A stretch of 64,000 bases of DNA from Prillingera fragicola. Taxonomy: Eukaryota; Basidiomycota; Tremellomycetes; Trichosporonales; Trichosporonaceae. Positions within the stretch are counted from its first letter, which is position 1; each line of letters begins with the position of its first letter. A program made the position numbers and the translations under genes. This document shows, in pieces, positions 1 through 64,000 of the stretch. Location of the stretch: assembly GCA_002335605.1 (NCBI GenBank), contig BEDY01000002.1, forward strand, positions 2,418,001-2,482,000, given 5' to 3'. The notes under the pieces are model-generated. The model saw only the letters and a list, made by a program, of their open reading frames with translations, did no database searches and was not told the origin of the DNA.

Positions 1-1181
1 GTGGACGCTGCGCTGATCGTCAGCCACTGGGAAGCCGAGACTGTACTCACTCGAATAGCACGACGCTGAGCCAACTCGGCGCCACTGATTCGCTGATCAT
101 TCATCGCCCGCGTACGGCTACCATTCGATTTCTCAATCTTGTCGAGCATGTCCTCGAGGTCCCGCTCGTCAGGGCGCTCAGTCTCAACCGCAGGAAGTGA
201 CGACAGCGGATCTTGGTGACGGCTAGGACCAGAACGCAGCTCGATGCGTTGATCATCAAGCTTAGGGGCAAGGGCATGCAGGCGCTCAATAGCGTTCGTG
301 ACCGTGTCGAGGTCGTTGAGGATCGGGTCCATCTTGGGCGATTGATGGGATCCGTTAACAGTGGCCTTGTTATCTGTCTCGTGCAGCGTCTCGAGCATCT
401 CCTGGTCGTGCTCATAATCGCTATACGTTGGCGGCATGGTTTCGCCAGACCTCCGGGTTTCGGTCGAGGTACGCTCAGTAGCTCTGTATGTTGGCGGGCA
501 GAGAGGAGAGCGTGCCGGGACCTCGTGTGCTCGAACGAGTTCGACGACTGTCCGGCTATGTGTGGCAACTCGTTCCCAGGCCAGCTCTTCCCTCACCATG
601 TAGACTGCCGTGTCATCATCACTGGGAGTTGACAATCCTTCCTCGCTGTTTGAAACATGCTTGACCTCTCGCTGAGCAATGCATGCTTGCATCCCCCTTA
701 ACGTGTGCATTAACGACGCGTAGGGCAACGGTGCCTCGCAGCACTCGCTGGGGATCCGAGGAGATGCGATTGCAGTAGAAGGGTGAAACGTCTCGAGCTC
801 GTACGTTGCCTCCAGCAGTTCACCTAGGGCTGCCGCGAGCTTGTCGTTCCCAGCACTGACGTCTCCAGCTGAACGCCGGTGCTCTGAAAGTAAAAGACTT
901 TTTAGAACGTCTACGCAGGCTCGTTGAATTCCGGTTAGGTTGAACTCGGTCATGTCGTCGTGCTGATCATCAGTGCGAGCTGTGACGACTGTACTCACAT
1001 CATGTAAAAGGCCATACTCCTGGTCCGAATCGATCTCCTTTACGTTTACATTCTGTCTGTCTTGCCCCTCTAGCAGATCGTGGGTGAGGTGGGGAAAAGG
1101 TGTCGGCGGTGGAGGGAGCGCACCCACCTCGACGTACTCTGGGGCAACCGATGTCGTGGGCCTAACTTGCTCGACCTCCAT
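1..1181 (-). CDS. Hypothetical protein, 5' part (runs off left edge)
   Basis: I do not recognise this protein. The start is the ATG at 1181-1179; an in-frame TAG lies 6-9 nt upstream of it. Exon 1 is 999-1181 and exon 2 is 51-962. The intron at 963-998 is only 36 nt, has no stop and keeps frame, so retention is possible. A second intron starts at 50 and ends at 8 or 13, and coding continues past the window edge. About 365 residues are visible. They include a proline-rich stretch near residue 35, a helical segment rich in Leu and acid residues (around VDVLKSLLLSEHRR and LAAALGELLEATYELE), two similar PPTY motifs, and a C-terminal charged helix (DLEDMLDKIEKSNG). There is no signal peptide or membrane segment. 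The two introns share the same first 12 bases (GTGAGTACAGTC). The frame is coherent for 300 codons across a spliced model, so I take it as a real gene of unknown function. Confidence 0.7.
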   Translation of the reverse strand, partial: MEVEQVRPTTSVAPEYVEVGALPPPPTPFPHLTHDLLEGQDRQNVNVKEIDSDQEYGLLHDVSTVVTARTDDQHDDMTEFNLTGIQRACVDVLKSLLLSEHRRSAGDVSAGNDKLAAALGELLEATYELETFHPSTAIASPRIPSECCEAPLPYASLMHTLRGMQACIAQREVKHVSNSEEGLSTPSDDDTAVYMVREELAWERVATHSRTVVELVRAHEVPARSPLCPPTYRATERTSTETRRSGETMPPTYSDYEHDQEMLETLHETDNKATVNGSHQSPKMDPILNDLDTVTNAIERLHALAPKLDDQRIELRSGPSRHQDPLSSLPAVETERPDERDLEDMLDKIEKSNGSRTRAMNDQRISGAELAQRRAIRVSTVSASQWLTISAAS

Positions 1182-1644
1182 GATGATCTACGTGTCCAAA
1201 CTGATGAATAGTGCAACGTCAAGGCAGTCGATGAACTCAATGGTACAGCTCAGCAGCTTCAGGAGACGCTGTTTCGCATGTCCTCTCAAATATCTGGTGC
1301 GTGTGCGCGGACGGGTCTGCCGTGCGCCCACAAGCCACCATTTCCAAACACCACTCGGTCCTTCCCTGGTGGTCACAGGCGTACAGAACAAGCCACCTCT
1401 TTTGGTCGGTGTGCCCGGACGCTGTTTTCGTTTTGCTACACCTCTGCTACTTTGTGATGAAACAGTTCAGCCCCGCTGGGCAAGCGCAAAGCCCTCGGAG
1501 AACAATAGAGCGGTCAGTTTCCGTCAGCCACACTTTCATAGCCACAACCACCAAACGTCTCATCTCCCCTGCTCGCCAACAGGGCACCAGTCACTGCACC
1601 GTCCTCTTCATCAAAGCTCAAGAACATCATGCTGCAAGTGATAT
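1182..1644. other. Intergenic, no gene seen
   Basis: This stretch lies between the 5' end of the left-edge gene and the stop of the L-rhamnose mutarotase gene. The short open frames in it have no coherent splice pattern or recognisable domain. It probably holds the promoter of the left-edge gene and the 3' UTR of the mutarotase. Confidence 0.5.
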
Positions 1645-2356
1645 CTAGCCCTCCATGCGGAACACCTCCTCGGTCGACGACCACCACCCAGGGCCACCAG
1701 CGCTGCCAGTGGCGCCTTCCACAAAGCTCTCCTGCATGCCGTCCGTCATCTGTGCATGTCAGCTCAAGACCTATTGTTCTGGCAACAAGACAGCAGTGGA
1801 ACAGTGGCCAGCCCTGCAAGCCGCACCGCCGCTGAAGGAACCGCAAGTCGCCGCCGCCGCTTGGCAGACAGACTCGTGATAACGCTCAGACGTGCGCCAC
1901 GACCCCAGGGTCCACCATGCCAACCCACCAGCCCCAGCAAAAACCCACCTTCCACCACTTGCGCGTAGCCTCGCTCTTTCCAATACCAGCCATGTCGGCC
2001 TCAAAGTCGGTGCCGATGTAGCGCATGTGCGCGATAAGCAGATTGCACGCGGCAAAGTAGTGGATCGAGTAGTCTCCTCGTCAGCTTGGTGAAGTTGGGA
2101 TTAGGCTCACCGACGACGTGGGCCTTGCGCAGGGCACCGAGGACTTCAGGCCATACTTCTGCGTGTACCTGTGTTTCTGTTGGTTCCTTCCCCTGGGGCG
2201 GCGTTGAGGGCCTTGGCGACAGCCTGTCGCCGGCGTAGAGCTCACCTTCTTGTACTCGTCGAGCGCTTCGGGCTTGACCTTGATAACCTGGCAGATACGC
2301 TTGCCCTCGTCGGTCTTGGGGAGGACAGGGGCGGGGAGGTCGTTGATCGTGGCCAT
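1645..2356 (-). CDS. L-rhamnose mutarotase family protein
   Basis: Enzymes of this family (RhaM) interconvert alpha and beta anomers of L-rhamnose; in fungi that would feed the oxidative L-rhamnose (LRA) pathway in the cytosol. Exons are 2246-2356, 2111-2168, about 1949-2076 and 1645-1749, giving 133 residues against about 104 in bacteria, the extra being a short N-terminal lead and C-terminal tail. Family landmarks are in order: RICQVIKVKPEALDEYKK, then VHAEVWPEVL with the conserved His, then DYSIHYF, FEADMAGIG and RKWWK, then MTDGMQESF near the end. The second intron is 34 nt, or 37 nt if the alternative acceptor at 2074 is used; both keep frame. The last intron (1750-1948, 199 nt) is much longer than its neighbours and G-rich near the donor. 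No other rhamnose pathway gene is in the window. Confidence 0.9.
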
Positions 2357-2778
2357 CGTGGGTATATGCAGTACAGAACAGCGAGAAGAGAAGAGACACG
2401 GGGTATGGGGGGTGTCAACATCGCCGTGGGCGACTTTCCTGGGCTAATAGCCCGCTCGGTCCGACATTGTACCGGGCCGGAGAGTGCGGGGTCCCACTTC
2501 CACCATGACCTTTGGTATCGTCGCATGGTGCATCTGCCTACTCTTCGGCACATGAGGCAAGGATGGCCATGGTATCGAGTCGTAAGCATGTCCGTGATGA
2601 ATGCCCCAGACGTAAAAGTCCACACCGCACGGCGACACGAGTAGCATCCCGTCCAAACAACTCTGTATAACACAGCACAGGCAGCAAATGTATATCAACC
2701 GACGAGCACAAAAGAGAGAGAGAGAAAGCAAGCTACACGACGGACCAGCGGACGCGACACTGTCCTGCTGTTCAATCT
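2357..2778. other. Intergenic, promoter of mutarotase and 3' end of BAR gene
   Basis: No coding sequence is supported. A purine repeat (GAGAGAGAGAGA-like) lies near 2711-2726. The region must carry the mutarotase promoter, since that gene reads leftwards from 2356. Confidence 0.4.
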
Positions 2779-4158
2779 CTAAGCACCGCGCGAGGTGCGG
2801 TACTCGCCCTCGGCGGCGGTGGCAGCCTCCTCGATCTCGCCCTGGATGCCCTGCAACTGTCAGTTGGGCGAACACACTGCGCACTCACACTCAGAGTCTC
2901 GGCAGCCGTCGAGAAGAAGATGAGCTGGGCCTTGACGAGGGCCGAGAGGTTCTGGAGGGGCTCGGGCTGGAGGTTAGCTCATGTTCCAACGAGCTGCACG
3001 TACGTTCTCAAGCACGGCCTTCATGAGGCCGATAGCAGTCTCGGTGGCCTGGACGAGCTTGTCCTCGGCCTCCTCGACATGCAGACGGGCCTGCTCCTGC
3101 TTGGCAGGGGTAGCAGCCTTGAGGCTGGCACGGGCAGAGTCCAGCTCGAGACGCGCAGTCTTGACGTTTGCGCGCGCCTTGAGAGCGAGGCCAATCGACG
3201 TGCTGAGCGTCGCCTGCCAAGGGGTGACGAAGCGCTCTGAAATGTTTTGGTCCTGCTGAATACGGGCCTCTCCAACCTGAAGTGTCAGTTTCCCTGTTCC
3301 AGCTCACATGGCCTACCTTGTCCATGGCCTGGCCGTAAATGCCCAGAGCGACACCCAGCCTGTCGTCACCGCCGAGTTCGGTCGCACCCGACTTGGCGGC
3401 GCGCGAGAGGGCGTGCGGAAGGGTCTTGTGCAGAACAGGGCCCTCCTTCTTCTCGGTGGGGACGGGAATAGGAAGGTTGGTGTTCTTCAAGTTCTTGTTG
3501 GCAAACGAAGCCCAAGCAGCCTGGGCATGCTGGCCGGCCTCGGCAAAGTTCTCGGCGACGTCGGTGGGGTAGTCGTACTGCATGTCAGCAAGGCCAAAGA
3601 TTAGGGCACATGGAGTCAGGCGCAGAAGACCGTCGGCAATGGGGCGGATCTGCTGTCCAGATCTGCGCTGCACCGCCGAGGGACCCCATTTGTTGACATC
3701 ACCGCCCAAGCTGGAAACGCACCGACTCGGTGTCGTAGGTCTTGGTGATCTTCAGGAGCTTCTGGTGGACATCCTTGAGAGCGTCGACGCGAGCTTCGAG
3801 TTGCCTGTACTCGGCGGGGAGCCTGGTTTGTTAGTCACTGTCGTTATCTCTCCGATCTGTCAACAACTCACTCGGTGATGCCGTCGGCGGGGACGCTACC
3901 CAGGCGCTCACTGGAGTGTTAGCAGGTGTGTTGGTAAGAGTAAGGGCAAAAGTGCAGAGTAGTGCCTAACAATGCATGGCTTCCAGAAAACCAGAAGCGG
4001 AGACATGTCCGCGTTGCCCAAAGCCTGGCACCGCATGGGCGTGCGCAGGCTTGGATGATTGCTTACCGGGTAGCCTGGTAGGTGTTTGAGAGGTTTTTGC
4101 GAACCGAAGTGACATCGACGGTGGGGAGGGCGGCGCTAAAGCTTTTCCAGGACTGCAT
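2779..4158 (-). CDS. GVP36: BAR-domain protein, Gvp36-like
   Basis: Gvp36-type BAR proteins bind curved membranes and act in Golgi-to-vacuole traffic and endocytosis. Seven exons (4067-4158, 3872-3910, 3723-3822, 3317-3577, 3004-3276, 2889-2966, 2779-2850) join without frame breaks into 304 residues. The N-terminus (MQSWKSFSAALPTVDVTS) is followed by a mostly helical coiled-coil body with LEARVDALKDVHQKLLKITKTYD, then YDYPTDVAENFAEAG, which matches the family's Tyr-Asp-Tyr-Pro junction, then LGVALGIYGQAMDKVGEARIQQDQ and a long helix ending in an acidic GEIEEAATAAEGEY tail. This is the length expected for the family. Two introns are long (156 and 145 nt), the rest 37-49 nt. It is divergent from the PQ-loop transporter, with 467 bp between the two start codons. 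Confidence 0.85.
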
Positions 4159-4625
4159 GATGGGCGAGTTCTGCTGAGAATGAAGTGAGAGAGAGGGAGA
4201 GAGAACAGATGCAAGTCGATGTGACTTCAGTGGCGGTCAATGTTCAGTCAGCCCTCGTGGTAGCCGTGGAGGGGGTACAAATGTATACGTAAGCATTCCA
4301 CCTTTCCTTGTTCGCAGGCCTATTGAATGTTTAGGCCCGTCGGAGCACCTCCCTCCACTTTTAGCTTGCCTAATTTCTCTACTGCCGATCACGGCTGTTT
4401 GGTTTCGGACATGGCTGTCAAGTCCGCCGGAACCAATCTGCCCACTTTGAGCGGGCTCCATCTAGCCGACGTCCTTCTCCTTCTTGCACTTTTATCACTG
4501 CACTCTTCTTGTGTATATACGCACATCACATCTAGAACTATCAAGCGGCCGCGAAGCTCACATCAAACACTCCATCTTCACCACCCGACAAACACCACCC
4601 GATTCCATCGACCCACTTTGCCACA
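4159..4625. promoter_or_regulatory. Divergent promoter region (BAR protein / PQ-loop transporter)
   Basis: This 467-bp gap separates two divergently read genes and so carries both promoters. A TATATA core lies at 4514-4519, about 110 bp before the transporter ATG on the plus strand. A GA-rich tract lies at about 4187-4205, just upstream of the BAR gene start. No coding sequence is seen. Confidence 0.5.
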
Positions 4626-5698
4626 ATGGGTCCTCAGCTCACCCATGGCGAGCTTTCGTCCGTCGTGAGTCGGCTCCTCAGTGCCTTCGGGCTCCTTTAA
4701 CCTGACGAACAGGCCGGATATATGTCGGTGGCCTGCTGGATCATCGTGTACAGGTATGCTTAATCTTCCAAAAGAGCCAGTATTGAGAGCTGACATTTGT
4801 GCAGTCCACAGAGTGTGTCCAAGAATCTACCTGACCTGTTTTTCCGCTCACAGAATGCTCTCCCCAGTCTGGGAAAACTACCAACTCAAGTCTGGTGAAG
4901 GCCTTTCGGTTCCATTCATCTTTTTGTGGATGGGCGGCGACATTACGAACCTCGTCGGCGGTATCTTGACACATGCCTTGCCAGCCCCCCTTATCGTCCT
5001 TGCGGTTTACGTGAGTGGACCTTCCCTTGGCCTCAAGTTGGCAGATTCTGACCGGCAGTACACTGTTTGCGACGTTATTCTGCTCTACCAGGTCTACCAC
5101 TACCGTACCCTGGCCCGCCAGCGTGCCGAGGCAGCATCGGAGCGTGCTCCTTTGCTTGACAACCCCGAGCCCCCTCGCAAGGTCGAGCCGATCCTGCCCG
5201 TTTGGCTCTCGTACCCTCTCATGCTCCTCTTTGTCTTTGGTGCCGGCTACGCTGCCTTCAAGCTCTCGGACGACAAACCCGACGTCGACGTCCCTACCAA
5301 GATTGAGTGGCGCTCCCAGCTCCTTGGCTACACTAGCGCTGTGCTCTACATGAGCTCGCGTGTCCCTCAGATTGCCCACAACTACAAGACTCGCTGCGAG
5401 GGCCTGTCGCTTGCCATGTTCTTCTTTGCCATGGCCGGAAGTGAGTTTGCCCACGTAATTCCATGGAGTGCGTACTAACTAACACTCAGACATCACCTAC
5501 ATCGCCTCGGTTCTCTTCAAGTCGACCGAGCACGACTACATCATTGCCATGATCTCATGGATCCTCGGCGCGGCCTTCACCATCGCGCTGGATGTTATCG
5601 TTCTCGGCCAGTTTGCCTACTTTTCGTGGGCAGACGGCAAGAACGAGTCCAAGGTGTTTGCCGACGACACCGCCGCGTCAGACAGTGACGAGGCTTAA
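4626..5698 (+). CDS. PQ-loop vacuolar amino acid transporter (Ypq/PQLC2 type)
   Basis: Proteins of this family export cationic amino acids across the vacuolar (lysosomal) membrane. Six exons (4626-4664, 4713-4753, 4805-4812, 4868-5010, 5059-5440, 5490-5698) give 273 residues. The third exon is only 8 nt; with it the first PQ-loop reads YSPQIWENYQLKSGEGLSVP, without it the motif and frame are lost. The second PQ-loop is SRVPQIAHNYKTRCEGLS. Seven membrane segments are expected; clear ones follow each loop and lie near LIVLAVYYTV, PLMLLFVFGAGYAAF and ISWILGAAFTIALDVIVLG. The central loop (ERAPLLDNPEPPRKVEP) carries a dileucine-type acidic motif (ERAPLL) of the kind that sorts proteins to the vacuole. 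The protein ends in an acidic, cytosolic-type tail. The family call is firm; substrate is inferred. Confidence 0.92.
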
Positions 5699-6306
5699 TC
5701 GGCTCTGCTCCAGGAAGGCACAGCAATCTCTCCCAACAGCCAGTTCTCAGAGGACGAAAAAACAATTAATTTTATGCGAAGCTAGCGAATCGCCAGCTAG
5801 TGGTCGACTTCACTCCCTCCGCGCAATAACCCAACCCAGCGCCTTTGTGCGCCCCGTAACCCTTCAGCTTGTCGTCTCAGTCTCGGCGCGCGCGCCGCGA
5901 GACGTGTATCTCGGTGGAGACTGTACTATCAACATGATATACCATGCATTTTACCCATGTGTTTCCTTTGAGGCGTTGTGGCTGTGCCAAGTTGCGTCAC
6001 TGCCGTCTTGAGATGTTCCAATACTGAAAGCAAGTCCGAAACGGCGCTACCCCGTAACACGCTGTACAAAATACATTGTGTAGCTCTGCAAAAGCCTATG
6101 TACAACTGAGGAGGTGGGTACAATGTATCTCGTGTAGAGTAGAGTGTGCAATGGAGTGGGGTGTCTCGTGATATGTGGTGACAGAGAACAATGATCTCGT
6201 GATGCGCGTGTCTTGATGACTGGAGGAGAATGGAAGTCATAACGTCTGCGCGTGCACAAGACGGCGAGAAGAAAAACCCAAGAGACCAAAAGAGAAGCGA
6301 GAGGGC
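5699..6306. other. Intergenic between convergent genes, 3' regions
   Basis: This lies between the stops of the PQ-loop gene (plus) and the BTB gene (minus), so it should hold two 3' UTRs and terminators. The short frames inside have no domain. Nothing else is seen. Confidence 0.4.
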
Positions 6307-9300
6307 TTATATGATGCCCACGACGACAGTCGCACGCAGGCTGCCCCCCTCGGGCGACTCGCCGACCCAGCCGAGCACGCTCTCCGTGTCCTTGCCGTCG
6401 CTGGGGATCGGGACCGAGAGGTACTCTTCTGAGCGGAGCGCAGACGATTTCCAGCCCCAGGACTGGGAGAGGGCAAAGCTGTCTGGCGCCGAGGAGAAGC
6501 GGACGAGCGCGCTGCCGAGGGCAGAGGCGCATGAGATGGAAAAGTAGGCCTTGGTCACGTCCCGCGGGTCGAGATAGGTGCCGTTTTCGACGTTTGCCTC
6601 GGGGACGTTCGGGAGGGATGTGGCGGTCGCGGGGGGTGAGCCAAGAGACGGCGGGGATACGGAGAAGGTGCGATAGATTGCCGGCAGGCCAGGGTGCGCT
6701 ATGGCCATGGCTCCTGCCGCGGCGTGACCGGGGGATGTGTCTGTTGGCGAATCAGTCATGGTAGAGGTCCCGCCTGCGCCCGGGATCGCCGAGACGGGCG
6801 GGAAGGCCTCGCGCGTCGATTGGCGGTGGAGGTAGATGCCGAGCTGAACGCCCTTGTCCTTTTTGCGAATGGTGGAGACATAGACGTTAAAGTAGCTGCC
6901 GGCGTAAAAGTGGGTCGTAGAGTACAGACGCTCCTTTTCAGCTAGCTTGTCGACGCCCCAGAACTCGACAGAGAAACGGAAAGGCTCAATCTGGGACCAG
7001 CGCTCCTCGCGCGACTTGTCGATACCAGGAAGCGGTATGAGGGCGCCGCCACCTTCCTCGCGATACTTGGCGTCAATCTCCGGACCACGTCGGCAGCCAC
7101 GGAGGATGCCAAAGAATGTCTTCTCGCTGTGCGGAAGCGACTTGGGCTTGCCGTTCTTTGACGCGTCGTCGTCCCACTCGGGGCCAAACTCGGGCATGCC
7201 GGGAATGCCTGGAATCGGCGACGAGGCAGCAGCGAGATGGTTAAAGAACAAGAGGCCACCGGCGCCGATGCGATGCGTGTCGTCGGCAGGCACTGGGTGG
7301 TAGACAGTGTCATTGGAGGCGGCGCTCTGGTAACCTGCGGACGACATGGAGAGGGACGAGAACGACATTGTGGAGTGCTGCACAGAGTAGCCAGCACTAG
7401 GTATGCGGCGGGGCACGCGGCGGCGGCTGAACATGGCACTGATATCGGTCGAGCTCTGGGTGAGGCCGAGCTCGCCATCCTCAGTGGTGGTACCGCCCTT
7501 GTCGTTCATGACGCGTGCCTTGAGGTCTGCGGCCGACCAGTGTGCGGCCTGAAGCACAGCCAGTGGGGCATAGGGCAGGGCGGTCATCGAGTCGATGTCG
7601 GTCGAGATCGAAGATAGGTCGTCAAAGGTCATGTGGCTGTAGTAGATGCCGCTGGCAAACACCTTTGCAAACTCGCGCTCGTCCTCCTCCCAGCCCTCGA
7701 CGGTCGCGGGGTCGGCAGCGCCATTAATTGCCTCCTCCTCGTCGAGCAGTTTGTTCCACTGGTAACGGCGGAGATCAAGCGCCCGGCGCGCCATGCGGTA
7801 GCGCTCTATTTCGTTGGGGACAAACAGGGCGTCAGACGAGAGAATGGCACCGACAAAGTTGGCAGGAATACCGCCCTGGCCCCAAACAGCTGGCACGTCG
7901 CGGGGCGTACCAGGGAGCTGTTCGGGCATGTCGCACTCGGCGTTGAGAACGTCGCGGCCCCAGCGGGTGAGCCAGCAGACGCACGCCTCGCCAATCTTGT
8001 TCGAGACAAAGCCGTAGAAGTGGGGCATGGGGGCGGCGAACGACGTGTCGCGGTCCTCCCCAAGCATCGTAGACCCGTCGGGACGAACGGTCGCGGTAGA
8101 GCGAACAGAGGCGGTACGCGACACGGCGGCGGCAGTGTCAACGCCAGACTGGCTGACTTTGAGACCATCTTCTGATCCTGTTGATCCAGTAGACGCGCGG
8201 TGGGCCATGGACGGAAAAGGCATTTCAGCGTCGGCCTCGCCCTCGCTGACCCATTCGTCGACGTCCATCTGGGCAGTAAAACCCGACGACATGCTGCGAG
8301 CCACAGTTTCCATACCGCGAGCGCCCTCGTCATCCTGCCCTGTCCATTCCTCTTCACCACAGCCGCCACCGATTGCACACGAGAGGTAGCGACCCACAGT
8401 GTGGGGGCCGACAGTACGCAGAAGAATGGCAAGGACCTCGCGGATGACGTATTGCTGACCGAGATATGTCGCAGTGGTGAGGAGCGAGAGCAGGAGACGT
8501 GGAGTGGCGAGGTGCATAGTATTTGTCATCGAGTTGTACGTGTCCTGCAGGCTGGGGATCGGTGCTGGCGGTGGGAACGACGGCGTGAGGGGCTGGGCAG
8601 CCGTCGGTAGCAGAGACACGGGAAAGTGGAGCTGTGGATATGGCGAGTAGAGGCGAGAGAGACAGATCCTGAGTGTCAGCCGGTGCTGCACCAAATAACT
8701 CACTCAAAGGCAGCACGAGTAATGTTTGGGTCATCAAAGGTCAGCTCAATGTCCTCGCCCGTCCACTCGTCGTCAACGTCCAGAGCGCGGCCCTTGCCCT
8801 TGCACGACCGACTGGCACCACGCATCTCGGCAAAGCCGCCCATAAACAATGTGTGAAAGAAACCTAACCGTCAGTCACAGCGAATAAGTGCGGGTGGCAA
8901 CCTACCAGCTTGGACGAGAACCATCTTGTGGACGTGCCAGCCGACGCCCCACTTGGCTACCCACAGACGGACGTCGGCACAGGCACCAGTCTTGAGGGAG
9001 CGATAGAGATGCTCGGCCAGTGCGCCGGGTGGAGGTGACGGTGTGACGGCAATGGACTGCGGTACCTTGAAGGGGTTGGAGACCTTCTTGACCGGAGGCG
9101 TGGGACGCGGCGCCGCAAGGGGCGGCGTGGTGTCATGCATGACCGACACAGGTGCCGGTGCCGGGGCGCCGGGAGGAAGATTAGCTGGGAATGACGGTGG
9201 AAAGGAAAGAGCAGGAGGAGGTTGTACGGTTGCAGCGATTGGTGCGGTGGCGACAACAGGCATCACCTGAGGACTCGGGGTGGTGGGTCTCGCCGCTGGA

Positions 9301-9764
9301 TGAAAGCCCTCTTGTCGGCTAATGTACTGAGGAGACACTGTTGTGGCCGCTGCTGTCTGCGCACGAGGGCGGAGAGGACGAGGTGTGGTCGGGTCCAAGG
9401 GCGAGCCATGGGAAGGAGAGGCTGATTGTGCCATGGGGCGAGGCGACGAGGACGACGAAGCAGATGACGCTTGAGTGTTGAGAGCACCGAGCGATGACGA
9501 CGTAGCTATGGGAAAGCTGTCGCCGTACGCGCTGCCCGGGCTGAGACCCGGTGATGCAAGAGGACTGGGTCCTCGGCTATGTTCTCTGCTCATGCTTGTA
9601 CGCACAGGGAGGTCGGGGAAAGGCAACACTTTGGGATGAGGTTGTTTCCTGCGAACCGGGGTCGAGGAACGCGAGATGGGTGTGTGGGACATTGCGCGGA
9701 TGGTCCCGTCGGCGCCGATGCCGGGCCTACCAAACCCAAGCCGGGATTCAAGTGTTTTCGCCAA
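6307..9764 (-). CDS. Large fungal BTB/POZ-domain protein
   Basis: BTB domains usually dimerise or recruit Cullin-3 ubiquitin ligases; the role of this fungal family is not known to me. Exons 8906-9764, 8704-8863 and 6307-8668 give 1126 residues. Residues 1 to about 230 are low-complexity, rich in Ser, Pro and Ala. The BTB core follows: ACADVRLWV, then HKMVLVQAGFFHTLF and GGFAEMRG, then an acidic insert and DIELTFDDPNITRAAFE. Next come helical BACK-like segments (LLLSLLTTATYLGQQYVIREVLAILL), a conserved block with FAKVFASGIYYSHMTFDDL, and a C-terminal beta-rich block with FRFSVEFWGVDKLAEKERLYS and YAGSYFNVYVSTIRKKDKGV. The second intron is just 35 nt (8669-8703). Many long frames lie antisense to exon 3, an effect of GC-biased codons. 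The start ATG is the first in the open frame and is less certain than the rest. Confidence 0.8.
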
Positions 9765-10882
9765 GTGGTATCCAGTGGGACTCTACGTGCAGTGGGTAGA
9801 CGCAAACGGGGAGAGGTGGTGGGCAGCTAGTGCCAGAGATGGTCGAGAGAAGGGACGAAGGAGAGTGCAGGTGGGGGGAAGGTGGACGTGCGCCCAAAGT
9901 GGTTGATTTGGGAATGCGGCGGGGACAGAGTGGTCGTGTGGAGGTGTCGGCGGACGTTGCCGCCAGCGGTAGAGAGGTTGACAGCGACTAAGGGAGTGTG
10001 GGTGGTGTGTGTAGCGTAGTTGGAGAGTAAATGAGGATATTGGGGAGAGAGAGACGAGCAAAGCAAGATGCATATTCGATCAAAGCCATTGTCGTCGTCG
10101 TCGTCGTCGTCGTCCCGGCCGCCGGGCGTGGCGACGACGTAGAATCATTACCTTTTGAGCTTTGGCCACTGAATTTCAAGCCAAGTGGCTTGGCATTGTC
10201 CTCCCTCCAATGGTTCCCCCGGTCTGCAGTCTTCTCAAGGCCGTGCATGCACACATGCAAGACGAGAGCAGCTGGCAGCTGGCAGCATGTCAGCACGACA
10301 GATCTCCCGCTCGACTGACCGATTGTTGACTGCATGTGGAAAGTGGTCCGGCATGTTCGGAGGACGTGAATACCGGCAAAAGCGCTCTTTGGGTGAAGGC
10401 ACATCACATGCACACCCTTATGCTACCGCTGGAAGAGGCACTGATCAACCAATGCAACGGTGGTGCTGCATCTCACGATTGCGCAACGAGCAATATGCCA
10501 GCACTACTTGCTAGCCTGCTGGCCACCAATGTCTCTGCCCATGCCGTTTCTTGCATTGTTTGTGTCGTCGCCGTCAAGATCTGCTCAGGCACCGGCGCCG
10601 AAATAGCCCGACAGTGTGCGCTGATGTATCGGTGGTGAGAAACGTAATCTCGCGTGGTTTCCATGTGTTTAGTCTTTTTGGTCCCGCCCCCTCACCAAGG
10701 CATGCGCGCCACTTTGAAAATCGCCGCGGCGTGGGTGAAGAAAAGTCGCGCCTCGGTGCTGGGGTGACGAGCACGGTGGGATGGTGCGACGGGGCAGCTG
10801 GCAGTCCTCGCTGGGCATGCACGTTTGAAGAAATCAATCTCTCTCTTCTCTCTTCTTCTTCATCCCAAAACAATTATTCAAA
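9765..10882. promoter_or_regulatory. Divergent promoter region (BTB protein / EF-1beta)
   Basis: This 1.1-kb gap lies between two genes read away from each other. A GTC trinucleotide run of about eight units lies at 10090-10114. A pyrimidine-rich TCTCTCTTCTCTCTTCTTCTTC tract at about 10839-10861 sits just before the EF-1beta ATG, as is usual for highly expressed fungal ribosomal and translation genes. No gene is supported. Confidence 0.45.
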
Positions 10883-11937
10883 ATGGTTGCCGCCAAGGAG
10901 ATTGAGCAGTACCTCTCGACCCGCGCCTACATTGACGGGTAAGTCTTGTCTCCCTTGTCTCTGTCTGTGCTTTCTGTGTCGACAGCAGTCCTCCACTTTT
11001 GTGGAAGGATGCTGTCATTCCTTCCACCTCGACACCTCCCATTCCCCTCTCCATCGCCCCTCTCCTGATGAACCTTGTTTTGGTCCGTGTTTCCGAGCGC
11101 AGCGGCTTAAGACCCCGCGACTCAAGCATTGAAGATAAACCCATTTTCCAAACTATCTGATCCTATCCTTGTTATTCCCTTCTTGCCTCGCGAAAGAGAT
11201 TTCTCTCTCGCACTCATTTTCATCTTTGGAAACACTGGCAGTCGTGCTAACAAGTTTACAGTGCCGCGCCCACCTCGGCCGACATTGCCGTCTACGAGGC
11301 CCTCAAGCTCAGTTAGTACCCTGGTCACCTTTTGTCGGGAGCCCCATGGCTGACGGATTCCTTAGGCGAGCTCGACGCCTTCCCCCACACTGCCCGCTGG
11401 TACAAGCACATTGCTTCGTACGCCGGTGAGACCTCGAAGCTCCCCGCTGGCAACTCGCCCTTCGACGGTGCCAAGACCACCGCCGCTGCCGGCAAGGCCC
11501 CCGCTGCCGCCGCTGAGGAGGACGACGACGAGCTCGACCTCTTCGGTGAGGACGACGAGGAGGACGAGGAGAACGAGCGCATCAAGGCCGAGCGTGTTGC
11601 CAAGTACAACGAGGCTCGCGCCGCCAAGACTGCCGAGAAGCTCGCCGCCGGCAAGAAGCTCGAGGTCGCCAAGTCGGTCGTCACCCTCCAGGTTAAGCCT
11701 TGGGACGACGAGACCGACATGGTCGCCCTTGAGGCTGCTGTCCGTGCCATTGAGAAGGACGGCCTCGTCTGGGGTGCTTCCAAGCTCGTCCCTGTCGGTT
11801 ACGGCATCAAGATGCTCCAGGTCACCCTCGTCATTGAGGACGCCAAGATCTCGCTTGACGAGCTCCAGGAGCAGATTGCCGAGGACGGTGAGGAGTACGT
11901 CCAGTCGACCGACATTGCCGCCATGCAGAAGCTCTAA
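10883..11937 (+). CDS. EFB1: Translation elongation factor 1-beta (eEF1B alpha)
   Basis: This is the guanine-nucleotide exchange factor that reloads eEF1A with GTP during translation elongation in the cytosol. Exons 10883-10938, 11262-11311 and 11366-11937 give 225 residues, the usual length. The N-terminal GST-C-like part contains RAYIDG and [12 protein letters not shown]. The middle holds an acidic block around [14 protein letters not shown], the usual casein-kinase-type site. The C-terminal exchange domain has [37 protein letters not shown] and ends in MQKL. Codon choice is strongly biased to C-ending codons, fitting high expression. Intron 1 is 323 nt, far longer than the 54-nt intron 2, and houses a C/D snoRNA (separate entry), as yeast EFB1 does. 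Confidence 0.97.
11060..11165 (+). ncRNA. snR18: C/D-box snoRNA U18/snR18 inside EFB1 intron 1
   Basis: The intron contains a C box (TGATGA, 11066-11071), a guide element ending in GGTCCGTGTTTC (11082-11093) followed by a D'-like CCGA (11093-11096), a C'-like TGAAGAT (11130-11136) and a D box CTGA (11157-11160). The guide TTGGTCCGTGTTTC is complementary to the conserved 25S/28S rRNA stretch GAAACACGGACCAA. From memory this is the guide of human U18 and yeast snR18, which direct 2'-O-methylation at yeast 25S A649 and C650. Yeast snR18 also sits in the EFB1 intron. Boundaries are approximate because the terminal stem is weak by eye. Confidence 0.85.
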
Positions 11938-12201
11938 GAAGCTAGCTGCTGGTCTGTCGGTAGTTGTGCTATAGTTTTATCTCAGCGATGCAGATGCGTT
12001 GCCACAGTCTATTAGAAAATTATGAGTGTATGCAGAACATTAGTAGTTTGAAAAATGTTTGAAGAGTTTTGCCACGCTAAAATCACGTGCAATTACGTAA
12101 AAAGTCCCTTCCACCTCCATTCAAGAGCTTCAGGCGGATCAGTGACGTTTGGCAACAGACATTACATCCAGAGACCACATCTTGACGGGCCGCCAAATAC
12201 C

Positions 12202-13810
12202 ATGGCGGCCCTCGTATCCCAGCTCGTCGCTCTCGCAGCGACAGCCTTTGTCACAGAACAAGGCAACACGCTGGTCACATCCATCCCATTCGGCTGCAAC
12301 CACCCATGGTTTGCACCCCTCAACCAAGCTCTAGGAACCGTGAGCCATCCTGCCCTACGAGCTGTGACTGACGAACAAGCTCGCGCCGAATCAAATTACT
12401 GCGGCAACAATTCTCCCAGAGCTTAATGTCGTTCCGGGAGATGCTCGCGATGCGTTTGCAGCCTTCCTGTCTGCTGTTTTGCGCAATATCCAGGCCGGCG
12501 CCGACAGCGCGCTCGAGAACGCGGATGAGGGCGCGACGTTCGAGGCGTTCAACGCTGTAGTGGCTATCCACACGTAGGTGGCTTTGCTGCGAGCCTAGCT
12601 GACTTTTAGGGAGCTGCATAAGCTCTACTCGTCCTCGGGGCCTGATGCCGGGTACGCCTACCCGTTCCTCAACGGCATTGTGCTCGAGGTCAGCCGGCAG
12701 CTGGTGTGGTTGTCAGATTTGGTGAGTCTCGCAGCAAGGCGTGGTCAGAGCTTACTGTTCAGGCGGCATCACGGTCTACAGCAGCATTACGTGACCACAA
12801 CTCTGCTCGCGGTATCAAGGACGCCACCCGTCAATGCCTCGAAAAGTCGATGCAGGTGTCGGCATCACACATGACGGGTACAGAGTGGAGGAGCGAGGCT
12901 GATCGCTCTGCGAGCGTGGGCGATATTATGTGGCCGCTGGCCAACATTCTGTGGCGAATCTATGCCAAGGTGAGCACTGTGTCTCATGATATCAGCTGAC
13001 GACAGCGTAAATTGCATACGCAAGCAACAGAGCTGTTCAAAACCTTCAACCAGATTCAGCCCTCGGAGGAAGTCCGGCTGCAGACGCGCGGGGCCCTCGT
13101 ATCCCGTGCGGACGTAGCAGAGAGCTACTACTGGCGCGGCCGCCTCGGCGTCGTGCTGCTGGACATGCGCATGTCCCGGCCATGGCTGGAGAAGGCCTGG
13201 AGGTTCTGTCCTGAGGACGCCTGGCAGCAGCGCCGCGCGATCCTCATCCGTCTGATCCCTGTTTCGCTCCTCATGGGCCGCCTACCCCGTCCGGGGTTGT
13301 TGGAGCAGTACAGCCTGGACCAAGAGTTTGCACCGCTTCTGCACGCCTTTAGGACGGGCAACGTCGCGGCATGGCGAGCACACGTGCATGAGCGCCGGCA
13401 CTGGCTACGCGCAAGGAGTATCTGGCTGCTGCTCTTTGAGCGCGGCGAGATTCTTGTCTGGCGCAATCTCTTCCGTTTCGCGTACGTTTTCTTTCTCTTT
13501 CCCGCTGACAAACAGGCTGGTGAGCTACTACACCATCAACCCAGCAGCGAGCAAGAACCGCTGCCCGACCGACGTTTTTGTCGCCGCAACAGCCCGCACT
13601 TTCAAGGGCACGGGCGAGCTGGAAGACGGCACCGTGGCGCTGGAAGACGTCATCTGCGTCCTGTCGAGCCTCATCGACCAAAGCTTGATCCGCGGCCAGC
13701 TGGCATACTCGTCTACCTCGCTCGTGCTGAAACCTAGTCCCGACGGGGTATCCGGTGGCTTCCCCCCGCTCGCGAGCGTGACGCCGAGGCGGGTTGAGGC
13801 GATTGTCTAG
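12202..13810 (+). CDS. PCI-domain protein, Thp1/PCID2/Csn12 family
   Basis: Members of this family are the PCI subunit of TREX-2 (Thp1/PCID2), coupling transcription to mRNA export at the nuclear pore, or the related Csn12. Six exons (12202-12339, 12380-12573, 12610-12721, 12763-12969, 13006-13481, 13516-13810) separated by 34-41-nt introns give 473 residues. Family landmarks are: ELFKTFNQIQPS, then YYWRGRLGVVLLDMRMSRPWLEKAWRFCP (a TPR-like helix pair), RRAILIRLIPVSLLMGRLP, DQEFAPLLHAFRTGNVAAW, RNLFRFALVSYY, and the winged-helix end VALEDVICVLSSLIDQSLIRGQLAYSS. The frame is open upstream to 12055, but residues there do not look conserved, so I start at the ATG at 12202. Whether it is the Thp1 or Csn12 orthologue cannot be decided here. 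Confidence 0.85.
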
Positions 13811-14869
13811 CGCATTATGAGGCGGACGCGTAGCCGCTTGCGCTTGTCATTAGAGGCACGGGGAGGTAGCACACCAGGCCTCGGCTGTGGGCTCTCGCCA
13901 GCGTTGGGGAAGCGAGACGCGTGCTTGCCGAGAGGCGAGGCGACGCGAGGCGAAGAGAGTCAGGCTTCGTCGAAGACCTCGGCCAAGGGATGAGCGGTCT
14001 GGTCTGGGCCCTGCACGCGGCGAGCTGTGTGGCCCGCCGCCTTCTAGAGCTGAGGTAGGCATAGGATACCATGCATGTAGATACAACTTGTGCGCGGGGC
14101 TTGCATGAGACTGGCATTACATGATATGGAGAGATTTGGAGAGATACGGAAAGATATGGAAAGATACGGATCACGCCGCGTTCAATGATATTGCAAGCTT
14201 ACAGAGAAGCCAGCGAACTTCACGCCGGCAAATGAAAGATAGACATGTAGATAATAGGTTTGAAATGGTGATCGTAGATACCGTTTTGGCGAGTGGGTAT
14301 TCACGAGATGTAGATGGTGATGCTTTGATAGCAACAGTGGCTGCCCCAGGTGTATGTAGCAGCCGGAGGCGAACTTCCTGGACTGCTGTAGACCCACGGC
14401 CCTATGTATGTGGAATTATCCTGCCACACTCATCTCAGCAGTCCAGAAGCAAACAAACCCAAAAGCTCGTGCAGTTCAAACCGTCAGCTAGCTGATCAAG
14501 ACCATTTTCAAAGCTCAAGAGAAGCGGCATGGGGAAATGTCAATACAAGGTCATCCTTTGGGAAAGTCGGTGAATTATAATCAATTATTTGTTGTCAGTG
14601 GTGATGCCGTCCGCCGATCCAGATGAGAGAAGAAGGCAAGCTTCCAAGGCCTAACGATTACCGTGATGCACTGCTTAAGCTCATCGTCAGTGATATAAAG
14701 AAGAAAGCAAGGTGCACGCAATATACAACCAGCAAATCATGTTGCAAAAACACGAACGCAGCCAAGATCAGAGTCGGTGCGCGTGCCCTCGTCGACTCGT
14801 GTATGTTGACAGTCGAACCGGAACACAGGGCACGAGCACACCCAGTCGCAGCCCACCCAATCAACCAGC
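13811..14869. other. Intergenic, holds a 10-bp tandem repeat
   Basis: No gene is supported. A five-unit 10-bp tandem repeat (separate entry) lies at 14123-14172. The flanks are the 3' ends of the PCI gene and of the minus-strand YDW gene, so two terminators are expected here. Confidence 0.4.
14123..14172. repeat. 10-bp tandem repeat, five units
   Basis: Five consecutive units follow the pattern GATAYGGARA, with GATTTGGAGA as unit two and a last unit ending in TC. The period is exactly 10 bp, close to one helical turn. It lies in a gap between convergent genes. Confidence 0.85.
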
Positions 14870-15655
14870 TCATCCCTCCTCTTCCCCACTCTCATCCCCG
14901 GTGCCGCTCACACCCGACCCAGGGCCCGCGGCGAGTCCCAGCCCGCCGCAGTCGCTCTCGCCCACGCCCCCCTCCAGCTTGTCCGCGGGGGACAGCTGCC
15001 CGCCCTCTGCCACCTGCCAAAAGCAGCGTCTGTCTCTGTCGGACGACGGGGGGGAGCGGCTCAGCATGCGGGGCGGGGACGTCGCTGAGGCTAGCGTTGG
15101 CGGGGAGGCGGTCAGGCCTGGCGTGCTTGCGTCTGAGCTTGGGGAGGTGGAGTGCGCCGAGCTCGTTGTTGACGCCGATACCGAGACGGAGGCGGAGGCT
15201 GAGGAGGACGCTGAGGTGGTCTGAAGTTGCGAGGACCAGTCGGGGCCGTTGGCGCGGCGAGGCATCTTGCTCGGTGAGAGACGGGTCTTTGTGTCCTTTG
15301 CCTTGGCCCCCTTGGTCGCCTTTGGAGGGACGCTGCCAAACACTGGGGGCGGCGCCTTGGGTCTGCGGTGTCGGGCCGCAAGGCCTGGAATGGCCTTGGA
15401 GAGCGGAAAGCGGTACTCTTCCTGCACAAATTTGTAGATTGGGTTCCACTGCGGATACTGGTGTTTGTAGTTAGTGCGTGGATGATGCTGGCAGGAGCAC
15501 AAGAGAAGGAGACGGACCTGGTTGTCAAAGAGTTTGCAAAAGTTGCGCACGGACGCCGAGTGGTGGTCCCAGTCGTAGTCGCGCATACTCGCCAAGACAG
15601 TGTCATACTTGTGCTGATGGCTGGGGAGCACCTCGTGGCGGCGGGTGGGTGGCAT
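14870..15655 (-). CDS. Hypothetical 'YDW' family protein, copy 1
   Basis: I do not recognise a named family. Exons 15518-15655 and 14870-15457 give 241 residues. The N-terminal 70 residues look folded: LPSHQHKYDTVLASMRDYDW, then ASVRNFCKLFDNQ, then PIYKFVQEEYRF. The rest is low-complexity Ser/Pro/Ala with basic patches (SKMPRRANG) and an acidic end. The N-terminal block resembles the gene at 27 kb (QERFDSLVTALKSYDW, then ASRMKFYDTVTGT), and the intron falls at the same place and phase in both, which argues for common descent. There is no signal peptide or membrane segment. A TATA-like element (ATTATATA on the minus strand, 15748-15755) lies about 95 bp upstream. The neighbour upstream is a divergent gag-like gene. 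Confidence 0.75.
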   Translation of the reverse strand: MPPTRRHEVLPSHQHKYDTVLASMRDYDWDHHSASVRNFCKLFDNQVRLLLLCSCQHHPRTNYKHQYPQWNPIYKFVQEEYRFPLSKAIPGLAARHRRPKAPPPVFGSVPPKATKGAKAKDTKTRLSPSKMPRRANGPDWSSQLQTTSASSSASASVSVSASTTSSAHSTSPSSDASTPGLTASPPTLASATSPPRMLSRSPPSSDRDRRCFWQVAEGGQLSPADKLEGGVGESDCGGLGLAAGPGSGVSGTGDESGEEEG

Positions 15656-16796
15656 TGTCGCAAGTGGGCTAGGCGTCGAACAGGTGAGAGATGAGAATGG
15701 TGAGCGGAAGAGGAGTGCTGGGGGAAAGGAGGGTGGTGGGCAGTGGGTATATAATGAAACGGCAAGAGCGCAGTAGCTATGGGGGACAGTTCCGCGTTCG
15801 GCGGGGATGGGGGTAGCCCTGGGGTGTGTGTTGTGTACTGGAAGAGAGACAGAGAGAGACAGAGTGGGTGCGAGAGAGTAGTGCGTGTCACTCTCCCTCC
15901 CCCGTTATGTATGGACCCTCCTCCTGTGTGAGGAGGGGTGCATGTGTGTAGGCATGCTGTGGTAAAGGGACATGCTTCTCTACAACCCTGCTGTAGTTCT
16001 GGTACGAACACCTGGTATGCCTTGCTGTCGCTACTCTTCTGCGCCCTCCCTGCCTCGGTCGCTTGTGGCGTGTATCGCCATTCGTGGACGACAAAGAAGA
16101 GAAAAAGACAGAAATTCACCTCGAGGTGCAGCACTCGTACACACAAGCGACACCCTCTACCGACACACTTGTACCGCCGGCGCACGGAGCCGGATGCCGG
16201 TGTGATTTGAGCACGCTGGGCCGTCGAGTTATCGGGGAGAAAGTGGATCATCAGTCCAGGCCTCGTGTCACACCTGCTGGGCACACCACGCTTGTCGACC
16301 GGGACGACCCCCGAGAAGGGTTGAGTGATGTGTTGTTTGTGGTCGAGTTTGCACACTGATCTACTGATGAGAAGAAGAAGACAAAGAAGAAGAAGAAGAA
16401 GACTGTCTCAAAAGCACATGAGCACAAGGTGTCCCGTTGCTAATCTTGCCATGCACCACCCGACATGGTCCAGTCGAGAGGCAATCGCCACTTGTGCACC
16501 CGCTTGAGCTGTTGCCGCATTCATCTTTGCATCATCCTCTTCGTTGCACTGTAGCTGCAAGAAGGCAAGGGGCTCAAGTAATCTGATGGATCATTTGAAG
16601 GAGTACTATGCATGTAGATGACTTTGCGAGTGTGTGGAGTCCAACTGTACAACATCACCCTGGCCGGTCTAGCGACCTCGTTGCTCGTGCGCCCCCCTGC
16701 CCAGGACAATGATGTATGGGCTGTCATTATGCCGAAACGACTGTTGATAACTTGTTCTCACCCACTCTTCACTCCTCTCATCACTCACTTCCTGCA
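15656..16796. other. Divergent intergenic region (YDW copy 1 / gag-like 1)
   Basis: This holds the promoters of two divergent genes. A GAA/AGA run lies at about 16370-16403 and GAGA-type runs at about 15844-15860. No coding sequence is supported and I could not see long terminal repeats. Confidence 0.4.
15748..15755 (-). promoter_or_regulatory. TATA box of YDW gene copy 1
   Basis: On the minus strand this reads ATTATATA, about 95 bp before the ATG at 15655. It is the only such AT run in the proximal upstream region. Confidence 0.5.
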
Positions 16797-17630
16797 ATGG
16801 CAATCACACCAGGAGCAACCCCCGGCGTAGATCCCCCGACCCTTCCTCTACCACCACACCCACCGTACCACGCATGCTGCACCCAAGCCCTCCCCACCAC
16901 CCTCCCCACCTATCAAACCTCAACCTTCCTCACCTCCCGTGACCTCCCTCCCTATGACGGCAGCCTAGGCTCACCCTGCTGGGACTGGCTCGAGCAAATG
17001 GCCCACCTCATCGCCAACTCTGCGCCCCTCGAGCCCGCTATTGTCGGCTACCTCCCCCAACTTTTGCGCGGAGCCGCCCGCGAGTGGTTCCACTCACTCA
17101 CCTTTCTCAACCGCGCGGCACTCAAGAACTGGCCAGACTGGTTTCAGGCGATCCGCGCCGTCTTTGGCGACATCAACGTCATTCGCCAACAGGCCCGGGA
17201 ACGGTGCTGGCTCGTCGATGAGGGTGAGGACTCGGACGTATTCTTCTTCGCCATGATCAAGCTGCTGCGACGCTGTGACCCCGACGTCACCGAGAGCTAC
17301 TGCTTGCTCAGGATTATCGAGAGAGTTCCCCAGCCTGCGCAGTTCATGCTTGACGGTATCACGACTTTGACCGACCTGCGAGTCAAGCTGCGCCAGGTGA
17401 AGAAGACTGCCCCCGAGCTTGCGCAGCGGGGGACAGAGGAGGAGGACAAGGCGTGTGCGTCCAGCGACGAGGGGTCGACGTCCTTTGAAACTTCGACAAG
17501 TGGACCGTCTGAGCCCAACGACTCGCCGTCACCCCCACCTCGACGCCGTGGTATTTCTCGCCGCATGACGCGGACGTGCCGGTTCTGTAATGACTGGCAT
17601 TTTGACGCCGATTGTCCCTACCGCCGTTGA
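16797..17630 (+). CDS. Retrotransposon gag-like protein with CCHC-type zinc knuckle, copy 1
   Basis: This single-exon frame of 277 residues resembles the gag capsid part of LTR retroelements, without protease, reverse transcriptase or integrase on either side. After a Pro-rich lead it has LPPYDGSLGSPCWDWLEQMAH, then YLPQLLRGAAREWFHSL, then a Trp-rich helix (NWPDWFQAIRAVFGD) and DVFFFAMIKLLRRCDPDV, the pattern of the Retrotrans_gag fold. A charged Ser/Pro linker leads to a C-terminal knuckle CRFCNDWHFDADC, spacing CX2CX3HX4C, one residue shorter than the classical CX2CX4HX4C. I start at 16797; an in-frame ATG at 16716 is less likely. It is intact and seems to be a domesticated gag or a solo remnant. 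A second, related gene lies at 29.2-30.5 kb. Confidence 0.75.
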   Translation: MAITPGATPGVDPPTLPLPPHPPYHACCTQALPTTLPTYQTSTFLTSRDLPPYDGSLGSPCWDWLEQMAHLIANSAPLEPAIVGYLPQLLRGAAREWFHSLTFLNRAALKNWPDWFQAIRAVFGDINVIRQQARERCWLVDEGEDSDVFFFAMIKLLRRCDPDVTESYCLLRIIERVPQPAQFMLDGITTLTDLRVKLRQVKKTAPELAQRGTEEEDKACASSDEGSTSFETSTSGPSEPNDSPSPPPRRRGISRRMTRTCRFCNDWHFDADCPYRR

Positions 17631-19241
17631 GCTGTTCACAATGTTGTAGCCTGTTAGACCCAGCACTGTATCTTGTCTATGATGAGTAGGCATGCATAGG
17701 AACACGCAGCAGACATTGGTGTGCCAAGTGTCCTAACAAAGGAGGGGGTGAGTTGCTGTTTCAAGTCCTTGAGGCGACGTCTCTGACCATCAGATATAAA
17801 CGTGTTGGAGCGAGAGCACGAGAGATCGGCCCAAAGTCAAGCAGTCGCAGGCCTTCGGCAGCAGGTGGCCAAGTATCGTCGCTAGCTATTCACTCTCTTC
17901 CCCCTGGCTCCCGCCTGTGTTGCTTTTCCTATTCCTCCCAATGGTGGACCTAGCCTCTGAATCCCGTCCTCCTAACTGGCCTCAGCGGCCGAAGACCATC
18001 GGCTGCCCTCCGACTGGCCCGCTCACGCAGACTGACTTCAGCTCCATTTGCTTGGCATAGTGCTCACATGACGACATTTAATGATACAGCCAACAGGTCA
18101 GTTGTAACCAACAGGGCTGCCGCCCACTGTCCACCAGCTCCCACGCTCCGACGTATACTTTGCAGTGCCGGCACGGTGGTACTTGCGTATGGAAATTGGG
18201 CGAGGGCTTCAAGGCAGACATCATCCGAGCACGCCAAGCCACAACTGCCAGCCTCCTGGTCTCCTGGACTTGCGGAGTCATTGTCCAGCCACGGGGGGAA
18301 ACCGAGCGAGCGAGGCCACATCACCACTACTGTACGTCCTTCCACGACTAACGGCGGCCGGAAACTCGGCGTCCATCGGTGTCTCGGTGGCGTTGCCCCC
18401 AGTGAGCGCCAGCCAATACGGTCCCAACACACATTGATGGGCAGCAGGTCCTCGGTCATGCCAAAGAGCCCCGGTTCTGCTCCGGGCAGCGCTGTCGTGG
18501 TTATGGCCTCATGGGTAGTTGCGGATCATTTCCACCTGGGCGAGGGTGCCGAGCATCGTCGACCAGGCTCCGCCGAAAGGTAGGCACCTTTTGACTGTGT
18601 TCTGGCGTCGAAGCTTCCATTGGCGGACTGGGGCACACGCTGTCCCCGGTCTGCGCCGCTGCTCAGCACTCGTCGCGCCTCTGATGACGACGGAGGGTCG
18701 CTCTGCGTTTGTGCGCACTGTAATCAGATAAACCTCCTTGACCCTGAGGTGAGAGATTACCCGAGAGAGGATATGCCACCTACACTGTTCCCTTCCTTCT
18801 GGCGCTCACACTTTGGCCGCAACGTACCTTGCAAGAAAGGGCTGGCACACCAACATCAGGCATGTAAGCAGGAGCTCTGAGAAAGACTAGAGTGTAGAAG
18901 AGCGGGCTCGGAGTTGAAGCCCAACGATTGACTGCGGAGAGACCTTGGATTGTCGGCCGTGACTGGTGCCAAGTCAGGCACAACCCCAGTGCGGCCGATA
19001 TCAGATTACGAGCAGCCATCCACATTGTCATTCTCACTGCCATTGCCCGCCAAGAGCGCGACCTGCGTCTTGTCTCTTGTCCCCTCCCTCGGCCGATCCC
19101 CTTGAGCCCGGTGCCAGATGAGCGCCTTTCTTTGTGTCGGGGCTTGCTCTGGAATGAATAGGAAGTGCAGGCTGCAATATATGAGAGCCGTGGTTTGATG
19201 AGCTTATCCCCACCATCCTCCCAAAACTCTACCCACCCAAA
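17631..19241. other. Intergenic, no gene seen
   Basis: About 1.6 kb without a supportable gene. The longest frame (18068-18583 plus) has no domain, no splice continuity and a composition like shadow frames. An AATATATG element at 19176-19183, about 60 bp before the BIM1-like gene, is a probable TATA box. Confidence 0.4.
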
Positions 19242-20032
19242 ATGCTCTTCACCACCCTCGCTATTGCCGCTTCGGCCTCGCTGGCTGGAGCCTCTGTCGT
19301 TGAGCGTCGCGCTGAGATGTCGGTGAGTCTTGCCTGGGTTTCTCTGGTCATCGCTGACACGCGATCTAGTCGTTCACCTCGGCCCCCGTCTCGTTTGCTT
19401 TCCCCGCTGCCCGTGCCGGCACCTTTGCGGTCGACACCCAGGACGACGCCCCTTGCAATGGATACGCTCTCGGTGCCCGTACCGACTACCCCCTTAGCGG
19501 CGGTGACCTCGCGCTCTCGTCGCAGACGACCGTGACCGACGTCCAGTTCTTCTACTCCAACTCGTCCGACCCCAAAAAGTTCCACAACGTCTTCCGCTCG
19601 TACGGCGCCACGGCCGTCAACAAGCTCGGCGCAGGCCACTTCTGCGCCAAGGCTCCCGACTTTGCCGCCGCCGGCCTCAAGGCCGGTGACCCCGCCACCG
19701 TGCTCGTCATCTACCAGCTCGAGGGCCGCAACGAGTACAACTACCACTGCGCCGACGTCAACCTCGTCGACGCGGCCGGCTTCAAGGCCTCCACCGAGTA
19801 CGTCTGCGGCAACTACACCTCAATCCTCCAGGAGGGCAACGAGGCCGGCGTCGCCGCAGCTCACCCCTCGGGCACCACGGGTGGCTTCATCACCGGCGCC
19901 GAGAGCACTGCCGCACCAGCCGCTTCCTCGGGTGCCTCCACTGCTGGCGCCTCCAGCGGTGCTGGGGCCATGGCCGTCCCCGTCCTCGGCCTTGCCGCCG
20001 CCGCTGCCGGTGCTGTCATGACTCTCTGGTAA
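19242..20032 (+). CDS. Secreted, GPI-anchored BIM1-like (copper acquisition factor) domain protein
   Basis: BIM1-like (X325) proteins are LPMO-derived copper-binding surface proteins; Cryptococcus Bim1 helps copper uptake. Exons 19242-19322 and 19370-20032 give 247 residues. A signal peptide (MLFTTLAIAASASLAGA) is followed by a short VVERRAEMSSFTSAP segment. The BIM1-like core has PCNGYALGARTDYPLSGGDL, then VQFFYSNSSDPKKF, KLGAGHFCAKAP and NYHCADVNLV, with the expected cysteines. A Ser/Ala/Gly-rich stretch and a hydrophobic end (VPVLGLAAAAAGAVMTL) form a GPI-attachment signal. Canonical Bim1 has a His as first mature residue for copper; no His follows the predicted signal cleavage site here, so copper binding by a His brace is doubtful. 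Confidence 0.82.
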
Positions 20033-20583
20033 AAGAGACAATTTTTGTAGATGTTGAGCTAGGGGGGGTTGATGGCGAGCTCGGGTCATAGGGAAGGAAT
20101 AATGCATAGGTGGCAGGTATGGCTCAAGATGCCGCGTTGAGCAGCTCGACTTTGTGGCAAGCACGAGCTCAATGGTAAATGCACCTGTATGAGAAGAACC
20201 GCAGTTCCAAGACAGTACTCACAAAGGGAAAAAGTGGGCAGAGAGGACGACAGCATGGGGCATGTGGCGGACTCTTGGAACGAATGAGCGTTGAGAGAGA
20301 TAATACGCAAACCGTGGGTGCTTGGCTTGGCCCAACTGGCACTGAATAGCATGGTCGTTTTAGGAGGCTCGTATCTGTACATATCAACGTCTGTCACAAT
20401 TTACATCAAGACCAGCTCGATGCCCCTTATCACACTCGTGGCCTATTGACACAGTACTGTACCGTTATTTCGGCTGCTCCAGCACCACGCCACCAGTCTT
20501 TCAATCAAGTGTCCATCACGCTCACACCTATGTATGACTATGGTATGCTGTGATTCAATGTCCAACCCTTGGGGGCAGTGCTT
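20033..20583. other. Intergenic between convergent genes
   Basis: This lies between the stops of the BIM1-like gene (plus) and the ricin-B-fold gene (minus). No gene is supported. Confidence 0.4.
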
Positions 20584-21226
20584 TCAAATGGCGCTCTGAG
20601 CAAATTGAAATTTCTGATTGTCGTTGCCGTCAAAGCACGTCCACGTCTGGAGAGGCTTGTCTGTGTCGCCATCCGTGACGTCGAGGCACTTGCCGGCGCG
20701 CTGAGGCCCGGCATGGGCATGCGAGGTAGTCGGCCCGGCGAGCTCAAGGAAGGGCCGCTCTGCGGTGGGGTACCAGAAGAGCTGGGCCCGGCCTTCCTCG
20801 TTGCAGCGCTGAATGGTGAGGTTGTGGAGGCCATCGGTGGAGCGTGTCTCATCGTTCCCTAGAGAGTGTCAGAGTGCGCCGTGGCAAGTAGGGATGGGAT
20901 GGGCTCACATTCTCCGGCATCAAGACACCAGTCAGCAGCCACACGAAGTACGCCGTACTCGGTTTTGGGAGTAACCTCCCACACATTCAGGCCGGACTGG
21001 ATTACTGTAGGGCATGGGTACCTTGCTGGGTCAGCTTGTGTTGCTGCTGGACACGGTGCGGGGCTTACATGATGACTTCAGAGCCCTTGACAATGACGCG
21101 AGGCTGGAGACACATCTTGGAATCATGGCCCCATTGGATCACGCGGGTCTCCTGGCCTTCTGGGGTGGGTAGGGCCAGTGCAGGGACGAGAAGAGGGAGG
21201 AGGATGGCCAAAGCTGAGGTGAGCAT
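20584..21226 (-). CDS. Secreted protein with ricin-type beta-trefoil (carbohydrate-binding) domain
   Basis: Three exons (21069-21226, 20909-21021, 20584-20858) give 181 residues. The signal peptide is MLTSALAILLPLLVPALA. The body is a beta-trefoil with three degenerate repeats: one around WGHDSKMCLQPR, one around AADWCLDAGE, and a clear last one, GKCLDVTDGDTDKPLQTWTC followed by GNDNQKFQF, the Q-x-W signature of the RICIN/CBM13 fold. It probably binds glycans at or outside the cell wall. There is no catalytic A-chain-like domain here or next door, so nothing suggests a toxin. It is about the length expected for a lone trefoil. A TATATAAA box lies at 21284-21291. Confidence 0.8.
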
Positions 21227-21283
21227 GTTGAGTGGCAGGTAGACGGAGCTGTATATGCAGCACTCATGTAGGAAATCGTGTTG

Positions 21284-21291
21284 TTTATATA
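21284..21291 (-). promoter_or_regulatory. TATA box of the ricin-B-fold gene
   Basis: Reads TATATAAA on the minus strand, 58 bp before the ATG at 21226. This is the usual fungal distance and a full consensus. Confidence 0.65.
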
Positions 21292-22707
21292 CGAGAACAT
21301 CTCCGCACAGCATCTATCAAGAAAGGACGCTAGGCGGCATCGCCGCACGCGAGGCCGATACTGTTCCTCCGCATGATCGTCCGCTCCGAGATGACGACGT
21401 TCCTGGGATCCTGGGCCGGTCGGCGCGGCAGCAACAGCGCAGCAGGTAGCGTCAGCGACACAAACTGTGCGGTCGATCCTGATCTACTATTCCTGTGCAT
21501 CGGATCCCGCGTGGCCTCACCCAAATCATCAGGGGGAAAAGGAAGCTAACGTAGATCAATGACCAGGTTGCTACTGTAACTACAGCCTTTACAGTTGACC
21601 ACCGACATCAATGAACCCGTAGCCGGCACTCGAATGCATGAACTGGGCACAACAGGAATCCATGTCTGCCACAGCATCAACTATCGCTTTGGCAGTCACC
21701 GTCACAGCCTCCCAAGCACATGGTCCCTCTTGATGGTATCACTCGACGACGCTCAGGCACCCATGCAGCAGCGATGATCAACTTTCCTTTGATTTAGGTC
21801 TTTACCATCCAAACCCTCTTGCACAGCCTCTTTGATTGCCTCGCCAAACAACCCAATAACCTCGGCATTGGTTGACCATGACGGAAGGTAAAGGAGCGGG
21901 GATCAAGCTCGGTCACGCCCACCAAGAGAGTCCGGATAGCGGTGCCGCCATTGACGGTTACCGTAGCCAAGCTTCCCAGCTTACCTATGCCGATCGCTGT
22001 CCATAATTTTGTGCAAGGGTCGTAAGCCATGTGGTGTTGGCTCGGGCTTGAAGATACACGTGAGACCAGTGCTCACGCCGATCCCGCCGGTGTTGGCTGC
22101 GTCGAGTCGGCAACCGAGAGTGAGATCCTCTTCCGGGTATGGCGTTGAATGTCGAGAAGGCGGACACTTGGAGGGGAACGATCAGGGGAACAGATGGCTG
22201 CGGCATACAACATCAGGTCCTGGGGTGGGCACAACGACCGGCTCCACGTACCGTTCGTTTCTCGTAAGATATTTGGGCAAGATTACTGCATGAAAGAGCA
22301 CACCTTGCTGTTAGCGAAGTCTACCACTGATGTTCAGGCACCGGACTCGACGGACTCGAGCTCATTCTATTCTGGACAGCGGATAGAGTCGAAGGTTTAG
22401 AGCCCCAATTTGTTCTTACGGCGTCTGTGACTTACTTTGATTCTAGATACGAAGCCTTAGAGCAGATGTGAGGTGTTATTCAATAATGCTCGCTGGGAGC
22501 GAGCTAATCAGCCGTCCAAGCATGGGGTACAGTACATGAAAGTTTGTTGTTTTTGCGGTTGCAAACGACGGAGAATCCCCAGATCAGTTCTGTCTACTGC
22601 TGCTGCACCAAGGGATCGTAGCCGATTGCAGCCCAAATTCCATGACACATCTATATCACTACTTTTCAAGTATTCTAATTACCGTTACAGACTCTAGCAC
22701 CAAACCC
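21292..22707. other. Intergenic, no gene seen
   Basis: About 1.4 kb with only short, incoherent frames. It contains the upstream region of the secreted lectin-fold gene and the 3' region of the ferric-reductase gene. Nothing else is supported. Confidence 0.4.
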
Positions 22708-24683
22708 TTAGAAGCCAAAGTTTCCACTAAGGAAGTGAACAGGTGTCTGACCCTCCCAGACCTTTTTGGCCGTGTTGACCTGACAAACGGCCCTGCGGCC
22801 ATCAATAGCCAGCGCAGTGGGGCCACAGACTGCCAAAGCCAAACCGGCGCCAACACGGGCACTTGCCGCGACGTCGTGACCAAGAATCATCTGCAGATGA
22901 CTCCTTCCGCGGTGGAACGTCATCGTGTCCGAGACCGCCATAGAGATGCCCGTGTCTTTGTGCATCATGGCGGACTTTTCCTTGTCCTTTGGTCCGGCCC
23001 CGAGGCCAAGCTCGGGGTCGTAGCTGTCACGCGAGTGGGAGGAGGACAGGCCTGATTCCGGGGACACGGCGCCAGAGTTGACGGCCGTCTCGTCGCCCGT
23101 GCCGTCTGGAGCGTTCGGGGACGTGTCCTTTTCGCTCATGACGTGGTGCTGCGAGTCGATGGGCTCGGCGGCGGCCGCGGAGCGGGTCACGTAGACGTCG
23201 ATGTGTACTTCGGTACCGCCCAGGCCCTTCTCAAAGGCGGCGTTCAGGAGGGGAGCGATCCAGGACACGTCAGAGTGGTGGCGCACGTTCCAGACGAGAT
23301 GGGCCCGCGACACGGCAGTCTGCCCTGCGCGGGCCGACTGTAGGATGGAGAGCAGGTGCGAGAGGGCGTAGGTGATGCCTGTACCTCCGGCAACGAGAAC
23401 GACAGTGTCAAAGTGGTTGAGACTCTCGATGGCACCGTAGGGACCCTCAAAGTGGGCGCGGAGAGTGGTCTCGGTCTGGTTGGCCAGGCGGCGTGTAAAG
23501 CCCGAGTGAGCGCGGATGATGAGCACTGCGTCGCCGGTGCCATCGGGCATGTTGGCAATGGTGAAGGGGTGCTGCTCATAGGGAAGCTGGGCAACACCTG
23601 GCATGACAATGTAGCAGTGCTGGCCACCGGTCCACTTGAGCATGGGACGGTGGAAGGTGAGGCGGACGACGTCGTGGCACAGCTGCTCGACTGTGGCGGT
23701 CTGGTCGGGGTTGGTTTTGCGCTTGGAGAGGACAGTCCACCACTTATTGATGATGAGCATGCGCGCGAGACCCACAAAGCGGTCAAGACCCCAGAGGAAA
23801 AGGCAGGGCCAGATCCAAAAGTTGAGCTTGGGCCAGTGAAAGTAACAGCCGACAATGAACATGAGACCAAAAGCGATGTGGCAGATGATGAAAAACTCGT
23901 AGAACGCAGAGCGGACGATGCGGAACGAGGTCATGATCATCATAAAGAGCCCAATTCAGGCAATCATGCCGGTGGTAAAGTTCCATGATCCAACGCCGTG
24001 CTTGCCAAGACCGGTCCTGCACCAGCCAAAGATGTGAAGCATCGCGGTGAGGACACAGACACGGCCAGCCGCCCGGTGGAGAAAGTTTAGCTTTTCGTAC
24101 GAGATGCCGGTAAGCATTGAGAGGACGTTGTTGCGCGAGGCCAGGCCAACTATAAGAGGCATCTGAGCAAACGAGACCTGCACATGTCAACAGTGTCGCG
24201 GACGGATGGACTTACCATGCCCATGACGTTGTTAAAGTCCATCTTGCCCTGGAAGATTGACGCGTGGAATCCGACACCAAGAGTGATGCCAAGGTAGATG
24301 ATGCACCAGACCCATTCGGCTGGAGTGCTCTTGGCGTAGATTGACAACGGAATCACGGAGACGTAGGCCATGTTCGAGTAGCCAGTCGAGACGGCCGAGC
24401 AGAAGCGGCTGATGGCCGAGGCCGTTTTGGTGGAGGTTGTCCCAGCCTTGCGAGCAGCAATGGCCCGGCGCTTGACGATCAAGGCCTTGGTGAGGCGGTA
24501 GGCGTATGCGACCATCAAGCCGAACATGACACCAGTAATCACGTACCAGAGGTAGGTCATACCAGTGTTGCGAACAGCGGCACGAGCGGCCTTGTCGACC
24601 TTGGGTGTTGCGGAACCACCCTTGGCATCACCCTTGGCGTCACCGTGACCGCCGCCGCCCTCTGCGCGGATAAAGTTGGACAT
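22708..24683 (-). pseudogene. Ferric reductase-like transmembrane protein, interrupted by in-frame TGA
   Basis: FRE-type reductases pass electrons from NADPH via FAD and two hemes across the plasma membrane to reduce Fe(III)/Cu(II). Exons 24216-24683 and 22708-24177 (38-nt intron) would give 645 codons, but codon 230 is TGA (23956-23958), inside a membrane helix just after TTGMIA. Downstream the same frame is intact and well conserved. Heme-ligand His pairs are visible with 13-residue spacing in FLHRAAGRVCVLTAMLHIF and CHIAFGLMFIVGCYFHW. The FAD motif is HPFTIANMP, the nucleotide motif GGTGIT, and VCGPTAL follows near the end. I found no GT-AG intron that removes the TGA. It could be a recent nonsense mutation, a sequencing error or readthrough; I label it a pseudogene with reserve. 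Confidence 0.8.
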
Positions 24684-27164
24684 GGCTCGAATGTGTACAC
24701 GGCGAGTATGGGGTGCAGTGATATCCTGGAGCGAGGAAAGAGACTGGCCGACTGGCTTTCCTTTAAAAACGTTCTGGCTCCCCTCTTCATTCAGTCACTC
24801 ATTTTTCTTATCCGCTCACTAGCACCCTTCCAGCCGTTGTCAAGTCTGGTTTAGGCTTTCAGGTCCCTTTGTGTGGATCTTGAGACCCTGCAAGCGTCAT
24901 GGGGGGAGGTCACCCCCATGGCACATGGACATCAGTGCATCGAAAGCTGTATCTCGGATGTCGTGGTTGGTGGTTGAACGAGGAAAAAAGTTGAATCGGC
25001 CGACAAAGAGTGGAGGTTGCCGATCTCGAGTGAGCCAAACGCCATGATGGCACACCAGAATAGCTCGCTCGACGTTTGAGCCAAGCCTCCTGCACGCAGG
25101 TACGACGGGCACTGCATGTCCTAAAGCTTGTGCATGCCTCGTTCTCTCACTCACTGCTCTCCTGTGCCGCTATATGGAGCGAAATCTTTAACAATGTCAC
25201 CAGTCCCTGGCTGGTGCCTGCGTGCACCAGACCAAAGCCTAAAGCGTCAGCATTCGGGGTTACTATTGGCCACGTAGAGGTTGCGTTTCAGGAGCATCTT
25301 GTAGCATTGCTGCGTTTCGGGCGACAATGTTGAGTGTTCGAGCATCCGCAGCCGATAGTGACTGGCAAAAGTCTCACAGTCGGCCGACTGTCGAGGCTGT
25401 ATCCAGTTGATTCGCTTAGATTCGTGTTCGGTTGCGAACTGCTGGCTGAAAAGATGGATCGGTGGCTCGACTGGCGGCGCACGTGTCAGAGTCGTCTTTC
25501 TGTCGACCTTGGAATTGGCCGATAATATGCTTCATGGTAAAGCGACTGGCATTCAGTACCACAGATGTGTTCTGTAATCTGATAGCGAAGACATGAACGA
25601 ACCTTCTTGGAGTATCTAAATCAGTACCACCTTGGTCTTGGCTATGCGCTAAGCACCTTTAGTCTCTTTGTCGTCGCATCTCTGTTCGTGCGGGCGACTG
25701 TTCTCGGCCCTCGGACCTCGGAGGCACTGCGGATGCGCATTCACCACCCGATCCAAAACGTGGATCCCTGACCTCTCTTCCACCCTGACTTGAAGGCCAT
25801 CCTGCCTTCATGGCCCCCAACCGACCTCCTGATTCCTCGGCATCACTTGCAGGCTTTTTTGGGTCGTGTCGCTGGGTACGCCAATCAGACTGTTAGCTAC
25901 CAGCTGTCAGACGGTGCTACGCGCAAAGACGCGAGGTGGTAGCCGCAGTTCTGTCTTGAATGGCCGAAAGAGGATCGCGACAGGCCTGGGCCGTCAGCAG
26001 CCACCAGTTCCGTCTATTCTCGTTCAGAGATCAGAGAGCACATATCGCCACTCCAGATGCAGAGTTACTGGCCCCGACGGTAGCACAGAGCGACGTATGC
26101 TGTCCACTTGAACAGGGGTAGTTGTTGCCTGCGGCCTGCGGCCTGCCGAAAGCTGGGCTCGGGACAGGGTTGGACTCGTTGAGGGACTGGTACCATTGGC
26201 CCTGATCGTGTGCCCTATCTGATAGAGACGCGTATTCACGCATGCGTATCTGATATGCGAACACGCGAGCAGCTGGTGCGAGACGCGAGCCATGCTGATG
26301 TCTTCTCGATCTGACCATACAGGATAACGGTGGCCGGTGACCGAAAGTCAACAAGCGATGTCGGGATATCTTTCGGTCGCTGCATTACAGTCTTGGAGAC
26401 CCGGGTGAATCGAGCTCACAACTTGGAGGCGTGGTTGGTCACTGCGATTCGCCATGGCCTGGTTCGCGAGGCCATATCGACGGATGTGATGATCGATTCC
26501 GCTGTTCCCGGCTATGCACCAGTGGCCAGCAGACCAGAGTCTTGACAAGGTGTAACAAGAGCATTCGAGTTGGGAATCAGTGGGGGATGGAGAGTGTGGA
26601 GTAGACTGGCTGGATGGCGAGGATGAGAGTATACAGTAGCAGAGGGAGCAGGTTAGTGTGCGCGTGCAACTCATCACATGTCACTTCATTCACTATCTAT
26701 GTCTTCTCGGTTGGCACAACAAGCTTTGCCATCACTACATGCACAAGTGGAGTTAGAATTGATCCATAGATGCCTGTAGCACGCTTCAACGGGCGACTGC
26801 CAAAACCACCCCGCGTTTCATGGCAGACAACAGCCAGCGACGAAGCGGTTGGACCATGCCTTTCGATGTTGAGGGACTGTGGCGTTGACAAGTAGCAGCG
26901 AATGCTCTTTGTAGCCTTCCACTTTGACGGCGTGCTGCGTGTCCCGATCAGTCAAACATCTTCATGCCTCCCAGTACCTGCCCTTCACTGACCCTCAAGC
27001 ATGCTACGAGGTGTCTGTTCCCCGCCGCGCACAGAGTGGGTGGCAAATCGACGCATCCGGATGGCGACTTTGCTCCTCAATCCTGAGCTACCAACCAACC
27101 GGCTGTCAACTTTGTCTGCTTGGATCACTCTGCCTCTGCTCTCTTTCTCTTCCAACTTAGTTAG
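24684..27164. other. Intergenic, about 2.5 kb without a gene
   Basis: Only short frames occur. A small 7-bp repeat (GCCTGCG, three copies, the last ending in C) lies at 26127-26147. The pyrimidine-rich run ending in TTAG at 27130-27164 looks like a 3' splice site for the gene that follows. Confidence 0.4.
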
Positions 27165-28986
27165 CATTCTATACACATACTCCTGCTCCAACCACCGCAT
27201 CCACCTACACCAAGCGACACCCATTCTCGGCCTCGGGCAACGACACGCACCCGGGCCATCGCCGCCCCTCAACCACCCTGCCGCCCACAACCCCAAAGCG
27301 GGGCGACCCCCTTGCCCCGCCCGACCAAGAACGCTTCGACTCGCTCGTAACAGCTCTGAAATCCTACGACTGGGCCGACCCCGATGCCTCGCGCATGAAG
27401 TTTTACGACACAGTCACTGGCACTGTACGTCTCTCCCCCAGGCACGACCACGACGCTGACACTCTCTGCAGGCCATGTGGGGTTGGGGCAAGGGAGTCAC
27501 AATCTTTGCGAGCAAGTACAAGCAGCTCCTCGAGGCAACCAGCACCGAATGGCTGCTCCATCGAATGCAGTTTCGCCCCACCTCGCTCCAAGCCAAAAAG
27601 GCCCACGGAAGCGGCTGGGTGCTGCCGGCTCTGCGCGCGGCACGCGTCCGTGAACCTTGTTGTCCCCTCGTCAGGAGCGCGCTCATGTGTGCCGAGGCCG
27701 CGGCAGCAGCTGATGAGGAGCAGGAGAGCTCTACACCGTCGGCCTCCGTGACGCCTGCGCGTACTCCTGGGTTTGTTGAAGGGCCAGCACTGGCTGCATC
27801 ACCTAATGGCGCTGCTGCCCAGGTTCCTCTTTCGGCTGCGCGTGTTCCAGTGCCAGCACCGGCTCCGCCACCTGAAGGTTTTGCTGCCCAAGTTACTGCT
27901 TCGCCTGTGCGTCTTCCACCACCAGGGCCTGCTCCTGCTCCGTCTCCATCACAGCATTTGTTCCCCAGCATTGGTGGCGTCGACACTATCCAAGCTAGAG
28001 TAGGCAGTCTCGTACCCGGCAGGCTTGACAAACGCAAGCTCCCCGACGCCTATGGCGACGAGGGCCACGCACCGCAACGACCGCGTGCGGCAGGCTCAGC
28101 CTCAGAGCAAGACCGATCCATGCCACCCGAGATGGGCTCGAGCTACTCTCGTGCAGCCGACGGCGGCTCAGGCTCTGGCACGGGGTCGAGCAACACCTCA
28201 ACGCCAAAAGCAACGCCACGCATGCACCGAGCCCCTCCCCCTCACGTGCAGCAGCAACTTCCCTCGCCGACACGGCCTTCCACAGCCTCCAGCTCACGCC
28301 ACGCCGACCCAGGTTCCAGCTCACTCTCAAAAGCGGCCGCAACTTCTGGCTCGCGCCTCCATCCCAAGAAAGGAGGCGACATGACTACCCCACTGCTCAA
28401 GATAAAGAAACTCGGCACGGCCCGGAAACGCCTCGTTGCAAGGCTAGAAACGCTGTCCTCGTCGCGAGAGTCCCTCCGGGCGCTCGACGCTGCGCATCTC
28501 CATGCCTCCGAGCAAGCGATGTACAATCTCAGCACGGCGTCGCGGACGTTTGAACCCTATCGCAAGGAATATACTCGGCTTCGTGTCATGTTTGAGGCCG
28601 AGGATCGTGCGATGCTTGAACTGCAGGCTTGTGAGGCTATGCGCAAGCGGGGCAAGGAGGAGGTCAAGGGGCTCGAGGCGGAGATGGGCGAGGTGCGGGC
28701 CCGGGACGGGGTGTTGAAGAGGCAGATTCGGGAGGAGAGGAGCCGGGTCATGGAGGGTCTGGAAGGGTTGGTGTCGGAGAGTGATTCTGAGGAGGAGAGT
28801 GAGGTGGAGGAGGCGAGTGGGGAGTTGCACGGCCAGGAGAGTGGCGAGGAGGGTGACGAGGACTTTGGTGATGGGGAGGAAGAGGTCGAGGACAAGGACG
28901 AGTATGAAGGTCACGAGAAGGAGTACGAGGACGACTCGGAGTCTGACGACATTCAGTACATGGGTGTGTCCCGTCGTCGCGAGTGA
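27165..28986 (+). CDS. 'YDW' family protein, copy 2, coiled-coil with acidic tail (start unresolved)
   Basis: I do not recognise a named function. The open frame begins after a TAG at 27158-27160 and has no ATG before the conserved block, so a further 5' exon is needed. One option is a 10-nt exon starting at the ATG at 27001, spliced at GTGTCT to the TTAG at 27161-27164, which keeps frame but is speculative. Visible exons are 27165-27424 and 27472-28986. The N-terminal block (QERFDSLVTALKSYDW, then ASRMKFYDTVTGT) resembles the 15-kb gene, with an intron at the same site and phase. A Pro/Ala-rich region with two imperfect repeats (AAAQVPLSAARVPVP and FAAQVTASPVRLPPP) follows, then a Ser-rich stretch, a charged coiled coil (residues with FEAEDRAMLELQACEAMRKRG) and a strongly acidic end. 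A nuclear or chromatin-linked role is possible but unproven. Confidence 0.7.
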
Positions 28987-29191
28987 AGGGAAGCCCGTGT
29001 TCGGTTGTAGCTTGTAGCTTGTCATTGCTTATGTCAGTCATGTCCCGTGTCTTGTGTGATCGATGAAGAGCAGTATGGTGCATGTATTCGTGCACTTAGG
29101 GGATGGCTCTGGTACACGAGCGACTGGAAAGGAGAGGAGCAAGCACAAAACTACAGCGCATCCCCAACCTCCTTGCTGTCTCTTCCCTCCC

Positions 29192-30453
29192 TCACCCCGT
29201 CTCCATTACAATGCTTTCTCGACTAGTCTTACGCTCCGCCTTCCGCTGCGCCTTCTGCTTCATCCGCCGAATCCGCTCCATAACCTTTGGAACATTCTGG
29301 GCATGCGGACAGTCCGAGTCAAAGTGCCATTCGTCGCAGTAGCAGCAGGTACGCCAGAGGCCGCGCGGGAGGCGGTTGGGTGGTTGGCTCGGGCTGAGGG
29401 AGGGATTGGTCGTTGCTGTGCGTGGCGAGGTGGGGGAGGCTGGGACGGAGGATGCGTGGATGTGCTTGAGGTGGAGACTTGGTGGGGCTGATTGGCGCTT
29501 GCCACCGGTGTTGTTGCTGGGCTGAGGGGTCTTGCTGTTTGACATGGCCATTGGGGACGTGAGCCCAGGCGGCTTGGGATGGCTGTGCTCGGCGTGGGTC
29601 GTCGATGTCTGCATCTTGGCACCATCGGTGACACCTCGCAACCCCACCTTGCCCAGGCAGTGCTCCTTCTCAAGCAACACCCCAAGCAGCTCTCTCAAAG
29701 GCGTATCTGTGGAGATCTGAGCCTTCTCCAGAAACACCCCCGGCAACCCCGCCAGGACCGCAGCAGCCACGTCGGCGTCGCTGGCGGAGTAGCCATTCTC
29801 GCGCTGCACGGCGCGCACCTGCCATCAGCGGTATGCACTCGGCAACAACCCACCTTGTCAGTGTAGTACGACAACATCCCCTCCCCCTTGCGATACCTCC
29901 TGACCTCCACCTGGCGCCGATCTGGGAAATCACGCTGGAGACGAGCAAGCCAGTGGCGCCACGTCGGCATCCCCTCCCTCTCGCCGGGTGAGAGAGCGTA
30001 GAACCACTCCAGCGCGTGGCCGGATAGAACTGCGTGCATGCGTGCAGCAATGTGTGGGTCCGAGGTGGTTGGGAGAGGGGAAAAGTGTTGTTCGGCGCGG
30101 GGGAGCCAGGTTGAGATGTTGTGGCCGGTGAAGGGTGGAATGGTGCTTTTAGGGGGCGGAGGCGGTGGGGTTGGATGTTGGATTTGGACGAGGTTGGTGA
30201 GGGTGTTGACTACCTGGGTGAAGGCTGCGACGGCCTGGGTCAAGTCGTTGCAGCATATGCATGCGACCTTTTCGGCTGGCAGAATCGGTGTGGCGAGTGG
30301 AGTGTCTTCGGCACGGCTCTCTTGTTGAAGTTTGTGCGCGATAAGGCCAGGTGCATCGACACTGTCGAATTCTGTCGCTGGCTGCATGATGAGCAGTGGG
30401 TTGAGAGGTGAGTTGAGAGTTAGTGTGAGTAAGAGCTGAGATGGAGATGCCAT
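29192..30453 (-). CDS. Retrotransposon gag-like protein with CCHC-type zinc knuckle, copy 2
   Basis: Exons 29854-30453 and 29192-29818, joined across a 35-nt intron, give 408 residues. The N-terminal half has a short Pro run, then IPPFTGHNISTWLPRAEQHF, VLSGHALEWFYAL and TWRHWLARLQRDFPDRRQVE, the Retrotrans_gag layout. After a Ser/Thr/Pro linker comes CCYCDEWHFDSDC, the same CX2CX3HX4C knuckle and nearly the same residues as the gene at 16.8 kb, then a strongly basic helix (RIRRMKQKAQRKAERK) suited to nucleic acid binding. No protease, reverse transcriptase or integrase lies nearby. An intron inside the gag part supports a host gene rather than a live element. It is convergent with YDW copy 2, about 200 bp apart. 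A later Met (MQPATEF) is an alternative start. Confidence 0.75.
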
Positions 30454-32963
30454 AACAAGTGGAAGAAGTAGGTGGTGGGACGATGTGAGTACGTCGGTGG
30501 CGAGAGGAGTGATGCCTGTGGAATCACGCGCCCCACTGCTCGGCGTTGTTACCTCTTCTCTTCACATCAGTTTCTCCTCCTCTTGCACTCACATTCCGCT
30601 AGACTGTCTTGAACCTTCTGTAGCGACCATTCCCACAGGTAATTCAGTGACAAAACTGATCCACAATTCCACAACTGTGACGGGAACACAACACAGAGGT
30701 TGGAATGGATCAGTGGTGAGAGACAACCGATCGCGGAGCCTCGCGCAAACACACAACGGGCGGCGTGGCTCGATACGCTGCAGCCCGTCGACATGGCTAA
30801 CCAGATACTGGAGGGACCTGAATTGATGTCCATCCTTGTGGTGGTACAGAATAAGCAACCCACAGCCGCTGACATGACCAGCACATGCCTTCACTGACAG
30901 CGTGCAACTCCGCCAAATTATCCTCGTCAATACGCCAGTACGCCAAGCCACGCCTCTCCGAGCCTTTGCCAGCTGCCAAGGCGATCCGGCCCAATGTGAC
31001 CTGCAATGCACATGTACAGCCTGTCCAACACGCAGCTCATGTCTGCTTTGACGGCATTTCTCACACTGGAATGACTTCTCCAGGGGATTCCCACCAGCAT
31101 GCAGCCAGCCACATTATCCGGCTAACTCTATCTCACTCTTGCCACCAACGGCCCGAGGCAGCAACGAGAGAACGCGACGGTAGTGTCCTCCCGTCCTACC
31201 GTGGTGTCTCTCAACCTCGAGCCAGCCATGTTAACCCGCCACACGGTCACACGAGCCAGCCAACTGGCGACGACAGCCACGGCAGGCTCAGCGGGGGGAC
31301 CCAACACCCTTCGGACACATCCTGCGACAAACGGCACCGGCACCGGCTCAGGCGTGCCCGCATGGTAGCGTTCACAAGGATGCCGCAGGGACAGCTGCCC
31401 GCCCTCCCGCCTCCGGTTGCTGCCTGAGGGGGTAATGTTGGTTCGGGAAGCTGCCGAAGAAGCAGGCTAGCGTGCCCAGGGCACGCGTGTGTTGTGTGGC
31501 CGTGTACGATGGGGTGAGTACGGCATGTCTTCATGGGCATGATCGCCTCTGGCCACTGATGCCAGTGCATGCACTGCACGCATATGCGAGTCGAGAGGGC
31601 CAGGCCATGACACCATCCAGTGACCAGTGATGCTATCTTGGAGTCGGACGAAGATTGGTCCTTCAACATGACACTTACTGAGGCGGTGGTGTCACTTGCC
31701 GGATTTCCTGTACTCGGCATCTGCATCAGATACTCATTCTACACAGCCAACACACGTGTCACCGCTGTTCCAGCAAAGACGTTAGTACATTCCCGAATGG
31801 CTTCCGGGACACAGGGCTTGTCGGCTCGCGTACACGGACCTCACGGCTGGCCCTGCCCGCATGCCCGCGGCCAACAAAACGTGCAACGGCAGCGTCGGAA
31901 GGATTATCCTTGGACTTGTCTGTGTATGTATCTCACTCCTGGGCCATGCCGACAGTTTCAGTCGTTGAGGAGAAACCCTGTTCTCGTCATGTCGAATGCT
32001 GCCACGCGCGTCCATCGGACAGACTACTTGCCATTCTGAACATGGCAATGTTTGGTCGGATGGACGATAAAGTCGCCGATGTGGAAGCCGCGTCGCCCTG
32101 GTTCTCTGATGTCTTCGGCCTTGGGGTCTGCGATCTACGGCCTGTACTACGGGGAGATACGCACTCTGAACTGGTTCCCAGGTTCCAGGGGAGGTGGTCC
32201 AGACGAGCACAGATACAATGGAAACGTGGCGGCGTGGCTTGCTGGTCGGAGGCGACACTGCGAGCCGGCCGAGCAAGCGCAGCAGATGGCGTGGGCGAGC
32301 GTCCTCTCCGCTGATGCCGTAGTGCCCTAGCCCGCTCGCGATTCCTACGGCTGATGAGAACGAGCTAGCCATTTGCTGTCCTATGCTTGTGGCTTTGGAA
32401 GCATTGGCGCGTGCAGTGCAGGGCTGGGTGGTTTCAGAATTCTCAGTGGTGGTGGTGGCCAGGAACGGCACCGAACTGGCACTGCCTGGCCGCGGCAAGA
32501 GGACGCAGGCGGTGAAATCACGAGCCGGGCAGTGCCATGGGTTCCTTCCCCCTGTGCTCGTTCCGCGCTCACCACCTGCCCACTCGCTGGGCAGGACCCT
32601 TTGGCATTGGACAGTCGCCCAGCCATTGTCGCCGATCCTCTGCAAAGTTACCACACCGGCTGCGTCGCTCGACTTTACGGACCTGTCGTCCCTTGCTGCA
32701 AGACCAGGTATGCGGCGGTGTCTGACTGCCCGCTTAACAGAGTCGTGTTTCATTTCACTCACCGCTTACGATCAGCATCGTACCTCGTGTGGGCTTGAGC
32801 GTAGTTGACTGACAGTGTTATAAGACTGGGTATCCCAGCAACTACCAGCCCCTCCCTGTGTACATTTTCTAACAACCCACCCATCTGCAACAGGTTTGCC
32901 AAACACCAGTGCTAGTCACTGTCTTCCTCAAGCCCATCGACAACCCCTACGATAACAACCGAG
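30454..32963. other. Intergenic, 2.5 kb; contains one long unexplained frame
   Basis: No gene is supported with confidence. A minus-strand frame of 326 codons (31782-32762) is long for chance at this GC content but shows no domain, no signal peptide and an Arg/Ser/Thr-rich, low-conservation look. See the findings list. Confidence 0.35.
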
Positions 32964-34398
32964 ATGGCCTTCACTGGTGCACTCTTTGATGGCCCCGTCC
33001 GGACTGCCACCGAGGCTATTGTGGCCGCCGCCACAGCCGCTGCAGGGGGCAGCAATGGCGAGGGCGCAAACGGTCGCAAGACCGAGGCCCAGCTGGCTGC
33101 CGACGCTGAGCATGATGCCGCCCTGATTCGCACTCGCAACATTGCCCTCGCCGGTGTGTTCGGATTCGTCGGTGTCGTTATCCTCCTGGTGCTGCTCGCC
33201 GTGGCTATCAATAGCTGGAGGGACCGACGCAAGGACACGACGATCGAGCCCGTCGTCCGCTGGGACAAGCGTGTGAGCGCCGTGTCGTATGCCGAGTCGC
33301 AGCTGTACACGGACGACAGCGACGACCCCGACGGATTCCGTCTCCCACGCTCAGCAAGCTGGATGAAGCGCATGGTGAGTGCCACTCGGGTCTCGGCGAC
33401 TTTAGCTAACGCACGTACAGTCCACCTCGACGTCCTTGTCGAGCTTCAGTGAGACGTCCACCTTCCTCGGCAACCAGGAGTCCAAGCAGGGGTCGTTCCG
33501 TGACTCGCCTTCGCCCCCCAACACCCCTCCTCTCGAATCGTCGAACAAGCTTGGCCTCTTTGGAACCATCTCTGCCATCTTTGTCTCGCCCACCAATAAA
33601 GCACCAGTCAAGCCCCAGCTCCCCCGCAGCGCCTCGGCGCCTATTCCCACCACCCACGCGGTCGCAGCGGACGGTTCTCTTCTCCCCCCTCCTGTTGGCT
33701 CGCGTCCTCCTCCCGCCGGCCCCCGCCGCCCGAGCATGCGCCACAGCCGCCGCGTCTCTGCACCCCCCGAGCGCCCACTGACCATTGTCGCCGAGGACGA
33801 AGAGCCGCGCCTCTCCGCCGACGCCCGCCGTGACACGACCTTTTCAACGCTCTCGATCGACTCGCACATTCTCAGCGCCGTCTCCACGGGTGCTCCGGTC
33901 GTCACCGCTGCTCAAAACGCGCATGGCCCTTCCGCTTCCCACCCGGCCGAGATCCTCGCTGCCTCCTCCCTCGCACCCGGCAGCGTGGACGGCAAGCGCA
34001 ACAGCTTCGTCTTCCACCCGCCGTCTGCCCCAGCACTCAGCAACTACGACTCGCGCCGCACCTCCAACGACAGCCTGGTCTCGGGTACCAGCGTACCGGC
34101 GCTGGACAGCGGCTCGAGCTCGGACGCTGACTCGCTGCATCGCGTGCGCAACACGCCCTCCCCCGAGACCTCTGAGGGCGCCTGCACGCCCAACGCGAGC
34201 GACGAGGAGCACGACATTGGCGTCATCCGCCAGTCCCCTCCAAAGACCCAGTGGCGCCACAGTGGGGTCAGCGGGCTCGACTTTTCGAGCCCCGCCCCCG
34301 GGTTTGTGGATGTGCGAAAGCGGTTGCCCGAGCCCCCCATGTATTCTGCCCGTGCGGCTGTGCCGCCCGCGCAGGTGCCCGGGTGGCGTCAGGTTTAG
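32964..34398 (+). CDS. Single-pass membrane protein with long Ser/Pro-rich cytosolic tail
   Basis: Function unknown. Exons 32964-33374 and 33421-34398 give 462 residues. A short N-terminal part rich in Ala and Gly without a cleavable signal peptide precedes one membrane helix (IALAGVFGFVGVVILLVLLAVAI, about residues 61-83) and a basic stop-transfer segment (NSWRDRRKD). The remaining 370 residues are low-complexity and Ser/Pro-rich, with several RSAS/RRPS/RRTS-type sites that would suit basophilic kinases, and PPP runs that could bind SH3 or WW domains. The layout resembles fungal cell-surface sensors and cortical anchors, but there is no extracellular mucin domain, so that is only a guess. 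Confidence 0.72.
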
Positions 34399-34939
34399 GC
34401 TTGCATTGGAGGGTATTGGTGGGCAGCGCCCAACGGACTGCGCGGTGCGCACAAGTATATAGGTTTGTAGACTAGAATAATTGGGTTTGTAGCATGGAGT
34501 GGGATGCATCGTGCATTTTACCAACGCATAGGCTCAGCTCCTGACCTACACTGGGGCAGCCAGATGCACAAGAGTGTTCGCAGGCGACATGTAGAGTATC
34601 CAGACACAAGGGCCTTGTTGATCATGCAGCATAAGTAAACAGAGTGCCTCGCCAGGCCTGTGGTGGCATGACTACCTGTGGCATGTCAACCGGCGACTCG
34701 GCCAGTTCAGTAGTATGCCGCAGCAACATCCCTAGGCACTGTAGGCAATGAGTACACAAATAGATTGCATTGTTTACCATGGCCTTGGCCATGCACGAGT
34801 GGTCGAGAGATGAGTGGTGTCAGTCTGCCCTCACTGTTAGCCACGAGCCACTGGCCGAGCGTCCGGCCCATGAAGCCCATGAGCCCTATGCCCGTAAAGA
34901 TACATCCTATACATCCAAGCCAAGGCCAGCCAATATACG
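34399..34939. other. Intergenic between convergent genes
   Basis: Contains the 3' ends of the membrane-protein gene and of the small secreted protein gene. Nothing else is supported. Confidence 0.35.
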
Positions 34940-35332
34940 CTACCACCCCTCGGCCTCGACCTCGCAGACGAGCTTCGCCTCAAACCAGCCACCGCCAGCA
35001 CACTGACCTTCCCAAAACTTCCCCCAGCACACCCCCGTAAAGCCGCCCCCCTTGACATGGGCATCATAGACATAAACGTCGGGACGCTTGTACAGATCCA
35101 ACGCGGGTCCACCGACATTGTTGCCCGGGATAGTGTGCGTGTCGGGCCAATGCCAGTATCCAGCCAGCGGGTACCATTGGTAGAACAACTCGCCGTGGCC
35201 CGGGGATAGGTCGCAGGCGCCCCTTGTGCGTGTCCAGGCTTCGCGGGAGGAGATGGAGCCGCTGTAGAATTTGCCTGCGGTCGCTAGGTGGGCGAGGGTT
35301 AAGGCTGCGAGGGCCACGAGGAGGAGGTCCAT
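34940..35332 (-). CDS. Small secreted protein, aromatic-rich, four cysteines
   Basis: I do not recognise the family. It is a single exon of 130 residues. The frame is open much further upstream, but the ATG at 35332 starts a clean signal peptide (MDLLLVALAALTLAHLATA), so I choose it. The mature part of about 110 residues is rich in Trp, Tyr and Gly, with blocks YQWYPLAGYWHWPDTHTIPG, DLYKRPDVYVYDAHVKGGG and VCWGKFWEGQCAGGGWFE, and four cysteines (in GACDLSP, GVCWG, GQCAG, LVCEV) that could form two disulfides. There is no GPI signal. It looks like an extracellular effector- or lectin-like small protein; function cannot be assigned. Confidence 0.68.
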   Translation of the reverse strand: MDLLLVALAALTLAHLATAGKFYSGSISSREAWTRTRGACDLSPGHGELFYQWYPLAGYWHWPDTHTIPGNNVGGPALDLYKRPDVYVYDAHVKGGGFTGVCWGKFWEGQCAGGGWFEAKLVCEVEAEGW

Positions 35333-36086
35333 CGTGCGGCCGCGGTGCTCGGTGCGGTGCCGTGCGGCGTTCGGTGCGGCGTGGTAGGCGGGCGGCGGTG
35401 TAGACTGCTTGTGTTTTGGGCTGCCGAGTCGCACATCCCCCCTTGTCCGTTGACAAAGATGACGATGGAGTAATACATAGAGCAACCACCTTGGCCAGCA
35501 AAGCACATTGTTCATCCCCACTAGTGGGTTGGAGAGCATGATGTTACATGTAGACCATTTTGCCGCTTTACCTGCGGGTGATAGCACCGCTCCGTGATTC
35601 AAGGCCGTTGCCGTTGGCAGCGGTGCCACGCAGCGTACAGTGCGGCTGTGGTTGTTTAACCCTTGACGTCTCCCTTTTGCTGGATTCGCACCGCACACTC
35701 GGCAAGCAAGACCCTCCCTGCCAGCTGCTGGCGGCTGATGTGCAGCTTGGTGCGTGGTGCGAGCGGGATCCAGATAGTGCAGCGCTTTGGTGAACAAGTC
35801 GCCGAGCTCAGGGCGTGTGCGCATGTTCGCTGGTGTCTTCTATCCTTAGCTACCATTCGTTCGGCAGTGTGCGGTACCCCAGAGTAGCAACAGTAGCAGG
35901 CATGGCGTGCGTCGTATACATTTCTCTATAATCTAAGACTACATACAACTGCCGTCGTCCGCGCAGTGTTCCTCCTCCCTGTCATTTCACGTCAGATCGT
36001 TTCCAGATGAGACTCGTCCAGATCCATGCTGCCTCCCAATGTCTTCCCCCTTCGTCCAGATCGCCTCCTCGTGTATTAAGAGACGT
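35333..36086. other. Intergenic, no gene seen
   Basis: Between the small secreted protein and the stop of the GT90 gene. Minus-strand frames here continue upstream of the secreted protein's ATG but carry no signal and no domain. Nothing else is supported. Confidence 0.35.
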
Positions 36087-38226
36087 TTAGAGCGAGCTCA
36101 CAGGCTCAGTCCCGGCCTCCTCCCCTGGCAGGATGTATGATGCCGAGTCACGGTCCGGCGCCATGAGCCTTCCGAGCTCGAGGAAGAGACTGCGTCGTCA
36201 GCGATTGTCCCACGGCGCACACGACGACTTACCGAAGCTGATACGCCACCATGTCCTCCTTTCGCCAAAAGCTCTTGCTCCAGGCTTTACCGCGCTGCGC
36301 AATCTCCTTTGCATACTCGTCGTGCCCGCCCTGGAAAAAGTTCATGACGTCGTAGAGATCGGTGAGGTCAGGCTTGATTGGGATGTAGTGTACCCATGGC
36401 TGGACGCGGTCCGTGTACCATTCTGGGAATATCGTCGATTTGAGCACGGCGCTGTTGGTCGACATTAGGCGCTTGAAGCGCGCCGACCAGCCGTTGCCGT
36501 CTACGTCGAGGAGATACTTGAACCTACGGTGTCAGTGCTTGCCCTGTGCTTGGTGCGGGAACTCACTGGTTGCCCTCTGACCAGTCAATGCGGGGAGCAA
36601 AGCGGTACGCCTCTTTGATCTCCTTGCAGACTTTCTCGTCACACTGAATAGGGTCATCGACGAAAGCGACATCCATGAGCCGATCATTGAGCTCGGCGTA
36701 CGGCTTGCCGACGGCGTCACCGACAGGATTCCTGGCCGGGGTTATGGGCAGCGTCGGCACCTCGCCGTCCTTGCGCGTCAAGTGATCGACAAGGTTCATG
36801 CGTTGCGAGAGCTTCCATGGCACGCCGTCTTTGAAGAAGATTCCGGTAGTCTTGCCGCGCCACAGCAAACGGTTGTCCTTTTTGTCGTCCCACTCGGGGT
36901 CGACACCGACGTCCTCTGTCCACGCCTCGGCGCTCACGGCCAGGACATCAGAGTGGAGAGTCGTCTTACACATGGCCATGGTGGGGAAGATGCCTCCAGC
37001 GGGAGCCGGGCCCTTGCCGTGCGAGCTGAGCATGCCGACGACATGCACGTAGTGCGGGTGCGTGCAGGGGTCCATGCTCGCGCGGTGGTTCCAGATGAGC
37101 GACTTGTCCCCCTTCCAGTACGTGTCAATGTCGGGGACGCTCGCGACGTCGACGTTGCGCAGGGGGTTGGACGGTGCGCATGCCGACTGCCAGCCGCGGT
37201 GGTCCTGGTCGTGCTGGCCCGCCTCGAGGTCGTAGTATTCGCCGTTCTGGGCGGCTTCCTCCAGTTGGGAGCGCATGTCGTGGCCGACAAACTGCCAGGG
37301 CGCGTCGTGCGAGTAAAAGACCAGGTCGACGTCGTGCAACAGGTCGTCGACTTCGCGGATGAGGTCCAGCTGCGCCAGCGCGCGGTCGTTGGCGACACGC
37401 TTGCCCTCTTCATTCAGTCCTGCCTCGTTGACGTGCGGCTTGCACCGCGGCAGTCGGCCCGCACGGCACGAGATGGTATACATGCCCTCGCGCTGGGAGG
37501 CCTCTTCGCGGAGCTTGCGCAGCTTTTCCGACGGCAGAGCAAAGAACGGCTCGACGTCGCGGTGCTGCGCTTGTCAGCACTGCGCTACACACTCGGACTC
37601 ACAATCTGGTCATACTCGTCCAACAACTGGACCCCGCGCTCGCTCGCCCACTTGAACCACTTGTCGAACCCGCGCGGGGGCTGCCGTCCGTACCTGCGCC
37701 GGTACTCGGCGACGGCTGCCTCGAGCGTCGTGGACTGCGCATCGAGCTTGGCCTGCCACGCCCGCTTGGCACGGGCAATGAGCTCGTAGATCGGGTGCTG
37801 CGCTGAGGGGTTGGGTTCGACAAACCCATCGTCGCGGAATACATGCTGGGCGGCGCCAGCGTCGTCGGGCCGGGTCATGGCCGCGGCAGCAGCTAGGTGC
37901 AGTGCCGCAGCGTTCGTGCCGCCGATACCAATCTCTTCGTCAGTAGAGTACACTGGCGTGTCGTTGCTGTCCGTAGTGTCGTCCTCCTTTGTCGGTATGG
38001 TGGCCCCGTAACCGGCAGCAGCAGCGACATGGGCGCCGACGCGGTGGGCGGCGTGCTTGGCCCCCGCGCCTACAGCCGGCAGCCAGTATTTTGGGTCCCA
38101 CTTGCCTACTGGCTCGGAGGTGGTGATGGCGCGGTGCATGAGGAGGAGCGGGAGGAGCAGCAGCAGCGCAAGGGCCCAGCGGTTGCGGGTCAGGCGCTTG
38201 GACAGCACAGAGGCGTGCTGGTACAT
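36087..38226 (-). CDS. GT90 family glycosyltransferase (CAP10-type)
   Basis: GT90/CAP10 enzymes are Golgi type II membrane proteins; in Cryptococcus, relatives transfer xylose in capsule glucuronoxylomannan and glycolipid synthesis. Exons 37603-38226, 36567-37564, 36233-36523 and 36087-36189 give 671 residues. A cytosolic tail with Arg/Lys is followed by a signal anchor (WALALLLLLPLLLM), a variable stem and then PPRGFDKWFKWA, a block typical of the family. The catalytic CAP10 domain contains KSLIWNHRASMDPC, RLLWRGKTTGIFF with the conserved Arg-Gly, PWKLSQRMNLVDH, and a C-terminal part with KYLLDVDGNGWSARFKRLMSTNSAVLKST, EWYTDRVQPWVHYIPIKPDLTDLYD, the nucleotide-sugar-binding end. A TATA-type element lies 232 bp upstream. 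Donor and acceptor sugars are inferred from relatives only. Confidence 0.92.
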
Positions 38227-38457
38227 TGTGTCGCTGGATGGGGGGATTGGCGAAGGGGGAGAGAGGGGGAGCCAGCGCGGTGCTGGGTATAAAGCAAAAA
38301 GAAAGACTACGCTGTGAACAGCCGTAGATTCTCACACGCACTGTCTGGGAGGAGGGGCGTGGGACTGATTGTCCAAGATGGTGTGTGGGGGCGGTGCTGG
38401 CGATGCAGACAGACAGCGTAACAAGGAAGAGTCGTCGGAACAGTGTATGCGAGTCGT

Positions 38458-38476
38458 TGCGATATTATAAACCGTC
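38458..38476 (-). promoter_or_regulatory. TATA-type promoter element of GT90 gene
   Basis: On the plus strand this reads TGCGATATTATAAACCGTC, 232 bp before the ATG. Seventeen of 19 bases match an element 157 bp before the DIT1 gene at 60329-60347. Confidence 0.5.
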
Positions 38477-40227
38477 GAGAGGACTGTGAAGAGGTCGAGT
38501 AGTGCGCACGTCGCAGGGTGTGATCGTCGCTAGAATTGAGAATGCGGGGAGCGAGCAATGCTGGCCAGATTGGATGAGAAGGGTCGTGAAGCTGCTTGTG
38601 AAAGCGCAGCCAGTCGTAAGCAGGGTGACGAGCAACCCAAGCTATATAAACAAGAGTGTCGTTGAGAGGGTGATGAGAATGACAAGAGGAGAGGCGATGC
38701 TACCCAGCCCGGACGACCAACTCTTAACGACTGACGACAGTAACAATGGGGTGGGAGAGGCACGAATCAGCTGCCAAAAGATATCTTGTAGTAACCACTA
38801 CGTACAAGGAGGAGCACGCAAGCCCCCTGCGAGCAAAGAGCAGCAGCACCCAGCGACCCGGGACCCGGGATGAACAACAGCCCTTGTGCCTAGACTCTCC
38901 AGTAAGGCCAGCAAGCCCCCGACCGACGGGGACCCTTAGCATTCGAGCGGCATCCTGCCCAGCCTGGGTGCGGCAACGCTCGTGCAGTCAGGCAGGGCAG
39001 GGCCCTGGCCCATAGGGTTGGAAGGAGAGTATATTGAATAGCATGGGACTCTCCCTGGTTGCCCGTCGTCCACTGTCACTGAGACTCGAGGCAACGGTAT
39101 TGAGACAACGCCTAATGCAAAGGGAAGAGCAAGGCTAGGCTTGGCGGCGCAGTCTGCAAGCTCGAGTACTGAGCTGCAAGCCGACGGGCAGCAGCAAGCA
39201 GCCACCTCCAACCCGAGACGTGCAAGGGCATGGAGATAACAAGCGTCTCTCGTCAGCCAGCAGCACCAGCGCACGGCCCAACAACAGTCTCGGGGGCAGA
39301 TCGCCCTCAGGGTCCACCCGACCTTGCGCCCTCTTGCCTCTGGGTCGCCTGATCGAATCCCAGCAAATCTGCTCTTGTGCTGTTTCTTCAGTCGCTGTAC
39401 TCTTGTTGATGTCAGCGGCGTACACGGGAAGAGGAATGGCGGGAAGACACTGATCAGCAAAAGTAATGTTCTCTGTAGCGGGTAAGCTTATGACTTCCAT
39501 GCAACTGGCGTGCACATGCTCTTGGCCATGCAGACATGGGCTAGGAACAGGCTGCCCTCTCCGAGACTGCTATCTCCCTGAGGACTGCAGAGCAGCGGGT
39601 TGGCGACAATTGGTGGGCATGGGTGCCAGCTCTGATTCCGAACGACGTGCAGCACAAAGTACGAGCAATGCCGCGGACGCCAGATGCTGCGCCGCCGCTG
39701 CCGGCGGGACTGTCCAACATGGCCCAGCGGTCTCGGGGCCACGGGGGTGTGCGCTGCGCTGCCTTCCTGCGCTAGTGGTGGTCGAAACACCTGCAGCTGT
39801 AGCAATGGTAGCGTGCTGCAGTGCTGGCCGTGCTGGATGCGTGGGCCTTGATGTTTCAGCTGCTGCGCAGTCAGGCGCGGCATGCCTATGACATGCACAG
39901 ACGAGCGGGGATCGCGGGGAGCATGCACTCGTACTTCCTCCCAATATGACTGTGGCTCAACAGCAGTTTGTTGGAATCATGAGCTAGGTGCCTTGTCATA
40001 CGCCGCCGAGGGTACCTCGCCCACCTTTGTCGTCGCCAGCTGAGCGGTTCCTCTTCCCAGAAACTCGGGTCATTGCCTCAGCAACCTCCGGTGCCGTGCT
40101 GTGACTGTACAATGTACAATAGGTACAGTAGTATCATACATCACAGATCATAGACTTAGCTTGAACCCCGTTTGCCCACCCTCACTCAGCCAACTTCCCT
40201 GCAATCCTAATGACACGCAGCATTGCT
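38477..40227. other. Intergenic, no gene seen
   Basis: About 1.75 kb without a supportable gene. I checked a tRNA-like GATCGAATCCC at about 39349 and rejected it. Small AG-rich and palindromic patches (for example CGACCCGGGACCCGGGA near 38857) occur. Confidence 0.35.
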
Positions 40228-41407
40228 CTACCTGCGCCGCCGCCTCGGTGCCTCCTCGTCCTCGTCCGCTATAGAGTCAAACACACGGCTAGGCTGCACG
40301 CTCCGCGCCGGCCCACCAAGACTCTGGTTCTGACTCTGGCTCTGCGTGGCTTGGCTAAACAGCTCACTCTCCCCCTCCATGGGATCCCCACCGAGCTCCT
40401 CGTCGAGCTCGTCCTCCTCCCCTTCGTCGTCCAGCCTGCCGCGGCTCGTGCGGGGCCGTTTCCGGTTCACTCTCCGGTACTCGTCTTCCCTTTCTGGCAC
40501 GGACTTTTCGCCGACTTCGAGAGGCGGCGTGTCGTGGAACGATGCGCGGCAGGTGCGGCAGCGCGAGGCGTCGCCGCGTTCCAGAATGTGCGCGTAGCAA
40601 ATGTTGTGGTAGTGGGCGTTGCAGTTGTCGGCTGCGCAGCGTTTTCCCTGCCTTGGTCAGTTGTTGTGGAAGCCGGGAAAGGAGAGAGGGACACACCTGG
40701 GTCAACATTTTGGAGCACAGCTCGCACTGCACGACAAACTCGTCGTACGTCTCGTGCAGGTACTGGTCCAGCTCCATAAGGGCCCGAGGGGAGAGGGTCA
40801 AGCGGCCGCGTCTTTTGTCAGTTCTGCTCGTCAAGAGTAAGCTTACTTTGAAGAGACGAGCCACTGGCGCGAAACAAGCGCAGACAGCAGCTGCTGCGCC
40901 GTAACGTTGGTCATGTTCGCCTTGAGCGTGTTGGTGAGCGCCAATGCTTGGTTCTTGCCGATTGAATTGGCCGGATAGCTGGTCATGATGGCCTCGACCA
41001 CGTTGCGAAAGTATGTAATCTCGAGCGGTGTCAGGTCGGTGGCCAGCTCGGCAAGCTTGTTCGCTTCCATGTTGCAGAGCGCGACAAACTCCTTCCCGTC
41101 CTTGTCGTCACGCGCAATCTTGACCTTCATGCCGAACGGAGAGAGCAGTTCAGAGACTTGTTCGACAAATGGGAGGAACTGCGTACGCAGTGCACGGCGT
41201 TCAATGTCCACGAGGTTTTCCGGAATGTACGAGACGTCTTGCACTGTTGCTTGTCAGTAGGAAGCTAGGTGGAGGTGGCCTACGTTTGAGCTCTTTGTAT
41301 GCTCGCTTGAACATTTCGATTGCGACGTCGATTGTCATTGATCGCCTGCTTAGAATGCATTGAATGTAGACTGTGTGAAGCATTGACTGCTCCTGGACGT
41401 CGGCCAT
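40228..41407 (-). CDS. NSE1: Smc5-Smc6 complex subunit Nse1
   Basis: Nse1 is the RING-like subunit that pairs with Nse3 and Nse4 in the Smc5/6 complex and acts in DNA repair and chromosome segregation in the nucleus. Exons 41284-41407, 40847-41243, 40697-40811 and 40228-40647 give 351 residues. The N-terminal winged-helix part has LHTVYIQCILSRRSMTID, then RDDKDGKEFVALCN, LTPLEITYFRNVVEAIM and a second winged helix. Then comes the variant RING: CELCSKMLTQGKRCAADNC followed by HYHNICYAHIL and CRTC, with the expected Cys/His order. A charged tail of about 110 residues with an acidic block and a basic end (APRRRRR) extends past the usual end. It shares a 290-bp divergent promoter with CCT8. Confidence 0.93.
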
Positions 41408-41697
41408 GGTGGGCTGCTATTGCTGCTGCGTTGGTCGTTGGGATATGACAAGGAGGAAGTGGACGGCAAGTCGAGAGACAAGACGCGTCAGGGGCGCGTA
41501 GCAACAACATTCAAAATGCGGGGCCCACAAAAGACACGTGGCTTTCGGCGTTATAGTTCATACTTAGTGCTAACTCCGGAATGTGGCACTCTGTGGTGGT
41601 CATTGCCACGCGACACCACGCGTCGACATGCACTATTGTCGCGAGAGAGTTCTACAGCAGGACTGTCGTTTGACTTCTTTAGCTACCTCTCACAACA
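41408..41697. promoter_or_regulatory. Divergent promoter shared by NSE1 and CCT8
   Basis: This 290-bp interval is the whole space between the two start codons, so it must carry both promoters. A pyrimidine-rich stretch (TTTGACTTCTTTAGCTACC-like, 41669-41689) lies just before the CCT8 ATG. Confidence 0.6.
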
Positions 41698-43747
41698 ATG
41701 TCTCTCAAGGTCCCAAAAGTAGGAAACGACCTCTTCAAGGTGAGCACAAGCAACAGCATACACTATAGCACAACAGCTGACCAAGTTCTCCTACTCCTTT
41801 CCATGCATTGAAACACCTCCGCCACTCAATTCCAACTTTCCCTCAACATCGCTGCCATTCCAACACGGCCTATGCAACAACAACAAACAACTCGGCTCTG
41901 TCTCCCTGTCACTCCCACTACCATTGACCAACCTTTACACACTGCCAACGCTGCGTTGCTCTACAGGCCGGCTACAAGGTGTGCTGAGCCAACTTTTGTC
42001 GCGAACCGTGCGCTGACTGTCGCAGCACCTCTCTGGTCTCGAGGAGGCCGTGCTCCGCAACATTGCGGCGGTCAACGAGCTGAGCGAGATCGTCAGGACA
42101 TCATTCGGTCCCAATGGTGAGCAGCAGCAAGCTCGCAGCAGCTAACGGTAGGTCGTAACAAGCTCATTATCAACCACCTTGGACGGTTGTTCGTGACCTC
42201 TGACGCAGCGACGATTATCCGCGAGATCGAGGTTGCCCACCCCGCTGCCAAGCTGCTGGTCATGGCGAGCACCTCGCAGGAGACTGAGATGGGCGATGGC
42301 ACCAACCTTGTGCTCATCCTTGCTGGAGAGCTGCTCAAGCGCTCAGAGCACCTCCTGACCATGGGCCTCCACCCCAGCGAGGTCATCCAGGGTTACGAGA
42401 TGGCGCTGGTGAAGGCGCGTGAGGATCTTGAGAGTAAGTGCACAACATCAACGCATCTGAGCTGCTTGGTAGGGCCAGGTCGATCCAACAATGCATCAAG
42501 GCTAACTCTACGCAGAGCTCGTCTGCAAGACTATCGAGAACACTCCCCTTCCTACGCACGAGATGCTCGCCGAGTCGATTGCCGGTGCTCTTGCCTCCAA
42601 GCAGCCAGGACACGAGCACTTCCTCGCTGGCCTCGTCGCTGAGGCATCGCTTGCTGTCATGCCCAAGAACCCCCGCGACTTCAACGTCGACTCTGTCCGT
42701 GTTGTTAAGGTCCTCGGTGGTGGCCTCGACCACTCGCGCGTCGTCCGCGGAATGGTCTTTGGTCGTGAGCCCGAGGGTATTGTCAAGAGCGCAAAGAAGG
42801 CCAAGGTCGCCGTCTACACTTGCGGCCTCGACATTTCGCAGACCGAGACCAAGGGCACCGTTTTGCTGAAGAAGGCCGACGAGCTGCTCGACTTTACCCG
42901 TGGTGAGGAGAAGCAGCTCGAGGGCTACTTCAAGGAGATTGCCGACTCTGGCGTCAAGCTTGTCATCGCAGGAAGTGGTGTTGGAGACCTTGCGCTCCAC
43001 TACCTCAACCGTATGGGCATTGCCGTCGTCAAGGTGCTGTCCAAGTTTGACCTTCGCCGTCTGTGTCGCGTCTTCGGTGCTACCCCTCTCGCCCGTCTCG
43101 GCGCCCCCACCCCCGAGGAGGCTGGTATGGTCGACGTTTTCGAGACTATTGAGATTGGTGGTGACCGCGTTTGTGTCTTCCGCCAGGAGGAGGGCGAGCG
43201 CACCCGCACCGCCACTGTTGTCCTCCGTGGAGCAACCGCCAACCACCTCGACGACGTTGAGCGCTCGGTCGACGACGGAGTCAACAACGTCCGCATCATT
43301 CTCCGTGACGGTCGCCTCGTCCCTGGCGCCGGCGCTACCGAGCTCGAGCTCGCCCTCCGTGTTGCCGAGTTTGGCGCTGTCACTCCTGGTCTTGCCCAGC
43401 ACGCCATCAGGCGCTTCTCCGAGGCCCTCGAGGTCGTCCCCCGCACACTGGCCGAGAACGCCGGTCTCCCAGCCGAGGACGTTGTTTCGGCCCTCTACGC
43501 CGCGCACGCCGAGGGTGAGGTCGACGCCGGCGTCGACATTGACGCCGAGGCGCCCCCCGCCATCCGCCGCGCAGAGATGGACGTCAACGGCCGCCCTCCC
43601 GTGCTCGACGCTTATGCCGCCAAGGACTGGGCTCTCAAGCTCGCTACCGAGGCTGCCATCAGTGTCCTCCGTGTCGACAGCATTATCGTCGCCAAGCAGG
43701 CGGGCCTGGCGCCGCCCAAGCAGCAGGGTCACTGGGACGAGGACTAG
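41698..43747 (+). CDS. CCT8: Chaperonin TCP-1 (CCT/TRiC) theta subunit
   Basis: CCT8 is one of eight paralogous subunits of the cytosolic chaperonin ring that folds actin, tubulin and WD-repeat proteins with ATP. Five exons (41698-41739, 41967-41978, 42026-42116, 42152-42433, 42516-43747) give about 552 residues. Exon 2 is a 12-nt microexon coding Ala-Gly-Tyr-Lys, which rebuilds the family motif FKAGYKHLSGLEEA. Nucleotide-site motifs are SFGPNGRNKLI, GDGTN and a C-terminal GAGATELEL. The theta-specific end ISVLRVDSIIVAKQAG is present. Codon bias is strong (C-ending). Intron 1 is 227 nt, the others 35-82. A 497-codon antisense frame overlaps it and is a codon-bias shadow. Confidence 0.97.
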
Positions 43748-44578
43748 TGTGCGTAAGGTGAACGTTGTCCGGCACCAAGGTCGGCAGCGGTGGCAGAGAA
43801 TAGACTTGATGGCATTATATGGCATGCATCTGTACACAGAGTGCACTGAGCAGAAGTAGTTCCATGGAAAGAACACTCGCTTCCAAGAGAAGGCAGTGAC
43901 AAGGGAGTCGGTCGACGCCTATAACGGGTCGGTCCGACAGCTGGTCCACCAGGGTGTCATGAAGGGGGAGCTGACACTACTCGGCACTAGTGATCCTGCA
44001 GAGCACATGGACGTGTTCGGTCGCAGCTGGGGTTAGACATTGTCAGGGAAGGCAGACGTCAGAGTAGTGTGTCGGCAGACTGACGTCGGCAGCAGGATGA
44101 CCGTGGCAGAACATGTGAGTGCCAGGCCAGCCTCAGACCTTAGTGTCTACGGTTCCAACCAGTCTCGCCAGTAACCAAGAAGCAAGGAATATTGGCAAGA
44201 GAGCATAAAGTCATGTCTGGGTACTCTAGCAAGGCTGATCAGTCTCAATCCCCGCATGCCCGCACTACCTCGACGCGACTCGATCCGCTGAAAGTGTAAT
44301 CTCGACACGCTCAGTAACGGATATAGTTCTATCCGCGAATTAGCCGGACATACCAACTCTCCGACGTCGGAGCCGCGGAAATGCCGCGGCGACAACGGAA
44401 GGTGATAGCGAGCTCGTCCTAGTCTGTCGTTCTAGGGATGCGATAACTCATTCCATTCATGCAAAATACGAATTCTACAACCAATCCCTTTGACTGCGGC
44501 CCCCGAGCTTCACGAGCTTGTGCCCACGCCCTGCGTCGTATTATGTGATCCACTAAGAATAAACCAACTACTCGGTGC
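43748..44578. other. Intergenic between convergent genes
   Basis: Contains the 3' regions of CCT8 and of the amino-acid permease. No gene is supported. Confidence 0.35.
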
Positions 44579-46130
44579 TTAGGCCGAGCAGCTGAAGGGC
44601 TTGCCGACCTTGCCCGAGTCGAAAGTACGCTTCATGTCCAGCACGGAGCCGTACGTTCCGGCGACAAAGATGAGGAAGCCGATGAGGATGACGATAATGT
44701 TGATAATGCTGAGGATGGCGTTCTTCTTTGTGCTAAACATGCCGCCCTCCTTGATGACTGCAAACCAGAGAATGCCGGGGAGGTAGAGGGAGAATGCCGA
44801 GTTGAAGAGCGAGCTGATAATGCCGAGCAGGGGGTTGAAGATGGGAATGACACTGGCAATAATCCAGCCGGCAAAGCACACGCCAAAGACGAGGGCGACC
44901 CAGGTCGCCCAGCCGCGCGGCGTGTTGACGTACCGCACAGTGCTGTTGGTAAAGTACGTGTCCATGACGAAACGGCCTGCGGTGACTGCGCAGATGGCTC
45001 CGGAAATGAAAATGACGGGCAAGGCCACGCCAAAGGCCACGCGCGAGACGGTGACGCTGGCGGACAGGAGGGCGGGGGCCTTGACGTCGGGACCGATAAA
45101 GGCGTAGCCTAGCGCGCCGACGAGGGTGTAGATGATGATCTGGACGCCACCGAGTGCGACGACCGACTTGGGGAAGTCGGTCGGGGTGTGCATCTCTTCC
45201 ATGAATGAGAACTGCACAATACCAAACGAGTAGGCAAAGAGCACGTTGGTGCCTGCTAGCATGCCGTCGCCAAAGGACAGGTCGGGTGCTTTGTTGGACC
45301 AGGGAATGTTGTTGAAGCCGACCTCTTTGGCGCTAATGCCAGCGGCAATGAGGGTGATGAAGACGGCGGCCATGAGGGAGACAAAATCGAGGTAGCCGAG
45401 GAAGGCCATCTCGGCGAATGACGGGGGCAAGGCAAACGCAAAGAGGGCAAACATGGAGACCACACCCCAGACGATGCCGCAGATGCCCGACTGGGAGATG
45501 GTGCGCAGTGCAATGGTGCCGGTGAGGCAGTGGCCGCCGACAATCAGAGTCAGGAAGACGAGGAAGACGATGCGGAGAAAGGTGCGGATCCAGATACCAA
45601 TGCGAGAGTCGGGGAAGAGCAATGGGCCAATGTCCGAGTAGTGCTTGACTTGCGGGTACTTGACCTTGACCTGGCCGATGATGAAACTGCAGTAGACAGC
45701 GAGGAGACCCATGCCGATAGTGGTAATGATTCCACCAGTCATGCCGAGCATTGAAAAGACGCTGGGCAATTAGTGCGAGTTTTATCGGGGTTTTCGAGAC
45801 GACTTACACCGGCATTGACAGTGTACCAAGAGCGACGGCGGTGGTAATCAAGACGACAGTGAGCTGCTTCCAGCCAAGCTTGTGGAACTTGGCTTCTCCG
45901 GCCTCAGTAACGTCTGAAAAGTATTGAGCCTTCTCTGCGTCCGACATGTTGGCAGTAGGGTGCAAGCTGGGGCGACGGCCGGCAAACGAGGACCGGCGCC
46001 GGTCCGGGTTGTGGTGGGCGCCATTGACTTCGAGAATCTTGTAAACCGTGTCGTCCTTGGACATGGGCGTGTCCTCGGCATTGAAGACGTGAGTGGAATC
46101 ATCAAACTTCTCCACAGAAGAGGACTTCAT
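44579..46130 (-). CDS. Amino acid permease, AAAP family (Mtr-like)
   Basis: AAAP transporters are proton-coupled neutral amino-acid carriers at the plasma or vacuolar membrane; the fungal Mtr group takes up neutral and aromatic amino acids. Exons 45808-46130 and 44579-45761 give 501 residues. An N-terminal cytosolic domain of about 85 residues, rich in Ser and charged residues, leads to KLGWKQLTVVLITTAVALGTLSMP, the typical first helix with its unwound centre. About eleven membrane segments follow, with family signatures GHCLTGTIALR, LAGTNVLFAYSFGIVQFSFMEEM and GALGYAFIGPDVKAPALLSA. The C-terminus is short (DSGKVGKPFSCSA). The 46-nt intron falls within the first helix. Substrate is inferred. 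Confidence 0.9.
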
Positions 46131-49102
46131 GGTCGGTATCGGTGTGGGGTGGAGGCGGTTGGTGGAGTTGTGGTCGTGCGAGCAATGACTCCTCGACTGG
46201 TGGCTTCCAAGTTTTCAAGCGATCTGGTTTGTCCCTTTATCATCAGAGCAGATCTCCAACCAGACCCGCCATCCTGTGGGCATGCAGCGATTACCCGCTT
46301 GTGGCCATCGTTGCTTGCCAGCGAGTTGCGAAGCTCAAACGGACGGCCCACGGTCCCGCCGCATCCGCCGTCGGACCTGGCATATTCCTGGAACCGCCAG
46401 GACCAAGATGCTGTCGCCTAGCTCGCCGATACGCTGAGCATCAGGGCCCTCGTTACGACGGCAGGGCCAGTGTTCTTTTCTGGACCGTGTCTCTCACCTG
46501 CCATGCACATGTGGACCGACTGTAGCCGTCGGATGCTGATCTGCATGTTTGATGAATGGTACAGTGCACCGGGGGTCGTCGGGCCTCCCGATGGTGGATT
46601 TGCCAGGATGATGGATGCCGCATCATCCTCGGATCATTCATTTCAACCCCCTCGCCTCCATCAGTACCAACAAAGGTCACTTCCGGGCGACATGATCGAC
46701 CACAGCATTGAGTTGCAGAGTTTGAGAACTGCTAAGACAAGATCCCAAGACTGTCGCGAGTGGTCTCACACCAGATCTCTCGTCAGCGTAAGCGATCACA
46801 GTACTCAGTAACCAACGCCATAGCCCACTAAGCCATTGGCCCAGTCACAGAGGCACGCCAAACCTACCAGCCCACCACTCGCCAACTCCGCCGCCCCGGC
46901 CACCCCGCGGCATGCGCATCCACCCACAGACCTGTGTATGGCACAGTCCGTGTCGGGCCCCCTAGGGAGACCCCGTGGGATCCCTCATCGCTGCGCCGCT
47001 GCAGGTGTCAGTGAGAGCAAAAAGGTGGGCAGTAGCAAGTTCAGTGTCATTTCGGCGGTTACCTACCCCACCAGGCCCGGCACGGCACGGGCCGCGGCCA
47101 CCGTCCACTGCTCCGTTGGACGTTGTGAACAAACTCGGTTCATTCTGCTGCATTCCCAGCCCTCCATGAACTGGTCCGCCTCAAATGTCCCTTCCTGGGG
47201 CTTCATACACGTTAGCGGTGGATCATGTGAAGATGCGGCTGTTGTCCGCGTCAAAAATCCAGAAGCTAGAAGTCGCTAAACTCGACTAAACTCGACATGA
47301 GTATGTCAGTCTTCGTCACAGGTTCAGTTTGGGACCTTGGATGAGGGCAATACCTAGCTCTCGGTTGGAGTGGACCTGGACCTTAGCGATGTACCGACAG
47401 CGTCGCAGGCCATCAAGTTTACGACGCTGCGCCAAACCATCGCTCCGCCTTCTGTACCTCCGTAGGTATCCTGTGCTTCCTGTGCTTCCCAGAAATGGCT
47501 GCCTGTCCTGAGTGGCGGCAGGGAGCTTTGTGGGTCTGAGGTACACTCGACCTCGATCGACTAATTCGCACTCTCAGCCAAGCTGTCTTGTTGCTAGGTA
47601 TGAGCGCATCCTTATCGTTTTTCTCGCTCTCTCGTTTCTGTCAGCGGACGACAACATGTGTGTCGGTCTCTTGAATTTGAGAAGACTTCCCTCAGCCAAC
47701 CGTCACCCGTGCGTCGCGGACCACAGTGTGTGGCCGTCAGCGCATTAAAACGGTCCTGTTCTCGCCGTCTGTAGTCGGCGCAACTGTGGGGACCCACATT
47801 CCACTGGCAGGTCAGATGTACATCCTCAGTGTTCTGTGAGAATATTTACAGGGCATTGCAGCAAATGCAGGCAAGTGGGCTGGGAATGGCAATCCATGAT
47901 TGCGTCAGCTTGAAGGGAAATTGGTATGCTGGTCCTGAACACCAAGCCCAAAAAGCTCGTCCTTCCGCTGAGAAAAGGACCACACCAAGGAACACGAAGG
48001 GCTATGTGAGGATCAAGGAGCACGCACTACTCAAATGCCGAGGAACACGGCCACCATGTCCTGCAGCCTGCTGCCTGCTGCCCCTCCCAGTCCATTTGCT
48101 GGAAACACGGCTAGGGGGCAGCTTCCATGTCACAGCAGAGGCTGGTGATGCATACAAACATGACACGGAACATGGCACCCCCTGTCAATGTTCCACGGTC
48201 GTGGCCATCACACACCGAGCCCGGCATGCCGTGAGTGAAAGCAGGGGGGTGCGGAAGACGCGTCCTAAGGGCGCGCCCCGCCTCTTGATGTCGGTAGTGT
48301 TGCGGTCCATTGGGACCCAACAACCTAAGTCTTCGGTGTATGCATGGACGTGTTTTGAATGTTCTTACCGAAGTCGAGCCGGTACAGACACCGTGGTCGA
48401 GAACTTGAATGCCCTACATGTCTACCTGGAGTTTGGTAGGGTCTGGTAGCTCCCGCTAAGCCGAGATATCCTCCCCTGTCGTGTAGTGCAGAAGCCATGA
48501 TGGATCCGGGACAATGCTTGCGAGCGAGAGTCGGTCCAATTGTGAGTCACCCGTTCTACCCGCGTCCATGTCTACGGCCAGGTACAAAGAACGAGCAAGA
48601 GGAGTACGCAAGTCCGCGTCGTGTTCCATGATGCCCCTGCCCCCAGGGTCGGCAGCCCACAGCAGACACTGGAATATGGGTGCGGCGGTGAGCGGTGAGC
48701 GGTGCTGGCTGATGCAAGCCAGGAACAATAGCTCGCAGAGAGAGGCGTACGTAGGTGAGCTGCTCACCGTGCAACATGTCGAAACACTAGGGATGGAAAC
48801 CGAAGCAATCAATAAACCCAAGTCTGAGCAGGCACTTACGAGAAGTTACCATCGATCGCAGTCACAGTGTTGCAACTTTGTGGCAGAAACACGGCCAGTC
48901 GTGTGGCACACGGTGTTGACGCGAAGGTGTATGCAAGAACCCCAGAGATAGTGGGAGGGAGACAAGTCAGTACAAACCGGAGCAGAAGTAGCAGTGGTGT
49001 GCAAAGTACAGTGGTATCCATCTAGGGGGTGGTGTGGGTGGCTCTAGGCCCTAAGGTATACAGGTCTATGGTATTGGAACAATGCAAGCTATGTGAGGGT
49101 AT
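46131..49102. other. Intergenic, about 3 kb without a gene
   Basis: The longest frame (47829-48449 plus, 206 codons) has no domain, no signal and no splice support. A duplicated CTAAACTCGA lies at about 47276-47295. Part of this must be the permease promoter, which reads leftwards from 46130. Confidence 0.35.
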
Positions 49103-50641
49103 CTACCATCCGACCTCGGCGTACATGCCCTTGACGCGGGTGGTGACGTCGGCGAGGCTCTGGCGGAGCTTGTCGGTGAGCATGGCGTCCATGCTGTCGC
49201 CAGCCATGTCTGATGCTGCGGGCTGGAAGCGCGCGAGCAGCTCGTTGGCAGCGAGAGCGAGAGCGTCAACCTCGGCGTCAAGAGCAGTGACAATGAGCTT
49301 GGTGGCCGTGCGGCCGTTGGGGCGGAAGCCACCAATGGTCATGGTGACCTCGTCGAGCGACTCGATGGACGAGGAGACAGAGTGCGAGCGCTGGTAGACT
49401 GGGCGGGGCGAGCTGGCGTTGGTGGCCAGGCAGACGGCGCGGAGGGAAGGCATGGCGCGTCCGACAATCTGGACTGCGATCGAAACCAGTGAGAAGGCTG
49501 CCGTGCTCGTGCTGGGGTCGGCGACGCAGGTGGGGCAGGCGGTCGCGGCTGCGCACGAGGCGCTGGCGCGGGCAGTTGCCTCGAGAGCGGTCTCGAGCGC
49601 GTTGGGGGTGGGGGTGGTGCAGGTGGCCATGTTGATGCTGTCGCCCGAGCTGGGGACGAGGGTGCGAAGCTGGCCGCGGAGGTGGCTCAGGCTGGCGTCG
49701 GCATGGCAGAAACACGATGGGGGAGGAGGAGGGAGGCTCAGGTTGTCCATTGCCTGAGTGGAGACGGCCGCGGCAAAGGCCGAGTTGGCGGCCGCCAGCT
49801 GGTGGTCGCCCCCTGGGGTGGTGCTAAAGTACTCGCGGTCGACGGGGGGGGTCTGAAGAAATATACTGTCACAGCTCGCCATCGAGTTTTGCGAAGCCGG
49901 GCGAGTAATGTCGGGGTAAGGAGTCGAGAAGACGTGCTGCTGCTGGGGAGCGTCGGGAACAAAGAAAGCAAAGTCGAGCTCGTTGGACATCATCTCCGGC
50001 GTGGCGCAGTACTGAGGGACAGGGTCGGACATGGGCGACTCGGGGGTGAGCATGCCCATGGTGCTGGGGCCGGCGTTGGGTGCGTTCCAAAAGTACCCGT
50101 TGAGCATGTCCATGTCGCCGCTGCTTGAAGGCACCATGCTGTCAAAGGGAGTGTGCATGGCCATGGGCTGGGGCTGGAAGTGCTGCTGGTGGTAGTTGGT
50201 GGTGGGAGGAGTTGGGGGTGAGGGAGTCACCTGGCGGTGCGAGAGCTGGGGGGTGTGCTGAAGAGATGCCTGGTTGTACGTGGGAGTCTGGGCCGAAACC
50301 GAGTTGTCCTGGTTGCTGTTGGCATTCTTGTTGCGGTTCGCGTTAACTGGAGGGCGACCCATGCGCTTCTTGGCACCTGAGTTTGGTTAGATTCTGCTTG
50401 CTTGACTGAGACTTTGAGGCTACTCACTGAAAGTGCAGAGCTCTGCACGAGCGCAGCACCTGGCACAGGCTGCGGTACCGTCACGACGAAGCTCGGCGCC
50501 AGTGCACCTAAGCTTGCGGCGGCGGCAGGGGTCACATGAAGCGCGTGTAGGGCGGTCGGTGGTCTGGTGCGAGTAACTTGTGCTGGCGGCAGACGAAGTG
50601 GTCGATGCCGTGCGGGCGCGGGGGCAAGTGGCAGCGGGCAT
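49103..50641 (-). CDS. Zn2Cys6 transcription factor (AflR-like layout)
   Basis: Fungal binuclear zinc-cluster factors bind CGG-type half sites and often control a nearby pathway. Exons 50428-50641 and 49103-50376 give 495 residues. The zinc cluster is near the N-terminus, CDPCRRRKLRC, with spacing CX2CX6CX12CX2CX6C, followed across the intron by a basic linker (AKKRMGRPPVNANRN). A long Gln/Pro/Met-rich middle looks like an activation domain. The C-terminal 200 residues contain a Cys-containing block (PPPPSCFCHADASLSHLRGQ and ATACPTCVADPST), then VTMTIGGFRPNGRTATKLIV, ALDAEVDALALAANELLARF and LTDKLRQSLADVTTRVKGMY. This C-terminal block recurs in the partial gene at the right edge. I start at the ATG at 50641. 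It lies about 4.6 kb downstream of the P450 gene. Confidence 0.88.
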
Positions 50642-53600
50642 TGTGTTATCTTTGATAAGAGAACAAAGGTAGTAGTGGTCGAGGCTAAGACTGTAGTGGG
50701 TTTGGTAGTAGTCTTTGCTGCTTGTGTTTGTGTAGCTTGTGCTTGTGGGTCCAGAAAGAAGACGAAGATGTCGCGTTATATGTACTTGCCTGAGAGCAAT
50801 CACCGGCATGTCCATCTTTGTCCCCCTCATTGTTCTCTCAACAGTTGTGGAACGTGCATTCAGGAACCCCCAACTTTACCGGGCCCGCACACTGTCCTCA
50901 CACGCCGTAACACGCATTTTCTGGCGGCGGGAAGGTACTAGGCCTGCCGACCCAGAGACGGATAAGCTGTGTGTTGTATGGAGGCGGCTTCGCTGCATGG
51001 CGGTGGCGCGGATGTCAAGCGCTGCACCTAGCGGTGCATTCTGCGGCGCATCGGGGGGTCGCGGGGCAGTGGGCCGTGCCGACGACTGGTAGGGGTGACG
51101 AGCACTAACCCTCCGGCGACTGAGATGGTACGTACACAGGATGGGAATCCTCGAGACCCCCAGGCACAAACCGGCTCGCGCGCACCAGGGGTTGGGTGCA
51201 ATCCTCGAGTCTACTTACGGCGACGGCGTGTATCACCTGTGCGGCGTTGTTTCGTTCCAGGCTTGGGCAGAGCTTGCATGTGACGGCAGGGTCTGCTCGA
51301 TACCGGCCGCCCACCGTCCAGCTGGGTAGTGTGTCCGCTCTCCGAATTGGACCAGCGCGGTGCAGGGTGGGTGTGCGACATGCCGGTCCTGGCTGTTACC
51401 ACAGGGGTCAATGCACTGTTCCGTCGAGTCCGTCGCAGCCAACAGCACAGAGGGCTTCCAACACCATGTGCCGGTGAATGCGGTCCGGGAAACAGCAGTC
51501 AGGAAAACAGGCACGGAACAAGCCCGTTCTCACATCATCTGGCTCAGCCGTGGGGCCCTGCGAGCCACAGCTCTTGCACCACGCAACCTGCGTGGCTCAA
51601 GCTATACGCACTACTGGCCGTCAAGAGGTATGTAGGGTTAAACGTCAGTAAACTTTCTAGTGATCGAAGCCACGACATGAAGCGTACAAGCCGTAACTGT
51701 TGACACATCCGTCCCTGGAATCACCCACAATCGTGGGAGTCGCCTCTGCCGGAATCGCCGTTCAATACGGATCGTCATGATCTACTAGCACATGACAACG
51801 GGTATACTTTGCAACAGGCTAGTCGTAGAGTGGGCTGTCGCTCTTAGTGGCGCTTGTAGCAGCTGAACATGCGCATCAACAGTGCGGCACTCGTATGAGT
51901 GGACAGATTCGGCCACCCCCCGCCTTTTCTTCCAATACCACCCTTGCCTCCCCCAGTGACTATCCCAGTACCACAGTGGGCATGCATCCGCTTGTCTGGA
52001 CCATCCATTTGGTGTTCCCGAAACGTGAGATGATGGCATGTCCTACCTGGCTGACTGCATGGTTGGTACAGGGACGCCCTCGTTCGTGTTCGAAACGTGC
52101 CTGATTTGCTTCATATCAGTCCCCGGATCGCCAGCAAGTCTACACCCCAGCAAGAGCTTCCAGACGCATTTTCCTGTCCATGGAAGCGGGTACGTACATC
52201 AGGCCACTAAAATGCAGGGTACCATGCTCGTCAGCTCCTGTGCGGCGAAGCAGTGTGAGTCCCAAACATGGATAACGCCCCCTGCCCATGGGTACTGCTC
52301 CTCCCTGTTCCGGGACCGGGTCAATGTTGGGGTGGCTGTTTGTCCGGCGAACCAACCCGCCAGGGTTTCCCAGTGCTGGCTGCAACGTCTACCCCTCGCA
52401 TCCACTGTACCACGCTGTGTAACCTGGACGCAGCAGCTTGCATCCCGGTGCACCCAATGCATCCCGGTGCAGCCAGGTGCATCGTTGCCGCATTCTGCTC
52501 ACACCCAAGGCACGCGCCACTTGGACCCAGCACACTACCCCAGCACACTACCATAAACAGCAAGCCAAGGTGCAGGCTGGTCAAGCCATGGCCAGGTCGC
52601 CGCTCCCCAGCACTTGGGCACCGCGTACGGGCACAGCTCGTCGCAGGCCGGCAGCGCTTCGAGAATGTTTCCAGAGCGTGTGCGTACGCCGGTGGTGCCT
52701 TAGGGCACAGCGCTGTCACCACTGCACTGGTAAGGACTCCGCCACACACACGCAGGCATGTCCATCAGTATTCACTCCGTGTGCCAAACCCGCACTGCAG
52801 TGAGTACTGAGGAGTGCTGAGCGGGTGTTCATAATTCGGAATCACCACTGCGGTGTGTGCTCATCAAAGATGGATTGGGTCAGCGAAACTCGCTTGGGTG
52901 GAGCCGAAGCTCCGCTCGCGAGTGTTTGTTTACACGACGCCGAGTGGGGCTTTGTGGCGGTCCATAGGCCACGCACCTCTTTGCATTCATTCACCGGGTC
53001 AGAGATGAATATTGGGCATGCAGTGGTGCTGACGACATCAACTATCACAAAGGAAAGGCCACCACTATGGCGCGTCGTACTCTTGCCCGGCAAACCAAGG
53101 TGGTCGGGCACGGGACACGACGAGGTGAGTGGAAATCTCCAGAAACACTGTTCCCCAGCACACCTGAGGCTACTAGAGAGTAGCCTGATGAACGCTATGG
53201 AACTGGAATATGCATCGCAATCACCGTTTGCCCGAGTGTTTATTCGGGCCAATTATCCATCACCTCTTGTACACAAACATCAGTGGAGCACGGAGCACAG
53301 TCGCCGCAGCTCCCAACCCACCCACAGAAGCCAGTCACAGCCTCTCAAAAAGTTGTCATGAAGCCACAACCACGAACATGTCTAGTGCTTCTTTGTACAC
53401 CGCCATGAACGTTGGCAATACTATGCCCACTCTTCGCGGCATTGCTTCGCCCAGTCACTGCCAGTGACACTCACAACGCCTCGTTGTCTTACTTCCTTGA
53501 GACATTTGTCTCGCATGCTACACCCCCTTAGAATATCATGACTCGTGTGACAGGTCTATCCCGAATTCAGAAACACCAAAAACAACCCACATGAAGCCCA

Positions 53601-55242
53601 ACCCTCTTCCCACGACCACTTGCAAACATCCTGACACGGTCCGCGCCGCAACACCTTGCCCCCTCCAGCCAGCACTCTTGCCCTGATCATTGTTTCTTGT
53701 ACCCAGTGGTGCTCTGACGCTAATATAACCCTAGGATAAGAGCTCGTCTGGAGCTAGCGACCCGGTGAAGACGACACGCTCATTGCGGGTCGACACTCAC
53801 TGGGCAACACGTGCGCGTCAGATAACGCAACCTCCCTACCCGTCGATCAATCCCAAACCCGGGCTGGTGGTTACTCGGACCAGCAAAGAGCCGTTCTCTT
53901 CGGCTGCCTCCTTCCTTTACGGCCGCGGGTGGTGGACATGGCCGCAAAGTCTCCGCTCCTACTGTCGCTTCGGCGAATGCTCGCCGGGATTTGTTTAGGG
54001 CTGGCTCGGAGTCGGGTTAGTGAAAGAAATACAACGTGGGCTAGGGAACGGGTGTGATGCGAGATCTGGGGCCACGGCATATGCGTTGTTGATAGCTTTC
54101 CGGAGGCAGTGGCTGTGAGTGAAGCTCGTGATGGCTGTGGCCGGTGGTGGTGGCACTGAGGTCAGGGGGGGTGGCGACTGGCCCGCATCAGTCCGTCGGG
54201 TTTATAGAAATTGGTTTCGCATTTCCAAGTTCGGGATTGAAGGCAATGGGTCTTGGAGAGGTTGAGTACAGCATGCATGATTGGTGGCAAGAATGCCCAG
54301 TGTTTTATAAAAGTGTTGGGCCACTGTAAAGTGACGGCCAGAGATAGCTTCAATACCCGCCAAGATTTAGATTGTACCAAGTACTGCCCAGAAAAAATAA
54401 TAATATAGAAGACTGAGAGCTGACAACCGCCTATGTGTATGCATAGAATCAAGTTATATCACCCAGGCATCCAGGAAATAATACCAGAATTAAATCCAGC
54501 TTTGCTTCTTAGTAAATGTCACAAGAGAGATGGTAAAGTAAGGGAATCACCTGCGGAATGCCAACATTTGGTGTGCATCTGGCAAAGTTTGAACAGATCA
54601 GACAAGTGACACTAGGCAGCTGCATTCTAGATGACCTCGTCTGATGCAGAGACCCAAGCTAAATCTTTGGGGACATGCGCCAACCACATTGTCAATGTGA
54701 TAAGCGGGGGTGCATCCAGCAGCGCGGCGAACGTTTCACCAGTCACTGTCCTGTTCAGGCAGTGCTTGAAGAACTGCACGAGCTTGGCAGCGGCGACATG
54801 TCGTCGTAGAGCTGGCAGAGTAGACACAGACTTTGTGCGAAGGCGCTTGTTGTGGCTAACCATATAAACGCCGACATGATCAAGCATTCCAAGCCGCCAC
54901 GTTCTCTGAGAAACGGGCTGAATGCCTGTGCACGAAAGAACCTCGACCTGGAACCATGTCGAGCTTGCGCTTCTTCAATTTATGAAAGAGAACTGAGCTT
55001 CAATGCCGCCGGGTCTGTGCTCGTCGCTTCGCACTTCCCATCAGCGCAGTTGCGCTTTTGTCGGTTCGCACCAGGGCCTTTGGCTTGTTGGAGGCGACAC
55101 TTGTGACCTTCCATCGTGCTAGCCATGGCTTGCCAGGCCTCATTATCGGCGAAGTGCGCACTGACCAGGTTTATTTTGCAGCATATCCCGCCGTCACTAA
55201 CAGTGTCCATCATGTCTATGCTACACTACACATCGCAAACAC
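50642..55242. other. Gene-poor 4.6-kb region with AT-rich island
   Basis: No gene is supported in the longest gap of the window. Frames such as 52268-52810 and 52825-53361 (plus) have no domain. A 13-bp element GCATCCCGGTGCA is repeated at 52440 and 52459. From about 54150 to 54620 composition shifts to AT-rich (for example AAAAAATAATAATATAG near 54393), unlike the surroundings. Confidence 0.4.
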
Positions 55243-56874
55243 CTACTCGCGAGCAACGAACCGCAACTGGGCATTCCTAGGCGCCAACAAGCCCCCCGGC
55301 GTCAACTCACTCCCCACCTCACTCCCCACACTAATCTCAAACGCCTCGAGCAGCGCACGCGTACACATGTGCAAGGAGCGCATGGCAATAGGCTGGCCGG
55401 GACAGGCGCGCGCTCCGCCGTGGAAGGTGACAAACTCGCCGCTGCTGCGGGCTTTGCGCGCCAGGCTGTCAATGTCCTCGACGGTGGCTCCCCAGCGGGT
55501 GGGGCGGAAGGCTTCGGGGTCGGGCGACCAGGTCGGCGCGTAGGTGGAGCGGTGCAGGCCGAAGGCTGTCCAGCCCACGTAGGTGCCGGTGCGGAGGGGG
55601 ACGTCGAGGGTGGTGCTGCCGTCTAGGGAGGGGAGGGAGAGGACGGTAGGAGTGGCGACGCAGCGGTTGAAGAGCTGAGGGATGGGGGGGAGGAGGCGCA
55701 GGGTCTCGTGCAGCGTCGCGTGGAGGAGCGGGCCGGGTGTGGGGTCGTCGGCCAGGGAGAGGGATTCGGCGCGGATAGACTGTTGGAGCTCTGGGTCGCG
55801 TGCGAGTACGAGAAGGAGAGAGCAGAGTGCCTGCTGGGCATTTTCGTGGCCCGCGATGAAGAGGACTGCTGTTAGCTTGAAAAAGGCAAAGAGACTCACT
55901 CTTCAAGTTGTCAATGTACTCCCTGCGCGTCCACTTGCCGGCAATCAAAGCCTCGTCGAGACTGCGCAGCACATTGTACGAGTCGAGATCGCCACCCTTC
56001 TCTGCCTCGCCAGGCGGGGTCGCCGCTTCCTTTTCTGTCCGCTCAGCCCGTCCAAGCGCACGCTTCGCAGCCTGACTCGGCAAGACCGTCAGCAGCTCGT
56101 CCTCAATCTTGTCGATCATGGTCCCAGCCACGACGCGCGACGGGAACAAACGTGGAAACGAGTCTAGCGCAGGAAAGGAGAGAAAGAGCGGGTGGAAGAT
56201 ATGCTTCTTGACCAGCGCATGCACGGCGTGAATCTGAGGAGCTGGATCGGACAGAAACTGGAGATCACGCCCGAGGACGGCCAGGCAGACTGATTCCATC
56301 GAGTATCGCTGCGCGAGAGCCGTGATGCCCATGGGCGCGCCGGCGGTGTTGCGGAGCTGCTGCACCAGCCGCGCGCATGAGGTCTTGAGCGCGTCAAAGT
56401 CGACCTGGGCTTTGAGGGCCGGACGGACTACCTCGGCGTACCGGCGCCAGACCTGCAAGGTCAGCTTGTGCTCGCTTGGATGGCACTCACGTCGCCCGTC
56501 TCGCTGATGACGTTTCCGCCAGTCAACCTGCTGATGACCGCATGGGGGATCTTCTTGTGGTTTCCAGACTTTTGGTAGACCTCCTTTTCCTTTGCAAACA
56601 GCTGCTTCATGGCGGCAGGATGGGCGACGAGGACGTTCCAGCGCTGGCCAAAGAAGATGACCACTGCGCCGTGCTTGCGCATCGCCGGCTCAATGTATTT
56701 GGCATACGTCTCGTCTTGGCCCGGCAGCGGGAGGCCGAGCCTTGATCGCGCGAGGGGCAGAAGCGCTACCCAGAGTGGGATCACTGGCAAGCCCGGTGCG
56801 AACCCCCTTGGCGGGTGGGTGAGGCGCCATAGTCCTGCGAACACGACAGCGAGGGCGACGAGCAGGTAGAGCAT
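55243..56874 (-). CDS. Cytochrome P450, Dit2/CYP56-like
   Basis: Dit2-type P450s oxidatively join N-formyl-tyrosine units to bis-formyl-dityrosine in yeast spores. Exons 56491-56874, 55900-56452 and 55243-55868 give 520 residues; the second intron is only 31 nt. An N-terminal membrane anchor (MLYLLVALAVVFAGLW) and a Pro-rich hinge are followed by the I-helix motif FIAGHENAQQA, the K-helix ETLRLLPP (ExxR) and the heme-binding loop FHGGARACPGQ with the Cys ligand. All P450 hallmarks are intact and length is normal. It is the last of three minus-strand genes with the DyP peroxidase (434 bp upstream) and the Dit1-type synthase, and that neighbourhood is the main reason to favour a Dit2-like role over other P450 families. 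Confidence 0.85.
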
Positions 56875-57308
56875 GTTAGCGTTGTGTGAGTGGGTGATCC
56901 AAAGAAACTCTGATCCATATACTCTAGTCTAGAGCAGTGTTCTTGGCGGACAGAATGTAGTGGGCTGTCGTTGACCGGAGACATGAGGCTCGGAGACATG
57001 TACCTGAGCGTGTGCTGTGGTGGGACACTGACTGCTGTGTCGTTGCGGTGCGAGTTCCGCGTTCCCCCTGGGAGCTGGACAGGCTGGACAGGATTCCGAT
57101 CCTGGCTGTGATAGTGTCTCGACCGATAGGCAACAGGGATGCTATGCGTTGCAGACATTAGGGAGAGCCCAAGAGAATGCTATTGCTGATCATCCTCGGC
57201 TGATATCAGGACTGACCTGGAGATACCCGCAAACATCTATATCCGGATGTCCTCCACCCCATAGGTTCACAGCGAGCACCTTCAATACACCCAACCCTAT
57301 GCATACAT
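56875..57308. other. Intergenic, P450 promoter
   Basis: A 434-bp gap between the tandem DyP and P450 genes. No coding sequence is seen. It should carry the P450 promoter and the DyP 3' end. Confidence 0.4.
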
Positions 57309-58412
57309 CTAGTCGCCCAAGCTGTCCAGGTCATCCGCACAGGGTACAAAGAACGTACACCCAGTCACAGCCTTACTAAAGTCAAGCAGTCGATCATGCT
57401 TGCCCGCTGGCTCACCGACAAACATCCTCTCGAGCATCTTCTCCGTCACCCACAGCTTGCGGCTGTATCCGATGAAATAGGTGCCATACTCGTTTGAAGC
57501 AGGCGACCCAAATGGCATGTTATCGCGCAGAATATCGTGCTCGTTCCCCTCGCTGTCGGTAACGGTCGTGAGCTGCTTGTGGGGCTTTTGGGCCTCGGGC
57601 GGCTGATCCGGCGTCTCGACGTTGTCCAGCTTTGTCCGCCCAATGATGGCCTCTTGCTGCTCTGTCTTGAGCCCCTTCCACCCCTTCATGTCGTGCAGGT
57701 ACTTTTGGATAACGACATAGCTACCTCCAACCCCGTGCTCGCCGTCGCTGGCCGTCAGCAGCGCGGCCTCCGGCACGCTCGCGCCGACCGGATTCGCCGT
57801 CCCGTCCACGAACCCGAGCAGGTCGCGCGCGTCAAAGTATCGGAACCCCGATACATGGTCCTCGACCTTGACGGCGTCGCCGAGCAAGAGCATGAGCTGG
57901 TGCTCAAACTCAAAGATCAAGTCTTTGCGGTCGGCGCGGATGTGGAACAGCAGATCGCCGGGCGTGCGCAGGGCAGAGTGCTTGTCGCCCTTGAACTCTT
58001 TAAAGGGTCGCAACTCGCTTGGCCGTGGCAGGCTCGTGACGTCGTCCCAGACCTCAGACCCGATGCCGACCGTCACTGAAAAGCCGCCCGCGGGGGCGCG
58101 GATGACAATGTTTTTCGCCATGTCCGAGATCCCGCCGAGCGTGTCCTTGACCGTCGAGGCCGCGTTGGGGGCGGATGTTAGAGAGAGGACGAGGAAGGTT
58201 GCCTGTTGCGTCAACCCGCCGGTGATGGCTTGGACGGCCGACATGGTGCGTTTGTGAGTGGGCGTTTTGAGGGTTGGAGTCGGGCGATGGAGAGGGGTTC
58301 CCAGGGGAGCGGTTGAGAGGTAGCGAGGACGGAGAGAGAGGGCAGGTGTAAGGCGACGAGCGACGAGGGGTGTGATAGACTTTGCGATGTGTGTACGGGC
58401 CGTGGTGAGCAT
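57309..58412 (-). CDS. DyP-type heme peroxidase (YfeX-like), possible mitochondrial presequence
   Basis: DyP peroxidases use hydrogen peroxide and heme to oxidise phenols, dyes and porphyrins. This single-exon gene codes 367 residues. Residues 1-56 are Arg/Ser/Thr-rich with no acid residues, like a mitochondrial presequence; Met57 would give a 311-residue form, close to bacterial class B YfeX enzymes. The signature GFVDGTANP is at about 200-208, with the catalytic Asp near 203. GGSYVVIQKYLHDMKGW and the EHDILRDNMPFG block (a candidate proximal-His/Arg region) follow, then YGTYFIGYSRKLWVTEKMLERMF. This differs from the larger secreted DyPs common in basidiomycetes. Its place between a Dit1-type synthase and a Dit2-like P450 suggests oxidative phenol coupling, by inference only. 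Confidence 0.9.
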   Translation of the reverse strand: MLTTARTHIAKSITPLVARRLTPALSLRPRYLSTAPLGTPLHRPTPTLKTPTHKRTMSAVQAITGGLTQQATFLVLSLTSAPNAASTVKDTLGGISDMAKNIVIRAPAGGFSVTVGIGSEVWDDVTSLPRPSELRPFKEFKGDKHSALRTPGDLLFHIRADRKDLIFEFEHQLMLLLGDAVKVEDHVSGFRYFDARDLLGFVDGTANPVGASVPEAALLTASDGEHGVGGSYVVIQKYLHDMKGWKGLKTEQQEAIIGRTKLDNVETPDQPPEAQKPHKQLTTVTDSEGNEHDILRDNMPFGSPASNEYGTYFIGYSRKLWVTEKMLERMFVGEPAGKHDRLLDFSKAVTGCTFFVPCADDLDSLGD

Positions 58413-58765
58413 GAGTACGCTTGGGCGATGAAGAGTGTGGAAGAGTGTGGGTTCTCTTTATCAGTGTCTTAAAGGTTGTCGTATGCTCATGTCAGCCAGT
58501 TGTATGGTGTCGTTCATGACATCATCCTATTCAATAACAGTGGTTTTTAGCAGCAACACACCGGAAAGTCTATTCTCCGTCTCGGACAGCTGCCAATCAT
58601 GTCGAGCTCATTTGCTCTCTGCCAGTTTCATGTCTCATCTCCGCACTCTCGTAACCGTCTCACTACTGCAGCTCGGCCAATGCAGCATGCAAATCCATCA
58701 TCCCAATTTACAATTGTCCAGGTACGTGGGGTATACTAGCAAACATCTCCTCGGCTCGGCAGCGC
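58413..58765. other. Intergenic, DyP promoter
   Basis: A 353-bp gap between the tandem DIT1-type and DyP genes. No coding sequence or clear TATA element is seen. Confidence 0.4.
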
Positions 58766-60172
58766 CTAAGCCTCCTCTGGCTCGTCCGACGCAGGCTCCT
58801 CTGTGAGGACCGGAGCCGCGGCGCCACCCTTCTTGACAAGCTTGAAATAAGCGCCCTCGCCAATCTTGTCGACGTTGAAAAACTCGACAGTGTGCTCGTC
58901 GTCCTCAAAGTCTTTGAGCGCACTCTTCTTGCACACGTGGTAGCCGCCGTCGAGCATCTCGAGCACGACATTGTGCCACGGTGTAGGGATGTGGAACAGG
59001 TCGGCGGCAGCGACGGGACCCGAGCTGTTGCCGTGGCGGAAGCTGGGGTGCAGCAAGGTGACGGCAAACTTGGGGCCGGCATTGTTGTGCGGGTGGATGG
59101 ACAGACGGACGGCCTGCGGGAACGACACCTCGACGAGGTTCGAGTAGGCCTCGTTACGGAGGATCATGAGCTTGGCCGTCTCCCAGGCAATCTTCTTGCG
59201 CTTGCTCTGGCTCAGGTTGGCAAGCGTCGGGTGCGTCAGAGTGTCCTCCATCACAAACTTGGAGAATCCACGGGCGAGGCCCATGAGTGCGTCGTCAGAC
59301 TTGAGGCGCAGGGCGAGCTCCTCGGGGTCACCGCCGAAACGGAGCAGGAGCGCCTTGCGGGCCTGGTCTGCCTCGTGGGTCTGGAAAGTCTCGAGCGGCG
59401 CCGCAGTGTACTTGTCCCATGACCAGCCCCAGCCGCCGGCAGGGGTGGTGGGGACGGCCTTCTTGAGCAAGGCGTCGAGGCCAGTGAACGAAAAGACCTT
59501 GCGGGCCGGGTCGAGCGCAAACACCATGCGAAGGAGGGCAGCGTTGTACTCGTCGACAATGTTGTCGTCGGTGCCCACCAGGTCGGAGAAGACGTGTCCA
59601 TCGGAAACGACGAGCATCCGCGCGCCGGGCGAGTAGACGCGCTTGATGGCGTCGCTGTACTTGGACAAGGTGCGCATGGCGAGCTCCTCGCCCTTATCCG
59701 GGAGGTGGCCCGCGACCTTGTTCAGGTTGGACGACTTGCAGGGGAACGCCGGGAGGACAAAGTCGACCGGCTTGCCCTTGACCACAAACGGCCGGACTTT
59801 GGCCGCAAACGACTCGCGGCCGCCCTTGGTCCAAAAGTCTCCAGTGGGGCAGACGTGATACACGTGCTGCTCGTGCTGCTGGACAATCTTGTCGACAATC
59901 TCGTCAATAATGCCCGACTGAGGGCCCGCGGCGCCAAACTTGGTGTTGACAGACGCAGTCATCGGGCCCTTGGTGCGCTGGAACGAGTCGATGAGCGTGT
60001 CGACGTCAATTGTCGCCGAGCGCTGGGGAGCGCGGACCTCGTGGCCCAGCTTGCTGCGGAGGGGCACGGCGCTGTCGGGCTTGCTGCTTGGGAGCAGCTT
60101 GGAGTTATCCGGGACAGTCTCGAGAATGGTCACACGGGGCTTGCTGGGCCTAGGCTTGGTTGCGACAGTCAT
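58766..60172 (-). CDS. DIT1: Isocyanide synthase, Dit1/PvcA family
   Basis: Enzymes of this family turn an amino acid, typically Tyr or Trp, into an isocyanide using ribulose-5-phosphate (PvcA, IsnA, XanB); yeast Dit1 makes the formyl-tyrosine precursor of spore-wall dityrosine. This single-exon gene codes 468 residues. The core starts near residue 85 (GIIDEIVDKIVQQHEQ) and carries the hallmark FVLPAFPCKSSNLNKVAGHLP at about 138-158, then GEELAMRTLSKY, RMLVVSDGHVFSDL, and further on AYSNLVEVSFPQAVRLSIHP followed by GPKFAVTLLHP. It lacks the TauD-like dioxygenase domain found in some longer fungal members. A variable N-terminal 80 residues and an acidic tail are typical additions. A TATA-type element lies 157 bp upstream. 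Substrate cannot be read from sequence alone. Confidence 0.93.
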   Translation of the reverse strand: MTVATKPRPSKPRVTILETVPDNSKLLPSSKPDSAVPLRSKLGHEVRAPQRSATIDVDTLIDSFQRTKGPMTASVNTKFGAAGPQSGIIDEIVDKIVQQHEQHVYHVCPTGDFWTKGGRESFAAKVRPFVVKGKPVDFVLPAFPCKSSNLNKVAGHLPDKGEELAMRTLSKYSDAIKRVYSPGARMLVVSDGHVFSDLVGTDDNIVDEYNAALLRMVFALDPARKVFSFTGLDALLKKAVPTTPAGGWGWSWDKYTAAPLETFQTHEADQARKALLLRFGGDPEELALRLKSDDALMGLARGFSKFVMEDTLTHPTLANLSQSKRKKIAWETAKLMILRNEAYSNLVEVSFPQAVRLSIHPHNNAGPKFAVTLLHPSFRHGNSSGPVAAADLFHIPTPWHNVVLEMLDGGYHVCKKSALKDFEDDEHTVEFFNVDKIGEGAYFKLVKKGGAAAPVLTEEPASDEPEEA

Positions 60173-60328
60173 TGTGGTGGATGTGTTTTGGGAGGTGGTT
60201 GTTGGGTGAATGAATGGCTGAGAAAGTTGGATGCGTGGGTTCTAGCGTGCTTGTCGGCTGATGATGAGGAATTGAAAAGTGAGAGAGAGCAAGTGAGCGA
60301 TACTGGGTTGTGAAAGGCCGCTTGCTGG

Positions 60329-60347
60329 TGCGACATTATAAACCATC
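60329..60347 (-). promoter_or_regulatory. TATA-type promoter element of DIT1 gene
   Basis: On the plus strand this reads TGCGACATTATAAACCATC, 157 bp before the ATG at 60172. It matches the GT90 element at 38458-38476 in 17 of 19 bases. Confidence 0.5.
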
Positions 60348-61684
60348 CTGACTCTGTACTGGCACCTCGGCGACTTGATTGCAGCCACAATGCTGGGCTG
60401 GAGTGAGCAGTGACACCCCACGCGGGGCGGAGACTATTGAGCCTGGATCAATGCACGGCAACAGCGCCAAGCCTTTGCAGTACTATCCTGTGTGAACAGC
60501 ATGCTGCACAAATAAGTGTATGAGAGTGTGCGTTGTCAAGTGTCTAGGGTGGGAAGACGGCAGCGAAACCCAGGTCCCAGTCAGTTTACGGATCCATGAC
60601 ATGAGACGCACGGGGCGAGCTGCAGTGCAATCCCGCCGAGCAGTGTCGGACACTTTAACTCTGCCCCGTGGTCACTGTTCCTCCTGGCCGACAGCCTACA
60701 TGCACTGGAGCCGTAGGCTCGCTTATGTCTGGACTGGGGCTGGGTCTGGCTGACGGGTGAGACGGGGGCGATGTTGTGGGCAAAAAGGGAGGAGGAGACA
60801 ATGGGCACACAAGCTTCCTTGCTTTCCGGGTCCCCAGCCACTTGCTTCGGCTTTCCGCTGCACTGCACCCAGGTTCCCCCGCACTTTTGCAACGCTGCCC
60901 CTCCTAGGATCACTCAAGGATGAGGATGGACGGGGCTTGGGCAGTGCAATGCATGTACGCACGCCTGTCTGTCGGCCGTCGGACTCGGACATCGCCATCA
61001 ATGCGGCCTGCTCAGGAGGGCCGCGGCCAACTGATCGAGTGCGTTGAGGGCAACTAACTTGCCGAGTGCCAAGATTAACGGCGCAAAACACCGAGCCTGT
61101 GTTGAACAGCAGACAGGACATGTTTGGGATGCCTCTATCTTTCCTCGTACTCTCTGACATTGCTTGCAGCGCTTCAAGATTTCAGCAGCCGTTGACAGCG
61201 CCCACTGTGACGTTACCAGCGAGGACGCGCCACTGATCGGCAAGCACAGCGCTACAGGTGATCCAAAACGAGCGAGACCCATCGTGTGTGTGATTCGAGC
61301 AGCCAGTGTGCATGCATATCGGAAGGTCTACCTCCAGCTGGCGAGGAGGGAAACTAATTCTTACGCATGGGTGGGGACGAACGACAACTTCGTACCGTCC
61401 ATCGCAGACGACCAGCGTCTATGACCAACACTCAAGCTAACCGCCCTCGCCGTATCACAACCAAACCCATCTGGAACACGAAACTGTGTGACTTATCTGG
61501 AGACAGCTGATAGCATTCATACATCATTGAGACTATGTGCATGCATAGGCAACCCGGCGAGGAAGACACCCACCTGCACACGTCAACTGCCACAGCTGCG
61601 CCCCCCCTCCACTGGCCACTCACCTCAACAAGATCAACACACTCACCCCTCCCTCTTCCACATCCATCCATTCACTCTCCCATC
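60348..61684. other. Intergenic, divergent promoters
   Basis: Lies between the divergent DIT1-type and F-box-like genes. No coding sequence is supported. A C-rich CACTCACCCCTCCCTC-type tract precedes the F-box-like ATG. Confidence 0.4.
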
Positions 61685-62755
61685 ATGCCCAAGACTGCAC
61701 AGAAGCCTGCTCGCAGCAAGCCCTACACCAAACCCTCCCAGTCGATCCCGACCGACAGGGTGGTCATCGACGCTGCCGGTCTCCCCATCATCCTGGATGT
61801 CATTGTCCAGCACGCGCCGCTCTCTTCGCTTCTCGCCCTCCGCTCTGCCTCCAAGGGGTGCAAGGCTCGCATTGATTCCATCTTCAAGAATTCCGGTCTC
61901 CACCTCTCCGTGACACCTGGCAGCCCAGACAAGGGAGCTGTACTCACCGTCCGCCGTTTTGGCTGCAACGCCGACCAAGGTATCCCTGCGACCACCTTCC
62001 TCCTGAACCTCGTCCGAATCTTTGACTTTGACCCGGGTGTATCAACGTTCACCCGCTTCAGCATCATGGACAAGCTCTCGTTAACCGCCAAGCGCAACCG
62101 CCGCGCCGTGCGCCTTCCCAACTTTGCTGGCGGTGCACTCGATTATGCCTCTGCCCCCACCCTCGTAGTCAGCTTTGACGCCTTCCCTCTCCTCAACTTT
62201 GTACCGCGGCCTCCCCTCACGCTCGGGACCATCGAGGGCAACATGGCCAAACGCGTCACCAAGCTCGTGTGCAACATTTACTGCAGCGACGAGATCAACA
62301 ATCCAAGCATTCACTCGAGGATCATGAACCACCTCTTCCCGCCCGCCAAGAACATCAAGGACATGGTCTTCGTGTTCCACACCTCAACCACGCCAGTCAC
62401 GGCCATGTCGCCGTTTGCGGGCAACTATGACACCGTAGGCGGCCTCGAGTATCTCATGGAGCCTCTTCTCAGCTGCTGCGCGGTGGACCGCCTCAACTTT
62501 GTCGTGCGCAAGATCACCTTTGTCGACATTGGCCGCGTCAGTGCCGGGCTCCCCGGCGAGACGCTCCAGGACCGCCACAAACGTATCGGCGCCGGCATCC
62601 GGACCCTCGTCAACCGCATCACCGCCATGCCAATGGCCATGCTCGTGCGGAACGGTGTGCAGGTTGATAGCACTCCTGTGACGCGTCTAGTCACCAGCGA
62701 CGAGTATCGTGCCGAGATTGGCGACGAGCAGTTTATGATTGAGACTCAGCTTTAG
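61685..62755 (+). CDS. F-box-like family protein
   Basis: This single-exon gene codes 356 residues. After a basic lead (MPKTAQKPARSKPYTKPSQ), a motif resembling an F-box appears: LPIILDVIVQHAPLSSLLALRSASKGCKARID, i.e. a Pro start, then Leu-rich helices and the usual ALRSxSKxxK turn. The rest is a mixed alpha/beta region with recurring short Leu/Val strands (KRVTKLVCNIYC, KDMVFVFHTST, VDRLNFVVRKITFVD), as in fungal F-box proteins with degenerate Leu-rich repeats. From memory such genes form large expanded families in trichosporonalean yeasts. It would act as an SCF substrate adaptor if the F-box is functional. It lies between DIT1 and the right-edge factor; a role in the cluster is not shown. 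Confidence 0.7.
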   Translation: MPKTAQKPARSKPYTKPSQSIPTDRVVIDAAGLPIILDVIVQHAPLSSLLALRSASKGCKARIDSIFKNSGLHLSVTPGSPDKGAVLTVRRFGCNADQGIPATTFLLNLVRIFDFDPGVSTFTRFSIMDKLSLTAKRNRRAVRLPNFAGGALDYASAPTLVVSFDAFPLLNFVPRPPLTLGTIEGNMAKRVTKLVCNIYCSDEINNPSIHSRIMNHLFPPAKNIKDMVFVFHTSTTPVTAMSPFAGNYDTVGGLEYLMEPLLSCCAVDRLNFVVRKITFVDIGRVSAGLPGETLQDRHKRIGAGIRTLVNRITAMPMAMLVRNGVQVDSTPVTRLVTSDEYRAEIGDEQFMIETQL

Positions 62756-63418
62756 CCTCCTTCTCTCTCCGCTCGGTAGGCCGCACGTAAGCAGTAGCTC
62801 TGTGATCGTCTCGTCGTCCACCCATGCAACACCATTGAGCAGAGGGCATGTTCACCAGATTAACAGTTAGCGCGTCCATGTTCTGCAGTTCAGCAGTAGC
62901 TAGCGTCGTTTACCATCAACAGAGCATCCCTGCGGTCTCGGAGACGCACAGTGGCGTCTCCGCGAGACAAGCCGAATGCCCGTGGCCCGCAGTGTACCTC
63001 AACGGTCAGTCACAACTCTTGTCTTTGGCGTGATGCAAGACAAATGCAAGGCAAGACACGCACGTTTCCAGCACCAAACGTCCGTCCTGTTCATCCGCAG
63101 CAGCATGGACACTGTCCCTTGTTGCATGGTTGGTTTAAAAGATATTTAAGGCTATTCTAACGGTTACGAGCCTGTCGTAGGTGGTATGGTGATCGTTTCG
63201 GCGTCTCGGCATGTCTCTCTATGTCTATGGGGTTACAACTGCGGATGGGGTATAGACTCCTTTCCTTGATAGTCCATTGGGCACTGCCCACTGCCGTATC
63301 TATGGCGGACGATCGCGCCGCGGCCGATGCCGCCGGGCATCTCTCAATGACCTCCCCGTGGCAACATGTGGTGCCAGGCATGCACGTGGTGCCCGAACAA
63401 GAGATAAGCTCTCCATGC
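62756..63418. other. Intergenic, no gene seen
   Basis: Between the convergent stops of the F-box-like gene and the right-edge factor. A self-complementary GGAGACG...CGTCTCC hairpin lies at about 62939-62961 and could act as a terminator. Nothing else is supported. Confidence 0.35.
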
Positions 63419-64000
63419 TCAGGTCAAACCAGCCTGCACGTCGACGACGCGCCTAGCGACGTCCGCAAGGTTGCGCCTGAGCTTGTCGGCCAACAGCGAG
63501 TCGATGGTGTCATCGCCCGTGCTGCCGTTGCGGCCCCGACCACCCGCGCCTGAGGCAAGGTTGCGCTCGAGGTCAGCGAGCAAGGCCGAGGAGGCCTGCT
63601 CGAGGATTTCCACCTCGCTCTCGAGCGCAGCGAGCGCGAGCTTGCTCGCCGTCCGCGCGTGCGGCCGATAGCCGCCAATCTGCACTACGGTAACTGCGTC
63701 GGCATCGAGCGAGCCGTCCTGCTCAAACATGGCTGGGTGGGTGGCGGTGCGCAGGATCTGGACAGTGACGTTGCCGAGGGAGAAGACTGCGGCCGCCGAG
63801 CTCGGGTCGGCCTGGCAGCGCGCGCACGTCTGGGCCGCGAGGTAGGCTGCCGAGCTCGTTGCTGCTGCGTCGAGCGCGACTTCGAGCGGGGAGGAGGTGC
63901 CCGGTGCTGGGGTCGAGAGGAGGCGGAGCCTTGTGCGGAGGCGTGCGAGGATTGGCTCCGGGTGGCACAGGCATTGGGTCGAGACTGGCGATGGGGTTGG
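63419..64000 (-). CDS. Transcription factor-like protein, C-terminal part (runs off right edge)
   Basis: About 193 residues are visible and the frame is open to the window edge. They match the C-terminal domain of the Zn2Cys6 factor at 49.1-50.6 kb block by block: QCLCHPEPILARLRTRLRLL against CFCHADASLSHLRGQLRTL; TCARCQADPSSAAAVFSL against ACPTCVADPSTSTAAFSL; IGGYRPHARTASKLALAALE against IGGFRPNGRTATKLIVTALD; and LADKLRRNLADVARRVVDV against LTDKLRQSLADVTTRVKGM. The DNA-binding part, if present, is beyond the edge. Same strand as its paralogue; the two bracket the DIT1-DyP-P450 set. Confidence 0.8.
   Translation of the reverse strand, partial: PTPSPVSTQCLCHPEPILARLRTRLRLLSTPAPGTSSPLEVALDAAATSSAAYLAAQTCARCQADPSSAAAVFSLGNVTVQILRTATHPAMFEQDGSLDADAVTVVQIGGYRPHARTASKLALAALESEVEILEQASSALLADLERNLASGAGGRGRNGSTGDDTIDSLLADKLRRNLADVARRVVDVQAGLT

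Follow-up and report, generated by a model that had tools for sequence, protein, structure and literature searches.

Baker's yeast makes the dityrosine of its spore coat with DIT1 and DIT2. In Prillingera fragicola (assembly size 20.2 Mb), a 64,000-base stretch of DNA, hereafter the window, carries candidates for both genes with a DyP-type peroxidase gene between them, which raises the question of whether the three genes form one pathway, as a preliminary description had suggested, or a pathway pair and a neighbour. We favour, with a probability of about 0.7, a basidiomycete dit1/dit2 pair that has an unrelated housekeeping peroxidase gene between its members. Because the main survey of isocyanide synthases in fungi treats the dit cluster as an ascomycete one and reports it in no basidiomycete (PMC10153163), such a pair would be a genuine extension; it sits in fungi lacking ascospores and could offer a non-ascomycete system in which to address the dispute on whether the Dit1 product is an isocyanide or N-formyl-tyrosine.

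Three genes and their families

Gene models confirmed three intact genes, all on the minus strand, where the preliminary description had placed them (Table 1), and its three family calls held as well. The synthase, read in one open frame, scored 260 bits against PF05141 (cut-off 26) in a Pfam profile search and carries the hallmark motif LPAFPCKSSNLNKVAG; PF05141 is its sole domain, with dioxygenase and NRPS parts absent in the Pfam scan, and its N-terminus was not hydrophobic by hydropathy. It matched the solved structures 9dhm/9dh4 (E 1.2e-28) and 3e59 (E 9.2e-25), and 46 alignment columns were invariant across 19 Dit1-type proteins including this one, a measure of conservation and not of active-site roles. 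In the peroxidase, the two Pfam domains of the DyP family scored 164 and 89 bits, and the protein found 3qnr ('DyP Peroxidase', 324 bits) as its best PDB match, with DypB chains next. Aligned with DypB-type chains, it keeps the Asp of GFVDGT, a His, and the Arg and Asn of LRDN, which we take to be the catalytic positions of DypB, and it is classified as a class B DyP. The P450 scored 133 bits against PF00067 and bears FIAGHEN (the I-helix AGHEN), ETLR, the heme-Cys motif FHGGARACPGQ and an N-terminal hydrophobic anchor by hydropathy, while three collinear Vanrija pseudolonga protein matches of 56-67% identity back its splice model. Judged by sequence, none of the three family calls is attributable to chance. 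Across the entire genome, this synthase is the one match to PF05141 and this peroxidase the one match to the DyP C-terminal domain (PF20628). The search of the 64-kb window for RNA families and tRNAs gave none above threshold. With all three genes pointing the same way and only 353 and 434 bases separating them, the locus has the look expected of a small cluster.

Table 1. Features of the locus, in window positions
Feature	Position	Strand	Basis
Dit1-type isocyanide synthase / tyrosine N-formylating enzyme (predicted), 468 aa, intronless	58766..60172	-	PF05141, tree, hydropathy
Class B DyP-type peroxidase, 367 aa from first ATG, mitochondrial-type presequence	57309..58412	-	PF04261 + PF20628, PDB matches, tree
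Shorter DyP frame from second in-frame ATG, without presequence	57309..58244	-	Start context CGCACC|ATGT
Dit2-type cytochrome P450, 519 aa after intron removal	55243..56874	-	PF00067, Vanrija pseudolonga match, motifs, hydropathy
P450 intron 1, 38 bases, GT..AG	56453..56490	-	Exon joins agree with V. pseudolonga match
P450 intron 2, 34 bases, GT..AG	55866..55899	-	Exon joins agree with V. pseudolonga match
Synthase-DyP intergenic stretch, 353 bases	58413..58765	-	Gene coordinates
DyP-P450 intergenic stretch, 434 bases	56875..57308	-	Gene coordinates

Pairing of Dit1 and Dit2

The P450 is 62% identical to the V. pseudolonga 'Cytochrome P450-DIT2', and its three best homologues, from two Vanrija species and Tilletia, are all named DIT2. 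A genome search with V. pseudolonga Dit2 hit the three exons of this gene at 278, 180 and 168 bits and gave no score above 33 bits elsewhere. A motif alignment found the I-helix Asn of AG[HQ]EN kept in 13 of 14 homologues, the remaining one being a fragment. Among 16 other P450 stretches of the genome, a crude pattern picked out the heme motif in seven and an I-helix candidate in one, a yield that supports no statement on how those P450s differ. The Dit2 tree (19 of 34 matches used, the fragment P0130 dropped) grouped the window protein with Vanrija (100/99) and, less firmly, with Tilletia (86/83). The P450 is therefore a Dit2 orthologue.

Of the 120 Dit1 matches listed (665 in total), 54, 32 and 23 entered the Dit1 trees. 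Rooted with bacteria (11 outgroup proteins picked by name from 80 bacterial synthase loci, two with frames >430 aa dropped, nine used), the window's synthase fell inside a basidiomycete clade (99/96), grouping with Vanrija, Tilletiaria and Violaceomyces, beside an ascomycete clade (100/98), and the chytrid proteins lay outside both; a topology placing it among 13 ascomycete proteins was rejected (p-AU 0.0003). Within Ascomycota, the Dit1 tree was at odds with the species tree. Although like the bacterial PvcA/IsnA-type isonitrile synthases in its matches to 9dhm/9dh4 and 3e59, the protein belongs to a fungal clade apart from theirs (99/97), together with Dit1 of Saccharomycotina and others, in a tree containing no sequence known to be of xan or crm type.

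The Dit2 tree agreed with the Dit1 tree wherever resolved, and the Dit1 and Dit2 distances of six organisms were correlated (r 0.76; 3 of 720 permutations as high). Dit1 and Dit2 matches lay on equal-sized contigs in five of the six organisms or assemblies listing both, a comparison of contig sizes and not of gene order or orientation; three of these contigs measured 15.9, 60 and 77 kb and the other two were chromosome-sized. This suggests a common contig for Dit1 and Dit2 in Vanrija albida, in a chytrid and in an environmental sample; the listed Ascobolus matches were on contigs of differing size. In the window the two genes are co-located, 1.9 kb apart with the DyP gene alone between them, and co-directional on the minus strand rather than divergent as in S. 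cerevisiae and C. albicans (PMC5974471). For V. pseudolonga, Dit2 was listed with no Dit1 among the best 120 of 665 matches and no DyP among the best 120 of 7998; such absence is weak evidence, because further matches lie beyond those listed and the searches, confined to proteins whose length is 0.55 to 1.75 times that of the query, would let a fused gene model escape.

Of the cluster idea, the part on Dit1 and Dit2 thus stood: a functional pair is well supported by the P450 orthology, the Dit1-type synthase, the parallel trees and the equal-sized contigs. Membership of the DyP failed the adjacency check as far as that check reached. Trees that part at phylum level like the fungi themselves, with a probable chytrid pair alongside, suggest that the pathway is old in fungi and has been lost many times.

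The peroxidase between them

The DyP presequence comprises 56 residues with 10 Arg/Lys and zero acidic ones. A tree built from 47 of the 120 listed matches (7998 in total) grouped the DyP with those of Trichosporon asahii and Vanrija, including V. humicola; for T. asahii and V. humicola, the matches listed include this DyP and neither Dit1 nor Dit2. The adjacency proposed by the preliminary description failed in V. albida, the one species checked, where the best DyP is on a contig of 3,538,947 bases and Dit1 and Dit2 are on one of 3,975,977 bases, though a second, divergent V. albida DyP may lie beyond the best 120 of 7998 matches. Those best 120 also included no DyP on a contig of 15,930 bases, the size of the environmental-sample contig bearing both Dit genes, and at E 1e-5 neither the DyP nor the P450 of the window had a match in any of 80 bacterial synthase loci. 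We read the DyP as a probable neighbour rather than a pathway partner.

Two in-frame starts complicate its predicted localisation. The first DyP ATG, in the context CTC, was judged weak and the second, in the context ACC, strong; an internal Met occurs at the matching point in the DyPs of V. albida, T. asahii and two further proteins (P0155 and P0156). Weak/strong start pairs in Cryptococcus are predicted to yield mitochondrial and cytosolic forms (PMC7049704). Because a weak first start could also give a cytosolic form here, the DyP might yet perform a third pathway step.

Common words were counted in the three upstream stretches as well. With 500 bases taken for the synthase, five 7-mers were common versus 1.7 expected (11 of 300 dinucleotide shuffles as high), and with 1000 bases ten versus 3.3 (1 of 300). 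Non-overlapping non-coding triples reached these values in 14 and 2 of 400, and triples of 19 other upstream stretches, obtained from 20 stretches of 10 kb with genes guessed from long frames, in 81 and 26 of 1000, respectively; in the 1000-base comparison, the ten common 7-mers compared with 3 to 4 in controls. One 8-mer, CTCATGTC, was common to all three and absent from the 19 other 500-base upstream stretches, and a single common 8-mer was equalled in 37 and 58 of 300 shuffles, 39 and 78 of 400 non-coding triples, and 147 and 274 of 1000 other-upstream triples.

Proposed function, alternatives and known systems

In the favoured pair, a cytosolic Dit1 would add a C1 unit, for which bacterial enzymes use ribulose-5-phosphate as donor, to the L-tyrosine amino group, giving tyrosine isocyanide or, upon hydrolysis of the latter, N-formyl-tyrosine. 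Dit2, a P450 anchored in the membrane, would link two such units phenol to phenol, producing a dimer of the bisformyl-dityrosine type, which may then enter a protective wall or spore-wall polymer, and the DyP would be the cell's ordinary class B peroxidase, mainly mitochondrial. We infer these substrates, products, localisations and wall use from homology. As C. dubliniensis chlamydospores have no DIT1- or DIT2-dependent dityrosine fluorescence (PMC8092133), the product may differ among fungi.

A true three-gene pathway, in which Dit1 yields isocyano- or N-formyl-tyrosine, Dit2 the dimer, and a cytosolic DyP started at the second ATG cross-links the dimers or tailors the isocyanide, is favoured by the DyP lying exactly between Dit1 and Dit2 on the same strand with short gaps, by its four kept DypB positions, whose catalytic roles are presumed, by the start pair resembling those predicted to give dual forms in Cryptococcus (PMC7049704), and by the slight excess of common upstream words. 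We consider it unlikely, since the best V. albida DyP is on a contig separate from Dit1/Dit2, the DyP is the genome's only one and groups with those of related yeasts, the flanks of the 80 bacterial synthases (up to 6 kb a side) held no DyP match, and the one paper that a literature search listed as coming near to joining DyP, isocyanide and dityrosine lacks the last of these. Quite improbable, too, is the broader scenario that dit is an ancient fungal wall pathway predating the chytrid/Dikarya split and kept in a few basidiomycetes, and that in this lineage it acquired a peroxidase regulated together with it, of which a cytosolic form, arising by leaky scanning past the weak first start codon, joins the phenol coupling. 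That Dit1 and Dit2 are chance neighbours throughout, loosely linked and without joint action here, would agree with the Ascobolus contigs and with the 11.2% of Ascomycetes that have the two genes apart (PMC10153163); the equal-sized contigs in five of six cases, including those of 15.9, 60 and 77 kb, and the parallel trees make it very improbable.

The pair could instead make a diffusible tyrosine isocyanide or dimer, metal-binding or antimicrobial like xanthocillin, and no wall polymer, which we hold to be a minor but real possibility. Phycomyces has free tyrosine isonitrile, ascribed to its Dit1-like protein (PMC13005658), and the xanthocillin cluster includes a Dit2 homologue, XanG (PMC5974471), whereas A. 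nidulans, also with a Dit1-like protein, lacks an isonitrile signal (PMC13005658). Against it as well, no dioxygenase domain was recognised in the synthase or in the 22 other window frames scanned and the nearest recognised transporter is ~9.5 kb off, both judged from single frames, which miss spliced genes. Assignment of the synthase to the xanthocillin-type family was rejected because the dioxygenase domain is missing. The copper link belongs to the xan/crm synthases and would be conjecture for dit. XanB and CrmA carry an extra dioxygenase or NRPS domain (PMC5974471); since A. fumigatus IcsA is given there as single-domain, a single ICS domain is not unique to Dit1.

Set against DIT1/DIT2 of S. 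cerevisiae and the dit superfamily described from Ascomycota (PMC10153163), the favoured dit pair is alike in its single-domain synthase with all residues invariant in the alignment and its AGHEN-bearing Dit2 orthologue <2 kb apart, but differs from the S. cerevisiae pair in being basidiomycete, co-directional and interrupted by a DyP. With the Aspergillus fumigatus xan cluster (XanB, XanG) it shares an isocyanide synthase domain and a Dit2-like P450, whereas its synthase is without the dioxygenase domain and no further cluster gene was recognised among the 22 frames. The DyP resembles Rhodococcus DypB and the encapsulin-associated class B DyPs across the catalytic part (324 bits, catalytic positions kept), and differs from them in being eukaryotic and bearing a mitochondrial-type presequence.

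The dit1/dit2 gene pair

The isocyanide synthase-type gene (Dit1), the class B peroxidase gene (DyP) and the Dit2-like P450 gene of P. fragicola, which the preliminary description had placed on the minus strand, were all found intact at the predicted positions. The family calls were likewise borne out: the synthase is a single open frame encoding 468 aa, in which PF05141 is the sole Pfam domain, the peroxidase carries both DyP domains in Pfam, and the Dit2 of Vanrija pseudolonga matched the P450 strongly. The P450 gene is interrupted by two very short introns, of 38 and 34 bases, and encodes a hydrophobic N-terminal stretch (Kyte-Doolittle mean 1.98 for 19 residues at the start), and the same hydropathy check detected no hydrophobic stretch at the synthase start. 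Across the 17 contigs of the genome (20.2 Mb), PF05141 and PF20628 each gave one match, and P450 matches occurred in 22 stretches, which we grouped into 17 places including the window P450, the only one at which the V. pseudolonga Dit2 protein scored strongly.

Features of the window discussed here, in window coordinates
Feature	Position	Strand	Remarks
Isocyanide synthase (Dit1)	58766-60172	-	
DyP peroxidase	57309-58412	-	
P450 (Dit2)	55243-56874	-	
DyP first ATG	58412	-	weak-looking context
DyP second ATG	58244	-	in-frame, strong-looking context
BIM1-like copper acquisition factor	19370-20029	+	PF20238, 93 bits
Ferric-reductase-type gene	22711-23955	-	PF08030, PF08022
Amino-acid transporter	44582-45769	-	PF01490, 135 bits
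8-mer CTCATGTC	60598-60605	either	upstream of synthase
8-mer CTCATGTC	58486-58493	either	upstream of DyP
8-mer CTCATGTC	56980-56987	either	upstream of P450

PMC5974471 describes isocyanide synthases in four basidiomycete species and a divergent dit1/dit2 arrangement in S. cerevisiae and C. albicans. The genome set of the main survey (PMC10153163) is of September 2021. No report of a dit1/dit2 pair in a basidiomycete was found in the titles and abstract openings of the open-licence papers listed. Vanrija and Tilletia proteins bear database names such as ‘cytochrome P450-dit2’, so automatic annotation had recognised the P450 earlier. The dit1/dit2 pair of this basidiomycete, its two genes co-directional on either side of a DyP gene, is real and extends the published range.

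Regarding its chemistry, co-expression of Dit1 and Dit2 in vegetative yeast cells yields dityrosine upon acid hydrolysis, and the same source favours formyl-tyrosine, as dit1 was not rescued by PvcA (PMC7345447). Tyrosine isonitrile, ascribed to Dit1, is described from Phycomyces in a 2026 paper, which reports not finding it in A. nidulans (PMC13005658). The product of the window Dit1 may be either the isonitrile or formyl-tyrosine. In the window P450, an I-helix Asn is common to all 13 comparable homologues. Hydroxylating P450s usually have Thr at that position, and the loss of this Thr would suit a coupling enzyme.

Relatives and linkage of Dit1 and Dit2

Among the named matches listed, the closest to the window P450 came from V. 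pseudolonga (62% identity) and the closest to the synthase from V. albida (54% identity over 58% of the length); Vanrija belongs to the Trichosporonales, Tremellomycetes. An exon of an acetyl-CoA synthetase gene elsewhere in this genome reached 879 bits against 5ifi, the Cryptococcus neoformans enzyme, and at most 657 bits against the remaining chains listed. The data fit a basidiomycete yeast within or close to the Trichosporonales. In the Dit1 tree, rooted with nine bacterial synthases, the other rows formed chytrids plus Selaginella (92/94), Basidiomycota (99/96), with Tilletiaria and Violaceomyces (both Ustilaginomycotina) inside, and Ascomycota (100/98), the latter two phyla being joined with 97/91; since long branches were flagged, these values overstate the certainty of the deepest joins. 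Within the ascomycetes, Saccharomycotina rows fell between those of Pezizomycotina; this contradicts the species tree, as PMC10153163 also reports, so agreement holds at the phylum level only. A constraint placing the window Dit1 with 13 ascomycete rows was rejected (p-AU 0.0003), evidence against its having been acquired recently from an ascomycete. The Dit2 tree gave matching groups, with the window and Vanrija (100/99) joined next by the basidiomycete Tilletia horrida (86/83), the ascomycetes together (98/95) and the chytrid separate, the branching order of the three groups being without resolution. Moreover, Dit1 and Dit2 distance matrices were correlated (r 0.76; 3 of 720 permutations as high) across six organisms with both proteins.

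Protein listings state the longest contig per match, and we read equal size as one contig. On this reading Dit1 and Dit2 would share a contig in five of six cases, namely V. albida (3,975,977 bases), a contig of environmental origin (15,930), the chytrid Zopfochytrium (60,071), Podospora australis (77,039) and Emydomyces (9,807,209), with the chromosome-sized contigs giving little information on the distance between the genes; in Ascobolus the sizes differ.

Four Selaginella moellendorffii Dit1-type proteins (P0024, P0033, P0045 and P0090) clustered with chytrid ones in two trees (100/98 and 92/94), which suggests fungus-to-plant transfer or a contaminant. Dit1 models of V. albida and related environmental contigs (P0002-P0006) stop at RLSIHP, one extending 9 residues further; this end probably falls at an intron absent from the window gene, and the database entry for V. 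albida is likely a truncated protein.

The intervening DyP gene

The best PDB matches of the peroxidase were DypB-type chains, class B, and in a quick tree it fell in a set of eight with the T. asahii, V. albida and V. humicola DyPs (SH-aLRT 91, not starred). For T. asahii and V. humicola, Dit1 was absent among the best 120 of 665 matches listed and Dit2 among the 34 P450 matches, all of them listed; both sets were drawn from a capped number of candidates. Conserved adjacency in related species, by which the preliminary description proposed to check the cluster, failed in V. albida, whose DyP among the matches listed lies on a contig of 3,538,947 bases other than its Dit contig; among the best 120 of 7998 DyP matches, none was on a 15,930-base contig. 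V. pseudolonga had Dit2 among the matches listed and neither Dit1 nor DyP, and a Dit1-DyP fusion gene model there would exceed the protein length searched.

Localisation bears on the same question. Residues 1-56 of the window DyP contain 10 Arg/Lys and zero acidic residues, similar N-termini occur in V. albida (10 and 0 in 49 residues) and T. asahii (10 and 1 in 66). In all five DyPs compared, this stretch is followed by an internal Met. Because yeast Dit1 is cytosolic and Dit2 resides in the ER (PMC7345447), a purely mitochondrial DyP would miss their product. On the other side, the mitochondrial-type presequence separates an ATG in a weak-looking context from a second, in-frame ATG in a strong-looking one, and such a pair is predicted to yield two localisations in Cryptococcus (PMC7049704). 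That DyP forms a three-enzyme cluster with Dit1 and Dit2 is unproven; the evidence so far makes a chance neighbour the likelier reading.

Upstream words and wider neighbourhood

The 7-mers common to the three upstream stretches were somewhat above expectation against two controls: sharing was as high in 14/400 non-coding and 81/1000 other upstream triples with 500 bases taken above the synthase, and in 2/400 and 26/1000 with 1000 bases. One 8-mer, CTCATGTC, was common to all three and absent from each of 19 upstream stretches of 500 bases taken elsewhere in the genome; control triples often share one 8-mer, and its occurrence here may be due to chance. Given the several tests run, the excess of shared words is a hint, not a result.

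Farther away, the BIM1-like gene lies ∼2.7 kb from the ferric-reductase-type gene; the two are possibly a metal-uptake neighbourhood, and the Dit genes are ∼31 to 35 kb away. The closest recognised transporter is that for amino acids, ∼9.5 kb from the P450.
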